In this document: piece by piece, positions 1 through 39,941 of the stretch
How the letters are laid out: each line of letters begins with the position of its first letter
Numbering within the stretch: the stretch's first letter is position 1
Source: a virus
Length of the DNA: 39,941 nucleotides
Virus record (IMG/VR): IMGVR_UViG_3300020214_000044
Span: 1 to 39,941 of that record
Direction: 5' to 3' (one strand)
Position numbers and translations under genes: made by a program
Notes under the pieces: model-generated
Seen by the model: only the letters and a program-made list of their open reading frames with translations
What the model was told of the DNA's origin: nothing
Database searches by the model: none

Positions 1-6
1 GCGCGG

Positions 7-222
7 ATGGGTGGTGGAGATTGGTTCGGGGGCGGCGGCTACAACCCGATGGGTGGCATCACGGGCTTCGGCGGGCAGGGCTTCGGTAGCTACGGCGGCG
101 GCTTCGGCGGCTACGGTGGTGGGCTCGGCAACTGGATGTCCATGCTAGGCGGCGGGATGGGCATGGGTTACAATCCCGCAGCACAGTTCAACCCGTACAT
201 GATGATGGGCGGGATGTACTAA
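7..222 (+). CDS. Gly-rich, Met/Tyr-containing protein, possibly the 3' part of a longer gene
   Basis: The 71 residues are mostly glycine with interspersed Phe, Tyr, Met and Asn, including blocks such as GSYGGGFGGYGGG. This composition suggests a disordered or self-associating segment. No enzyme motif is visible. Only six bases precede the ATG, so no ribosome binding site can be judged. The window may start inside the gene. The gene that runs off the right end (from 39664) is also Gly/Met/Gln-rich, and if the genome is circular this could be its continuation. The next gene starts about 50 bases downstream, in the virion-protein operon. Function unknown. Confidence 0.5.
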   Translation: MGGGDWFGGGGYNPMGGITGFGGQGFGSYGGGFGGYGGGLGNWMSMLGGGMGMGYNPAAQFNPYMMMGGMY

Positions 223-272
223 GCGCGGTCGTCGCCGCGCAGTCTCTAAGGTTCCACGAGGTCGGTATGTAG

Positions 273-1748
273 TTGGCCTACACCCCAGGTGATAAGTACG
301 TCACCCCAATCGGCATAGGGCTGTTCGACCGTATTTTTGGCGGCAACACGAAGGGTGGTCCGTACGACAACGGAACCCCGAACCCCGGCACGATGTTCGG
401 TGACGACCCGTTCGCCGCCCCGTCGCAGGCGTGGGCGCGGCAGATGTTCGGCATGGGGGTGGCCCCCGAGACGCCCGAACTCACCTGGGCGCGACAGGGT
501 GCGAACAACCGCTTCCTTGGCAACGGCGTGCCGGACCCTGTTACCGGCCTCTCGCAGGGTGGTTGGGCTGACCGCTGGGACCACTGGTTCAACAAGGAAC
601 TGATCGGGCCAGATGGTCGCGAGTTGTTCTCGCCGTACAAGATGACCGGCCTGCGTGTCGGGCAGGACTACGGCGTCGATCGCGATGCACAGGGGCAGGT
701 GACCGACCCGTGGCACTCTGAGATGTTCCAGGCCGCGCTGGGCATCAGGAACAACCTGAATCAGGACCGCTGGCTCGACCCTCTCAACGCGATGTCTGGC
801 CTGCGCGACGTGCAGCGTGGGCAGGCTGGTTCGATGCCCGACACGGGCGACTACCTGTCCGTGATGCGCGACGCGACGGGTGGCCCCGGTGCAGCCGACT
901 TCTACGGGCGGCGCGGGGTGGGCCAGACCAACGACCTCGCGAGCGCGAACCTGCGGCGGCTTTCGCGCAGCATCGACCGGGAGGCCGAAGAGGGGCTTGC
1001 GATGAGGCTCCCCGAGATCAGCAACGCGATGGAGGCGGCTGGTCTGGGGCGCAGCGGTGCCGGGCAACTGCAGATGCTGCAGGCGCAGAAGGACATCCTC
1101 TCGCAAGCGAACCGCGACAAGCAGCGGGTGATGGCCGACTACACGGATCGCGAGGCGAACCGGCGGGCTGCGGCGATCAACCTTGGCTCGCAGATCGGCG
1201 CGCAGGGCTACGGGCAGTTCGCGCAGCAGATGGGGCAGGCTGGGCTCGCGGGCTTGGGCGATGTGTTCCAGGCTGGGCAGGCGAACCGGCAGAACGAGCA
1301 AGCGCTGTTCTCGCAGATGATGCAGCAGCGGCTGGCGAAGAATCAGGGCGACCAGAACGCGCTGTACCAGATGCTTGGGCAGGCCGGGCAGTTCGGCCTC
1401 GGGCAGCTCGACGCGGAGCGCCTTGGGCAGTCGCAGGCGCTCGCGGACTACATGGGCCTCGTGAACCAGCGCGAGGCGTGGCGCGGCGCGAGTCTGAACG
1501 AGATGCTGGGCATGGCGGACCGCTCGCGTTCGATCCAGCAAGACATCCTGAACCAGCAGATGCAGGCCGGCTTCATGCCGCTTGACCTGATCACTCGCCT
1601 GACGACGGGCATCAGCGGCTCGAACTACACGCCGCAGTCGTCTGCTCCGTGGTGGGCGAGTGCGCTAAGCGGCGTCGGAGATGGCGTCGGCAAAGGGGTC
1701 GGCGAGGGTGCCGGAAGTTGGCTCTCCAAGCAGTTCGGGAACCCGTGA
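273..1748 (+). CDS. Putative internal virion/ejection protein, Gln/Ala-rich helical
   Basis: This is a 491-residue protein with no recognised domain. The first 180 residues are mixed. Residues about 220-430 are rich in Gln, Ala, Arg and Leu and look like long helices. The last 30 residues are a Gly-rich amphipathic stretch containing GVGDGVGKGVGEG. The start is TTG at 273, behind a GAGG-like ribosome binding site about 10 bases upstream. It opens a run of five overlapping genes whose products look like internal head or ejection proteins of short-tailed phages. That role is inferred from position and composition only. Its stop overlaps the start of the acetyltransferase gene. Confidence 0.7.
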   Translation: MAYTPGDKYVTPIGIGLFDRIFGGNTKGGPYDNGTPNPGTMFGDDPFAAPSQAWARQMFGMGVAPETPELTWARQGANNRFLGNGVPDPVTGLSQGGWADRWDHWFNKELIGPDGRELFSPYKMTGLRVGQDYGVDRDAQGQVTDPWHSEMFQAALGIRNNLNQDRWLDPLNAMSGLRDVQRGQAGSMPDTGDYLSVMRDATGGPGAADFYGRRGVGQTNDLASANLRRLSRSIDREAEEGLAMRLPEISNAMEAAGLGRSGAGQLQMLQAQKDILSQANRDKQRVMADYTDREANRRAAAINLGSQIGAQGYGQFAQQMGQAGLAGLGDVFQAGQANRQNEQALFSQMMQQRLAKNQGDQNALYQMLGQAGQFGLGQLDAERLGQSQALADYMGLVNQREAWRGASLNEMLGMADRSRSIQQDILNQQMQAGFMPLDLITRLTTGISGSNYTPQSSAPWWASALSGVGDGVGKGVGEGAGSWLSKQFGNP

Positions 1749-2194
1749 AGATCAGACTCGCAAATGTAGGCGACCTCGGGGCGATCCGGGAACTCGTCGA
1801 GGCGGTGAGCGTGGAGCTCGAGGACGCCTACGGCACGCCTCGGATGGACGACCTGATGATGGCCGGCATCACGCACGGCGTGCGCGAGGGCGAGGCTGTC
1901 GTGGTCGCGGAGCAGCTTGGCGGGCTGGTCGGGTACTGCGCCTGGGTACACCTCCCCTCTTCGCCCGTAGGCTGCGTGGAGGGCATCGGGACGTACGTCG
2001 TGCCGATGGCCCGCAAGGAGTACGTGAGCCACGACATGCGCGTGTTCGCGACCGAGCACGCGCGCCGACTCGGGTACGATTTCATTCGCGGGGAACTCGC
2101 GTTGAACAACGAGGCGGGACTCAAGTCCGCCCTCGCCAACGGCTTCGAGATTTCCGGCTACACCGTCCGCAAGGACTTGGGAGGCAGTAGATGA
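1745..2194 (+). CDS. GNAT-family N-acetyltransferase
   Basis: This 149-residue protein has the overall pattern of a GNAT acyltransferase. It begins with a beta strand and helix (IRLANVGDLGAIRELVE), has a central beta hairpin, then the segment EGIGTYVVPMARKEYVSHDM at the acetyl-CoA binding position, and ends with a helix and the NNEAGLKSALANGF segment typical of the GNAT C-terminus. GNAT enzymes transfer acetyl from acetyl-CoA to an amine; the substrate here is unknown. The GTG start gives a GTGA overlap with the upstream gene. The longer upstream frame is Arg-rich and looks like an antisense or shadow extension. An enzyme among virion genes is unusual; it may modify a virion or host protein. 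Confidence 0.8.
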   Translation: MKIRLANVGDLGAIRELVEAVSVELEDAYGTPRMDDLMMAGITHGVREGEAVVVAEQLGGLVGYCAWVHLPSSPVGCVEGIGTYVVPMARKEYVSHDMRVFATEHARRLGYDFIRGELALNNEAGLKSALANGFEISGYTVRKDLGGSR

Positions 2195-3153
2195 GCCCCA
2201 TCTTCAGCGGCCTAGCAGCCGCAGCGACGGCGATCGGTACTGCCATGGGTGCTACCGGCGCGGCGGCGACTGCTCTCGGAGCAGCGGTCATGGGTGCTGG
2301 CATCGGCGGTGGTACCGGTTTGCTCGCGTCCGACATCAAGAACCTCGTCGAGGGTACGTACCCGTGGGAGGATCCGAAAGAGTTCTTTATGGAGGGACTC
2401 AAGGGCTCTGCCATGGGGGCGACGACGGGTGCGGTCACGTCCGGCCTGGGCTCGCTGCTCGGTACGGCTGTCGGTCCTGTGATCGGCTCTCTCGGTGGCT
2501 CGAAGTCCATCGGACCTGCGGCGGCTGCCATCGGTGAGGGCACGGGCACCATCGCTGCGGAGTCCGGTGCGGTGCTGCCGCAGTCGATTGCGCCTGCTCT
2601 GCCGGCTGAGACGACCTCGATTCTTGGAGGCGGCGCGACGCAGCCGCTGGACACACTGAAGACTGCGCTCAAGGAGGCGGTGCCACAGACCCTCACCAAC
2701 GCAGTCTCCGGGGCTGCGAAGGACTACGAGAACCCGCTGCGTGGCGCGGCGATGGGCGCGGCTAGCGGGATCGCTACGGGCGTGTTCCGTGCCGGCGCGC
2801 AGACGGCGTTCAGCGGCATGGAGAACGGATTCTGGGCACCGCAGCCGAAGCCCGAGATCGACTTCAAGATCCAGACGCCGGGGCCGCAGGAGTTCTCACT
2901 TCTCCGCACCCCGGACATCGGCCCGCCGCAGCCTACTCCGGGGCCGCAGGCGTCCATGATGCCGAGCACCCCGCAGCCGCAGTTCGGCGGGCAGGTTCTC
3001 GGGGCAGCGGCGAGGATGGGCGGCAACATGGCGGGCAGCGCCGCACGGATGGGTGTGGGTAGCGCGATGACCCCGCCGCCGCCGTCCGCTCCGCAGAACC
3101 CCTACGCGCCGTTCGGCGTGACGCCGTACTGGATGCAGCAGACATACCGATGA
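2191..3153 (+). CDS. Gly/Ala-rich membrane-active virion protein (putative ejection protein)
   Basis: This is a 320-residue protein. Residues 1-48 and about 70-105 are runs of Ala, Gly, Thr and Met with GxxxG-like spacing, as in membrane-penetrating segments. About residues 215-270 are Pro/Gln-rich and probably disordered. A second Gly/Ala/Met patch lies at 272-300, and the C-terminus is Pro-rich. There is no catalytic motif. The ATG overlaps the acetyltransferase stop (ATGA). The composition resembles proteins that leave the capsid and form a conduit in short-tailed phages. That comparison is an inference; sequence family unknown. Confidence 0.7.
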   Translation: MSPIFSGLAAAATAIGTAMGATGAAATALGAAVMGAGIGGGTGLLASDIKNLVEGTYPWEDPKEFFMEGLKGSAMGATTGAVTSGLGSLLGTAVGPVIGSLGGSKSIGPAAAAIGEGTGTIAAESGAVLPQSIAPALPAETTSILGGGATQPLDTLKTALKEAVPQTLTNAVSGAAKDYENPLRGAAMGAASGIATGVFRAGAQTAFSGMENGFWAPQPKPEIDFKIQTPGPQEFSLLRTPDIGPPQPTPGPQASMMPSTPQPQFGGQVLGAAARMGGNMAGSAARMGVGSAMTPPPPSAPQNPYAPFGVTPYWMQQTYR

Positions 3154-5264
3154 TGAACAACTACTCCCTGCAGGACGCGATCGACCCGGTGGAGATCACC
3201 CCGCTGGGGCAGGACGTGCTGAACAACCCGCGCGCGATGCAGCGCATGGCGACTGACCTCGCGGGGATGAGCGCGTACCAGGGCGGCGAGGGGCCGGCGA
3301 TCGGCTACGGCGAGGTTCTAGGCGCCGAGCCTGGCGGTGCGGTGACGGGGCAGCCCGGCGCGACGTTCTTCTCTGCCACGCCCGAGGACGACACGAACAT
3401 CGTGATGAAGACGATCGGCACTGTCCTCGGTGCCCCGTTCAATCTGTTGCGCGGCGCGAAGGAGGGGCTGGAGGAGGCGATAGGGCATCCGTATGCCATG
3501 CAGCGGCAGGCGCAGGACGAGCAGTATGCGATGCTCGCGAGCGTGCTGTCCGACAACGACAGGTCGTTGGTCGGGATGCCGGTGGATCGCTCTGGTGTGA
3601 ACGCTCGGCAGGCTTACAGCGGCACTGTCGCGACGGGCGTCGCGTCGGGCATCTCTCCGGTTCTGGCACCTCGGAAGACGGGCATTACCGAATTGCTGAC
3701 GGGAGAGAACCGCAAGCAGCGCGCTCTGCAGATGGCGCGGTTGCAAGCTGCGCTCAAGGCGCAGGGCATCCAGTTGAACATCGAGCAGGCGCAGGCGGGC
3801 ATCTTCAAGGATCTCGCCGCCGGCACGAACTCGATGGCGAGCGCGCGGCACACGGACACGCAGAACGCGCAGTTGACCGAGTTCGGCCCGCAGAGATGGC
3901 GCGCGGACATCAACAGCTTGAACGCACTGGCGAACGAGCGCAACGCCGGGGCCAGCGCCAACTCCGCGCTAGCCAGCCAGCGCAACCAACTGACGCCGGG
4001 AATGGTGCGGCAACAGAACGCGCAGGCCGACGATGCGGTCAACGCCGCCATCCGCAATGAAGAGTTGTTTCGGAAGGTCACTCTCCCCGGAGGGCTTGCG
4101 GGGAACGATCGAAGCGACCGGATGTTTTGGGATGTTTCCTACCCCGCTGGCATCACCGCCAACCAGCAGAGCAAGGACGCATTCTCTCTTCTGCAGGGGA
4201 TGCGCGAGGACGAGCGGGCGCAGAAGGCTGCAGAGTCCGACATCGGCATCAAGAAGACGATCAGCGAGATCGACAACGACGCGCTGCGAGCTGCTACTGG
4301 TGCGGACTACATCCTCAGCAAGACCAACCTCACCAACGCGCAGGCGGTCACGGAGGGCTTCCAGCAGAGGAAGCTCGACGCACAGACGCAGGCCACGATC
4401 TCCATCGCGACGGCTGGCATCGACAAGATCGCAGCCGAGATCGCCGGCATGGCGGATACCTCGCTCCTGACTCAGGCCCGCGCGCGGCTAGAGGACATCA
4501 AGAGCGGCGCTCTGATGAACCGCGCCGAGCAAGACAACGCCTACAACGAGGTGCGGCGTGCCTTGCTGGAGACGCGCATGGACCTCGCGCAGCGGGCGCA
4601 GGCGAACAACGACCTCATCGCGAAGTCGAAGCTCAAGTTCATCGACGCGGACATCGCGCGCATCGAGTCGATCATCCGGCTGAACGGCTCTCGCGAGACT
4701 GCTGTCGGTGTCGAGTCCTCGATGGGCGACGGCGATAGCTCGTTCGGGAAGGCTCTGCTTACGCAGGCTGGCAGGGAGAGTCAGGCGAACCTTAACGCCC
4801 TGCTGGGCTCTGCCGCTGCCGGCGTCGGCACTGTGTTCGATCGTGCGAACCGCTATGAGCTTTTGGGCTATGAGCCCGGCAAGGACTTCGGGATCGTCAG
4901 GGGTGAGAAGCCGCTGCTGTGGGGGGCTGAGACTCCAGACCGGATCGTGTTCCCGAAGGGCAGCGCGCTCCGTGGTGCCGCCAGGAACGTGCAGGAAGGT
5001 GCCCCAGCCGCGAAGCTCACGGCTCCGAAAGAGAAGACTGCCAACCCGAGTCGCGCGTTCGATGACGAGAAGCCGGCGGCAGTGCAGTCGCGCGTTGTAC
5101 AGGGGCAAACGAGTCGGGCGATGACTGGGCGCGCGGCGGATGTTCTCCGCAAGTACCCGACGCCGGAGGCTGTCGTCGCAGCACAGAAGGCCGGCAAGAT
5201 TACGTTCGAGGAGGGGGCTAGCGCGCTGGATGCGCTCGGCGTAGCGCGTAGGCCGCGTTCGTGA
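3150..5264 (+). CDS. Large helical internal virion protein (704 aa)
   Basis: The 704-residue product is dominated by Ala, Gln, Asn, Arg and Asp in long helix-forming stretches (about residues 180-480), with many QARL/NALA-type repeats and few aromatics. A short Gly-containing region lies near 85-110. The C-terminus (about 620-704) is basic and Pro-containing. No peptidase, lyase or transglycosylase motif is evident. Two ATG codons (3150 and 3153) are possible; the first overlaps the upstream stop. It is the second of three large genes that probably encode internal core or ejection proteins. Role inferred from size, composition and order. Confidence 0.7.
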   Translation: MMNNYSLQDAIDPVEITPLGQDVLNNPRAMQRMATDLAGMSAYQGGEGPAIGYGEVLGAEPGGAVTGQPGATFFSATPEDDTNIVMKTIGTVLGAPFNLLRGAKEGLEEAIGHPYAMQRQAQDEQYAMLASVLSDNDRSLVGMPVDRSGVNARQAYSGTVATGVASGISPVLAPRKTGITELLTGENRKQRALQMARLQAALKAQGIQLNIEQAQAGIFKDLAAGTNSMASARHTDTQNAQLTEFGPQRWRADINSLNALANERNAGASANSALASQRNQLTPGMVRQQNAQADDAVNAAIRNEELFRKVTLPGGLAGNDRSDRMFWDVSYPAGITANQQSKDAFSLLQGMREDERAQKAAESDIGIKKTISEIDNDALRAATGADYILSKTNLTNAQAVTEGFQQRKLDAQTQATISIATAGIDKIAAEIAGMADTSLLTQARARLEDIKSGALMNRAEQDNAYNEVRRALLETRMDLAQRAQANNDLIAKSKLKFIDADIARIESIIRLNGSRETAVGVESSMGDGDSSFGKALLTQAGRESQANLNALLGSAAAGVGTVFDRANRYELLGYEPGKDFGIVRGEKPLLWGAETPDRIVFPKGSALRGAARNVQEGAPAAKLTAPKEKTANPSRAFDDEKPAAVQSRVVQGQTSRAMTGRAADVLRKYPTPEAVVAAQKAGKITFEEGASALDALGVARRPRS

Positions 5265-5362
5265 ACCTTGACGACGTATACGAGGTAAAGCCTCCAAGCA
5301 GTTCAGGGAGACGTTCTACCAGGTTCGTGAACCTTGACGACGTATACGAGGTAAAGCCTCCA
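5257..5362 (+). repeat. 40-bp direct repeat pair (66-bp offset) with a templated 26-bp spacer
   Basis: Bases 5257-5296 recur exactly at 5323-5362. The 26 bases between them include a 22-base stretch (5298-5319) that is identical to 26356-26377, inside an unrelated gene 21 kb away. The 66-base period equals 22 codons, so the reading frame is kept. Each repeat carries a GTG start codon candidate and encodes NLDDVYEVKPP. The pattern looks like a duplication event with template switching. Confidence 0.9.
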
Positions 5363-7837
5363 GACCTAGAGGACGAGTACGACATCGAGGCCGGTGCCCT
5401 TGAACAAGAGTTCGAGATGGAGCCCGACCTTGAAGCCGAGTACGATCTATCCGAGTCCGACGCTCTGGTACACAGCGTGGAGCGCGCGAAGGCAGACTAC
5501 CCGACCGCCGGGGAGATGCTCGACCCGGTGTTCGAGAACATGGCCGACCCGAGCCTGTGGGGGCAGATCGGCAGGGTGGCCGCGCCCGCCGTGGCTGGTG
5601 CCGTGGTCGGCGCTGCCGTCCCGCCGCTGGGAGCGGGTTGGCTCGCTACGGCGGGTTCGGGCGCTATCGGCGGTATCGCAGGCGGCGCTGTCACTCGGGG
5701 CGTCACCAACCTCATCGAGGGCAAGCCGCTGGGCGATGGCGCTACGGCTGGCACGGTACTGACCGACGCGGGGATCGGCGCCGGCAGCAACGTCGCGATT
5801 CGCGCTGCTGCCCCCTACGTGGTGCGTGGCGCGCAGGCGCTCGGGCGTGGGGCCGCGAGGCTTGCCGGTCGCCTCCCGGAGCGCACGGCTCCCGTGTCCA
5901 CCCTACCCGGCTTCGACGACGCGACATCGGTCAGGGCACCGCTCCCCGACGTGGAGCCGATGCCCAACATGATGCACGACCAGCCGGATCTCCGGGTGGC
6001 GCGTGACGATCTGGAGATGTCGCTGTGGGACGACGTGCGGACTGGTACGTCCAGCGCCGAGTACGTCCTTAGCCGCAGCCAGAACTCCCAGGCGGCGCAG
6101 ATCGCCGGCAGGCGTATTCGTGGCATGAACCGCGACACGCACTCCGAGCGCGCCCTGATCGAGGACGCGCGTATCCGCACGGGCGTCGCAGACTTGGACG
6201 AGAACGAGCGGCGCGCGGTGACTGTGGCCCTGGCTGGGCGCTTCGACGAGCTTCCGCCACAGTACCAGAACGAGCGCGTGCTGCGTGGGGCGCAACTCGC
6301 GCGGGGCGAGGTGTACGCCCCGGCGTCCGACAAGCTGCAGGCGAACCGGGCGGCGACCATCGTCACCGAGGGGCCGAATCGCGGGCAGGCGGTGCCGTAC
6401 GCACCGCGCGACAACTACGTGCCGTGGATTCCAGCCGAGCCGCGTCGAGGCGCTGCCCGCCTGCGGGAGCTACTGGCGAAGCGTGGGCGCACGCCGCAGA
6501 CGATGTTCCAGCGCACGGGCGAGCGTGGTCCTGACACGCAGGCGCTGGAAGAACTCTGGGGCATCGAGGGTCCGCAGCCCACGAACTGGGTCACGGACGC
6601 CGACGAGGCGATGCGGATCTACATCAGCGGCGGGCGTGGGCGTATTGGCTACCCAGAGTTGGTGGCACGCTCGCGGCACTTCGGGCCGATCCTCGAACAG
6701 CACCCGGATGCCGCGCACCCGTGGGGGCACGACGGCAACATCCTGTACCAGCAGATGCTGGAGTCGGGCTCGCCGCTGGAAGCGGAGCTGTTCAAGAGCA
6801 CGATGGAGGACATCTATCGCCCAGACCGCCCCGGTCCCGGCGAGCGTGCTCTGACGTGGCTCAAGAACCAAGTCTCGCACACGATGCTCGGGCAGACCGC
6901 CGCGACGCAGTTGACGCAGGCGGGCACCCCGGCGTGGCGCTTCGGCTTCCTGAACGATTTGCGCGGGAAGTACGACTACCTGCGCGACCCGAGCTACCGC
7001 CGCCTCACCAACCTGTCCGGGGCGCAGGACGCCGCGTACGCCCGCGAGCTTGCGGACTACGACGCGGTCGGGCCGCGTGCGACTCGCGTGGTTGAAGAGG
7101 GGCTGCGAGGGTTCGGCAACGCGGGGGCGAAGCCGTACTTGCAGGGGATCGTCGAGCGCGCTGCGACGGGCAACGTGAACGCGGCGACGCGGAAGCAGTT
7201 GGCCGAGTTGGGGCTGCGGGTCGAGGACGTTGCCGATGGTGTCAACGCGCACAATCTGAAGCAGGCACTGGAGGAGTCCGCGCACCGGAACCAGTTCCAC
7301 CCATACGATCCCGGCGGGTCTGGTCCGTGGTTCACCGGGCGCACTGGGCGTGCGCTCACCATGTACCAGCCGTTCGGGCACTCCGCGTGGCGCAACTTCC
7401 AAGAGGACATCGTCGAGCCGCTGCTCGGGCCGCAGGGCTGGCGCGAGGCTTACAGAACTGGCGACTACTCGTTGCAGGCGCTCGGTGCCGCACGGGCGGC
7501 GCGCTTGCCAGTCGCGGCGTTGCCGGCGGCTGTGGCGAGCGAGGCGCTGAAGTCGGTCGGCGGGCTGCGTGAGTTCGACCCGACGCGGGTCGTGACCTCC
7601 GCGCTGGAGTCGAACCTCGGCACGCCGGTCATGGTCGCGACGAGCCTCGCCGGCGGCTACCGCCCAGAGAACACGTTCATTCCCCCGTGGCTCAGTCTCG
7701 CGGGGCAGCAGGCTCGCAACCTGCAACAGGGGCACCCGGAGCGCGTGCTGATCGACGCTGCAGCATGGGCAGACCCGTCAGGCTGGATGTCCGTAGCACG
7801 CCCCGCGTTGCAGGGGCTGACAAGGGAAGAGAGATGA
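5261..7837 (+). CDS. Largest internal virion protein (858 aa) with acidic N-terminus and hydrophobic Gly/Ala segment
   Basis: The N-terminus carries NLDDVYEVKPP twice (residues 2-12 and 24-34), then a strongly acidic stretch to about residue 67. Residues about 107-146 are a hydrophobic Ala/Gly/Val run able to enter a membrane. The rest is a long helical, Arg-rich region with no recognised catalytic motif. The start is GTG at 5261, in a GTGA overlap with the upstream gene. The second repeat also offers GTG at 5327, so the product may start 22 residues later. Its size and position as the last large gene of the block suggest a DNA-ejection or internal core protein; this is inferred. Confidence 0.7.
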   Translation: MNLDDVYEVKPPSSSGRRSTRFVNLDDVYEVKPPDLEDEYDIEAGALEQEFEMEPDLEAEYDLSESDALVHSVERAKADYPTAGEMLDPVFENMADPSLWGQIGRVAAPAVAGAVVGAAVPPLGAGWLATAGSGAIGGIAGGAVTRGVTNLIEGKPLGDGATAGTVLTDAGIGAGSNVAIRAAAPYVVRGAQALGRGAARLAGRLPERTAPVSTLPGFDDATSVRAPLPDVEPMPNMMHDQPDLRVARDDLEMSLWDDVRTGTSSAEYVLSRSQNSQAAQIAGRRIRGMNRDTHSERALIEDARIRTGVADLDENERRAVTVALAGRFDELPPQYQNERVLRGAQLARGEVYAPASDKLQANRAATIVTEGPNRGQAVPYAPRDNYVPWIPAEPRRGAARLRELLAKRGRTPQTMFQRTGERGPDTQALEELWGIEGPQPTNWVTDADEAMRIYISGGRGRIGYPELVARSRHFGPILEQHPDAAHPWGHDGNILYQQMLESGSPLEAELFKSTMEDIYRPDRPGPGERALTWLKNQVSHTMLGQTAATQLTQAGTPAWRFGFLNDLRGKYDYLRDPSYRRLTNLSGAQDAAYARELADYDAVGPRATRVVEEGLRGFGNAGAKPYLQGIVERAATGNVNAATRKQLAELGLRVEDVADGVNAHNLKQALEESAHRNQFHPYDPGGSGPWFTGRTGRALTMYQPFGHSAWRNFQEDIVEPLLGPQGWREAYRTGDYSLQALGAARAARLPVAALPAAVASEALKSVGGLREFDPTRVVTSALESNLGTPVMVATSLAGGYRPENTFIPPWLSLAGQQARNLQQGHPERVLIDAAAWADPSGWMSVARPALQGLTREER

Positions 7838-7992
7838 CAGACGTAGATTACCGCTGGTGGGCACTGTTCGTTGGTCAGGTGACCGTGGGGCTTGTGCTCG
7901 TGTTCTACAAGGACGTTGAGTACGGCAAGCTACTGCTCGCCGCTGCCTTTGGGCAGGGAGTGACGGGCGGCTTCGGCCCGGTGAAGAAGTAG
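7834..7992 (+). CDS. Small membrane protein, two hydrophobic segments
   Basis: This 52-residue protein contains hydrophobic stretches at about residues 8-25 (WWALFVGQVTVGLVLVFY) and 31-44 (KLLLAAAFGQGVTG), separated by a charged turn (KDVEYGK). The ATG sits in an ATGA overlap with the preceding 858-residue gene, which supports translation. Together with the next 34-residue peptide it ends the rightward operon. Holin-like or membrane-anchoring roles are possible, but the recognisable lysis genes are at 32-33 kb. No function assigned. Confidence 0.65.
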   Translation: MTDVDYRWWALFVGQVTVGLVLVFYKDVEYGKLLLAAAFGQGVTGGFGPVKK

Positions 7993-8096
7993 TGCCCCGC
8001 AACGACAACGCCCTCCCAGGCGTGAAAGAGCAGTGGGTCAGTGTGCTGATCCGCGCGCTGATCGCGGCGCTGTCAGCGGTCGTGGCGGGCAGCTAG
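7992..8096 (+). CDS. 34-residue peptide with hydrophobic C-terminal helix
   Basis: This short frame starts with GTG, which shares its first base with the TAG stop of the upstream gene, the same coupling style seen across the genome. It encodes a polar N-terminus, then a hydrophobic helix (VSVLIRALIAALSAVVAGS) to the end. It could sit in the inner membrane or act as a small amphipathic helix. It is the last gene before the convergent leftward cluster. I see no clear terminator hairpin in the 22 bases that separate them. Confidence 0.55.
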   Translation: MPRNDNALPGVKEQWVSVLIRALIAALSAVVAGS

Positions 8097-8118
8097 TCGG
8101 ACTTCGACAACTTGATCG

Positions 8119-8430
8119 TCACTGTGCGCCCTGCTTGTTTTGCGCGCGGGGGCGTGGACGCTCCCACACATCTACCCGCACCATCCCGTTTTCCAGTGGG
8201 GTTGTGGTAACGAATTGCTCTGACGCCGCTGACTCGGCACTCTCCATCGCCTCGATCTCCAGATCGAGGTAGTGCCGCGCCTTCTTCAGATCCTCGACGC
8301 CGTCCTTGAACCTGTACCGCGCGACGTACTTCACGACGTTACCGATCGTGAACGGCAGATCCCACGCGCGGATCACGTCGATCGGCTCTGGGTCCAACCG
8401 CCGGTAGTGCTCCGGTCCTTCGTCTCTCAT
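8119..8430 (-). CDS. DUF3310-like phage protein
   Basis: The 103-residue product has the core pattern known from DUF3310 phage proteins: HYRRLDPEPIDVI near the N-terminus, then FTIGNVVKYVARYRFK and GVEDLKKARHYLDLEI (residues about 27-60). The function of this family is not established; it is often found in phage nucleotide or DNA metabolism clusters. The ATG at 8430 lies in an ATGA overlap with the upstream gene, so the longer frame to 8724 is not the real start. The C-terminal 40 residues are variable. It is the last gene of the leftward DNA-metabolism operon. Confidence 0.85.
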   Translation of the reverse strand: MRDEGPEHYRRLDPEPIDVIRAWDLPFTIGNVVKYVARYRFKDGVEDLKKARHYLDLEIEAMESAESAASEQFVTTTPLENGMVRVDVWERPRPRAQNKQGAQ

Positions 8431-8876
8431 GCCGCCCTCCGTGGCTTGCGGGCTCTCTTCGGCGGGCGCTTGGGGACCACCTTGGTGCGACCTGTCCGGT
8501 TCCCGTGCGATAGCTGCCAGCGCCAGCCTGGCGGCTTCATCCGCACCAGCGCCCCGCGTATGTAGCCCGCGTCCAGATTGAGCACCGCGCAGATGAAGTC
8601 GAACGAGCCGACGTAGTCCGCGTGCGACGCCACCCATCTGCGCGTCTCGTCGTACAGGCCGTCGCCTCGCGCCTTCTTGCCCAGCCGCAGGATCATGATG
8701 GCGTCTTCGAGGGCTGCGTACCACAGGCGCTCGCTATCGCTGCGGCAAGCGCGCGACTCTTGCACCTCGAAGTCCATCTCAGCGTCGGAGACTGGTGCCG
8801 TGTTGTTGAGGTACGCATCAGCCGTCTTGTTGTGCCAGACGATCACGCCGCTCTTATGCCGTTTCACTGTCTCCAC
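8427..8876 (-). CDS. Conserved-looking phage hypothetical protein
   Basis: This 149-residue protein is not a family I can name. Residues about 45-85 form a helical region with SDSERLWYAALEDAIMIL. A second helical region (about 92-112) contains FDFICAVLNLDAGYIRGAL, which could be a small helix-turn-helix. The last 35 residues are very basic (KRPPKRARKPRR), which suggests nucleic-acid contact. Its start region overlaps the end of the upstream nuclease gene by 23 bases, and its stop overlaps the next start. Function unknown. Confidence 0.7.
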   Translation of the reverse strand: METVKRHKSGVIVWHNKTADAYLNNTAPVSDAEMDFEVQESRACRSDSERLWYAALEDAIMILRLGKKARGDGLYDETRRWVASHADYVGSFDFICAVLNLDAGYIRGALVRMKPPGWRWQLSHGNRTGRTKVVPKRPPKRARKPRRAA

Positions 8877-9264
8877 CCAGCAGCCACGCCCACACCCTCC
8901 AGGGCAGGACCACGAGCGGGTCGGCTCGGTCGCGCTTCAGCAGCAGGAGGTCATGTTCCCCCAGCCACCGCTCCAGCGTGACGAAGCCAGACCCCGAAGC
9001 CCTGCCCTTCACCTCCGCAGTCAGCGTAACCCCACGCACGCTGATGCGCAGATCGCCCGCGTACTGCCCGCCGACTGCGCCCGACAGCGGCACGCGGTGC
9101 GCGTCGAGGCCGATGGCGCGGTGGAGTTCAACGAACTCCCTTTCGCGTCGCCCGCCCTTGTCTCGGCTACGCCGCCCGCTCACGCGCTGCTTCTCTTCTT
9201 GAATATCTCCTTCCGCTTGGGGGCGATAAGTAACTGCTTTTACTTTAGTCCCACTTGCGCTCAT
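8854..9264 (-). CDS. Putative PD-(D/E)XK nuclease, possibly a Holliday-junction resolvase
   Basis: This 136-residue protein contains a compact nuclease pattern: a helix with REREFVELHRAIG, then GGQYAGDLRI (candidate metal-binding Asp), then LTAEVKGR (the E-X-K of the PD-(D/E)XK fold), then a helix and a hydrophobic C-terminus. Size and order match small archaeal-type (Hjc-like) resolvases, but junction specificity is inferred. I chose the ATG at 9264 because an AGGGAG site lies just upstream. A longer frame from 9318 begins inside a terminator hairpin. It sits downstream of recombination genes, which fits a role in resolving branched phage DNA. Confidence 0.65.
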   Translation of the reverse strand: MSASGTKVKAVTYRPQAEGDIQEEKQRVSGRRSRDKGGRREREFVELHRAIGLDAHRVPLSGAVGGQYAGDLRISVRGVTLTAEVKGRASGSGFVTLERWLGEHDLLLLKRDRADPLVVLPWRVWAWLLGGDSETA

Positions 9265-9285
9265 TGGCTGCTCCCTGTCGCTAGT

Positions 9286-9314
9286 AAAAAGACGGGAGGG
9301 TTGCCCCTCCCGTC
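9286..9314 (-). terminator. Rho-independent terminator for leftward transcription
   Basis: Read on the minus strand, a 9-bp perfect stem (GACGGGAGG / CCTCCCGTC) with a 6-base loop is followed by a run of five T. It lies just after the 14-residue micro-gene and before the nuclease start. It should separate, or attenuate transcription between, the 9503-12832 genes and 8119-9264. Confidence 0.8.
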
Positions 9315-9321
9315 TCATCCG

Positions 9322-9366
9322 TCACTTGCAGCCTTTGCCGCGACCGCCCTTGCCCTTCTTCTTCAT
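9322..9366 (-). CDS. 14-residue basic micropeptide (MKKKGKGGRGKGCK)
   Basis: This very short frame has a well placed ribosome binding site (GGGGGTGAG, about 5 bases before the ATG) and ends directly before the terminator hairpin at 9286-9314. The peptide is made almost only of Lys, Gly and Arg, with one Cys. It may be a nucleic-acid binding peptide or a leader peptide that modulates the terminator. Codons are too few for a coding test, so this remains a candidate. Confidence 0.45.
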   Translation of the reverse strand: MKKKGKGGRGKGCK

Positions 9367-9397
9367 CTCGCCTCACCCCCTTTCAGGTTGGCCTAGG

Positions 9398-9457
9398 TCA
9401 GCTCGTCACCGCTCCCGACTTCGCGATGAGCGGGTAGTAGGCCGTGAAGGACCACAT
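9398..9457 (-). CDS. Possible 19-residue peptide in a micro-ORF chain
   Basis: On the minus strand an ATG opens MWSFTAYYPLIAKSGAVTS. A competing frame from GTG at 9474 (22 residues, stop at 9406) has the better placed site (GGAGG seven bases upstream) and is coupled by GTGA to an 11-residue frame at 9471-9506. That frame in turn overlaps the stop of the secreted protein gene. Only one of these is likely to be translated, and the choice cannot be made from sequence alone. Confidence 0.2.
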   Translation of the reverse strand: MWSFTAYYPLIAKSGAVTS

Positions 9458-9502
9458 GATTTGGAGACGATCACTTTCCCCCCTCCGCGAGCTCCAGCAG
9501 AC

Positions 9503-10048
9503 TCATCGCACGGTGAAGGTCAAAGTGCGGCACGACAGACTGTTCGCGCTCCGCAGGATCACCGCGATCACGTACCGCCCCGGCACGCGCTGCATGATGG
9601 CGCCCGGCTGCGGCCCGATACTCGGCTCAGAGACCGCCCCGTTCGGGCTGTACATCTGCAGCCAGTAGTCCGCGCACGACGTATTCCCGTGGTTCTGGGT
9701 CTGTAGCTCCACGAACGGGCCGGGGTTCTGCGCGCTCGGGTCTGGCGTGTGACAGATCAGGATCGGCTCGGGCTGCACCTCGAACGTGATGGTGCGGCTG
9801 GTGCCAAGCTCGTAGTCGCACGTCTTGCCGAGTGTGTGCGTCGGTGGGCGTACCGTGGGCGACGGCACAGGTGTCGGCTCGTCCTGGCAGTACAGCTTCT
9901 CGCAGCGGCGGATGCACCGCTCGCACTTGGTAGGCTCTGCCGCCGACGACAGCGTTGCCATGAGGGCAAGACTGAGCAGCGCCGCCCCGAACCCACCGCA
10001 GAACCACATCAGCTTCGACATCGCTCGGTCGTACTCTCGCTGTGTCAC
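9503..10048 (-). CDS. Secreted or membrane-anchored Cys-rich protein
   Basis: The GTG at 10048 follows a good AGAGGAGA site and gives 181 residues. An internal ATG at 10021 would give 172. Residues about 10-37 are a hydrophobic stretch ending in SSAAEP, consistent with a signal peptide or a single membrane anchor. It is followed by a Cys cluster (CERCIRRCEKLYC) and a Pro/Thr linker (PTPVPSPTVRPP). The C-terminal 100 residues look like a beta domain with paired cysteines. The linker resembles the one in the secreted gene at 31778. It lies in the DNA-metabolism operon but acts outside the cytoplasm; a surface or superinfection role is possible but unproven. Confidence 0.65.
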   Translation of the reverse strand: MTQREYDRAMSKLMWFCGGFGAALLSLALMATLSSAAEPTKCERCIRRCEKLYCQDEPTPVPSPTVRPPTHTLGKTCDYELGTSRTITFEVQPEPILICHTPDPSAQNPGPFVELQTQNHGNTSCADYWLQMYSPNGAVSEPSIGPQPGAIMQRVPGRYVIAVILRSANSLSCRTLTFTVR

Positions 10049-10137
10049 TGGCTCATCTCCTCTGGTTCGGGGCACCCGGCGGCACGGGGGAGCGTACCGC
10101 CGAGCACCCCAGGTCACGCACTTGCGTGGCCCGTTCC

Positions 10138-10362
10138 TCAGAACTCGAAGTCGTCGCTCTGCGCCGGCTGCGGCTTCTTGTACGCCTCCTTGAAGCTAAG
10201 GCTAAGGCGCGGCTTGCCGTCCTTGCTGAGTTTCTTCCACCCGGCAATGTCGAACTCGACGCCGTCGTAGTTCCCGTGGCCTCGGTAGTCCGGGTGGGTG
10301 CCCTTCTCCTTGCGGTCGTTGGGGAACAGGACGCCGGAGTTCTCTTTCTCTTCGTATGCCAC
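10138..10362 (-). CDS. Small protein with SSB-like acidic C-terminal tip
   Basis: The 74-residue product has a compact beta-rich middle (GVLFPNDRKEKG, YDGVEFDIAGWKK, PRLSLSFKEA) and ends in QSDDFEF, an acidic stretch closed by Phe. Such tips are known in single-stranded DNA-binding proteins (bacterial SSB, T7 gp2.5), where they recruit partners. I do not recognise an OB fold with certainty. It is immediately downstream of the exonuclease (stop and start nearly touching), which supports a role in recombination. Confidence 0.55.
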   Translation of the reverse strand: MAYEEKENSGVLFPNDRKEKGTHPDYRGHGNYDGVEFDIAGWKKLSKDGKPRLSLSFKEAYKKPQPAQSDDFEF

Positions 10363-10932
10363 TTACTTCGCCTCCTCGTAGTAACGGTGCAACTTAGTCG
10401 TGAACATCTCTAGGTACTCCCGCCCGTTGTATGGACGCTCCGCGAACATCCCTTCCTTAGTGCAGTACACGCCCTTAGTCTCGACTATCGCGTCCTGCAT
10501 CTGTTGCTCGTATGCGACGGCGTATGCTGCGAGTTGCGCGCCGTGGTCCTTGCGTGGCTGCCCCGACTTCAAGTCGAGAAGCGCGGGCTTGTTACGCGGT
10601 CCAGCGTACACGCGGTCGATCGTGCCGGCGAACCTGAGTCCGTCGATGTCGCCCCACACGCGGATCTCGGTGTCGAGGAACAGCGGGCGCGTGGCGCGCT
10701 TCCACGCCCGGTACGCATCGAGGTGCGGCCTGACCATCGGGTCCACGCTGCTCTCGTCCAGCGTGCCGTCGTCGTCCCATTCGGTGCAGAGGTGGAACGC
10801 CGTGCCGCGCAGGGAGGTCCACTCCGGTATCCGCGATAGATCCTGCCCGAAACTAAGGATCTGCGTCACGGACGGGATGCGGACGCCGTCGAGCGTATAA
10901 GTGTGCGACGGCTCGTCGAAGGTGGGGGTCAC
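10363..10932 (-). CDS. PD-(D/E)XK exonuclease, RecB/Cas4-like
   Basis: This 189-residue protein has the motif order of RecB/Cas4-type nucleases: GTAFHLCTEW (motif with catalytic His), then FAGTIDRVY (Asp), LLDLKSGQ (D-x-K, metal site), and QLAAYAVAYE (the Q-x3-Y motif). In phages this family pairs with RecT-like annealing proteins to resect double-strand ends. The GTG at 10932 overlaps the annealing-protein stop (GTGA) and follows an AAGGA site. The extra N-terminal residues of the longer frame are a shadow of the upstream gene. Together they form a two-gene recombination cassette. Confidence 0.85.
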   Translation of the reverse strand: MTPTFDEPSHTYTLDGVRIPSVTQILSFGQDLSRIPEWTSLRGTAFHLCTEWDDDGTLDESSVDPMVRPHLDAYRAWKRATRPLFLDTEIRVWGDIDGLRFAGTIDRVYAGPRNKPALLDLKSGQPRKDHGAQLAAYAVAYEQQMQDAIVETKGVYCTKEGMFAERPYNGREYLEMFTTKLHRYYEEAK

Positions 10933-11738
10933 AGAGGTTCCTTCGACTGCAGCCGCTCCGCGATCTCGCGATAACGGGTGCTCGGAATGTTCTTGCTGCT
11001 GCTGATGCCGTGCTCCTTGAGGAGCCACGCCGACACTGCGTCTTTGTCGTGCCCGCCCTCGCGCATCAGCGCGAACAGCCGGCGGCGCTGCCCCTCGTCG
11101 ATCACGCCCTCTTCCGCCGCCTCGTTCACCGCGTCAGCAGCCTTCAGCGCTACGTCGATGATCTCCTCGTGCTCCGAGGCCGGCTCGGCCACGACCTCGA
11201 CCTTCGGTGCCCCAGACAGCCGGCGCGGCATCTGGATCGCGGGCTCGGGCTTGGCGCTCGGGATCGTGTCCAGTTCCGTCTCGTCGAGCATCCCCAGCCC
11301 GCAGATCGCGAGCGTCGCGCGGCGCTTCGCCTTCGTGGCGCACTTCATGTAGGCGTTGCACAGCGCCTCACCGGTCAGCCCCTTCACCGCCACTGCGCCG
11401 ATCTCGTCGGTCTGCCGGCCATCGGCTGCCGTAGCGCGCACGGTCACGACGCGGATGCCCTCTTCTGATGCCTGGCTCAGGATCTCGCAGCGGACGCCGT
11501 GCTTCGCGGCAAGCTGGTCCGTGCAAGCCTTGAGCGCGTAGAGCGTGAGCTTGCCGTTCAGGCGGATGTACGCGAACGGCTGCGCGCGGTAGTCGAGCCC
11601 GGCCACCTCGCAGCGGGCCTTGTAGTACGCGAGCTTCTGCGCGTCGTTGAGCTTGCTGGCGTCGCCGTCCGTGACGAGCGACAGCAGGCTCTTGTCGTCG
11701 ATGTCGTGCTCCACAGGAGCGATTGCGTGCGTGCTCAT
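10929..11738 (-). CDS. RecT/Redbeta-like single-strand annealing protein
   Basis: The 269-residue product begins at an ATG that overlaps the previous stop (TGATG). Its core (residues about 25-150) contains FAYIRLNGKLTLYALKACTDQL and, near residue 135, MKCATKAKRRATLAICGLGM followed by LDETE, a signature I associate with phage RecT-like annealing proteins. A variable acidic linker follows, and the last 70 residues are a helical domain (GQRRRLFALMREGGHDKDAV) of a kind often fused behind such proteins. It probably anneals complementary strands with the adjacent exonuclease. The exact superfamily assignment is uncertain. Confidence 0.75.
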   Translation of the reverse strand: MSTHAIAPVEHDIDDKSLLSLVTDGDASKLNDAQKLAYYKARCEVAGLDYRAQPFAYIRLNGKLTLYALKACTDQLAAKHGVRCEILSQASEEGIRVVTVRATAADGRQTDEIGAVAVKGLTGEALCNAYMKCATKAKRRATLAICGLGMLDETELDTIPSAKPEPAIQMPRRLSGAPKVEVVAEPASEHEEIIDVALKAADAVNEAAEEGVIDEGQRRRLFALMREGGHDKDAVSAWLLKEHGISSSKNIPSTRYREIAERLQSKEPL

Positions 11739-11929
11739 CAGCAGTACCCCCAATGGCTGTGCTCGTCGGAGCACGGGTCGTAGTCGTCGCGGCGCAGACG
11801 GTCGCGCTCTGCGTCCAGCAGTGCCGCGACGCGGGCACGGAACTGGTGCGGGATGTGGTAGAGATCCCAGTAGTCCACGTCCCAGCGTGCGGTGATGGGG
11901 ACGCCTGCGAATGTGACTGTGAGTTCCAC
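11738..11929 (-). CDS. Small hypothetical protein (63 aa)
   Basis: A GTG at 11929 gives MELTVTFAGVPITARWDVDY and then a helix (FRARVAALLDAERDRL) and a His/Cys-containing tail (CSDEHSHWGYC). The start overlaps the upstream TAG stop by one base, and its stop overlaps the annealing-protein ATG, so it is well embedded in the operon. The beta-strand start and helix resemble a small beta-alpha domain. Function unknown. Confidence 0.7.
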   Translation of the reverse strand: MELTVTFAGVPITARWDVDYWDLYHIPHQFRARVAALLDAERDRLRRDDYDPCSDEHSHWGYC

Positions 11930-12255
11930 TAGAACTCCACATCCTCGCAGCGGCAGAGCGCCACGATGTCTCCGCACTGCGGGCACGCCTCGGTCGGCCC
12001 ACCGAACTCCTCGACGACCTCAAGCATCGCCGGCCCCAGCCGCTGGATCATCTGGAACAGCAGGTGCCGCCCGTGGTCTGCGGCGACGAGGCTGCCGCGT
12101 GAGCAGTCGTCGGCGGTGAGCAGCGCGAGCTTCGAGATGCTGCGGCAGAGGTCGATGTAGACCTGCTGGCTCGGCGCGATAGCACAGGTGGGCATCGGCG
12201 GGTCACCGACGATGGTGACGCTGTGCCAGCCGTCCTTGGTGCTGATGGTGTTCAC
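11929..12255 (-). CDS. Hypothetical protein with C-terminal zinc-ribbon-like Cys cluster
   Basis: This 108-residue protein starts at GTG with a GGAGGGA site and overlaps the downstream-coded neighbour by GTGA. Residues about 28-85 are helical. The last 20 residues hold CPQCGDIVALCRC, a likely zinc-binding knuckle. It is one of many small Cys-rich proteins in this genome. No known function. Confidence 0.7.
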   Translation of the reverse strand: MNTISTKDGWHSVTIVGDPPMPTCAIAPSQQVYIDLCRSISKLALLTADDCSRGSLVAADHGRHLLFQMIQRLGPAMLEVVEEFGGPTEACPQCGDIVALCRCEDVEF

Positions 12256-12593
12256 TGCGCGTCCCTCCTGTCGAGTGCGCGGATCAGGGCATCCGCGAAC
12301 GACACTGCGGCGTTGGCCCGCATCTGGACGGTCATGTCCCAGAGTTCCGCCGACTCGTCGCCCGTGAAGAAGTTCGGGTCAGCGGAGAAGCTGGCGAACA
12401 CGGCGGTTGCGATGCGCTCGCGGCGGTCCTGCGTGCGCGACTGCACCAACTCGTTCGGGTAGCGGTCGTTGAGGTAGTCGCGGAGTTCCACGAGCCCCAG
12501 TTCGGTGATCTCCAGCGAGTTGAGTGTCGCCTGGTCGTCGAGGATCGACAGACCGGGCTTCTCCGGGTGGGCGACCACGTCGAAGCGGCTCAC
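12252..12593 (-). CDS. Hypothetical protein (113 aa)
   Basis: The start GTG at 12593 overlaps the stop of the upstream gene (GTGA), and the extra N-terminal Arg/His-rich part of the longer frame is discarded. The protein has a possible beta segment (RFDVVAHPEKPGLSILDD) and helices (LGLVELRDYLNDRYPNELV and AAVSFADALIRALDRRD). No motif recognised. Genes 12252 and 12590 may form a pair because both have similar length and helical content. Confidence 0.65.
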   Translation of the reverse strand: MSRFDVVAHPEKPGLSILDDQATLNSLEITELGLVELRDYLNDRYPNELVQSRTQDRRERIATAVFASFSADPNFFTGDESAELWDMTVQMRANAAVSFADALIRALDRRDAQ

Positions 12594-12832
12594 GACAGCA
12601 CCCGATCGAGCTGCTTCTGCAGCGCGTTGTGGGCGGTCATGTGGATGTCGATGCCGGCCCGCTCGTTGCCCGTGATGAGCGCTACGCACTCACCGACGTA
12701 CATCGAGGAGACGGAGGTCATCCGCGTGGCGGCGTCCTCGTTGTCGATGGCGATCTCGGAGAGTGCCACCGTCGCGCACTCCACCAGCCGCCGCAGGGCA
12801 GTGACCAGCTTGCTCTTGTCGTCTGCGTTCAC
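12590..12832 (-). CDS. First gene of the leftward DNA-metabolism operon, helical hypothetical (80 aa)
   Basis: I chose GTG at 12832 because it stands behind AAGGGGGAG with exactly the same 3-base spacing as four other minus-strand genes. The longer frame from 12904 would cross a hairpin. The 80 residues are mainly helical (VTALRRLVECATVALSEIAI and AHNALQKQLDRVL). As the promoter-proximal gene of an operon it is probably expressed early. Function unknown. Confidence 0.7.
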   Translation of the reverse strand: MNADDKSKLVTALRRLVECATVALSEIAIDNEDAATRMTSVSSMYVGECVALITGNERAGIDIHMTAHNALQKQLDRVLS

Positions 12833-12860
12833 GTTCTCCCCCTTGATCGCTGCTGCGATC
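12833..12860 (-). promoter_or_regulatory. Hairpin plus Shine-Dalgarno leader (family member 1)
   Basis: On the minus strand a GATCGC/GCGATC stem with a 4-base loop ends immediately before AAGGGGGAG (12836-12844), which is 3 bases from the GTG start. The same arrangement precedes the genes starting at 15403, 16022, 16597 and 16942. Confidence 0.75.
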
Positions 12861-12878
12861 CGTTGTGTTGAGTGAGTC

Positions 12879-12907
12879 TTGACACAGGACTTCGCGCGTG
12901 TCAATAC
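12879..12907. promoter_or_regulatory. Candidate divergent promoter/operator
   Basis: An inverted repeat TTGACAC (12879-12885) and GTGTCAA (12898-12904) places a -35-like TTGACA on each strand between the leftward operon (from 12832) and the rightward genes (from 12916). On the plus strand, 17 bases after TTGACA comes CAATAC, a weak -10, and the predicted start is within a few bases of the ATG at 12916. The 9-mer TGTCAATAC recurs at 17009-17017 in the other divergent region. The -10 match is poor, so this could instead be a repressor site. Confidence 0.5.
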
Positions 12908-12915
12908 TCCCGTCC

Positions 12916-13137
12916 ATGGCGAACGAAAAAAAAGTGTCCAGGCAGCGAGAATACCAGCGCCGGCACCGGAAACTCGGTCTCTGCATGTTGTGCGCGGAGC
13001 CCGGTGTGCGGCGTGCGGACGGCAAGCTCGGGATGCACTGTGAGCGGCACCGAGAGTACCTGCGGCAGAAGAGCGCCGAGAGGTACGCGATCTACAAGGC
13101 AGCCGTGGCCGCGATCAGGGCGGCGGTGAAGGGGTAG
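12916..13137 (+). CDS. Small Cys/His zinc-binding protein (73 aa)
   Basis: The protein is basic at the N-terminus (KKVSRQREYQRRHRKLG), followed by CMLCAEPGV, then CERHREYLRQKSAERY. This gives two Cys pairs/His able to bind one zinc, a pattern common in small phage proteins and similar to a degenerate HNH/zinc ribbon. No ribosome binding site precedes the ATG; the promoter candidate at 12879 would give a leaderless or nearly leaderless mRNA. It is the first gene of the replication transcript. Confidence 0.65.
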   Translation: MANEKKVSRQREYQRRHRKLGLCMLCAEPGVRRADGKLGMHCERHREYLRQKSAERYAIYKAAVAAIRAAVKG

Positions 13138-13140
13138 GCG

Positions 13141-13902
13141 GTGAAGAGCAAATGGCTCCCGACCATGCCCCTGCACGCCGCGAACTGGCTCGCGGACCCG
13201 AGGATCCAGATGCACGATGCGGCGGCGAGGTGCGAACTGCTGGAGGCGTTGCTGCGGTCGTGGATGCTGGGAAGGGCGATCCCTGTGCCGGCGCAGATCG
13301 CAGAGGCGTACGGCGAGTTGTGGCCCGAGTACGCTGAAGTGCGCGCCGAGCACCAGGCTATCCGCGAGATGCGCGCGGAGATTGGGAAGCTCGGAAACGA
13401 GAAGCGTTGGGGCTCGCAAAAGCGATCGCAAAAGGGATCGCAAAAGCGATCGCAAAAGCGATCGCAAAGGGATCGCACCCCAACCCCAACCCCAACAGTA
13501 TCTTCTTCGAAGATACGTAGGGCGCAAAATGGTCGGCGCGGAACGCGCCTCCCCGACGACGTGGTGTTGAGCGACGAGTGGGCAGAGATCGCGAGGAAGC
13601 ATCGCGTCACGAACGTCGAGGCTGTGTTCCGTGAGTTCGTGAACTACTGGACAGCCCTTCCCGGCCAGAAGGCGACGAAGCTGGACTGGGCGAAGACCTG
13701 GGAGAACCAATGCATCAGGGTCGGCGGCAAGTCGCCCCCTTCCCCACCCTCCGACCCGAGCCGGCGTAACAGCCGCGCCCCGGACGAGGCTCGGCAGAAC
13801 GTCCCGAGCTACGAGGAGACCCGCGCCCGGTTCGCCGCCGAGGACGAGGAGCGGAGAAGGCAGGAACTGCGCGCCCAGGTGCGGCGGCTGGAGGCTGTGT
13901 GA
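13141..13902 (+). CDS. Putative replication initiator/DnaT-like protein
   Basis: This 253-residue protein has a two-domain layout. Residues 1-80 are a helical domain (WLPTMPLHAANWLADPRIQM). A basic linker (about 92-112) is made of SQKR repeats encoded by 12-bp DNA repeats. Residues about 135-195 contain LSDEWAEIARKHRVTNVEAV and FVNYWTALPGQKATKLDWAK followed by TWENQCIR, which resembles the C-terminal DNA-binding region of DnaT-like and phage replication proteins. A repeat array inside the gene that could be the origin parallels lambda O. The GTG start follows a purine-rich site. It probably loads host replication helicase; this is inferred. Confidence 0.65.
   Translation: MKSKWLPTMPLHAANWLADPRIQMHDAAARCELLEALLRSWMLGRAIPVPAQIAEAYGELWPEYAEVRAEHQAIREMRAEIGKLGNEKRWGSQKRSQKGSQKRSQKRSQRDRTPTPTPTVSSSKIRRAQNGRRGTRLPDDVVLSDEWAEIARKHRVTNVEAVFREFVNYWTALPGQKATKLDWAKTWENQCIRVGGKSPPSPPSDPSRRNSRAPDEARQNVPSYEETRARFAAEDEERRRQELRAQVRRLEAV
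13414..13516 (+). other. Candidate replication origin inside the initiator gene
   Basis: Four 12-bp direct repeats TCGCAAAAGCGA (13414-13461, the second with G for C) and a shortened fifth copy (13462-13472) are followed by three ACCCCA units (13479-13496) and a perfect 8-bp stem GTATCTTC/GAAGATAC with a 3-base loop (13498-13516). GATC occurs once at each junction between repeat units. Iterons, a strand-asymmetric tract and a hairpin in series, within the coding sequence of an initiator-like protein, resemble the lambda origin plan. No AT-rich melting region is obvious. Confidence 0.55.
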
Positions 13903-14183
13903 AGCTCGCGCTTAGCAGCGACGGGCTGCGCGATGCGCTGCGCGGGTGGGCGACCAGTTGGCTCGCCAAGGTGCGCCCAAACTGCGACTGGTGCGGGCAC
14001 AAGCTCTACGAGGTCGACGAGTTCGTCGAGTGGTGTCTGACGCTGCGCGAGGCGTGGCCGTCGCACCTGAAGCGCCTTCCCAGCCCGAGGGTGTTCTGCG
14101 GGCAGTGTGCGGTGGGAGCGATCACCGAGTTGCACGGGGGACCGAGGTTCGTGCCCGACTGGCAGGAATCAATTCCATTCTGA
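13899..14183 (+). CDS. Small protein with two CxxC pairs
   Basis: This 94-residue protein starts at GTG in a GTGA overlap with the replication gene. It carries CDWCGHKLYEV near residue 29 and FCGQCAVG near residue 66, which together could hold one zinc. In between is an aromatic helical stretch (EWCLTLREAWPSHLKRLP). Its place directly behind the initiator suggests an accessory replication role, but there is no family evidence. Confidence 0.65.
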   Translation: MKLALSSDGLRDALRGWATSWLAKVRPNCDWCGHKLYEVDEFVEWCLTLREAWPSHLKRLPSPRVFCGQCAVGAITELHGGPRFVPDWQESIPF

Positions 14184-14197
14184 GGAGGTGAGATAGG

Positions 14198-14551
14198 GTG
14201 TACGTCTACCGGGCCACGGTGAGCGCCCCCGCGCACGATGGGGACACGCTCACACTCGACATCGACCTGGGCTTCGGCGTGTGGCTACGCGGGCAAGCTG
14301 TGAGGCTAGCCGGCATCGACACGCCCGAGATCAACTCGCGGGACGCGGCGATCCGCACGCGCGCTCTGGCTGCGCGCGACCGTGTGCGCGCCCTTTGCCC
14401 CTTGGGCCTGGAAGTGACGCTGACTTCCCTGCGGTACGACAGCCGGGAGAAGTATGGGAGGATCCTGGGCTCGGTGCAGCTACCGGACGGCAGCGACCTC
14501 GCGCGGACACTGCTCACGGAGGGGCATGCCAGGGCGTACACGGGACGCTGA
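14198..14551 (+). CDS. Thermonuclease-like (SNase-family) nuclease
   Basis: The 117 residues match the staphylococcal nuclease core: HDGDTLTLDIDLGFG (first Asp of the calcium site), VRLAGIDTPEIN (catalytic Arg and Asp region), and SREKYGRILGSV (second catalytic Arg). The C-terminus LARTLLTEGHARAY is the usual closing helix. SNases cut single- and double-stranded nucleic acid. The length is short for the family but complete for the fold. The GTG start has GAGGAGG upstream. No signal peptide, so it probably acts inside the cell, for example in host DNA breakdown or repair. Confidence 0.85.
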   Translation: MYVYRATVSAPAHDGDTLTLDIDLGFGVWLRGQAVRLAGIDTPEINSRDAAIRTRALAARDRVRALCPLGLEVTLTSLRYDSREKYGRILGSVQLPDGSDLARTLLTEGHARAYTGR

Positions 14552-14634
14552 TGCGCCCCTTTGGCCTTAGCTGGGGCTACGACACCCACAGACATGCCCC
14601 GTGCTGGCGATTAGAGCACGCTAGACGAACGAAA

Positions 14635-14667
14635 CCCCGGAGAGGCTACCCTAGCCTCAATCCGGGG
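14635..14667. terminator. Long stem-loop between convergent genes
   Basis: CCCCGGA-GAGGCTA (14635-14648) pairs with TAGCCTC-TCCGGGG (14652-14667) around a CCC loop, with a 2-base bulge. An outer pair TAGAGC (14612) / GCTCTA (14676) extends the structure. There is no clear T run on either side. Its position between the converging SNase gene and the leftward genes suggests a bidirectional terminator. Confidence 0.65.
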
Positions 14668-14693
14668 CTTCGATCGCTCTACGGGGCGGATTG

Positions 14694-14882
14694 TTAGGTG
14701 CTCATTCGGGTCTGCCCGACTTCCTCTTCTGCGGTCGGTCCTAGAAAGTCCTCTACGATGTCGGCAACCCTGGCGTTGTCGGGCGCGGTGCGGCAGTGAA
14801 TGTTCCCTGCCGCGAATTGCTCACGCCAAAGTGTATCGACGACATGCAGCGCTAAGCGTAAGGATTCCTCACGCGACATCAT
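14694..14882 (-). CDS. Small hypothetical protein, last gene of the leftward cluster
   Basis: The frame from ATG 14882 gives 62 residues (MMSREESLRLALHVVDTLWR, then a linker and an acidic C-terminus). The alternative ATG at 14897 adds five residues; a strong ribosome binding site is not evident for either. It overlaps the end of the upstream gene by 14 bases. Mostly helical, no motif. Function unknown. Confidence 0.55.
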   Translation of the reverse strand: MMSREESLRLALHVVDTLWREQFAAGNIHCRTAPDNARVADIVEDFLGPTAEEEVGQTRMST

Positions 14883-15063
14883 GGATAGTCTCGGCATTGG
14901 CTAGGCGGCGGGTGAGTCGGTCGGAGTCTAGGACGTGCTCGGAATGCTCGCTGCAGTATCGCTCGAATCGCTCGGAGCAGCGCGAAACTACCGCGTGGAC
15001 GTGGTTGCCGTGACGGTTGCAACCGTACCAACGGCATGCGTTCAGGTGCTCTTGAATGGTCAT
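14869..15063 (-). CDS. Small Cys/His-rich protein (64 aa)
   Basis: The ATG at 15063 follows AAAGGGGAAAAG and sits in an overlap with the stop of the 52-residue gene upstream. CRWYGCNRHGNHVHAVVSRC and ERYCSEHSEH supply several Cys and His that could bind zinc. The remainder is helical (LTRRLANAETIH). It belongs to a chain of three coupled small genes (15403 to 14869). Function unknown. Confidence 0.65.
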   Translation of the reverse strand: MTIQEHLNACRWYGCNRHGNHVHAVVSRCSERFERYCSEHSEHVLDSDRLTRRLANAETIHDVA

Positions 15064-15218
15064 CGCTTTTCCCCTTTGACCTTACGCTTGTTCACAGCCT
15101 TGATGGTCTCGGTCGCAGCTGTGAGCTTGCGAGCGCTCTTGCTCTTGCCGCCCCTTTGGCCTTGGCAGGCCGGGCAGATGAGCGGGCGGTGATGGGTAGG
15201 GCAATGCGGATGGTTCAT
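15060..15218 (-). CDS. 52-residue zinc-ribbon-like protein
   Basis: ATG at 15218 overlaps the stop of the upstream gene (ATGA), and its own stop overlaps the next ATG. The N-terminus CPTHHRPLICPACQGQRGGK contains a CxxH and CxxC pair, a likely zinc knuckle. It is followed by a very basic helical tail (KSKSARKLTAATETIKAVNK). That combination suggests DNA or RNA binding. Both couplings make it a confident gene despite its small size. Confidence 0.7.
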   Translation of the reverse strand: MNHPHCPTHHRPLICPACQGQRGGKSKSARKLTAATETIKAVNKRKVKGEKR

Positions 15219-15403
15219 CGTGCGTACTTCTGGAACGATGCGTCGACGATGCGGTAGCTGCTACCTGCGTAGGGCTTGAACGTGCGCCCGATGCGCCACG
15301 TCTTGGCAAGCTTAGCCGCGTCCGGCCCCGTGACGGAATCGTGATAGGTGAGCCCTTTCAGGGCTCCGTCGAGAAAAAGCTTTGTGAAATAGATGCGGTT
15401 CAT
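15215..15403 (-). CDS. Small hypothetical protein (62 aa)
   Basis: The ATG at 15403 lies 3 bases from TAGGGGGAG, which abuts a CCGC/GCGG stem, the shared leader arrangement. The product reads MNRIYFTKLFLDGALKGLTY, then a beta-strand-rich middle (TWRIGRTFKPYAGSSYRIV) ending FQKYAR. It may be a small regulatory or structural fold; no family recognised. Confidence 0.7.
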   Translation of the reverse strand: MNRIYFTKLFLDGALKGLTYHDSVTGPDAAKLAKTWRIGRTFKPYAGSSYRIVDASFQKYAR

Positions 15404-15469
15404 AGTCTCCCCCTAGTCCGCAAAAGCGCGGAGTAGAGCCCCCCGTAAGGGGCTCGGTCCAGGCTCTCA
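15404..15469 (-). promoter_or_regulatory. Intergenic hairpin module, copy A
   Basis: On the minus strand: stop of the upstream gene, a GAGCCCC/GGGGCTC hairpin (15436-15455, 6-base loop), a small CCGC/GCGG hairpin with loop GCTTTT (15418-15431), then TAGGGGGAG (15407-15415) and the next ATG. The same order recurs at 16023-16111 and 16598-16672 with about 50 bases of recognisable similarity. Confidence 0.8.
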
Positions 15470-15712
15470 GGCGATGCGAGAGACGATGCCGTTGTCGGCC
15501 ACGTCGAAGATCATACTCGCAACGCGAACCTTCGAGCCACGTCCCATGCGAACACGCGCGGGCTCGCTGTTGCCGTGCCGTCCCATGTGCCGCCCGACCA
15601 GCCACGCATAGGAGTTGGCAGACGTGGCGAGGTAAGGGCAACGCGCAGGCGTGCCGTCGGTAGTACCGACCGTGTAGAAACCCTCTCTGGCTACTGCGGT
15701 AAGATCGTCCAT
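15467..15712 (-). CDS. Small hypothetical protein (81 aa)
   Basis: ATG at 15712 follows AAAGGAG at a good distance; the longer frame upstream is a shadow of the next gene. The protein begins MDDLTAVAREGFYTVGTTDG, has CPYLATSANSYAWLVGRHMG in the middle and ends with beta-like strands (KVRVASMIFDVADNGIVSRI). A small beta-rich fold is likely. Function unknown. Confidence 0.65.
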   Translation of the reverse strand: MDDLTAVAREGFYTVGTTDGTPARCPYLATSANSYAWLVGRHMGRHGNSEPARVRMGRGSKVRVASMIFDVADNGIVSRIA

Positions 15713-15737
15713 GGTATTCTCCTTTGCGCGCGGGCTC

Positions 15738-16022
15738 TCAGCGAACGTCGATTGAGACGTAGTGCCAGAGTTCGCAGTCGCAGTCGTCGGGCGCCGTGAT
15801 CTCGTCCGAGATACTGGCGATATCCGCTTCGATCTCGGGTGTGATCTCGTATCCGCCGCATGCCAGCTGCTCTGCGGCGTCGTCTGCCGCCTCGCGCGCC
15901 GATGCGCCGACGCCCGTGGCGCAATGATCGTATTCTGTGAACGCAACGCCGTGCCCCTGGAAATACTGCGCGTGGTCAACGCCGTGGTCGACAATGCGGT
16001 ATGCCGTGATCTTCGTATCCAT
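15738..16022 (-). CDS. Small acidic hypothetical protein (94 aa)
   Basis: ATG at 16022 is 3 bases from AAGGGGGAG, which directly follows a 6-bp GCGGCA/TGCCGC hairpin. The protein starts MDTKITAYRIVDHGVDHAQY and ends with an acidic, Cys-containing tail (APDDCDCELWHYVSIDV). The middle helix GASAREAADDAAEQLA separates two beta-like parts, as in dsRBD-like or small alpha/beta folds. No family assigned. Confidence 0.7.
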   Translation of the reverse strand: MDTKITAYRIVDHGVDHAQYFQGHGVAFTEYDHCATGVGASAREAADDAAEQLACGGYEITPEIEADIASISDEITAPDDCDCELWHYVSIDVR

Positions 16023-16111
16023 GTTCTCCCCCTTGCGGCATGTGCCGCGTTACGCGCGAAAAGCGCGGAAAAGAGCCCTCTCGGGTAGAGAGGGCTCGAT
16101 CCGGGCTCTCA
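16023..16111 (-). promoter_or_regulatory. Intergenic hairpin module, copy B (with terminator features)
   Basis: A perfect 10-bp stem GAGCCCTCTC/GAGAGGGCTC (16073-16097) is followed on the minus strand by TTTT, so it can terminate or attenuate. A short CGCG/CGCG hairpin, then the GCGGCA/TGCCGC hairpin (16035-16048), abut AAGGGGGAG (16026-16034). It links the stop of the 162-residue gene with the 94-residue gene. Confidence 0.8.
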
Positions 16112-16597
16112 GATCCAGCGGTGCAGGAGTGCGTACCCGCCGTCTTTGTGCCAGTGGGTGTGTCCGCGCCCGCAGCCCACGCACGTCGGCCCATGGTTGC
16201 CGTCACAGTGCGGCGCGTAGTCGCGGTCGCCGTTGCTGTGGTCGTGGCTCGGGCATGCGCCCGACCAACGGTGCGCGGCGTCGTTCGGCTTGCCGATGCA
16301 ACCGAAACCCTCGGGATAGAGCGTGCGCGATAGGGAGTAGGCGACGTGAAAGCCCATATCCATGCCGCAGCCAGTCACCTTGACGCCGCCGCGGTCGCGG
16401 TCGAAGCGCATATCCAAGGCACGCGCGACAAGCCACGAGACGTCTTCCTCGTTCTTGATGACGCAGACGGTCCGTTGCATCCCGCTACGCGAGACGTGGC
16501 GAAGAAGCGTTGAGACTGTCGAGCCTGGAGGGTACATTTCGCGGAGCTTCTCGATCGCCTCGGCGCGGTCTTTCTTTTTCTCGGCTGTCTTTGTCAT
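16109..16597 (-). CDS. His/Cys-rich phage hypothetical protein (162 aa)
   Basis: The N-terminal half carries AIEKLREMYPPGSTVSTLLR and HVSRSGMQRTVCV, a pattern I recognise from many phage hypothetical proteins without known function. The C-terminal third is rich in His and Cys (CPSHDHSNGD, then CDGNHGPTCVGCGRGHTHWH) and could bind metal. ATG at 16597 is 3 bases from AAGGGGGAG with the shared hairpin upstream. Confidence 0.75.
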   Translation of the reverse strand: MTKTAEKKKDRAEAIEKLREMYPPGSTVSTLLRHVSRSGMQRTVCVIKNEEDVSWLVARALDMRFDRDRGGVKVTGCGMDMGFHVAYSLSRTLYPEGFGCIGKPNDAAHRWSGACPSHDHSNGDRDYAPHCDGNHGPTCVGCGRGHTHWHKDGGYALLHRWI

Positions 16598-16672
16598 GGT
16601 CTCCCCCTTATCCGCAAAAGCGCGGAATGGAGCCCTCTCGGTTGAGAGGGCTCTGTCCGGGCTCTTGCCGCG
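16598..16672 (-). promoter_or_regulatory. Intergenic hairpin module, copy C
   Basis: A perfect 10-bp stem GAGCCCTCTC/GAGAGGGCTC (16630-16653, 4-base loop), then the CCGC/GCGG hairpin with loop GCTTTT (16612-16625), then AAGGGGGAG (16601-16609) and ATG. Unlike copy B there is no T run after the large stem, so it may act as a processing or protecting structure and not as a terminator. Confidence 0.8.
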
Positions 16673-16942
16673 TCAGTCGTCGCCGTAAGCGGATTCGATC
16701 ATGTTCCCGCAGTGGTCGCAGACCAACTCTGAGTCTTCCCAATTTACGTCGACCGCGACGACGCGCCATCCATCGGCCATCTTGCGGCGCACGGAATCGC
16801 AGATTGCGCGCCACATGGTGCGACCACAGCTAGTGCAGAGCGCGGCGCCGTCGTCGGTCAGCAGGAACATCGGGTAGCATCCGGGAAACGTGTATTTGTC
16901 CCGGATAGCTTGCTTGATTTCGCGCGTCGTCGCGTTGGTCAT
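16673..16942 (-). CDS. Zinc-ribbon protein, first gene of the leftward small-gene cluster (89 aa)
   Basis: The ATG at 16942 is 3 bases from AAGGGGGAG. CTSCGRTMW (about residue 36) and CDHCGNMIE (about residue 75) form two CxxC knuckles, a typical zinc ribbon, around a central helix (ICDSVRRKMADGWRVVAVDV). It is promoter-proximal and probably early. A DNA-binding or transcription-modulating role is possible but unproven. Confidence 0.7.
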   Translation of the reverse strand: MTNATTREIKQAIRDKYTFPGCYPMFLLTDDGAALCTSCGRTMWRAICDSVRRKMADGWRVVAVDVNWEDSELVCDHCGNMIESAYGDD

Positions 16943-17041
16943 TTTCTCCCCCTTGCGGCTCCACACCGCGTCAATGTCTGATAGAAGTGTCGGCTTCCTG
17001 CTCTCTGTTGTCAATACGAGAGACAGAGAAACAGAAAATAG
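16943..17041. promoter_or_regulatory. Divergent intergenic region with leader hairpin
   Basis: On the minus strand a GCGG/CCGC stem (16955-16969) abuts AAGGGGGAG (16946-16954). Further out, minus-strand TTGACA (17009-17014) lies in TGTCAATAC, a 9-mer shared with the 12.9 kb divergent region; 17 bases on is GACACT, a weak -10. The plus strand side is purine-rich before the ATG at 17042. Confidence 0.45.
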
Positions 17042-17359
17042 ATGGCACGGGCTTTGCCAAGCATGCGAGCCTGTGCGAGCATGCGGCGCATGGAAACCAA
17101 GGCATGCGCCATCTGCGGCGTCGAGATCGGCGCAGGGAAGACATTCTGCAGCACGGCCTGTCGTGTCGAAGGCCTCCGCAGGCGCAGCAAGCAAGCGCCA
17201 GCTCCCACACAAGCCCAGGATCCCGCGCCAGAGCCTCTCAGGCCGATGGTCTATGCGCCGCCCATGCACGAGGAAGACTGGCGAAGGCCGCGCCATGCCA
17301 TGGAGGCCGCGGAATCATGGAGCCGAAAGCCTACGCGCCATGCCACCCAAGGTGCATAG
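17042..17359 (+). CDS. Small zinc-knuckle protein with Pro-rich tail (about 105 aa)
   Basis: CAICGVEIGAGKTFCSTACR near residue 21 is a clear Cys4-type knuckle. It is followed by a basic, Pro-rich, probably disordered tail. ATG at 17042 gives 105 residues; an ATG at 17090 (METKACAICG) would start right at the knuckle and may be the true start. Neither has a strong ribosome binding site. The end overlaps the next gene by 20 bases in another frame. Confidence 0.55.
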   Translation: MARALPSMRACASMRRMETKACAICGVEIGAGKTFCSTACRVEGLRRRSKQAPAPTQAQDPAPEPLRPMVYAPPMHEEDWRRPRHAMEAAESWSRKPTRHATQGA

Positions 17360-17798
17360 AGGCTCCAAGCGTCCAGGCAAGGACGAGAACTCCATGGTCA
17401 AGCGTCTCGAAGGAGCCATGGAGCTTGTCGGCGGAAAATCCGCGTCGGATATCCAGACTTCGCAGGTCCGCTCCAAGGTAGAGCACTGGCAGGAACTCGG
17501 CGGGATCGTAGCCGAGGCCGCGAACTACGCCGCAACCATCGCGCACAAGGCACTGGCCGAACAGGTACTGGCCGGCGAACTAAAGCCAATGCCCGGACTC
17601 AAGGACATGGTTACGGTCGCGGCAATCCTGGTGGATAAGGGCGCCGTAATAGACACGACACTGTCGACCCTTGGTCAAACTCGCGGCGCCGACCTTTTGG
17701 ACCTGGAGAAACGCATCGCGCTCCTCCTCGCAGCTCAGACCGAGCTGCAGCGCCGCGCCCAGGCTGCCGCGCCGGTCGACGTGACGCCCAAGACCTGA
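17340..17798 (+). CDS. Helical protein, possible terminase small subunit
   Basis: From ATG 17340 the product has 152 residues: a basic N-terminus (PPKVHRGSKRPGKDENS), a possible helix-turn-helix (MVKRLEGAMELVGGKSASDI), and long C-terminal helices (LLDLEKRIALLLAAQTELQR). A DNA-binding N-terminus and helical oligomerisation domain fit small terminase subunits, but the gene lies 4 kb before the large subunit with other genes between, so the assignment is tentative. The upstream part of the longer frame is a shadow of the previous gene. Confidence 0.5.
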   Translation: MPPKVHRGSKRPGKDENSMVKRLEGAMELVGGKSASDIQTSQVRSKVEHWQELGGIVAEAANYAATIAHKALAEQVLAGELKPMPGLKDMVTVAAILVDKGAVIDTTLSTLGQTRGADLLDLEKRIALLLAAQTELQRRAQAAAPVDVTPKT

Positions 17799-17879
17799 CC
17801 GGGTGCCGGCGTCCACCATCACCCCCCCGCGCGGAGATTACTCCGAGGGGCCCCAGAAACTTCGGCGCCGCTTGAAGTG

Positions 17880-18089
17880 TCAAGCACAGACGGAGCGTAG
17901 CGAGTCGATCTCTCGTTGTAGCGCAAGGCTCTCGTGGGCACCGAGCGGGTGGTCGGGGTATCTGCGGTTGAAGCGCGCGACGTGCCTGTCCCAGTAGTAC
18001 TTCTCGCGGACGACCATGCGGAGCCAGTGGTCGCGCTGTTTCGGGTGGATCAGGACGATGTAGTGCTTGCCGTCGAAAGTAGGCGTCAT
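17880..18089 (-). CDS. Small phage hypothetical protein (69 aa)
   Basis: The protein reads MTPTFDGKHYIVLIHPKQRD, then WLRMVVREKYYWDRHVARFN and a helical end. It has the aromatic, basic character of a small nucleic-acid-associated protein, but I know no family. No ribosome binding site is evident before the ATG. Unusually, C7 tracts stand on both sides of it (17822-17828, 18114-18120 and 18123-18129). Confidence 0.55.
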   Translation of the reverse strand: MTPTFDGKHYIVLIHPKQRDHWLRMVVREKYYWDRHVARFNRRYPDHPLGAHESLALQREIDSLRSVCA

Positions 18090-18362
18090 AGACGTAACTG
18101 TCGCCTGAATATGCCCCCCCTACCCCCCCGCTGAGTCCGCAGACCGGCGTTGATGCCTAGCGTGGGTTAGGAGGCTGTCGTCGGCTGACGGCTTCTTGTG
18201 GTGCTCCGTCTAGCTACCGCTCATCGCGGCTTTCGACTTCGTTGTGCCCCGCCTCTCTAGAGGCTCTCCCTGCTCCGGCTCTTGGGTTCCTGCCGTCGCG
18301 TTCTGTGTTGTGCCACGGAACGTGTAGTCGGGGAAGTGCTCAGTGGTAATATTCCGGCCTTC
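18090..18362. other. 273-base gap with poly-C tracts and an open minus-strand extension
   Basis: No gene with a canonical start is evident. On the minus strand the frame of the preceding 203-residue gene, after its TAA, stays open for 50 more codons to a TAG at 18210. It has no ATG, GTG or TTG near its beginning, only ATT. Near the left end are two C7 runs separated by TA. A few short inverted repeats exist but no convincing terminator or tRNA. Confidence 0.6.
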
Positions 18363-18974
18363 TTAGATGCTCCTCGGGTATGCCCAGCGGTCCGCGGAGA
18401 GTGAGAGCCCGCGAGCCTGTTTCTCTGCCAGGAACCTGGGCCAGAAGACCTTGAAGCACTGTGGGCACATGTCGTTCGGGTGCTCGCCGCGCAGTAGTGG
18501 GTGCGGGCAGGGGCCGATGTCGGCGGCTTCGATGGCGTCGCGGAGCAGCCGGTCGCGGGTGATCTGCTCTTCGTAGAGGCGTTGTTCGACGACGCGATCC
18601 CGCATCCACTGTGGGCGTTTCTGCTTCTTGGCGGGTTTGGGTTTTGGCGCTGGTGGAGGGAGTTGCGGCGCGAGCTTGATTGTCTTCGGGCGCCAGATTT
18701 GTGGCTTCTTCTCTGGTTCGACCGGCGGCGCCTCGGCGTAGAACTCCGGGGTGAGGATCGGGGCTCGCCTGACGCGGCTCGCGCGTTCCATTTGCGCGGT
18801 GGACGCGAAAATACGCTTCGGGCGATGCACTCGTCGCTTAGTCGGCTGCGATAGCTCTGCAGCTTCGCGGTCCCAGACGCGGAATGGGACGTGTCTGGTA
18901 CGCATTTGCCCGTCGCTGCCGACCCAGTAGAGGAGTGCTCCCTGCATTTCCCGAATTAAATCATAATTCCCCAC
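18363..18974 (-). CDS. Basic Pro/Lys-rich protein with C-terminal Cys cluster (about 203 aa)
   Basis: A GTG at 18974 gives MGNYDLIREMQGALLYWVGS; an ATG nine codons later is an alternative start. Residues about 45-125 are Pro/Lys/Arg-rich (PPPAPKPKPAKKQKRPQ) and probably disordered. The C-terminus holds GPCPHPLLRGEHPNDMCPQC, a possible zinc site, and a helical stretch before it. The gene faces away from the rightward cluster at 19033 across an AT-rich gap. Function unknown. Confidence 0.65.
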   Translation of the reverse strand: MGNYDLIREMQGALLYWVGSDGQMRTRHVPFRVWDREAAELSQPTKRRVHRPKRIFASTAQMERASRVRRAPILTPEFYAEAPPVEPEKKPQIWRPKTIKLAPQLPPPAPKPKPAKKQKRPQWMRDRVVEQRLYEEQITRDRLLRDAIEAADIGPCPHPLLRGEHPNDMCPQCFKVFWPRFLAEKQARGLSLSADRWAYPRSI

Positions 18975-19032
18975 CCCCGGCGCGTATTTTTCCTATGGGG
19001 GCTGCATTTCGTCTGATATTTTGTGCGGCGTG
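18975..19032. promoter_or_regulatory. AT-richer divergent intergenic region, likely promoter
   Basis: This 58-base gap between divergent genes contains TATTTTTCCTAT and GATATTTTG, AT-rich against the GC-rich surroundings, and would suit -10 elements for the rightward genes that start at 19033. I cannot define a -35 with confidence. Confidence 0.35.
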
Positions 19033-19221
19033 ATGTGGGAGCCGAAGGTGATGGTGAAGCAATCGGGCCGGTGCCGGCGGCATCCTGGGGTGTGCCAGGG
19101 GAAGGTGTGCCGCATCCGGTACGCGAACGGGTCTTTCGACCATCGCTGCCAGCGGTGCCGGAAGCCGATCCGGTGGGCCTTGGAATTGTGCGCTGGGTGT
19201 AGCGGCGAGCGGAGGTGGTGA
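19033..19221 (+). CDS. Small protein with multiple Cys/His knuckles (62 aa)
   Basis: CRRHPGVCQGKVC and HRCQRCRKPIRWALELCAGC provide at least seven Cys and two His in 62 residues, probably two zinc sites. The ATG at 19033 is preferred; in-frame TTG (19021) and GTG (19030) would add up to four residues. The stop overlaps the start of the next tiny gene (TGATG). Confidence 0.65.
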   Translation: MWEPKVMVKQSGRCRRHPGVCQGKVCRIRYANGSFDHRCQRCRKPIRWALELCAGCSGERRW

Positions 19222-19298
19222 TGTTCCTGCTGGGGTTCGTGGTCGGGGTGTCTGCGACGGTGCTGGCGCTGATCTTCTGGCTCGCGAAGGAGGGGTGA
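19221..19298 (+). CDS. 25-residue single-span membrane peptide
   Basis: ATG at 19221 overlaps the upstream stop, and its TGA overlaps the next ATG. It encodes a single hydrophobic helix (LLGFVVGVSATVLALIFWLA) followed by KEG. Its last codons carry the ribosome binding site of the next gene (AAGGAGG). Coupling on both sides supports translation. Function unknown. Confidence 0.6.
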   Translation: MFLLGFVVGVSATVLALIFWLAKEG

Positions 19299-19540
19299 TG
19301 TCCAACTTCGTTGACGAGCCGCCGAGTCTGAAGGAGCGCTTCGACTCGATCGAGACGGTCCTCGCGATCCAGCGCAAGCGCCTGGAGGACATCGAGGACT
19401 CGTTGAAGGCGCTGAAGCAGGCTGTGGGTGTCGTGATTCTGGGGCTCTCCGGGCAGCCGGTGAATGTGGGGCAGGATCTGATGGCGAAGCTCGGGTTCAA
19501 GGTGTCGACCATCGTGCCTGCGATCGTGAAGCCGTCGTGA
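19298..19540 (+). CDS. Coiled-coil hypothetical protein (80 aa)
   Basis: After an acidic N-terminus, residues about 12-45 (LKERFDSIETVLAIQRKRLE and onward) show heptad spacing typical of a coiled coil. A short hydrophobic Gly-containing segment (VGVVILGLSG) follows. It is translated from ATG 19298 with AAGGAGG upstream. It could be an oligomeric adaptor; no family recognised. Confidence 0.65.
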   Translation: MSNFVDEPPSLKERFDSIETVLAIQRKRLEDIEDSLKALKQAVGVVILGLSGQPVNVGQDLMAKLGFKVSTIVPAIVKPS

Positions 19541-19785
19541 AGGACGGGGATCACATCGCAGAGTATCCCGCCGGGCACGTACCTCGGCGCGCCGTGGATT
19601 GGTCGAAGGTGATGTGGATTACCGAGACTTCGGGTGGGTATGCGACGCTGATCTTCGACAAGGATGTCGACAACACTAACTGGGCGACCATTGATGCCAC
19701 ATTCGACAAGGCTGTGGCTGACTGGAAGCGGTACAAATACGACGCGGATCGCAAAGAGCGCCGCAAGTGGTGGAGGTGTTGGTGA
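19537..19785 (+). CDS. Hypothetical protein (82 aa), Trp-rich C-terminus
   Basis: GTG at 19537 overlaps the previous stop (GTGA). The product has an alpha/beta pattern: VDWSKVMWITETSGGYATLIF, then NWATIDATFDKAVADWKRYK and a basic Trp-rich end (RKERRKWWRCW). No motif recognised. It is part of a chain of coupled small genes. Confidence 0.65.
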   Translation: MKDGDHIAEYPAGHVPRRAVDWSKVMWITETSGGYATLIFDKDVDNTNWATIDATFDKAVADWKRYKYDADRKERRKWWRCW

Positions 19786-19964
19786 AACTCCCACCGCCAG
19801 GATTCCAGCAGCCCATTCCCGACCCCGATCCCCGCGAGAAGCGTCGCGAGGGATTCGAGAAGCGCCGCAAGGAACTCGAGAAGGAAGGGGTTCCCATGTG
19901 CGAATGCACCGGACTCCATTTCATCTACTACGGTCGCTGTGAGCAGTGCGGGGGGTTTGAGTGA
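19782..19964 (+). CDS. Small protein with charged helix and CxC/CxxC knuckle (60 aa)
   Basis: GTG at 19782 overlaps the preceding TGA and has GGAGG upstream. A Pro-rich N-terminus (PPPGFQQPIPDPDP) leads into a Lys/Arg/Glu helix, then CECTGLHFIYYGRCEQCGGF, a four-Cys zinc site. Its end overlaps the next start (GTGA). Confidence 0.65.
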   Translation: MKLPPPGFQQPIPDPDPREKRREGFEKRRKELEKEGVPMCECTGLHFIYYGRCEQCGGFE

Positions 19965-20440
19965 TCGCCGGTTACACTGACAGGCAGCAGATCGCGATTG
20001 AGAACCCGGAGACGCGCGACCCGCAGAACTGGATGTCCACCACCAACCCGTTCACGCGGGTGGTGCGCCGGTTCCAGCGCGACAAGACCAACGTGCTGCA
20101 GTTCGTGAGCGTGCTCACGGTGGACGACGACAGTCCGTACGTGTGGCACGCGCGGGTGGGGTTCCTGGAGCCGATTGGCGAGTGGGCGGATCGCTTCGTG
20201 CCGATGCGTACGTGGACTGACGGGATGCAGTTGATGGCGCGCGAGGAGATCGCGGAGCTGCTCAAACTGCCGAATCAGGATGTGAAGGTCGCGAGCGGCA
20301 TCCGCCCGAAGGGCAACCCTACTAACCTGCACGGGTTCGTGCGCCTGACGCAGTACGAGGTGTCGTGGCTGCGTGGGGTGCAGGAGGGGACGATCGAGCG
20401 CGAGAAGAAGCTGCGTTACCCGGAGCGTGAGGCGCCGTAG
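19961..20440 (+). CDS. Hypothetical phage protein (159 aa)
   Basis: GTG start overlapping the previous stop. The protein has a beta-rich centre (NVLQFVSVLTVDDDSPYVWH and ARVGFLEP), a helix (MQLMAREEIAELLK) and a basic C-terminus. It does not resemble a known enzyme. It ends the coupled small-gene chain about 40 bases before the methyltransferase. Confidence 0.65.
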   Translation: MIAGYTDRQQIAIENPETRDPQNWMSTTNPFTRVVRRFQRDKTNVLQFVSVLTVDDDSPYVWHARVGFLEPIGEWADRFVPMRTWTDGMQLMAREEIAELLKLPNQDVKVASGIRPKGNPTNLHGFVRLTQYEVSWLRGVQEGTIEREKKLRYPEREAP

Positions 20441-20479
20441 CTTGGCGCGTAGTTAGCTTTGTGCGACACTGCGCGACCA

Positions 20480-22030
20480 GTGATCGGCGGCAAGATTATC
20501 CACGGCGACTGCCTCGACGTACTGCGGACTCTCCCTGCCGCTAGTGTAGACTCCGTCGTCACCGACCCGCCGTACGGGCTCGCGTTCATGGGCAAGCGGT
20601 GGGACTACGACGTGCCGAGCGTCGAGGTCTGGGCCGAGTGCCTGCGGGTGCTGAAGCCCGGCGGGCACCTGCTCGCGTTCGCCGGCACGCGCACGCAGCA
20701 CCGCATGGCGGTCAAGATCGAGGACGCGGGCTTCGAGATCCGCGACATGATCGCGTGGGTGTACGGCTCGGGTTTCCCGAAGTCGCTCGACGTGAGCAAG
20801 GCGATTGACAAGACGGCTGGTAGTAGCGGTGAGCGTGGCCCGATGAAGCGCGGCGGCGAACGACTCGCGAGACTAGCCGATGGCAGGCGTAATGGAGATG
20901 GCCGATGGGGCGATGAGTCCGGGCGCGATCCGTTTACCTACATTGCCACCACCGCTGCCGCTCGTCAGTGGTCCGGCTGGGGCACCGCGCTCAAGCCCGC
21001 GCTGGAGCCGATCACCGTGGCGCGGAAGCCGCTGGTCGGCACCGTTGCGGAGAACGTGCTCGCGCATGGGACGGGGGCGATCAACGTCCACGGGTGTCGG
21101 ATATCGGCATTGACAGGCCAGCGGCCCGATGCTACATCGACCGCATGGGCACCAGAAAAGAACCTCTGCGATTCGTGTGCAGGGCTTGCGGAAAGCCCTG
21201 CGAAACCCGGAACACCGGCAACAAGGGGCAGTTCTGCGGGAAGCCCTGCCGTGCCGACTACGAGCGGAAAGGGCGAGATCGCCCGCGCCGATACCGGCAA
21301 GGCCGATACTGGATGCTCTGTTGGACTGTTCCCGGAGGAACCGGCGACCGACCGAACCGCCGATTCCAGTTTGAGCACCGGCGCGCTTGGGAGGATGCAC
21401 ACGGGCCAATCCCGGCAGGCTACGAAATCCACCACGTCAACGGCGACGGATTCGACAACCGACTTGAGAATCTGCGCTGCGTGCGGATGTTCGATCACCG
21501 ATCAGGGCATAAGCGGAAGTACGCTAGCATCGCAGACCGCAACGCCGAGTACGCCCGCCGGGCAAGGGAGCGGCGCAGCCGGAAGATGGCCGAGTAATTT
21601 CATCCACGACGGCAGCGACGAGGTGGTGGGGCTGTTTCCGAATGTGAAAGCGGGCGTGGCCGTGCGGCATCGCAGCGGCGGGAAGAACTGTCATAGCGAC
21701 ACCGACAAACCGCCAATGGATGACATGGGCTACGGCGACTCCGGCTCCGCCGCGCGCTTCTTCTACTGCGCAAAGGCGAACAAGCGGGACCGTGGCGATG
21801 GTAACAACCACCCGACGGTCAAGCCGACCGACCTGATGCGCTACCTCTGCCGCCTCGTGACGCCGCCGGGTGGAACGGTACTCGACCCGTTCATGGGCAG
21901 CGGCAGCACCGGAAAGGCCGCGCTGCTTGAAGGCTTCCGCTTGATCGGCATCGAGCGCGAGGCCGAGTACGTGGAGATTGCGCGAGCGCGGATTGCCGCG
22001 ATCGACCCGCTGTTCGGTGTAGCGGTATGA
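20480..22030 (+). CDS. Site-specific DNA methyltransferase (N6/N4, DPPY type) split by a nested HNH gene
   Basis: Motif order is that of beta-class amino-methyltransferases: DPPYG at residues about 29-33 (catalytic motif IV), then C-terminal VKPTDLMRYL (motif X) and LDPFMGSGSTG (motif I, about 468-478, AdoMet binding). The 516 residues are long because about 159 codons of low-complexity Ser/Thr/Ala-rich sequence lie between GCRI (near 206) and GRWPSN (368-373), where relatives as I know them carry a short loop. An HNH gene occupies that stretch in another frame. The GTG at 20480 is my choice; a TTG at 20459 would add seven residues. The stop overlaps terL (ATGA). It may protect phage DNA from restriction. 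Confidence 0.8.
   Translation: MIGGKIIHGDCLDVLRTLPAASVDSVVTDPPYGLAFMGKRWDYDVPSVEVWAECLRVLKPGGHLLAFAGTRTQHRMAVKIEDAGFEIRDMIAWVYGSGFPKSLDVSKAIDKTAGSSGERGPMKRGGERLARLADGRRNGDGRWGDESGRDPFTYIATTAAARQWSGWGTALKPALEPITVARKPLVGTVAENVLAHGTGAINVHGCRISALTGQRPDATSTAWAPEKNLCDSCAGLAESPAKPGTPATRGSSAGSPAVPTTSGKGEIARADTGKADTGCSVGLFPEEPATDRTADSSLSTGALGRMHTGQSRQATKSTTSTATDSTTDLRICAACGCSITDQGISGSTLASQTATPSTPAGQGSGAAGRWPSNFIHDGSDEVVGLFPNVKAGVAVRHRSGGKNCHSDTDKPPMDDMGYGDSGSAARFFYCAKANKRDRGDGNNHPTVKPTDLMRYLCRLVTPPGGTVLDPFMGSGSTGKAALLEGFRLIGIEREAEYVEIARARIAAIDPLFGVAV
21110..21138 (+). promoter_or_regulatory. Candidate promoter for the nested HNH gene
   Basis: TTGACA (21110-21115), a 17-base spacer and TACATC (21133-21138) place the predicted transcription start at or next to the ATG at 21145. 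No ribosome binding site is visible, so a leaderless mRNA is possible. The -10 match is only three of six. Confidence 0.4.
21145..21597 (+). CDS. HNH homing-type endonuclease nested in the methyltransferase gene
   Basis: The 150-residue product has an N-terminal Cys knuckle (CRACGKPC then FCGKPCRADY), a basic beta-rich middle, and a clear HNH_3-type active site around residues 90-112 (EIHHVNGDGFDNRLENLRCV), followed by a helical Arg-rich tail. It is read in the +2 frame relative to the methyltransferase. Its last codons (RKMAE, stop) coincide with the methyltransferase codons for the conserved GRWPSN. HNH enzymes of this type commonly nick or cut DNA at an insertion site. A homing function for this copy is inferred from its position. 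Confidence 0.85.
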   Translation: MGTRKEPLRFVCRACGKPCETRNTGNKGQFCGKPCRADYERKGRDRPRRYRQGRYWMLCWTVPGGTGDRPNRRFQFEHRRAWEDAHGPIPAGYEIHHVNGDGFDNRLENLRCVRMFDHRSGHKRKYASIADRNAEYARRARERRSRKMAE

Positions 22031-23634
22031 TCGGCGGCAAGGCGATTGATGACCCGGCCAAGTTCGTAGCGGACCTGTCCGACGATGAGTTGAAGAAGCT
22101 ACTCGTCGAGACGACGCACGAGGCCGAAGAAATCCAGAAGACTACCGCGTTCCAGCGGTTCCAGCCCCTTCCCTACCAAGTCGACTTTCTGAAGTCCCAG
22201 GCCGAGGTCCGAGCCTTCATCGCCGCCAACCAGATCGGCAAGACGGCCACGGGGGCCATCGTCACCATCGGCGCGGCGCTCAACGACAAGCCTGCGGCGC
22301 TGGGTGGCTCCGGTGCCGGGCGCTGGCCGCGCGACAAGCAGCGCGGCAAGCGGTACTTCGTCGGCGGCGAGACGTTCGACTCCTTGCGGGACAACATCAT
22401 CCCGAAGCTCCGCGAGTACGTGAGCCTCGGCTCGATGCTGAAGGGACCGCCGAAGCGCAACGCGCAGGGGCTCGACGTGACGTGGAAGTTCGTCACGGGT
22501 GCCGAGGTCCACCTGATGTCCTACCAGCAGCCTACGGATGCGTTCGAGGGGGCGCCGTGGGACGGTGCCTGGTTTGACGAGCCGCCGCCGCAGACGATCT
22601 TCAACGCGGTGCGACGCGGCCTGATGGCGCGCAACGGCTGGACCATCATGACGATGACGCCGCTCAAGGAGGCGTGGATTCTCGACGAGTTGATCCGCCC
22701 GTCCGAAGACCCGGAGCACCCGTTGTATGGCAAGGTCGAGGTGTTCGGCGCGCGGATGCACGATAATTGCTTGGAGTGTCACGGCGGTTATCTGCCGCAC
22801 GACCGCATCGAGAGCTTCCTTGCTTCTCTGCCGCCGAAGGAGCGCAAGGCGCGCGAGTTCGGTGAGTTCTTGGACCTGCAGGGGCTCGAGTTCGACTACG
22901 TGACGGACGAGACGCACGTTGTCCCTGACTTCGACACGTACCGCGCGTGGCCGATTGTCGAGATAATCGACCCGGCGATGAAGCGCCCGCTGCACGCGAT
23001 GTGGTTCACGGTGGACCCGGACGAGTATTGGTACTGCGTCCACGCGGCGCTGATACCCAACGACGGGTTTCGCCGGATGGTGATGGACATCCAGAAGCAC
23101 CGGGCGTTCGTCGGGCGGCAGCCGGACGTTGCGATCATGGATCAGCGCGGCGGGCAGCACCGGGTGGACATCGACCGGCAGATGGACTGGTTCCAGAAGT
23201 TCCACGAGGCCGGGATCAGGTACGAGAAGTCTACGGACGGGCATGTGCAGAGCTTGCACGACTGGCTGCGCCCGCAGTTCGACCCGGTGAAGGGTGAGCG
23301 CCTGGTACCGAAGCTCAGGTTCTTCAGGCACGTAGCGGACATGGATCAAGGCCCGATCTGGGGCTTCAGGAGGTTTGTATGGAGTCCAACGGACTCGACG
23401 AGACGGCAGTACGAGCAGAAGGGCAAGGACTGGGTGGACTGCGCGATGTACCTGCGGCTAGCGAATCTGACGCACCGCCGCCTAAGCGCAAGAGAGGACG
23501 CCCCCGAAAGGTCAAGCCTTGCATCGACGTACTCGACGCAGCGGGAGTCGACGCGCCCGCAGCGGCGGAAGGGGCCGGCACTGAGCAGCAGCTACGGCCC
23601 GTGGGAGAAGCTGATTCAGAGAGGCTACTCCTAG
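22027..23634 (+). CDS. terL: Terminase large subunit (packaging ATPase and nuclease)
   Basis: The 535 residues show a deviant Walker A (AANQIGKTATG, about 67-76), Walker B (GAWFDEPP, acidic pair at 184-185), and a C-terminal RNase H-like nuclease with candidate Asp residues at 330/332 (FTVDPDEYW), 372 (IMDQRGG) and 471 (WVDCAMYL). TerL pumps DNA into the procapsid through the portal and cuts concatemers. ATG overlaps the methyltransferase stop. The last 85 codons are overprinted by another gene in the +2 frame; the overprinted end beyond about residue 482 is Ser/Arg-rich and probably dispensable. Confidence 0.95.
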   Translation: MIGGKAIDDPAKFVADLSDDELKKLLVETTHEAEEIQKTTAFQRFQPLPYQVDFLKSQAEVRAFIAANQIGKTATGAIVTIGAALNDKPAALGGSGAGRWPRDKQRGKRYFVGGETFDSLRDNIIPKLREYVSLGSMLKGPPKRNAQGLDVTWKFVTGAEVHLMSYQQPTDAFEGAPWDGAWFDEPPPQTIFNAVRRGLMARNGWTIMTMTPLKEAWILDELIRPSEDPEHPLYGKVEVFGARMHDNCLECHGGYLPHDRIESFLASLPPKERKAREFGEFLDLQGLEFDYVTDETHVVPDFDTYRAWPIVEIIDPAMKRPLHAMWFTVDPDEYWYCVHAALIPNDGFRRMVMDIQKHRAFVGRQPDVAIMDQRGGQHRVDIDRQMDWFQKFHEAGIRYEKSTDGHVQSLHDWLRPQFDPVKGERLVPKLRFFRHVADMDQGPIWGFRRFVWSPTDSTRRQYEQKGKDWVDCAMYLRLANLTHRRLSAREDAPERSSLASTYSTQRESTRPQRRKGPALSSSYGPWEKLIQRGYS

Positions 23635-24170
23635 AGGCGTACCATCAGGGCCGCGCCGACCTGATGGCGACGTTGCCGCCGACGCGGGAAGCGATGGCGT
23701 GTGCCATTGGTGCGCTGATTGTCGATGACCCGCGCGAGTTCAACGCCTGGATGACTCAGGGCGTGGTGCTGCTCAGGCAGCAGGCGCAGGCAGCCAAGGA
23801 TGCCCGCCGCCCGCGTGGCGTGATGGTCGAGGACGGCGCAGAGGAGCAGTCGTCTGGTATTCCGACCGACTCGGGCGACGACGCACACGCAGCTTGGTTC
23901 GCGCGCCGGCACGGCGGCTTAGTTCCGCCGCAGCAGTACGAAGCACAGCCGCAGCAAGTTCCCGATCCTAACCTTGCGGCGCTTGTCCAGCAGGCGGTTA
24001 TGGAGTACATGCGGGCTAGTGGCACGCAGCTTGCACCGCTTTCGCCTCCTGCGACGGGGCCGTACGGACCTGCGGGGTATGCTTATCCGGGGCACTACTC
24101 GCAGCCTGTACTCACCCCGCCGCTCCCCCCTGCCCGCCCTAACTTCTGGTACGACCCGAGGCGACGCTAG
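23379..24170 (+). CDS. AT-hook protein overlapping the terminase 3' end
   Basis: The ATG is preceded by AGGAGG at 23368-23373 with a 5-base gap, a strong site placed inside terL, and the frame is open for 263 residues. Residues 36-46 (KRKRGRPRKVK) contain an RGRP core, the AT-hook signature known to grip the minor groove of AT-rich DNA. A helical region follows (about 80-130), and the C-terminal 80 residues are Gln/Pro/Ala/Tyr-rich and disordered. The first 256 bases are shared with terL in another frame. The portal follows directly. The partner of packaging is a reasonable guess; no known family. Confidence 0.85.
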   Translation: MESNGLDETAVRAEGQGLGGLRDVPAASESDAPPPKRKRGRPRKVKPCIDVLDAAGVDAPAAAEGAGTEQQLRPVGEADSERLLLEAYHQGRADLMATLPPTREAMACAIGALIVDDPREFNAWMTQGVVLLRQQAQAAKDARRPRGVMVEDGAEEQSSGIPTDSGDDAHAAWFARRHGGLVPPQQYEAQPQQVPDPNLAALVQQAVMEYMRASGTQLAPLSPPATGPYGPAGYAYPGHYSQPVLTPPLPPARPNFWYDPRRR

Positions 24171-26153
24171 ATGCTGATGCCCTCTGGGATGGGGTTCGCG
24201 CCACCGCAACAGGCGAGCCTCGCGACGCCGTTCCCCCGCATCAAGTGGGGCGACTACGTGCGGATGGGCGATCCGATGTCGCTCGGCATCGTGAACCCGG
24301 AGAGGGCATCGCGCCTCGACGACGTGGATCTCGCGCACTTGGTCGACCAGTTCCGCATGGCGTCGGCAAACGCCCGCCGGCCTCTGGAAGCAAAGTGGCG
24401 CTTCCACGAGGATATGTACCGGCTGCGGACGACGGACTCCCGAAAGCAGGAGTGGCAGGCGAACCTTGCCATCCCCGAGCTGCAGTCCAAGGTCCGCGTC
24501 GCGGTGTCGATGCTGCAAGGGGCGCTGCTCGACGCGCCCGAGTGGTTCCGCACGCTCAACCTGTCGTCGCTCTACTACGACGAGTACGTGCGCGCGATTC
24601 AGCAGTGGGTGGACATCGCGCAGCAGCAGGCCCGGCTGGTCGAGAACACGCTGGCGATGTGGGAAGAGGCGTTCGTCCTCGGCACGTCGTTCATGCGGAT
24701 CAGCGCCGAGGACTTCGTCGAGCACCGCCCGAATCTGGTCGAACCGACGCAGCAAGAGTTCATGCAGTGGCAGTTCATGGCGCAGCAGGCGATGATGGCT
24801 GGGCAGCAGCCCCCGCCCCCGCCAGAGCCCTACGTCACGGCACAGGGCGAGAACCGCGTGCGGTTCGTCTGCGACTGGCGCTCTGCGTGGTGCGTGTTCC
24901 CCGACCCGTACGCCTCGGACTTCTACAAGGGCAAGGGCGTTGTCGAGGAGTCCCGCGTCGATGAGGAAGACCTCGAAGAGCTTGTGGCGGTTGGGGCGTA
25001 CGACTCGCTCGACGACATCGGTGAGCCGACTCCTGAGACCGGCGAGTACGACAAGCTTTGGGAGCGCGAGCTAGCGGCGACGAAGGGCAACCGCCGCCGG
25101 CATCTGGTGCAGGACTACACTGGGAACATCTACGACCGCGAAGGCAAGATCGTCGCGAAGAACTGGATCGTCACCGTCATCAACAAGAAGGCGGTCGTCC
25201 GGGTCAGCCCGAACCCGATCTGGAGCGGCAAGAACAGGTACATCTGCTCGACGCCGATTCCGTTCCGTGGGCGTCCGTGGGGCACCGCCCTGGGCGAGGC
25301 CGACGCGAAGATCCAGCAGGAACTGACCAACGTCCTGAACCTGATGGTCGACGACATCAAGTACGCGGTGCTTGGTGTGTTCCAGATCGACGAGGGGAAG
25401 TGCGACGAGCCGGTGATCCCCGACTCCGTGGAGCCCGGCAAAATCTACCGTGGCCGCGAGAAGTTCCTCGACAAGATCATCTTCAACACGAACGTCAACC
25501 AGGCGTGGCCGGTCTACCAGAAGCTGGAAGAGATCGGGCAGAAGGAGACGCAGATCTCCGCATTTGTGGACGGTAGCCCGAACACGCGCGGGAGGCCGAC
25601 CGCGACGCAGGCGCAGATCGGCGCGAACACCACGACGGCGTACGTTCACAACCTCGCGCGCCGGCTGGAAGAGAACGATCTCGAGCGCGCGTTGAACCTG
25701 CTGTTCGAGCATGTCGTGCAGTTCGGCTCGGATTCCAGCGACCCGCGCCTGCGCGAGGTGCTGGAGACGTTCGGTGGCCCGCAGATCCTGATGGATGAGC
25801 GGTATCGCTACAAGCTGCTCGACGTGCCGTACAAGATTCAAGTGCGCGGCCTGTCGATGATGATGAGCCGCGACACGATGGTGCAGCGGCTAATGCAAGT
25901 GTTCCAGCTTGGCGGGCAGCTTGGGTTGCCGCCGCCGAACGCAGTCATCGCCTACTACGCGATCATCTCCGCGATGGGCTTCACGCCAGAGCAGCTCGGG
26001 CTTCCGACGAACCCCGAGCAGATGCAGATGATGCTGATGGGGATGCCGCCGCAGATGAACCCGCAGGGTGGTGGCGGTGCGCCAGAGCCCGCTCCCGGCC
26101 CGCAGGGCAATATGGGTGAAGTACAGACTCAGGGGCCACCGATGGCAGCCTGA
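24171..26153 (+). CDS. Portal protein
   Basis: The 660-residue product follows terL and the AT-hook gene directly (ATG one base after the TAG). It is helical and acidic, with features of short-tailed phage portals: an N-terminal arm, MYRLRTTDSRKQEWQANLAI, the wing segment DWRSAWCVFPDPYASDFYKG, and the stem region MVDDIKYAVLGVFQIDEG, then the crown helices around residues 480-590. The tail end is Met/Gln/Pro/Gly-rich. It should form the dodecameric DNA channel at one capsid vertex. Assignment rests on position, size and pattern. Confidence 0.85.
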   Translation: MLMPSGMGFAPPQQASLATPFPRIKWGDYVRMGDPMSLGIVNPERASRLDDVDLAHLVDQFRMASANARRPLEAKWRFHEDMYRLRTTDSRKQEWQANLAIPELQSKVRVAVSMLQGALLDAPEWFRTLNLSSLYYDEYVRAIQQWVDIAQQQARLVENTLAMWEEAFVLGTSFMRISAEDFVEHRPNLVEPTQQEFMQWQFMAQQAMMAGQQPPPPPEPYVTAQGENRVRFVCDWRSAWCVFPDPYASDFYKGKGVVEESRVDEEDLEELVAVGAYDSLDDIGEPTPETGEYDKLWERELAATKGNRRRHLVQDYTGNIYDREGKIVAKNWIVTVINKKAVVRVSPNPIWSGKNRYICSTPIPFRGRPWGTALGEADAKIQQELTNVLNLMVDDIKYAVLGVFQIDEGKCDEPVIPDSVEPGKIYRGREKFLDKIIFNTNVNQAWPVYQKLEEIGQKETQISAFVDGSPNTRGRPTATQAQIGANTTTAYVHNLARRLEENDLERALNLLFEHVVQFGSDSSDPRLREVLETFGGPQILMDERYRYKLLDVPYKIQVRGLSMMMSRDTMVQRLMQVFQLGGQLGLPPPNAVIAYYAIISAMGFTPEQLGLPTNPEQMQMMLMGMPPQMNPQGGGGAPEPAPGPQGNMGEVQTQGPPMAA

Positions 26154-26158
26154 AGGAA

Positions 26159-26238
26159 AGTGCCCCTGCTGGGTGGATGCGGCGAACATCCTCGTGGAGC
26201 CTGTTCGCTCAAATCCCCGACGACCCAGCAGGGGCACT
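26159..26238. other. 80-nt nested stem-loop (structured RNA or regulatory element)
   Basis: A 16-bp perfect inverted repeat (26159-26174 with 26223-26238; arm AGTGCCCCTGCTGGGT) encloses a second stem GCGAACA/TGTTCGC (26182-26188, 26202-26208) and a small CTC/GAG apex. It lies just after the portal stop. No T run follows, so simple termination is not indicated. Half of the sequence could also be read as an ORF from GTG 26160, which I reject. Confidence 0.7.
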
Positions 26239-26344
26239 GCTTGATGATACCGCGCGGCGCTCCACCCGCTCAACCCCCGATCCAGCACCGGGGTCAAAAT
26301 AGTGCGATGGAGCCGGTGATTCCGGCAGAAAGAGAGAGGGTGAC

Positions 26345-26758
26345 ATGCCCGCACCGCAGTTCAGGGAGACGTTCTACGCAGGAATGGGCGCGACCAATGC
26401 GTACCTGACTGGCACGGCCAACACGACGGCGGCGCAGGTCGTCGCCGCTCCGGGTGCCGGGAAGCAGCTCCGCCTGAAGGCGTTCCGCTTCGTCTATGCG
26501 CTCAACGACAACAGCCCGCTTGACGTGACGTTGAACCATGTCTGGCTGGCTGACGGTGCGACCGCCATTTGTGGGGTGGCCTCTATCCCCGGCAAGGATG
26601 CGACGTACCTCCACACGACCGAGGGCGATACGCGAGTCGTGGTTCTACCGTCGCAGGGTATCATGCTCACGGCGAATACGGCGCTCAACATCGACTTCAC
26701 CGCGACGGACACGGACGTCGGCTTCCAGCTCAACGTCTGGTACGATACGCTCGGTTGA
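26345..26758 (+). CDS. Small beta-rich structural protein, possible decoration or head-fibre protein (137 aa)
   Basis: A good ribosome binding site (GAGAGAGGG) precedes the ATG. The sequence alternates hydrophobic and polar residues with many Ala, Thr and Val (LRLKAFRFVYALND, VDFQ-type strands) and has no charged core, typical of jelly-roll or decoration proteins. Two other genes (35518 and 37101) have a similar size and composition. Function inferred from location between portal and fibre genes. Its DNA contains the 22-base match to the 5.3 kb duplication. Confidence 0.6.
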   Translation: MPAPQFRETFYAGMGATNAYLTGTANTTAAQVVAAPGAGKQLRLKAFRFVYALNDNSPLDVTLNHVWLADGATAICGVASIPGKDATYLHTTEGDTRVVVLPSQGIMLTANTALNIDFTATDTDVGFQLNVWYDTLG

Positions 26759-26842
26759 TTGCGTAGGGGGCGGGTCTCGGCTCGCCCCCGCCGCAGTCGT
26801 CGCTGCGGTAGATCCTCACGGCTCCGCGAGGTCGGGCATGAA

Positions 26843-27250
26843 GTGAAGCGTCTACTCCTCGCCGTTCTGCTGCTGTGCGCGAGCAATGCGTTTGCTGCCG
26901 GCGGCGGGCCGACGAATCCGCTCTATGTGCGCGAGCAGCAGGGCACCACCCTCACGTTCTTCGAGGTGTCGTGCCCCGACAATACGACGGACGGCATCGC
27001 GCTCGTCACTGCCGCGCAGGCTGCGAATGCGCGGTCGATCCTGTTCCAGAACACCAACGCAACGGCGGGCAACTACGTCACAATCTGCCCTGTCGCGTTC
27101 GCGACCGACGTTTGCGACACGCCGGCGGAGGGTCTGACTCTCTGGGGCGCCGGCAGTCTGCCGATCGACCGCGCCATCCGTGACGGCGCCTGGTCGTGCA
27201 TCAGCGGCACGGGCGCTGCGATCACTGTCGAAGTCCTGATCGAGAAGTAG
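26843..27250 (+). CDS. Secreted small structural-like protein with signal peptide (135 aa)
   Basis: GTG at 26843 starts MKRLLLAVLLLCASNAFAAG, with a basic N-end, a hydrophobic core and an AFA cleavage site, i.e. a clear Sec signal peptide. The longer frame upstream is Arg-rich and not credible. The mature part is beta-rich with four Cys (CPDNTTDG, CPVAFATDVC, CISGTG) that could form disulfides. It is followed by two more genes with signal peptides. Perhaps a protein attached to the virion or host surface. Confidence 0.65.
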   Translation: MKRLLLAVLLLCASNAFAAGGGPTNPLYVREQQGTTLTFFEVSCPDNTTDGIALVTAAQAANARSILFQNTNATAGNYVTICPVAFATDVCDTPAEGLTLWGAGSLPIDRAIRDGAWSCISGTGAAITVEVLIEK

Positions 27251-27263
27251 GTCGGGAGGGTTC

Positions 27264-30200
27264 ATGCCGCTATGGATTCTCCTCGCGGTCCTCGTGGCTC
27301 TTGCTCTGCCTACCTCCGGGGCGTGGGCCACGGGGCCGCAATTCGGGCCACTGTCCGGTGGCGGTGGCGTCGTTGCCAAGACGTGCTCTGCCGGCGACTT
27401 CTTCTCCGCTGTCGATGGCGGTGGGAACTTCACCTGTTCCACGTCTGCCGGTAGCGGTGACATCACCGCTGTCGGTGACTGTGCGAACGGTGCGTGCTTC
27501 GACGGGACCAGCGGCACGACGCTGACTGCTGCGGCTGCCGGTACGTTCGTCCTCAACTCGCAGACGAGCACATACGTCAGCGTGGACACGAATAACGACA
27601 GCACCAACGCTGGATTTGTCATCGGCAGGGACGCGAGTGGAGCTGGTGCGACTGCCCTGTTTCGTGTTATCGAGGGCGGTTACGCCGACTTGAGAAACGG
27701 AACCGACCTTCGGTTTCACGACACGGACGACAGCAATTACGTGATGCTGTCTGCGCCTGCGCTCGGTGCGAACTGGACGTTCACTCTGCCTGCCGACGAT
27801 GGCGCGCCGAACCAGTTCCTCCAGACAGACGGCTCTGGCGTGGCAACGTGGGCCACGGTCGACACCTCGACCACGAACGAGATCGAAGTCGTGGACGAGG
27901 CGTACTCGGCGGCCAACTTCAACGGGGGCACGACGAGTGGCGTCTCGCAGGACGACCTCTACGACCTGATCCATGCCGGGGACGCCGACGACGATGGGAA
28001 GCCGGACATCCTCGATACGACGACCAACGGGTTCGTCAAGACGACGGGTGGCACCGGGGCGATCTCGATTGACACGAACACGTACCTGACCACAGCCGCT
28101 CCGGTGGATGCGACCTACATCACGCAGACATCGAACGGGACTTTGACCAACGAGCAAGCGATGGGCGCGCTCGGTACCGGTATCGTGATCAATACGACGA
28201 CGACCGGTGTGCAGTCGATCTACGCCGGTACGAGTTGCACCAATCAGTTCCCGCGCTCATTGAATGCGAGCGGTGCCGCGACGTGTGCGAGTGTGGCCGT
28301 GTCCACGGACACGACCGGCAACTTCGTCGCGACGGTCGCAGGCACGTCGAACGAGATCACCAGCACGGGGTCTGGCTCAAACAACGCTGCCGTCACGATG
28401 TCTCTGCCGGCGACCATCGACCTCGGCGGCAAGGACTCGTTCGAGGTGCCAAACAGCGCGGCACCGTCCACCACCGTGTTCGGACAGATCGCAGGGGACA
28501 ACAACGAATGGGGGACTAACCGTGGTGCGCTTCAGTTCTTCGACGGGACATCGGAAACGATTCTCATCGGGGTGCTGGAGAGCGTTCCGCCTTCTGACAA
28601 GTCTGTTCCACGGTTTGACAATTCGACCAAGACGATTTCGTGGAGTAGCTCTAGTGCCATCGTCCCAGATGCGGGCGCTGGAGGTACGGCTACGCGCGTT
28701 CCCTACTGGAGTGACGCGGACACTCTTACCGACGAGGCTGCGTTTACCTACAACGCAGGTACCGACACCCTGACGGCGGTCAATTTTGCTGGTAATGCCT
28801 CGACGGCGACCACGGCCACGACGGCGATCGTGGCGACCACGGCGACCACGGCGAACGACCTGTCCAATGGTGGCGTCAATCTTCTGCTGCCCGACATCGA
28901 CGGGACTGGCTTGAGCATCAACACCATCCCCGACCCAGACGAGCTGTTCGTTGATGGGGCAGAGTTGGCCACCGTGACTTGGGGCAGTGGCAGTGCGGTC
29001 AACTGGACCTTCAACGCTTCGGCTGGCACCGACCCATCCATCTCCTTCGGAGACAACGCCATCGACTTCAACGCCAGTGGTCTGACTTTGGGCGACACGG
29101 ATAACGCGAGCATCACCTTCGACAATTTCGGGGTTAACCCGTCTATCACTGGTGGGCCGAACGAACTCATCTTTGACGTCAATAAATTCACGCTCGGGAA
29201 TGGTGGTCCATCTTCCATCGACCTTGTGAGTAACCTTGCCGGGGCCACGGATCCCATCTTGAGGTACGGCAATGCAGCACTCACGGTGGTCAACGCTGGG
29301 CTCGTCCTGAGCACTACTTCCGGTCAGGGGTTACAGGGTGGTGGACTGTCGACTGACTGTGACGGTTTGACGAGTAAGCTGCTCTGGGACACCACCTCAA
29401 AACAGTTCTCTTGCGGCACGGACCAGACCGGCGCTGGCACGGAGAACACGCTTCTCGCTGGGCGTGCTGGCACCGGCAACGACACGATCATTTCGACGGG
29501 TGCCACCGGCACGCTCTACGGCAGCAACAACGCTTCGGGCAGTTCGCTCACTTTGCGCGCAACAAGCGACAACACGACGAGCGGCGAGATCGACCTCAAC
29601 GCGCCGACCGTCCAACTTTACCAGTCGTTCCCCCCATCGAACACGACTGCTCAGATCCTGATGAAAGCCACGCCAACCTCGACGCTTTCGGGCAGCGGCG
29701 TGAACTACACGATGGTTGAGTCGGCTCCGGTATTCTCTACCGAAGACGTGTCTGCCATCGCTCACTTCTCGGTGCGCGGTTCGCTCGCGCGAACTGGTTC
29801 GGTTGGTGGGGCGCTCTACGCTGCTGTTGGCTTCCTGAATGACCCGACGTTTACGAGCACCACGTCAGGTGGGCCGCTGTTTCAGGATGCGTTTTACGAC
29901 AGCACGTCCATCGCCCAGACGGCAGGGACGGCGGTGCAGAACAACTGGGTGCCGATCTCATTCCTGTCCCAGCCCGAGATTGCGGCGACGGGAACAGCGA
30001 GCCTCACGGTTGCCAAGATGTACGGAGCCCATATGAGCCCCGGATTCGAGGAGGTGTTTGGCGCAACGCTCGCGCTCACCGATTACGCCGGGATCAGCGT
30101 AGCCACCCCGCGCGAAACCGCAGCATCATCCGGCACGCCCGCGATTACGAACTACATCGGCGTTCGGCTTGAGGATCTGGCGCTTGCTGGGGTGGTCACG

Positions 30201-31781
30201 AATCCGATCTCGGTGCTGTCGGAGGGTACGACGACTCAGATGCGACATGCGGGACCGGCTCGATTTGGCGCGACGGGCGCCCCGGCTACTTCGCCAGTCT
30301 CGTTCGACCTCGACGTGCAAGGGCCGACGAACATCAACGACTATCTGGAGATCGGTGAGGGCATCGCGGATCTCACGACCAACACGGTCAGTGTCGTTGA
30401 CTTTCAGCCGTCCACTAATCTCGACATCACTGGGAATGGCACGCTGCGAGGAATGAACTTCAGTCCAACTACAACCACGACGACCGCCGGTCCAGTCATC
30501 GCTGGGTTCCAATTTGCTCCGGCACTAACGCATTCGGGGTCTGGTGTTGATGTTCCGCAGGTGTACACGATTAACGTGGAGGGAACCTCTACTACAACTG
30601 GAACCGACACCTACTCGACCGCCTCACTCATGCGCCACGTCAGAACCTACACGACCGCTACCACAGACGCCGATCCCGTATCGTCGCTCATAGCAATACT
30701 AAATAATCCAACGGTAAGTTCAACAGGAGCATCCGGTACGGTTAATGTTACTACCGTGGGGTCCTTGAAACATAATCCGACCGTTTCTCTCAATGCGTCT
30801 GGCACCACGATGACACTACTGGAAGACATAGGGGTACAAGTTGTCGGCAACTACACCGAGACGACGGGGACGCTGAACGTCACGAATCGCACCGGCTTTA
30901 AGTTTAACGATGTCGCTAATACCGGCGCCTCGGTTGAGAATAACATCGGCTTGGACATCGCGGCGCTCTCCACGGCGACAAACAACATCGGCATCCGCAA
31001 CGCCGACACGACAGTCAACACACCGCCAGCAACGGTGACTGTTGGTGCTGGATTTACGCTATCCCCAGCCGCAACATCTTCAAAGATCAACGCAGCGACT
31101 GCGCGCACGTCGAGCACAACCACTGCGATCAATGACGGTGTCGCGGATGGTCAGGTTTTCACCGTGATCAACGTGGACACCACGGACATCATTACGATCA
31201 AGGATCAGGCAAATACCCAACTGGGGAACGATTGCGTGCTTATGCCGCGATCCTCGCTCATCGTGCAGTGGTCGTCCGACGCTTCCGACTGGATCAAGGT
31301 GGCGTGCTCTACTGCGGATCTGGCTCCGATCACTAAGAAGGTTGCATCGGACGTGACGAATGCCACGACGAACATCGCTGATATCACCGGACTCACCGGC
31401 TACCCGATGGTCAGCGGGGCGCGCTATCGTATCCAGGGAAGGCTCATCTACTCCACGTCTACCGCTACGACCGACATTGATCTCGCATTCAATTTGTCGG
31501 CGGCGACCTCCTCCAGTATCGACGTGACGACTCAGTGCCAACTCACAACGGCGACCGCAACCACGACAACCGTGAACTATGCTCGGCACACCGACGATGA
31601 CACCAAGGTGTGGGTGGCCGATACGGGTATCGTCAGCAACCAGGTGTGCCTCATCGAAGGAACCATTCTCAATGGCAACGCGAATGGAACTCTGGACTTG
31701 AGGCAGGCAGCGCACGGGGCTGGTGTGCTGACCATTGTTGCCACCGGCTCTTACGCCACCATTGAGAGGATGCCGCTGTGA
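27264..31781 (+). CDS. Giant fibre or spike protein with N-terminal signal peptide (1505 aa)
   Basis: Residues 1-23 (MPLWILLAVLVALALPTSGA, then WA) form a signal peptide. The body is a long, repetitive, beta-rich Thr/Ser/Gly/Asn sequence with many short strand motifs, e.g. TATTATTAIVATTATTA (about 512-531) and GDITAVGDC, as in tail fibres or adhesins. The C-terminal 250 residues (from about ITIKDQANTQLGND) have a globular look and probably carry the tip or trimerisation domain. GGGAGGG precedes ATG. A patch near 30661-30840 has visibly lower GC than the rest. Receptor binding is a likely role, but a secretion signal on it is unusual. Confidence 0.7.
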   Translation: MPLWILLAVLVALALPTSGAWATGPQFGPLSGGGGVVAKTCSAGDFFSAVDGGGNFTCSTSAGSGDITAVGDCANGACFDGTSGTTLTAAAAGTFVLNSQTSTYVSVDTNNDSTNAGFVIGRDASGAGATALFRVIEGGYADLRNGTDLRFHDTDDSNYVMLSAPALGANWTFTLPADDGAPNQFLQTDGSGVATWATVDTSTTNEIEVVDEAYSAANFNGGTTSGVSQDDLYDLIHAGDADDDGKPDILDTTTNGFVKTTGGTGAISIDTNTYLTTAAPVDATYITQTSNGTLTNEQAMGALGTGIVINTTTTGVQSIYAGTSCTNQFPRSLNASGAATCASVAVSTDTTGNFVATVAGTSNEITSTGSGSNNAAVTMSLPATIDLGGKDSFEVPNSAAPSTTVFGQIAGDNNEWGTNRGALQFFDGTSETILIGVLESVPPSDKSVPRFDNSTKTISWSSSSAIVPDAGAGGTATRVPYWSDADTLTDEAAFTYNAGTDTLTAVNFAGNASTATTATTAIVATTATTANDLSNGGVNLLLPDIDGTGLSINTIPDPDELFVDGAELATVTWGSGSAVNWTFNASAGTDPSISFGDNAIDFNASGLTLGDTDNASITFDNFGVNPSITGGPNELIFDVNKFTLGNGGPSSIDLVSNLAGATDPILRYGNAALTVVNAGLVLSTTSGQGLQGGGLSTDCDGLTSKLLWDTTSKQFSCGTDQTGAGTENTLLAGRAGTGNDTIISTGATGTLYGSNNASGSSLTLRATSDNTTSGEIDLNAPTVQLYQSFPPSNTTAQILMKATPTSTLSGSGVNYTMVESAPVFSTEDVSAIAHFSVRGSLARTGSVGGALYAAVGFLNDPTFTSTTSGGPLFQDAFYDSTSIAQTAGTAVQNNWVPISFLSQPEIAATGTASLTVAKMYGAHMSPGFEEVFGATLALTDYAGISVATPRETAASSGTPAITNYIGVRLEDLALAGVVTNPISVLSEGTTTQMRHAGPARFGATGAPATSPVSFDLDVQGPTNINDYLEIGEGIADLTTNTVSVVDFQPSTNLDITGNGTLRGMNFSPTTTTTTAGPVIAGFQFAPALTHSGSGVDVPQVYTINVEGTSTTTGTDTYSTASLMRHVRTYTTATTDADPVSSLIAILNNPTVSSTGASGTVNVTTVGSLKHNPTVSLNASGTTMTLLEDIGVQVVGNYTETTGTLNVTNRTGFKFNDVANTGASVENNIGLDIAALSTATNNIGIRNADTTVNTPPATVTVGAGFTLSPAATSSKINAATARTSSTTTAINDGVADGQVFTVINVDTTDIITIKDQANTQLGNDCVLMPRSSLIVQWSSDASDWIKVACSTADLAPITKKVASDVTNATTNIADITGLTGYPMVSGARYRIQGRLIYSTSTATTDIDLAFNLSAATSSSIDVTTQCQLTTATATTTTVNYARHTDDDTKVWVADTGIVSNQVCLIEGTILNGNANGTLDLRQAAHGAGVLTIVATGSYATIERMPL

Positions 31782-32098
31782 ACAAGCTGAAGTGGGTCGC
31801 GTGGCTCTTGGTCCTCGTGCCCGCCGTGGCATGGGGGTTGTCATTCACGAAGAACGAGGTTCGGGTGGACGAACTCCGGGTGTGCATCCAGCGGACGCAG
31901 GGAGATCCGGCGTTCATCCTGTTCTTCAAGACCTTCGATACTGATGGCTCACTGGTGCGCGAGTTCGCTGGCCGAGATGTCTGGAACCAGTTGAACGCCA
32001 CCCAGAAGAACCAACTTCGCGACATCATGAATGCGGTCGCGGATGAGATCTATTCGCAGGAAGCCATTCCTACGCCCTCTCCGGTGCCAACGCCGTAA
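31778..32098 (+). CDS. Secreted small protein with signal peptide and Pro/Thr tail (106 aa)
   Basis: GTG at 31778 overlaps the fibre stop (GTGA). MNKLKWVAWLLVLVPAVAWG is a signal peptide or signal anchor. The mature domain is short (FTKNEVRVDELRVCIQ, one Cys) with a helix, and it ends in PTPSPVPTP. Right after its stop, in the -1 frame, a hydrophobic helix reads on toward the endolysin. This could be a Pro-linked membrane anchor if frameshifting occurs. Confidence 0.65.
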   Translation: MNKLKWVAWLLVLVPAVAWGLSFTKNEVRVDELRVCIQRTQGDPAFILFFKTFDTDGSLVREFAGRDVWNQLNATQKNQLRDIMNAVADEIYSQEAIPTPSPVPTP

Positions 32099-32100
32099 CC

Positions 32101-32172
32101 ATTGAAGCTGCCATATGGGGGTTAATTCTCGCCTTTGCCATTGGTTATCTCGCATGGTTGGTAAGTAGATGA
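32101..32172 (+). CDS. Cryptic hydrophobic (holin-like) frame with no canonical start
   Basis: The frame reads ATT GAA GCT GCC and encodes a single membrane span (AAIWGLILAFAIGYLAWLV), ending SR. Its TGA overlaps the endolysin ATG (ATGA), the coupling style of real gene pairs in this genome. No ATG, GTG or TTG lies in frame between the upstream stop at 32044 and the hydrophobic stretch; only ATT (32101) or ATA (32113) would serve. It may be reached by a -1 frameshift from the 31778 gene, or be a decayed gene. The peptide would fit a holin or signal-anchor role. Confidence 0.4.
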   Translation: MEAAIWGLILAFAIGYLAWLVSR

Positions 32173-32537
32173 CTAAGTCAGATGCACGCATCCTGATGCT
32201 CCGCGCCATGGCGCACCTCATCGAGACGGCGCACGAGCGCGGCATCCGCTTCATCGTCCACGAGTTCTACCGGACGCAGGAGCGGCAGAACCAGATGGTC
32301 GCGCAGCGCCTAAGCAAGGTCAGCCGCAGCCAGCATCAGGACTGGCTGGCGATCGACCTCGTGCTGCTTGGCGACAAGGATCAGGCGATCTGGACAGACC
32401 ACCCGCACTACCACGAACTGGGCAAGGTTTGGCGAGAGTTCCACCCGCTGTGCAGATGGGGCGGCGACTGGAAGTCATTTGTGGATATGGTGCATTTCGA
32501 GATCAGCAAGAAGTGGGCTGAATGGAGTGACCCATGA
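32169..32537 (+). CDS. Endolysin, L-alanyl-D-glutamate/VanY-like peptidase (M15 family)
   Basis: The 122-residue protein has the zinc-peptidase pattern of M15 lysins: HEFYRTQERQN, SQHQDWLAIDL (His and Asp metal ligands), GGDWKSFVDMVHFEI (final His). No signal peptide. Such lysins cut peptide cross-links in the cell wall and need a holin. ATG at 32169 overlaps the hydrophobic frame, and its stop overlaps the next gene (ATGA). Confidence 0.9.
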   Translation: MTKSDARILMLRAMAHLIETAHERGIRFIVHEFYRTQERQNQMVAQRLSKVSRSQHQDWLAIDLVLLGDKDQAIWTDHPHYHELGKVWREFHPLCRWGGDWKSFVDMVHFEISKKWAEWSDP

Positions 32538-32809
32538 TTGCTGTTTTCGAGTACCTGATTTCCCACAACCTGCTGACGCCCGGTGTCTTGGCGGTCGCAA
32601 TGGCTGCCGTAGCCTACCAGCAGAACAAGAGTGTGCGTGAGATACAGGGCGAGATGAAGGTCATGGCACAGCAGCAGGTTGAGACGGCGAAGGTTCTTGC
32701 CACCGTGTCCGCGATCTTGGAGCGCATGGACGAAACCGGGACGCGAGCGGAGCTTCGGCACCGTGAGGGAGTCCAGGGACGCTGGGAATCTAGGGCCGGG
32801 AAACTATAG
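32534..32809 (+). CDS. Membrane protein, holin or spanin-like (91 aa)
   Basis: ATG at 32534 overlaps the endolysin stop. The N-terminal half (about residues 8-28, SHNLLTPGVLAVAMAAVAYQ) is one hydrophobic span. The rest is a charged, coiled-coil-like helix (REIQGEMKVMAQQQVETAKV) with a basic end. One membrane helix plus a coiled coil fits an inner-membrane spanin subunit or a class of holins. I cannot choose. Confidence 0.65.
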   Translation: MIAVFEYLISHNLLTPGVLAVAMAAVAYQQNKSVREIQGEMKVMAQQQVETAKVLATVSAILERMDETGTRAELRHREGVQGRWESRAGKL

Positions 32810-32853
32810 CGCGATGCTTGCCAGATGCGCGGAAATTTCGTAAGGAGCGAAAT

Positions 32854-33024
32854 GTGAAGAAGTCAGGCATGGTAGTCGACAAGATGCGTGGCTCCGTGAC
32901 CGGCGTCGCTGGTCGGACGTTCATGGCTAAGAAGCCTGTTGTCGTGCAGCGTAAGCAGGGGCATCTGGAGCGCCCGGCGTCGCAGGAGCTTGCGGTCGGT
33001 ATCAAGGGCAAGGACTGCTGCTAG
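32854..33024 (+). CDS. Small basic hypothetical protein (56 aa)
   Basis: GTG at 32854 has AAGGAG about seven bases upstream, an excellent site. The protein is basic (KKSGMVVDKMRGSVTGVAGR) and ends in IKGKDCC, with two adjacent Cys. It may bind nucleic acid or the capsid. It is followed one base later by another small gene. Confidence 0.6.
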   Translation: MKKSGMVVDKMRGSVTGVAGRTFMAKKPVVVQRKQGHLERPASQELAVGIKGKDCC

Positions 33025-33168
33025 ATGCAGGCCGACTTGGATCGTATGCGACTTGAGTACGAGCGCATGAAGGAGAAGCAGGACCGAACCGGGAAGTACG
33101 GTCGGATTCGCTTCTGGGACAACATGGCCTACGATTGGGACGACGACGACGAGGAGGAAGCGGAGTGA
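33025..33168 (+). CDS. Small coiled-coil protein with acidic tail (47 aa)
   Basis: The ATG follows the TAG of the previous gene directly, with AAGGA upstream. The first part (MQADLDRMRLEYERMKEKQD) is a charged amphipathic helix. The end is a run of Asp and Glu (DWDDDDEEEAE). Acidic tails of this kind occur in scaffold-related or DNA-mimic proteins. Stop overlaps the next start (GTGA). Confidence 0.6.
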   Translation: MQADLDRMRLEYERMKEKQDRTGKYGRIRFWDNMAYDWDDDDEEEAE

Positions 33169-33698
33169 AGCTGCGCCACCTCCACGCCGTCGATGACGAA
33201 GCTCGCGTTCTCGCCGCTGAGAACCGGGAGACGTGGCAGGATGCCATCGCTGGCTACTGCGCGCGGCGGAAGAAGACCTTGGAAGCCGAGTACGCGACCA
33301 AGGCGAGCTTCGACCGCGCCGCGATCCGGCTGCAGGCCAAGTGCCTCACCGAGATCCTTGGCCTGCTTACGCAGGGCGTCATAAAGATCCCCGACACGCC
33401 GGCAGTGATCGAGCGCCGCGTGGACGAGGATAGTTCGGACTACCTCGTGCGCCTGGGCTCGCTGCTGACGCCGGCGGGCTGGGAGGCGAATGTCCTGCCG
33501 GTCCTGTTGGAGCGGCGTACGCAGGCGATGTCGGCGGCGTTCGAGGACGACGACGAGGAGCGCAACGTCGCCCTTGTGACAGAGATCGACTATTTGCATC
33601 GCTTCCTGAACTCCGTGGCGCAGAAGGCGCAGGAGGCTCGGGGCACTCGCGGGATGTCGGCCCGCTCGGCCAAACGGCACCACGAGGCGGCTATGTAG
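33165..33698 (+). CDS. Hypothetical protein preceding the scaffold (177 aa)
   Basis: GTG at 33165 overlaps the upstream stop; the Gly/Arg-rich extension of the longer frame is discarded. The product is helical and rich in Leu, Ala, Arg and Glu (KTLEAEYATKASFDRAAIRL and IDYLHRFLNSVAQKAQEARG). No catalytic motif. Immediate proximity to scaffold and capsid genes suggests a morphogenesis role; not shown. Confidence 0.65.
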   Translation: MKLRHLHAVDDEARVLAAENRETWQDAIAGYCARRKKTLEAEYATKASFDRAAIRLQAKCLTEILGLLTQGVIKIPDTPAVIERRVDEDSSDYLVRLGSLLTPAGWEANVLPVLLERRTQAMSAAFEDDDEERNVALVTEIDYLHRFLNSVAQKAQEARGTRGMSARSAKRHHEAAM

Positions 33699-33699
33699 A

Positions 33700-34446
33700 G
33701 TGTCGGAGGTAGCGCAGCCCGAGGCCATTTCTCGGGACGACTTCATGCAGTTCCAGCAGCAGGTCGCTCAGTTCGCGCAGGCGCAGGCGAACGAGGTCGC
33801 GAACCTGAAGCAGCAGCTAGCGGCGAAGGCGCAGACCGCGCAGCCGCAGCAGCCCAATCTCCCGCCGGATGTCGACGAAAAGCTCCGCGAGGAGATCATC
33901 GGCAACCCGCGTCGGTACACGGCAGAGGTCGTCGCAATCGCCAAGAAGCAGGCGCGCGACGAGATCATGTCGGAGATCCAGAAGGACCAACTTGCCCGCG
34001 AGCAGCAGGCGATGGCGCAGGCGTTCTGGGGACAGTTCTACGGCCACAACGGAGACCTGCAGGCGTGGCAGGGCGAGGTCGCGCGGTACTTCTCGCAGAC
34101 CGACCCGAACGCCGACCCGTCCGCGCGTGCCAATTGGGCAGCGGAGCAGGTTCGCGGGCAGCTTGCGGAGTCGTCCAAGCAGCAGCGCATGGCAGAGGAG
34201 CGGCAGAAGCGCGGTGCGCGGCAGGCGGCTGGTGCGCCGGGCAACATGGCGTTCCCGCCGATGGCACAGGACGGCCTGATGGACAACGGCCCCGAGAGAC
34301 TGTCGTCGAAGGACGTGCTGATCGAGGCGATGGCAGAGCATGAGCAGTCTCGGGCGAGACGGATGTGGCACAACATCGACACGCCCGAGTATCGGGCGGC
34401 GGCGAAGGATCGCGCGTCGCGAGTTGTACTTAAGAGGAGCGCCTAA
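33700..34446 (+). CDS. Scaffolding protein (putative)
   Basis: The 248-residue product is highly helical and rich in Gln, Ala and Glu, with no Cys, as typical of capsid scaffolds. Its N-terminal 60 residues are coiled-coil-like (FMQFQQQVAQFAQAQANEVA), the middle is helical with many Gln, and the C-terminus (SRARRMWHNIDTPEYRAAAK, then DRASRVVLKRSA) is basic, which in known scaffolds contacts the capsid protein. GTG start two bases after the previous stop. It lies just before the major capsid gene. Confidence 0.75.
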   Translation: MSEVAQPEAISRDDFMQFQQQVAQFAQAQANEVANLKQQLAAKAQTAQPQQPNLPPDVDEKLREEIIGNPRRYTAEVVAIAKKQARDEIMSEIQKDQLAREQQAMAQAFWGQFYGHNGDLQAWQGEVARYFSQTDPNADPSARANWAAEQVRGQLAESSKQQRMAEERQKRGARQAAGAPGNMAFPPMAQDGLMDNGPERLSSKDVLIEAMAEHEQSRARRMWHNIDTPEYRAAAKDRASRVVLKRSA

Positions 34447-34514
34447 GGGCGTTGGCGTGGCTTCGTCGAGTCGCGGAAGTCTAACCGTAGGGCACCACGG
34501 GTGGCATATGACAG

Positions 34515-35489
34515 GTGGCAGGACTCTCTTGGAACAACTCTGCTGAAAGGTTTTTCAGCAACAACACCCTGTCGCGCAAGTTCCGCGCGATGGGCCAGCC
34601 GATGGTTCGCTATCGCCAGTTCTGCGACAAGGACCCGCAGTACGGCAAGCGCAGCGGCCAGAAGCTCCTCTTCAACAAGAAGAGCGACGCATCGGGCAGC
34701 GCGATCGGTGGACGCATCATCGGTATCGGGCAGCCGATTCCGCGCGGGCGCTTCGAGACGTTCCAGGGCGAGTGTGTCGCTCTGCCGTCTGGCTACGCCA
34801 TCCCGTGGGAAGAGGAGTTCGAGACCTTTTCGGAGTTCGAGGTCCGCGACCCGATCAGTTCGACGCTGACCGACGACATGGTCAAGGCGCTCGACTGGCG
34901 AGCGTGGGACCAGTTCGACGACACCGACGTTGCGTACACGCCGCGCGGCGCGATCGACACTCCGACGTACGACTGGACTTTCAACAATGCGGTGCCGTCC
35001 AATGCGGCCACGCGCGACTGGCAGCTCTGGGACTACAAGAACATCATCGACGCCTTGAAGAAGGGCCGCTACGGCGGCAGCACCGGCAAGCAGGTTCCGC
35101 CGTGGGACGGCGTGAACTACATCTGCATCGGCGGTGTCGACTCGCTGCGCGCCCTGAAGGACGATCCCGATTGGGAGAAGGCGCAGTACTACGGCGACCC
35201 GGAGAAGCTGTTCTCTGGCGAGACGGGCCGCATCTACACTGGTCGCTGCATCGAGGACAACCACCTCGCGTCGACCATCAACGGCTTCAAGGGTGAGGCG
35301 GTCATCTTCGGTGCCGACGCGGTCATGGAGTGTGTCGCGACGCCCGAGGAGATCCGCGAGGGCATCCCCGGCGACTTCGGACGAGACATGGCGCTCGCTT
35401 GGTACTACCTCGGCGGGTTCAAGTGCATCTGGGATTTCAGCACCGATGGTGACAACCGGATCGTGAAGATTCGCGGCACCGCGAACTGA
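34515..35489 (+). CDS. Major capsid protein
   Basis: The 324 residues follow the scaffold and have the look of a HK97-fold capsid protein: an N-terminal MAGLSWNNSAERFFSNNTLS arm, an extended loop (KKSDASGSAIGGRIIGIGQP), and a spine helix region (LTDDMVKALDWRAWDQFDDT). The sequence is rich in Asp, Gly and Trp. It is reminiscent of N4 gp56-like capsid proteins but I cannot confirm that. GTG is the start; ribosome binding site is weak. It forms the head shell. Confidence 0.85.
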   Translation: MAGLSWNNSAERFFSNNTLSRKFRAMGQPMVRYRQFCDKDPQYGKRSGQKLLFNKKSDASGSAIGGRIIGIGQPIPRGRFETFQGECVALPSGYAIPWEEEFETFSEFEVRDPISSTLTDDMVKALDWRAWDQFDDTDVAYTPRGAIDTPTYDWTFNNAVPSNAATRDWQLWDYKNIIDALKKGRYGGSTGKQVPPWDGVNYICIGGVDSLRALKDDPDWEKAQYYGDPEKLFSGETGRIYTGRCIEDNHLASTINGFKGEAVIFGADAVMECVATPEEIREGIPGDFGRDMALAWYYLGGFKCIWDFSTDGDNRIVKIRGTAN

Positions 35490-35517
35490 TAGCCGGGAAG
35501 GGGCTTAGGAGAATACA

Positions 35518-35994
35518 ATGGCTGAAGGTTACAGCATTCCGGCACAGTACACGACCGGGACCATGGACATCTCGGGTGCGAACGCGGTCGAGGTGATCTT
35601 CGCGCGGCACTTCAAGCTGCTGGAGATCCGTGTGTTCGTGAGCGTTGTTACGGCGACTGCCGACGAGACCATGACGGTCACTCGTCGTGTTGTCCCCGGA
35701 CAGACCACGAGCGCGGTCAATATCGGTACGTTCGTCGTCCCGTCTGGCCTTGCGGTCGGCTCGGAGCGGCGCGTGTCGACGGCGGCCATCGCGGACACGC
35801 TGTTCAACTCGGGCGAAGGCTGCCACATTCTTTGTGGCAATTCGACCGGGACGGGTACCGTGTACTTCGCGCTTATCGGCTACCACTACGACGGCGACAA
35901 CCTGAATCCGCAGCGGGCGTTCACCACGACCAGCACCAAGGCGGTGTCGGGTGGTGCGGGGACGATCAGCTACGGAGCCATGACGGCGACCTGA
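35518..35994 (+). CDS. Putative capsid decoration or head-fibre protein (158 aa)
   Basis: A good AGGAGA site precedes the ATG. The protein is beta-rich (VEVIFARHFKLLEIRVFVSV, TVTRRVVPGQTTSAVN) with a Gly/Thr-rich end, consistent with a small jelly-roll. Its position directly after the capsid gene is typical of decoration proteins. Similar size and pattern to the products of 26345 and 37101. Confidence 0.65.
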   Translation: MAEGYSIPAQYTTGTMDISGANAVEVIFARHFKLLEIRVFVSVVTATADETMTVTRRVVPGQTTSAVNIGTFVVPSGLAVGSERRVSTAAIADTLFNSGEGCHILCGNSTGTGTVYFALIGYHYDGDNLNPQRAFTTTSTKAVSGGAGTISYGAMTAT

Positions 35995-36263
35995 TGACGA
36001 ACGACCTGGGCAAGCAGGGTTCGCGCCCTGGCTCGACGTATCAGGACATGCGTGCGAAGGCGCGGGCGGGGTCGCTCGCCGGGAAGTCCTATCCCGGCGA
36101 CGGCCTCCGCTCGGGTCCGAGCACCACGTCCGAGGGTGCGAAGGCCGCGCGCGTGGGCCAAGGCACGGCCATCGTGCGTCGGTCGCCGATCGGTAGCCCG
36201 AACACGGGCAATAGTCCGTATGAGCGGCAGCAGCCGAGGAAGCCCGGCGCAGAGGGCATGTGA
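35994..36263 (+). CDS. Basic, disordered small protein (89 aa)
   Basis: ATG at 35994 overlaps the previous stop (TGATG). The protein is Gly, Ser, Pro, Arg and Lys-rich (GKQGSRPGSTYQDMRAKARA) and lacks hydrophobic residues, so it is probably unstructured and may bind DNA or head protein. Stop overlaps the next start (GTGA). Confidence 0.6.
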   Translation: MTNDLGKQGSRPGSTYQDMRAKARAGSLAGKSYPGDGLRSGPSTTSEGAKAARVGQGTAIVRRSPIGSPNTGNSPYERQQPRKPGAEGM

Positions 36264-36442
36264 GTCAGTTTTCAGAGGCGCTCGGCAAGAAGCGTCCGGG
36301 GCCGCAAACGGACGCTCGCCGGGACCGCAACGATCACCTGCGTCAGTGGGTGAAGCAAGGGTACCGCACCGTTGGCGACCAGAGGGGAAATTCGGGGCAG
36401 AGTGCAGCGAAACCTCGGTCGATCCGGGGTGACGAGCACTGA
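36260..36442 (+). CDS. Small basic protein (60 aa) overlapping the adaptor gene
   Basis: GTG at 36260 overlaps the upstream stop. The product is charged and Gln/Arg-rich (LGKKRPGPQTDARRDRNDHL). Its last 70 bases are shared with the start of the next gene in another frame. Function unknown. Confidence 0.55.
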   Translation: MSQFSEALGKKRPGPQTDARRDRNDHLRQWVKQGYRTVGDQRGNSGQSAAKPRSIRGDEH

Positions 36443-37100
36443 AGACTCCGACGTAGACGGCTGGATCAACTACGTCATCCGCGAGGACATCTGCGCCGAC
36501 CATAGCTGGACCGGCATGGAGTTCACGCGCACCCGCACGCTGACTGCGAGCGATGCGGACTACACTTGGCAAAACCCGACCACGCACAAGGACTGCCAGT
36601 GGATCGCCATTCGCTACGCGAGCGGGCAGGACTACCAGATCATCCCCGAGGTGACTCTGGAGGTGATCCACGACCACACGGTCTGGACGGAGCAGAACGA
36701 GGGCTTCCCCCGCTGCTGGGCGCGCGATGGCGATGGCTACGTGCTGCGCCCGATCCCCGACGACACGTACGCGATCCGCGAGCGCGTCTGGGAGTACCCG
36801 GCAGAGATCGCCACGGGTGCGGGTAGCGACAGCAGCACGAACTTCGTGACGCTGTACTGGCCGAAGCTGCTGGAGTTTGGCGTCACGGCGCGCGGGTTCC
36901 TCTACTACGACGAGCCCGAGCTCTACGCGCAGTGGCAGCAGGCTTACGAGACGGAGCTCCGCAAGGCGGTGAGCGTAGACCGGCGGCGCATGTCGCGGTC
37001 GCGGTCGACCATGCGAATCAGCACGGTGGCCGGGCGTCCTAGCCCTGGTCTGCCTGGTTGGGACATTGGCGCGCGGATTCCCCCGTACGGGTGGGTCTGA
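36372..37100 (+). CDS. Head-tail adaptor/tail tube-like protein (242 aa)
   Basis: A TTG at 36372 gives MATRGEIRGRVQRNLGRSGV, then DVDGWINYVIREDIC. The pattern of RVQRNLGR followed by a WIN helix is one I associate with phage head-tail adaptors that sit below the portal. AAGGG lies about 9 bases upstream. A GTG at 36402 would cut the conserved first helix. The middle and end are beta/aromatic-rich (VWEYPAEI and VTLYWPKLLEFGVTARGFLY). Probably the ring that joins portal and tail. Confidence 0.7.
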   Translation: MATRGEIRGRVQRNLGRSGVTSTEDSDVDGWINYVIREDICADHSWTGMEFTRTRTLTASDADYTWQNPTTHKDCQWIAIRYASGQDYQIIPEVTLEVIHDHTVWTEQNEGFPRCWARDGDGYVLRPIPDDTYAIRERVWEYPAEIATGAGSDSSTNFVTLYWPKLLEFGVTARGFLYYDEPELYAQWQQAYETELRKAVSVDRRRMSRSRSTMRISTVAGRPSPGLPGWDIGARIPPYGWV

Positions 37101-37577
37101 GTGGACACGATCGTCGACGCGCTGAACCGGCTGGCGGGTGTCCTCGCTGGTCAGGTTCAGGTCACTATGCTGGAGGGTGGCACCGGGCGTAACGTGTACC
37201 AGAGCTTCCAGTCGAGCATCACCGGGACGAATACGGCGACGGTGTGGACGCCGCAGACCGGGCGACGCTACGTGCTGCGCGGGTTCGCAATCACCGCCGT
37301 CGTCCGCACGGTGCTCGCGTCAGCCTCGGCGCACGCATTGTATTTTCAGGATTCTGGCACAGGCACGCCCACCGTGGCTCCCATCGGGGCGTACGGCGCG
37401 ACGGACGCTATTGGCACTATACTGACGGGTAGTAGCGGCCCGTTCGTGTGCCAATTGCACGAGGGTGTTCGCGGCTCTGCGGTGGATACCGTATTGCGGG
37501 TGGCTGCGGGCAACGACATCGGCTCGGGAGTCATTCGCTTCACGGGCGTTGTCTGGGGCGTCGAGGAGAGCACCTGA
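37101..37577 (+). CDS. Beta-rich tail/fibre-related protein (158 aa)
   Basis: GTG immediately follows the adaptor stop. The N-terminal 25 residues are a short helix (DTIVDALNRLAGVLAGQVQV). The rest is a beta-rich Thr/Val/Gly domain (TATVWTPQTGRRYVLRGFAI) with one Cys. It resembles the other small jelly-roll-like genes. A tail-associated fibre or decoration role is likely from position. Confidence 0.6.
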   Translation: MDTIVDALNRLAGVLAGQVQVTMLEGGTGRNVYQSFQSSITGTNTATVWTPQTGRRYVLRGFAITAVVRTVLASASAHALYFQDSGTGTPTVAPIGAYGATDAIGTILTGSSGPFVCQLHEGVRGSAVDTVLRVAAGNDIGSGVIRFTGVVWGVEEST

Positions 37578-39661
37578 TGCCCCGTCAGTCGCGTAGAGTC
37601 CCACTCGGGCCGCTCCTCGGCGTCAGCGGCCAGCGCACCACGGATCGTGAGATGGGCACGATCATGCGCGGTGGAGCCTACAACGTCGAGTGCATGGATG
37701 GCGAGTGGTGGACGCGCAAGGGCGAGGAGAAGGTCGCCGTGCGCTACGGCTCGACCATCTGGCGCTGGATCTTCGACGTAGATCGCGACACCGACATGAC
37801 GATCATCTGCAACGAGTATTATGCGTTGCTCTGGTCGCGCAGCGCGCAGCAGGTGTCCCCGCTGTACAGCGCTACTGGTAGCGGTAGCACCACCTTCACC
37901 AACAACAGCACTTCGGCATCTATCGCGACGTACACGCCGGTCGTCGGGCAGTTGATGCTCGGCGGGTCGAGCGGGTTTACCGACTCGGTGTACAGGGTGA
38001 CTGCGGTAACGGGCGTCGGCCCATGGACGATCACGCTTGAGCGTCCGTACGAGGGCACGACTGGCTCGACCACGTTCCGTTACATTGACATGCTGGCGCG
38101 GGATACGACCGGGACGCAGGCGACGCACAGTACCAGTGGCTCGTTCCGTGGGTCCGCTTTCATCTTCGAGCAGTTGGTCACCTATGCTGCGGCAGGTGTC
38201 CACACATCGTCCCCGGCGGTTACTGGTGGGAACCGGCTGCTTATCATCACGTCGAACGTCGGCGTGCCGGTTGCGATTGATGTAGACGCGACCTCCGCGC
38301 CGAAGCGTCTGATCTTCTACAACACGGCGCTTGGGACTCCTTCGCAGATTGGCAGCGACACAGCCGACGATCTGCTCATCCCGCGTGGTGTCTGGGCGAC
38401 GGTCTACAAGGGCAGGCTGTGGATTGCGTACGCTACTGACCCGAACGGGTGCTGCGGCGCGCGGACGGTGTGGTACTCGCAGGCTGGCGACTGCCTGAAG
38501 TGGCACACGGGGATTCAGGGGCAGACTGCCGCGCCGAACTTCGTGACGTTCAGCGGCGTTGGCAACTCGATCAACGAGATCAAGACGCTTCAAGACTCGA
38601 TAGTGATTCACCGGGAGGACTCGCAGATTGTTGGCAACGCGACAGGTGGGACACCTGCGTTCTCGTTCCGTGAGAACGAACAGGGCATCGGCACCAGGGC
38701 GCGCAAGCCGAGCAACCGTGTCGTCGTGGCGAATGGCGTCCACTACATCTGGACGCAGCGTGGCCCTGCTGTGTTCGACGGGAATCGCGTCACGCTGATC
38801 GCGCGGGAGGTCTACCGCGAGTTGATGACGCGCCAGTTCATCGGGTCGAACACCGGGACTGGTATCGTGCTTCACGACCCGGTCTATGGGCGCATCTACT
38901 GGTACGGCGGCACCCGTCCGTCTGCGGCGCTGCCTGCGGCAGAGACCATCACGTACACGAGCGGTGACCAGACGCAGAATTATGGCACCGTCTTTGTTTT
39001 CGACTACGTGAACGAGCGGTACTGGTTCGAGGATCGCCCTGCGACGTATGGCGGTGGGTTCGCCACGCTTGAGACCTCGGGGGCGATCCCGAGGTATCTC
39101 GCCGCGTCTCGCATGGACGGGACGATTGTCGCGATCACGAACCGAACGAAGGGCAAGGACGCATCGCACCTGACGCCCGAGACTTCGGGCAGCGACGTAA
39201 CGGTGTACGCGCAGGTGGAGACGCCGTGGCTGGACTTCGGCAGCACCAACCGCAAGCATTTGCGGGCTGTTGAGACGATCGAGCGTGGTCCGGTGAGTGG
39301 CGCTAAGTTCGAGCCGATCTCGGACGTGTCTGGTGGCAACTGGTGGCTGCGCTGTCAGGTGTACGTGGATTACAACGGGTACGCCGACGAGGCCGATGTT
39401 GGCACGGTGTACGCGAGCACGTCGGCGCAGGCGACGACGGTGGGCGTGGACCGACAGCCGCCGTTTTTCGTGCGCCGGTTCACACCGCGAGCGCACGGTC
39501 GGCAGTTCAAGCTGGTGTTTTCCAACGCTCTGACGAGTGCTGCGACGACGGCGTCGTACAAGCAGGCACCGTTTCGCATTCACGACATCGTTTGTGACCT
39601 TACTGAGCATCAAGGGAATGAGCCCAAGACTGAACTCAGCGAGTCTTCAATCTCGGAGTGA
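37577..39661 (+). CDS. Tail nozzle or tail tubular B-like protein (694 aa)
   Basis: ATG at 37577 overlaps the preceding stop (TGATG); the longer frame upstream is a shadow. The protein is large and beta-rich throughout, with many strands, Gly/Thr and aromatic pairs (MRGGAYNVECMDGEWWTRKG, TYTSGDQTQNYGTVFVFDYV). The combination of size, composition and place after the adaptor fits the nozzle proteins of short-tailed phages. The opposite strand shows a 755-codon open frame that is an antisense shadow. Confidence 0.75.
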   Translation: MPRQSRRVPLGPLLGVSGQRTTDREMGTIMRGGAYNVECMDGEWWTRKGEEKVAVRYGSTIWRWIFDVDRDTDMTIICNEYYALLWSRSAQQVSPLYSATGSGSTTFTNNSTSASIATYTPVVGQLMLGGSSGFTDSVYRVTAVTGVGPWTITLERPYEGTTGSTTFRYIDMLARDTTGTQATHSTSGSFRGSAFIFEQLVTYAAAGVHTSSPAVTGGNRLLIITSNVGVPVAIDVDATSAPKRLIFYNTALGTPSQIGSDTADDLLIPRGVWATVYKGRLWIAYATDPNGCCGARTVWYSQAGDCLKWHTGIQGQTAAPNFVTFSGVGNSINEIKTLQDSIVIHREDSQIVGNATGGTPAFSFRENEQGIGTRARKPSNRVVVANGVHYIWTQRGPAVFDGNRVTLIAREVYRELMTRQFIGSNTGTGIVLHDPVYGRIYWYGGTRPSAALPAAETITYTSGDQTQNYGTVFVFDYVNERYWFEDRPATYGGGFATLETSGAIPRYLAASRMDGTIVAITNRTKGKDASHLTPETSGSDVTVYAQVETPWLDFGSTNRKHLRAVETIERGPVSGAKFEPISDVSGGNWWLRCQVYVDYNGYADEADVGTVYASTSAQATTVGVDRQPPFFVRRFTPRAHGRQFKLVFSNALTSAATTASYKQAPFRIHDIVCDLTEHQGNEPKTELSESSISE

Positions 39662-39663
39662 GC

Positions 39664-39941
39664 ATGTACGACCCTAACATGATGAATCAGGGCGCATTCG
39701 GCGCGAATCGGGCTGGAATGGGCTGGCGAGCATCCCGGCGTGAGCAGCAGGGGCAGCTTGCGAACCAGCAGAACCGCATGGGGAACATGCAGGACCGGAT
39801 GTACAACCTGCAGGAGCAGTACAAGGGTGCTGGGTCCGATCAGCATGCGGGTATTCAGGGTCGCATGGACAGGCTGCAGGGTCGGATGGACAGGCTGCAG
39901 GGCAACATGGGCGATCCGAACGCGACGGGTGCGAACCGCGC
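39664..39941 (+). CDS. Partial Gln/Met/Asn-rich protein, runs off the window
   Basis: ATG at 39664 stands just after the nozzle stop. The visible 92 residues are rich in Gln, Met, Asn, Arg and Gly (MYDPNMMNQGAFGANRAGMG), with a tandem 21-bp repeat (39859-39900) encoding GRMDRLQ twice. It may be a helical or coiled-coil internal protein. It continues beyond the window; if the genome is circular it might join the Gly-rich gene at base 7, although the junction as written is out of frame by two bases. Confidence 0.6.
   Translation, partial: MYDPNMMNQGAFGANRAGMGWRASRREQQGQLANQQNRMGNMQDRMYNLQEQYKGAGSDQHAGIQGRMDRLQGRMDRLQGNMGDPNATGANR
39859..39900 (+). repeat. 21-bp tandem repeat (two units)
   Basis: Two head-to-tail units (39859-39879, 39880-39900) differ at one base and each encode GRMDRLQ. 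They lie inside the partial gene at the right end and keep its frame. Confidence 0.85.

Follow-up and report, generated by a model that had tools for sequence, protein, structure and literature searches.

Two genes in one stretch of phage DNA

The window, i.e., the whole 39,941-nucleotide stretch of viral DNA analysed here (IMG/VR record IMGVR_UViG_3300020214_000044), carries a DNA methyltransferase (MTase) gene within which a second gene, coding for an HNH endonuclease, lies in another reading frame. The features of this locus are as follows:

20459..22030 (+): host N6/N4 MTase gene, 523 codons in an uninterrupted frame (PF01555, 1.4e-32)
20459..21109 (+): MTase N-terminal block up to GCRI, with TDPPYG (PF01555 alone, 1.7e-10; delimited by alignment with insertion-free relatives)
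21110..21586 (+): insertion segment in the MTase frame, 159 codons, Ser/Thr/Ala-rich and predicted disordered, bounded by the GCRI and GRWPSN blocks
21110..21115 (+): -35-like TTGACA, 8.8 bits, present in L099 too
21130..21138 (+): extended -10-like TGC-TACATC, 17 bp after the -35 and 6 nt before the ATG, weak alone
21145..21597 (+): nested HNH_3 homing-type endonuclease gene, ATG start, 150 aa, frame offset 2, such that the host frame is the HNH frame +1
21178..21249 (+): HNH zinc-knuckle Cys cluster C12, C15, C31, C35, invariant in 14 relatives
21376..21483 (+): HNH_3 core, Pfam residues 78-113
21581..21598 (+): right junction, conserved host codons GRWPSN, whose AGT AAT yields the HNH stop TAA (21595-21597)
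21587..22030 (+): MTase C-terminal block with DPFMGSGSTG (PF01555 alone, 3.3e-21)

The MTase gene starts with TTG, with an alternative GTG start at 20480, and matches PF01555 (N6_N4_Mtase) at 113.9 bits versus 26.7, the TDPPYG and DPFMGSGSTG motifs sharing one frame. A second IMG/VR contig (L089) codes for HNH and MTase proteins that are 100% identical to those of the window. The initial annotation had described the N- and C-terminal MTase blocks as lying in one uninterrupted frame with a Ser/Thr/Ala-rich stretch of about 159 codons between them, and this description holds: each half is recognized by PF01555 on its own, all 523 codons are open, and the intervening stretch is present, without a confident Pfam match. 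Its Ser/Thr/Ala richness only reflects GC content, the loop of the relative L091 not being rich in these residues, and its identity to the host-frame inserts of relatives ranges from 0.19 to 0.50. AlphaFold2 modelling predicts that the MTase core folds (pLDDT 70–95 over most of it), whereas the insertion, at pLDDT of about 23–36, is predicted to be disordered.

The product of the second frame had been read as a 150-residue HNH_3-type endonuclease with a Cys knuckle. This is borne out by its match to PF13392 (8.8e-15; 54.5 bits versus the gathering score of 24.8) and by the invariance, among 14 relatives, of the Cys cluster as well as of H96, H97, N99, D104, N105, N109, H118 and H122. Window-type HNHs also mostly share their start (MG..) and their end (RKMA-stop). 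The AlphaFold2 model of the HNH has a pLDDT of 84 and its best fold match in the PDB is I-HmuI (1u3e; Foldseek probability 0.96), at a non-significant E of 0.21; a PDB sequence search with the HNH profile returned no match and a profile search of genome contigs with the HNH alignment no confirmed relative. The second frame of the MTase holds a complete gene for a likely self-spreading, DNA-cutting enzyme.

Relatives, reading-frame phase and selection

Window-type HNHs, 48–67% identical to that of the window, are nested in the MTases of L009, L016, L099, L104-L107, L110-L113, L091 and L090, the last at a different MTase site, and the host frame is open in every one of them, including L111 at 44% GC. 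Two loci show signs of disruption: in L090 (2300-3805) the MTase C-terminal block lies out of frame downstream, reflecting sequencing error or decay, and in L108 (2828-3433) the MTase appears eroded, with the gene start joined to a later part and no MTase match, while the nested HNH is intact and its +1 frame open.

Counting four further HNH families along with the window type, about 110 non-redundant nested loci are found in MTases and inteins, mostly on metagenomic contigs. ShiLan-type HNHs occupy another site of the same MTase family (L003, L004, L015, L119), the BUCT618 type sits at SKAIDK of the MTase (L002, L144-L155), and the L048 type between the AKASK and HPTVKP blocks. L015 (2950-4614) has an MTase N block close to that of the window but a ShiLan-type HNH at the ShiLan site, such that MTases akin to each other can differ in both the element they carry and its site. 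L002 (Escherichia phage BUCT618; 1486-3348) is annotated as a site-specific DNA methyltransferase, and within it an unannotated 201-aa zinc-finger HNH protein (1899-2504) lies out of frame at a site unlike that of the window. The MTase of L004 (Mycobacterium phage Starcevich; 351-3512) appears to hold an intein as well as a ShiLan-type HNH lying out of frame.

A further family, here family i, comprises about 65 non-redundant loci with intein splicing blocks in one frame and the HNH in another, the assignment to inteins being based on sampled host frames, whose N- and C-terminal intein blocks were read. Examples with a +1 HNH are L092 (2809-3627), L094 (2923-3549), L098 (2120-3037) and L143 (905-1561). 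Several of these intein-nested HNHs lie in large-terminase genes; L098, from Tetrasphaera phage TJE1, is annotated as terL.

The host frame is HNH +1 in 109 of the 110 non-redundant fully nested loci, the single +2 case being L210 / L212 (2429-2980), inside an intein. All the nested HNHs from which the search was started are in phase +1, which inflates the nested fraction and could have let elements of other phases in unrelated HNH families escape notice. At all nested loci the host frame is free of stops, down to 25–40% GC. An A never directly follows the start codon in the nested genes (0/104, versus 19/47 in standalone ones), because ATGA would stop the host frame. Two causes of the phase rule are plausible: the +1 frame of HNH proteins is poorer in potential stops than the +2 frame, and an upstream TTGACA-16/17-TATAAT-6 nt arrangement keeps its TGA and TAA out of the +1 frame.

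To what extent such openness exceeds chance was gauged by randomising synonymous codons at the base composition of each locus and scoring for an open host frame. For the window HNH alone the +1 frame stays open with P 0.16, and the second frame of the window taken by itself is therefore not significant. The joint probability is about 1e-64 over 28 nested representatives and about 1e-20 over 13 window-type members, values that are too small because the nested loci share ancestry, although synonymous sites at 50–60% amino-acid identity are largely independent. In the BUCT618 type, at 34–40% GC, the host frame is open whereas fewer than 0.1% of randomised sequences are. The +1 frame has no stops in 6129 codons of 36 nested HNHs versus 96 in 3310 codons of standalone relatives.

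This pervasive openness also bears on the possibility of a self-splicing intron, of group I or another kind, carrying an HNH ORF, with the open host frame incidental. HNH genes commonly ride on group I introns. However, an intron would not need a stop-free +1 frame in all nested cases at such low GC contents, the HNH ORF fills nearly all of the insertion with only ~35 nt left over, and no Rfam match to a group I or group II ribozyme core was obtained in the whole window or, at permissive thresholds (E up to 1), in the insert. An intron is hence very unlikely. Inspection of alignments likewise revealed no intein splicing blocks at the ends of the insert, and the host frame there has no confident Pfam match. 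The proposed distinction of this arrangement from both inteins and introns is thus upheld, with the HNH out of frame, no intein blocks and no Rfam-detectable intron.

Divergence within the nested DNA indicates which of the two frames is under selection. In the HNH frame of the window family it is greatest at codon position 3, followed by 1 and 2 (means 0.53, 0.35 and 0.31), the mean identity over the same nested DNA is 0.56 in the HNH frame versus 0.36 in the host frame, and the fastest-diverging host-frame positions over the insert are second positions. Thus, the HNH product is conserved and the host-frame polypeptide tolerated: selection acts on the HNH frame, while the host-frame insert merely stays stop-free. 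Were the MTase-frame loop instead a functional, selected part of the enzyme, such as a zinc domain or one for target recognition, with the HNH frame as a by-product, the CxxC pairs that recur in the loops of some relatives would find an explanation, but not their loss from L091, the lower host-frame identity with its fast second positions, the predicted disorder of the loop or the invariance of the HNH catalytic residues. This alternative is extremely unlikely. A functional role for the CxxC pairs was rejected as such, for they arise from HNH codons (LRFVC, NLRxM) and vanish in L091, which is AT-richer.

Junction, neighbourhood and start signals

At the right junction the HNH stop had been placed on the codons for GRWPSN, and the TAA at 21595-21597 indeed lies inside AGT AAT. 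The motif reads RWPSN in 10/12 inserted alleles and RWPAN in 32/35 of the others, and an HNH-frame stop is found at the junction in 11/12 inserted alleles versus 1/35 others. Host codons are recoded here from RWPAN to RWPSN, by which the HNH stop arises, and the change looks like a co-conversion with the element. The initial annotation had expected insertion-free relatives to run directly from GCRI to GRWPSN; instead, they have a variable linker of about 30–45 residues there, and the insertion therefore replaces or has absorbed that linker. A loop without an HNH frame, which by the initial annotation would refute its reading, was not found, every locus with the loop having an HNH.

The insertion is missing from most of the best ~80 MTases, and within the window family the identities of HNH and MTase are weakly correlated (rho 0.32). 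With the window read from the identical L089, the HNH and MTase are respectively 67% and 57% identical to those of L099, and 51% and 65% to those of L113; for L002/L144 of the BUCT618 type, the values are 94% and 63%. The junction recoding, the weak correlation and the L002/L144 pair indicate, at the level of sequence comparison, lateral movement between divergent MTases. No near-identical insertion-free allele of the window MTase was found, and no empty-site allele of the BUCT618 MTase among E. coli genomes and phages. These comparative data support the earlier proposal of a mobile HNH gene that entered the MTase in another frame and left the host frame open.

The gene adjoining the MTase (22027-23634) reads like a large terminase, with a weak match of unknown function in PHROGs. 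HNH enzymes assist some terminases (PMC11855218), and the apparent terminase next door would suit an HNH that serves phage packaging; yet the neighbours of nested relatives vary between loci, and the patchy presence and site-specific nesting of the HNH suit a selfish element, making a packaging function quite improbable. It was rejected on the ground that the neighbourhoods are not conserved.

As regards expression, a promoter candidate, TTGACA-17-TACATC, had been proposed to precede the ATG. Its sequence and spacing are exact, with a 6-nt gap to the start codon, but the -10 (TACATC, 21133-21138) is weak, scoring 1.2 bits, and is missed by a strict promoter scan. The homologous position reads TACAAT in L016 and L105, TACACT in L009 and TAAACT in L106. 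When a -10 matrix was scored at each distance from the start codon, a single peak emerged at -12, which corresponds to the 6-nt gap, and a -10 at this position is present in 13/29 hand-curated representatives. In a larger set of 42 MTase-nested, 62 family-i and 47 standalone genes, with start codons assigned by rule, it occurs in 13/42 and 8/62 of the nested genes, i.e., 21/104 together, versus 0/47 standalone ones (Fisher versus standalone: 2e-5 for MTase-nested, 0.01 for family i). Genes with a -10 at -12 never have a Shine-Dalgarno, while others do; by the rule applied, 17/42 MTase-nested genes have neither. Several nested genes also have a good -35 box 16–17 bp upstream, e.g., TTGACA-16-TATAAT-6-ATG in L150, and host SKA(I/L)D codons make up the -35 of the BUCT618 type. 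From these patterns we infer that nested HNH genes with such a -10 would use promoters of their own. A gap of 6 nt between the -10 and the start codon would place the transcription start on the start codon itself, implying leaderless mRNAs.

Alternatively, -1 ribosomal frameshifting might yield the HNH as a fusion to the MTase: relative to the host its frame is -1, and in the window (and the same DNA in L089) the HNH frame is open for 76 codons upstream of the ATG. However, start codons are conserved, and in L009, L112, L113 and L002 a stop closes the HNH frame no more than two codons ahead of the start, which excludes frameshifting from the MTase in these cases and points to internal initiation. 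For the elements at large, frameshifting is accordingly highly unlikely.

An out-of-frame homing element and its known counterparts

Taken together, the two open frames, the selection on the HNH, the avoidance of stops, the phase rule, the conserved junction and the lateral mobility, all apparent from sequence comparison, are best seen as marks of an out-of-frame homing element, i.e., a free-standing-type HNH gene lodged where a phage MTase has its variable linker, a reading that we hold at a probability of roughly 0.85. The MTase would be translated straight through the insert without splicing, thereby gaining a disordered loop of ~150 residues, and would presumably be active, and translation of the HNH protein would begin at an ATG inside the host gene, its mRNA probably being leaderless and transcribed from a promoter of its own. 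MTase alleles without the insertion would be cleaved by the endonuclease at the conserved site around GRWP(A/S)N, and their repair would bring in a copy of the element along with a few flanking bases, amounting to homing. Selection would then preserve HNH function and, in the host frame, freedom from stops alone.

It is also fairly probable, albeit with less assurance, that these loci represent a general class of overprinted homing elements, with the host frame at HNH +1 and stop-free, no A after the start codon and, in many, a sigma70-type promoter with a gap of 6 nt from the end of its -10 to the start, giving a leaderless mRNA independent of the host gene, and with a form residing in inteins too. 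The phase rule would then arise because TTGACA-16/17-TATAAT-6-ATG and the make-up of the HNH leave mainly the +1 frame stop-free. If this is true, the intein form uncouples the endonuclease from the splicing protein. More generally, a single stretch of DNA holds a selected mobile gene in one frame, which a second gene tolerates by staying stop-free, and such tolerated overlap is seen many times, nearly always in the same phase. Annotation of one frame misses such endonucleases, as in the BUCT618 MTase and TJE1 terL entries.

The first description of an HNH lying out of frame in a phage methylase, under the name ShiLan domain, dates from 2025 (PMC11855218; in parallel, PMC9957025), and a later genome note concerns the same kind (PMC12613952). 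How such hidden endonucleases are expressed was left open by the 2025 description, the text of PMC11855218 making no mention of a promoter; this is now testable as an own promoter with a leaderless start, or a Shine-Dalgarno, rather than frameshifting. As far as searched, the phase rule, the -10 exactly 6 nt before the start, the intein architecture and the RWPAN to RWPSN recoding that creates the HNH stop are new: the literature searched yielded no paper dealing with the phase rule, with the leaderless spacing or with HNHs lying out of frame in inteins, although a preprint on actinobacteriophage inteins with a 'Non-Canonical Architecture' (bioRxiv 10.1101/2025.01.02.630785) may cover the intein part.

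By its sequence the window element is of the same kind as ShiLan, with a different HNH family and site. The two phage MTases are related, and in both an insertion encodes the HNH in a second frame with the MTase frame open, the HNH stop falls at the right junction with a recoded residue after it, the distribution is patchy and there is no intron or intein signature; Mycobacterium phage Starcevich (L004) and Pollywog (L003), which carry the ShiLan kind, likewise have the host frame at HNH +1. They differ in that the window HNH is a 150-aa HNH_3 protein with one N-terminal Cys4 knuckle, whereas ShiLan has 195 aa and two zinc fingers, the two being only weakly similar (30% over 120 aa, E about 1e-3); in the site, which is the GCRI-GRWPSN linker in the window and upstream of the ARKPL block in ShiLan; and in the start signals, promoter-like up to the ATG in the window but an SD-like GGAGG in the ShiLan types examined. 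The hidden HNH insertion of Pacc40 gp60 (PMC11855218) is, going by its description, likewise an HNH lying out of frame within a phage methylase; its position and the methylase family both differ from those of the window.

Among more distant counterparts, I-HmuI shares the HNH core and is the closest solved fold, but it is encoded in a self-splicing group I intron, whereas no intron is detected in the window. Similarly, inteins with homing endonuclease domains resemble the window in being a selfish endonuclease gene that leaves the host ORF open; in an ordinary intein, however, the endonuclease is in frame and spliced out, while that of the window is out of frame and its surroundings have no splicing blocks.
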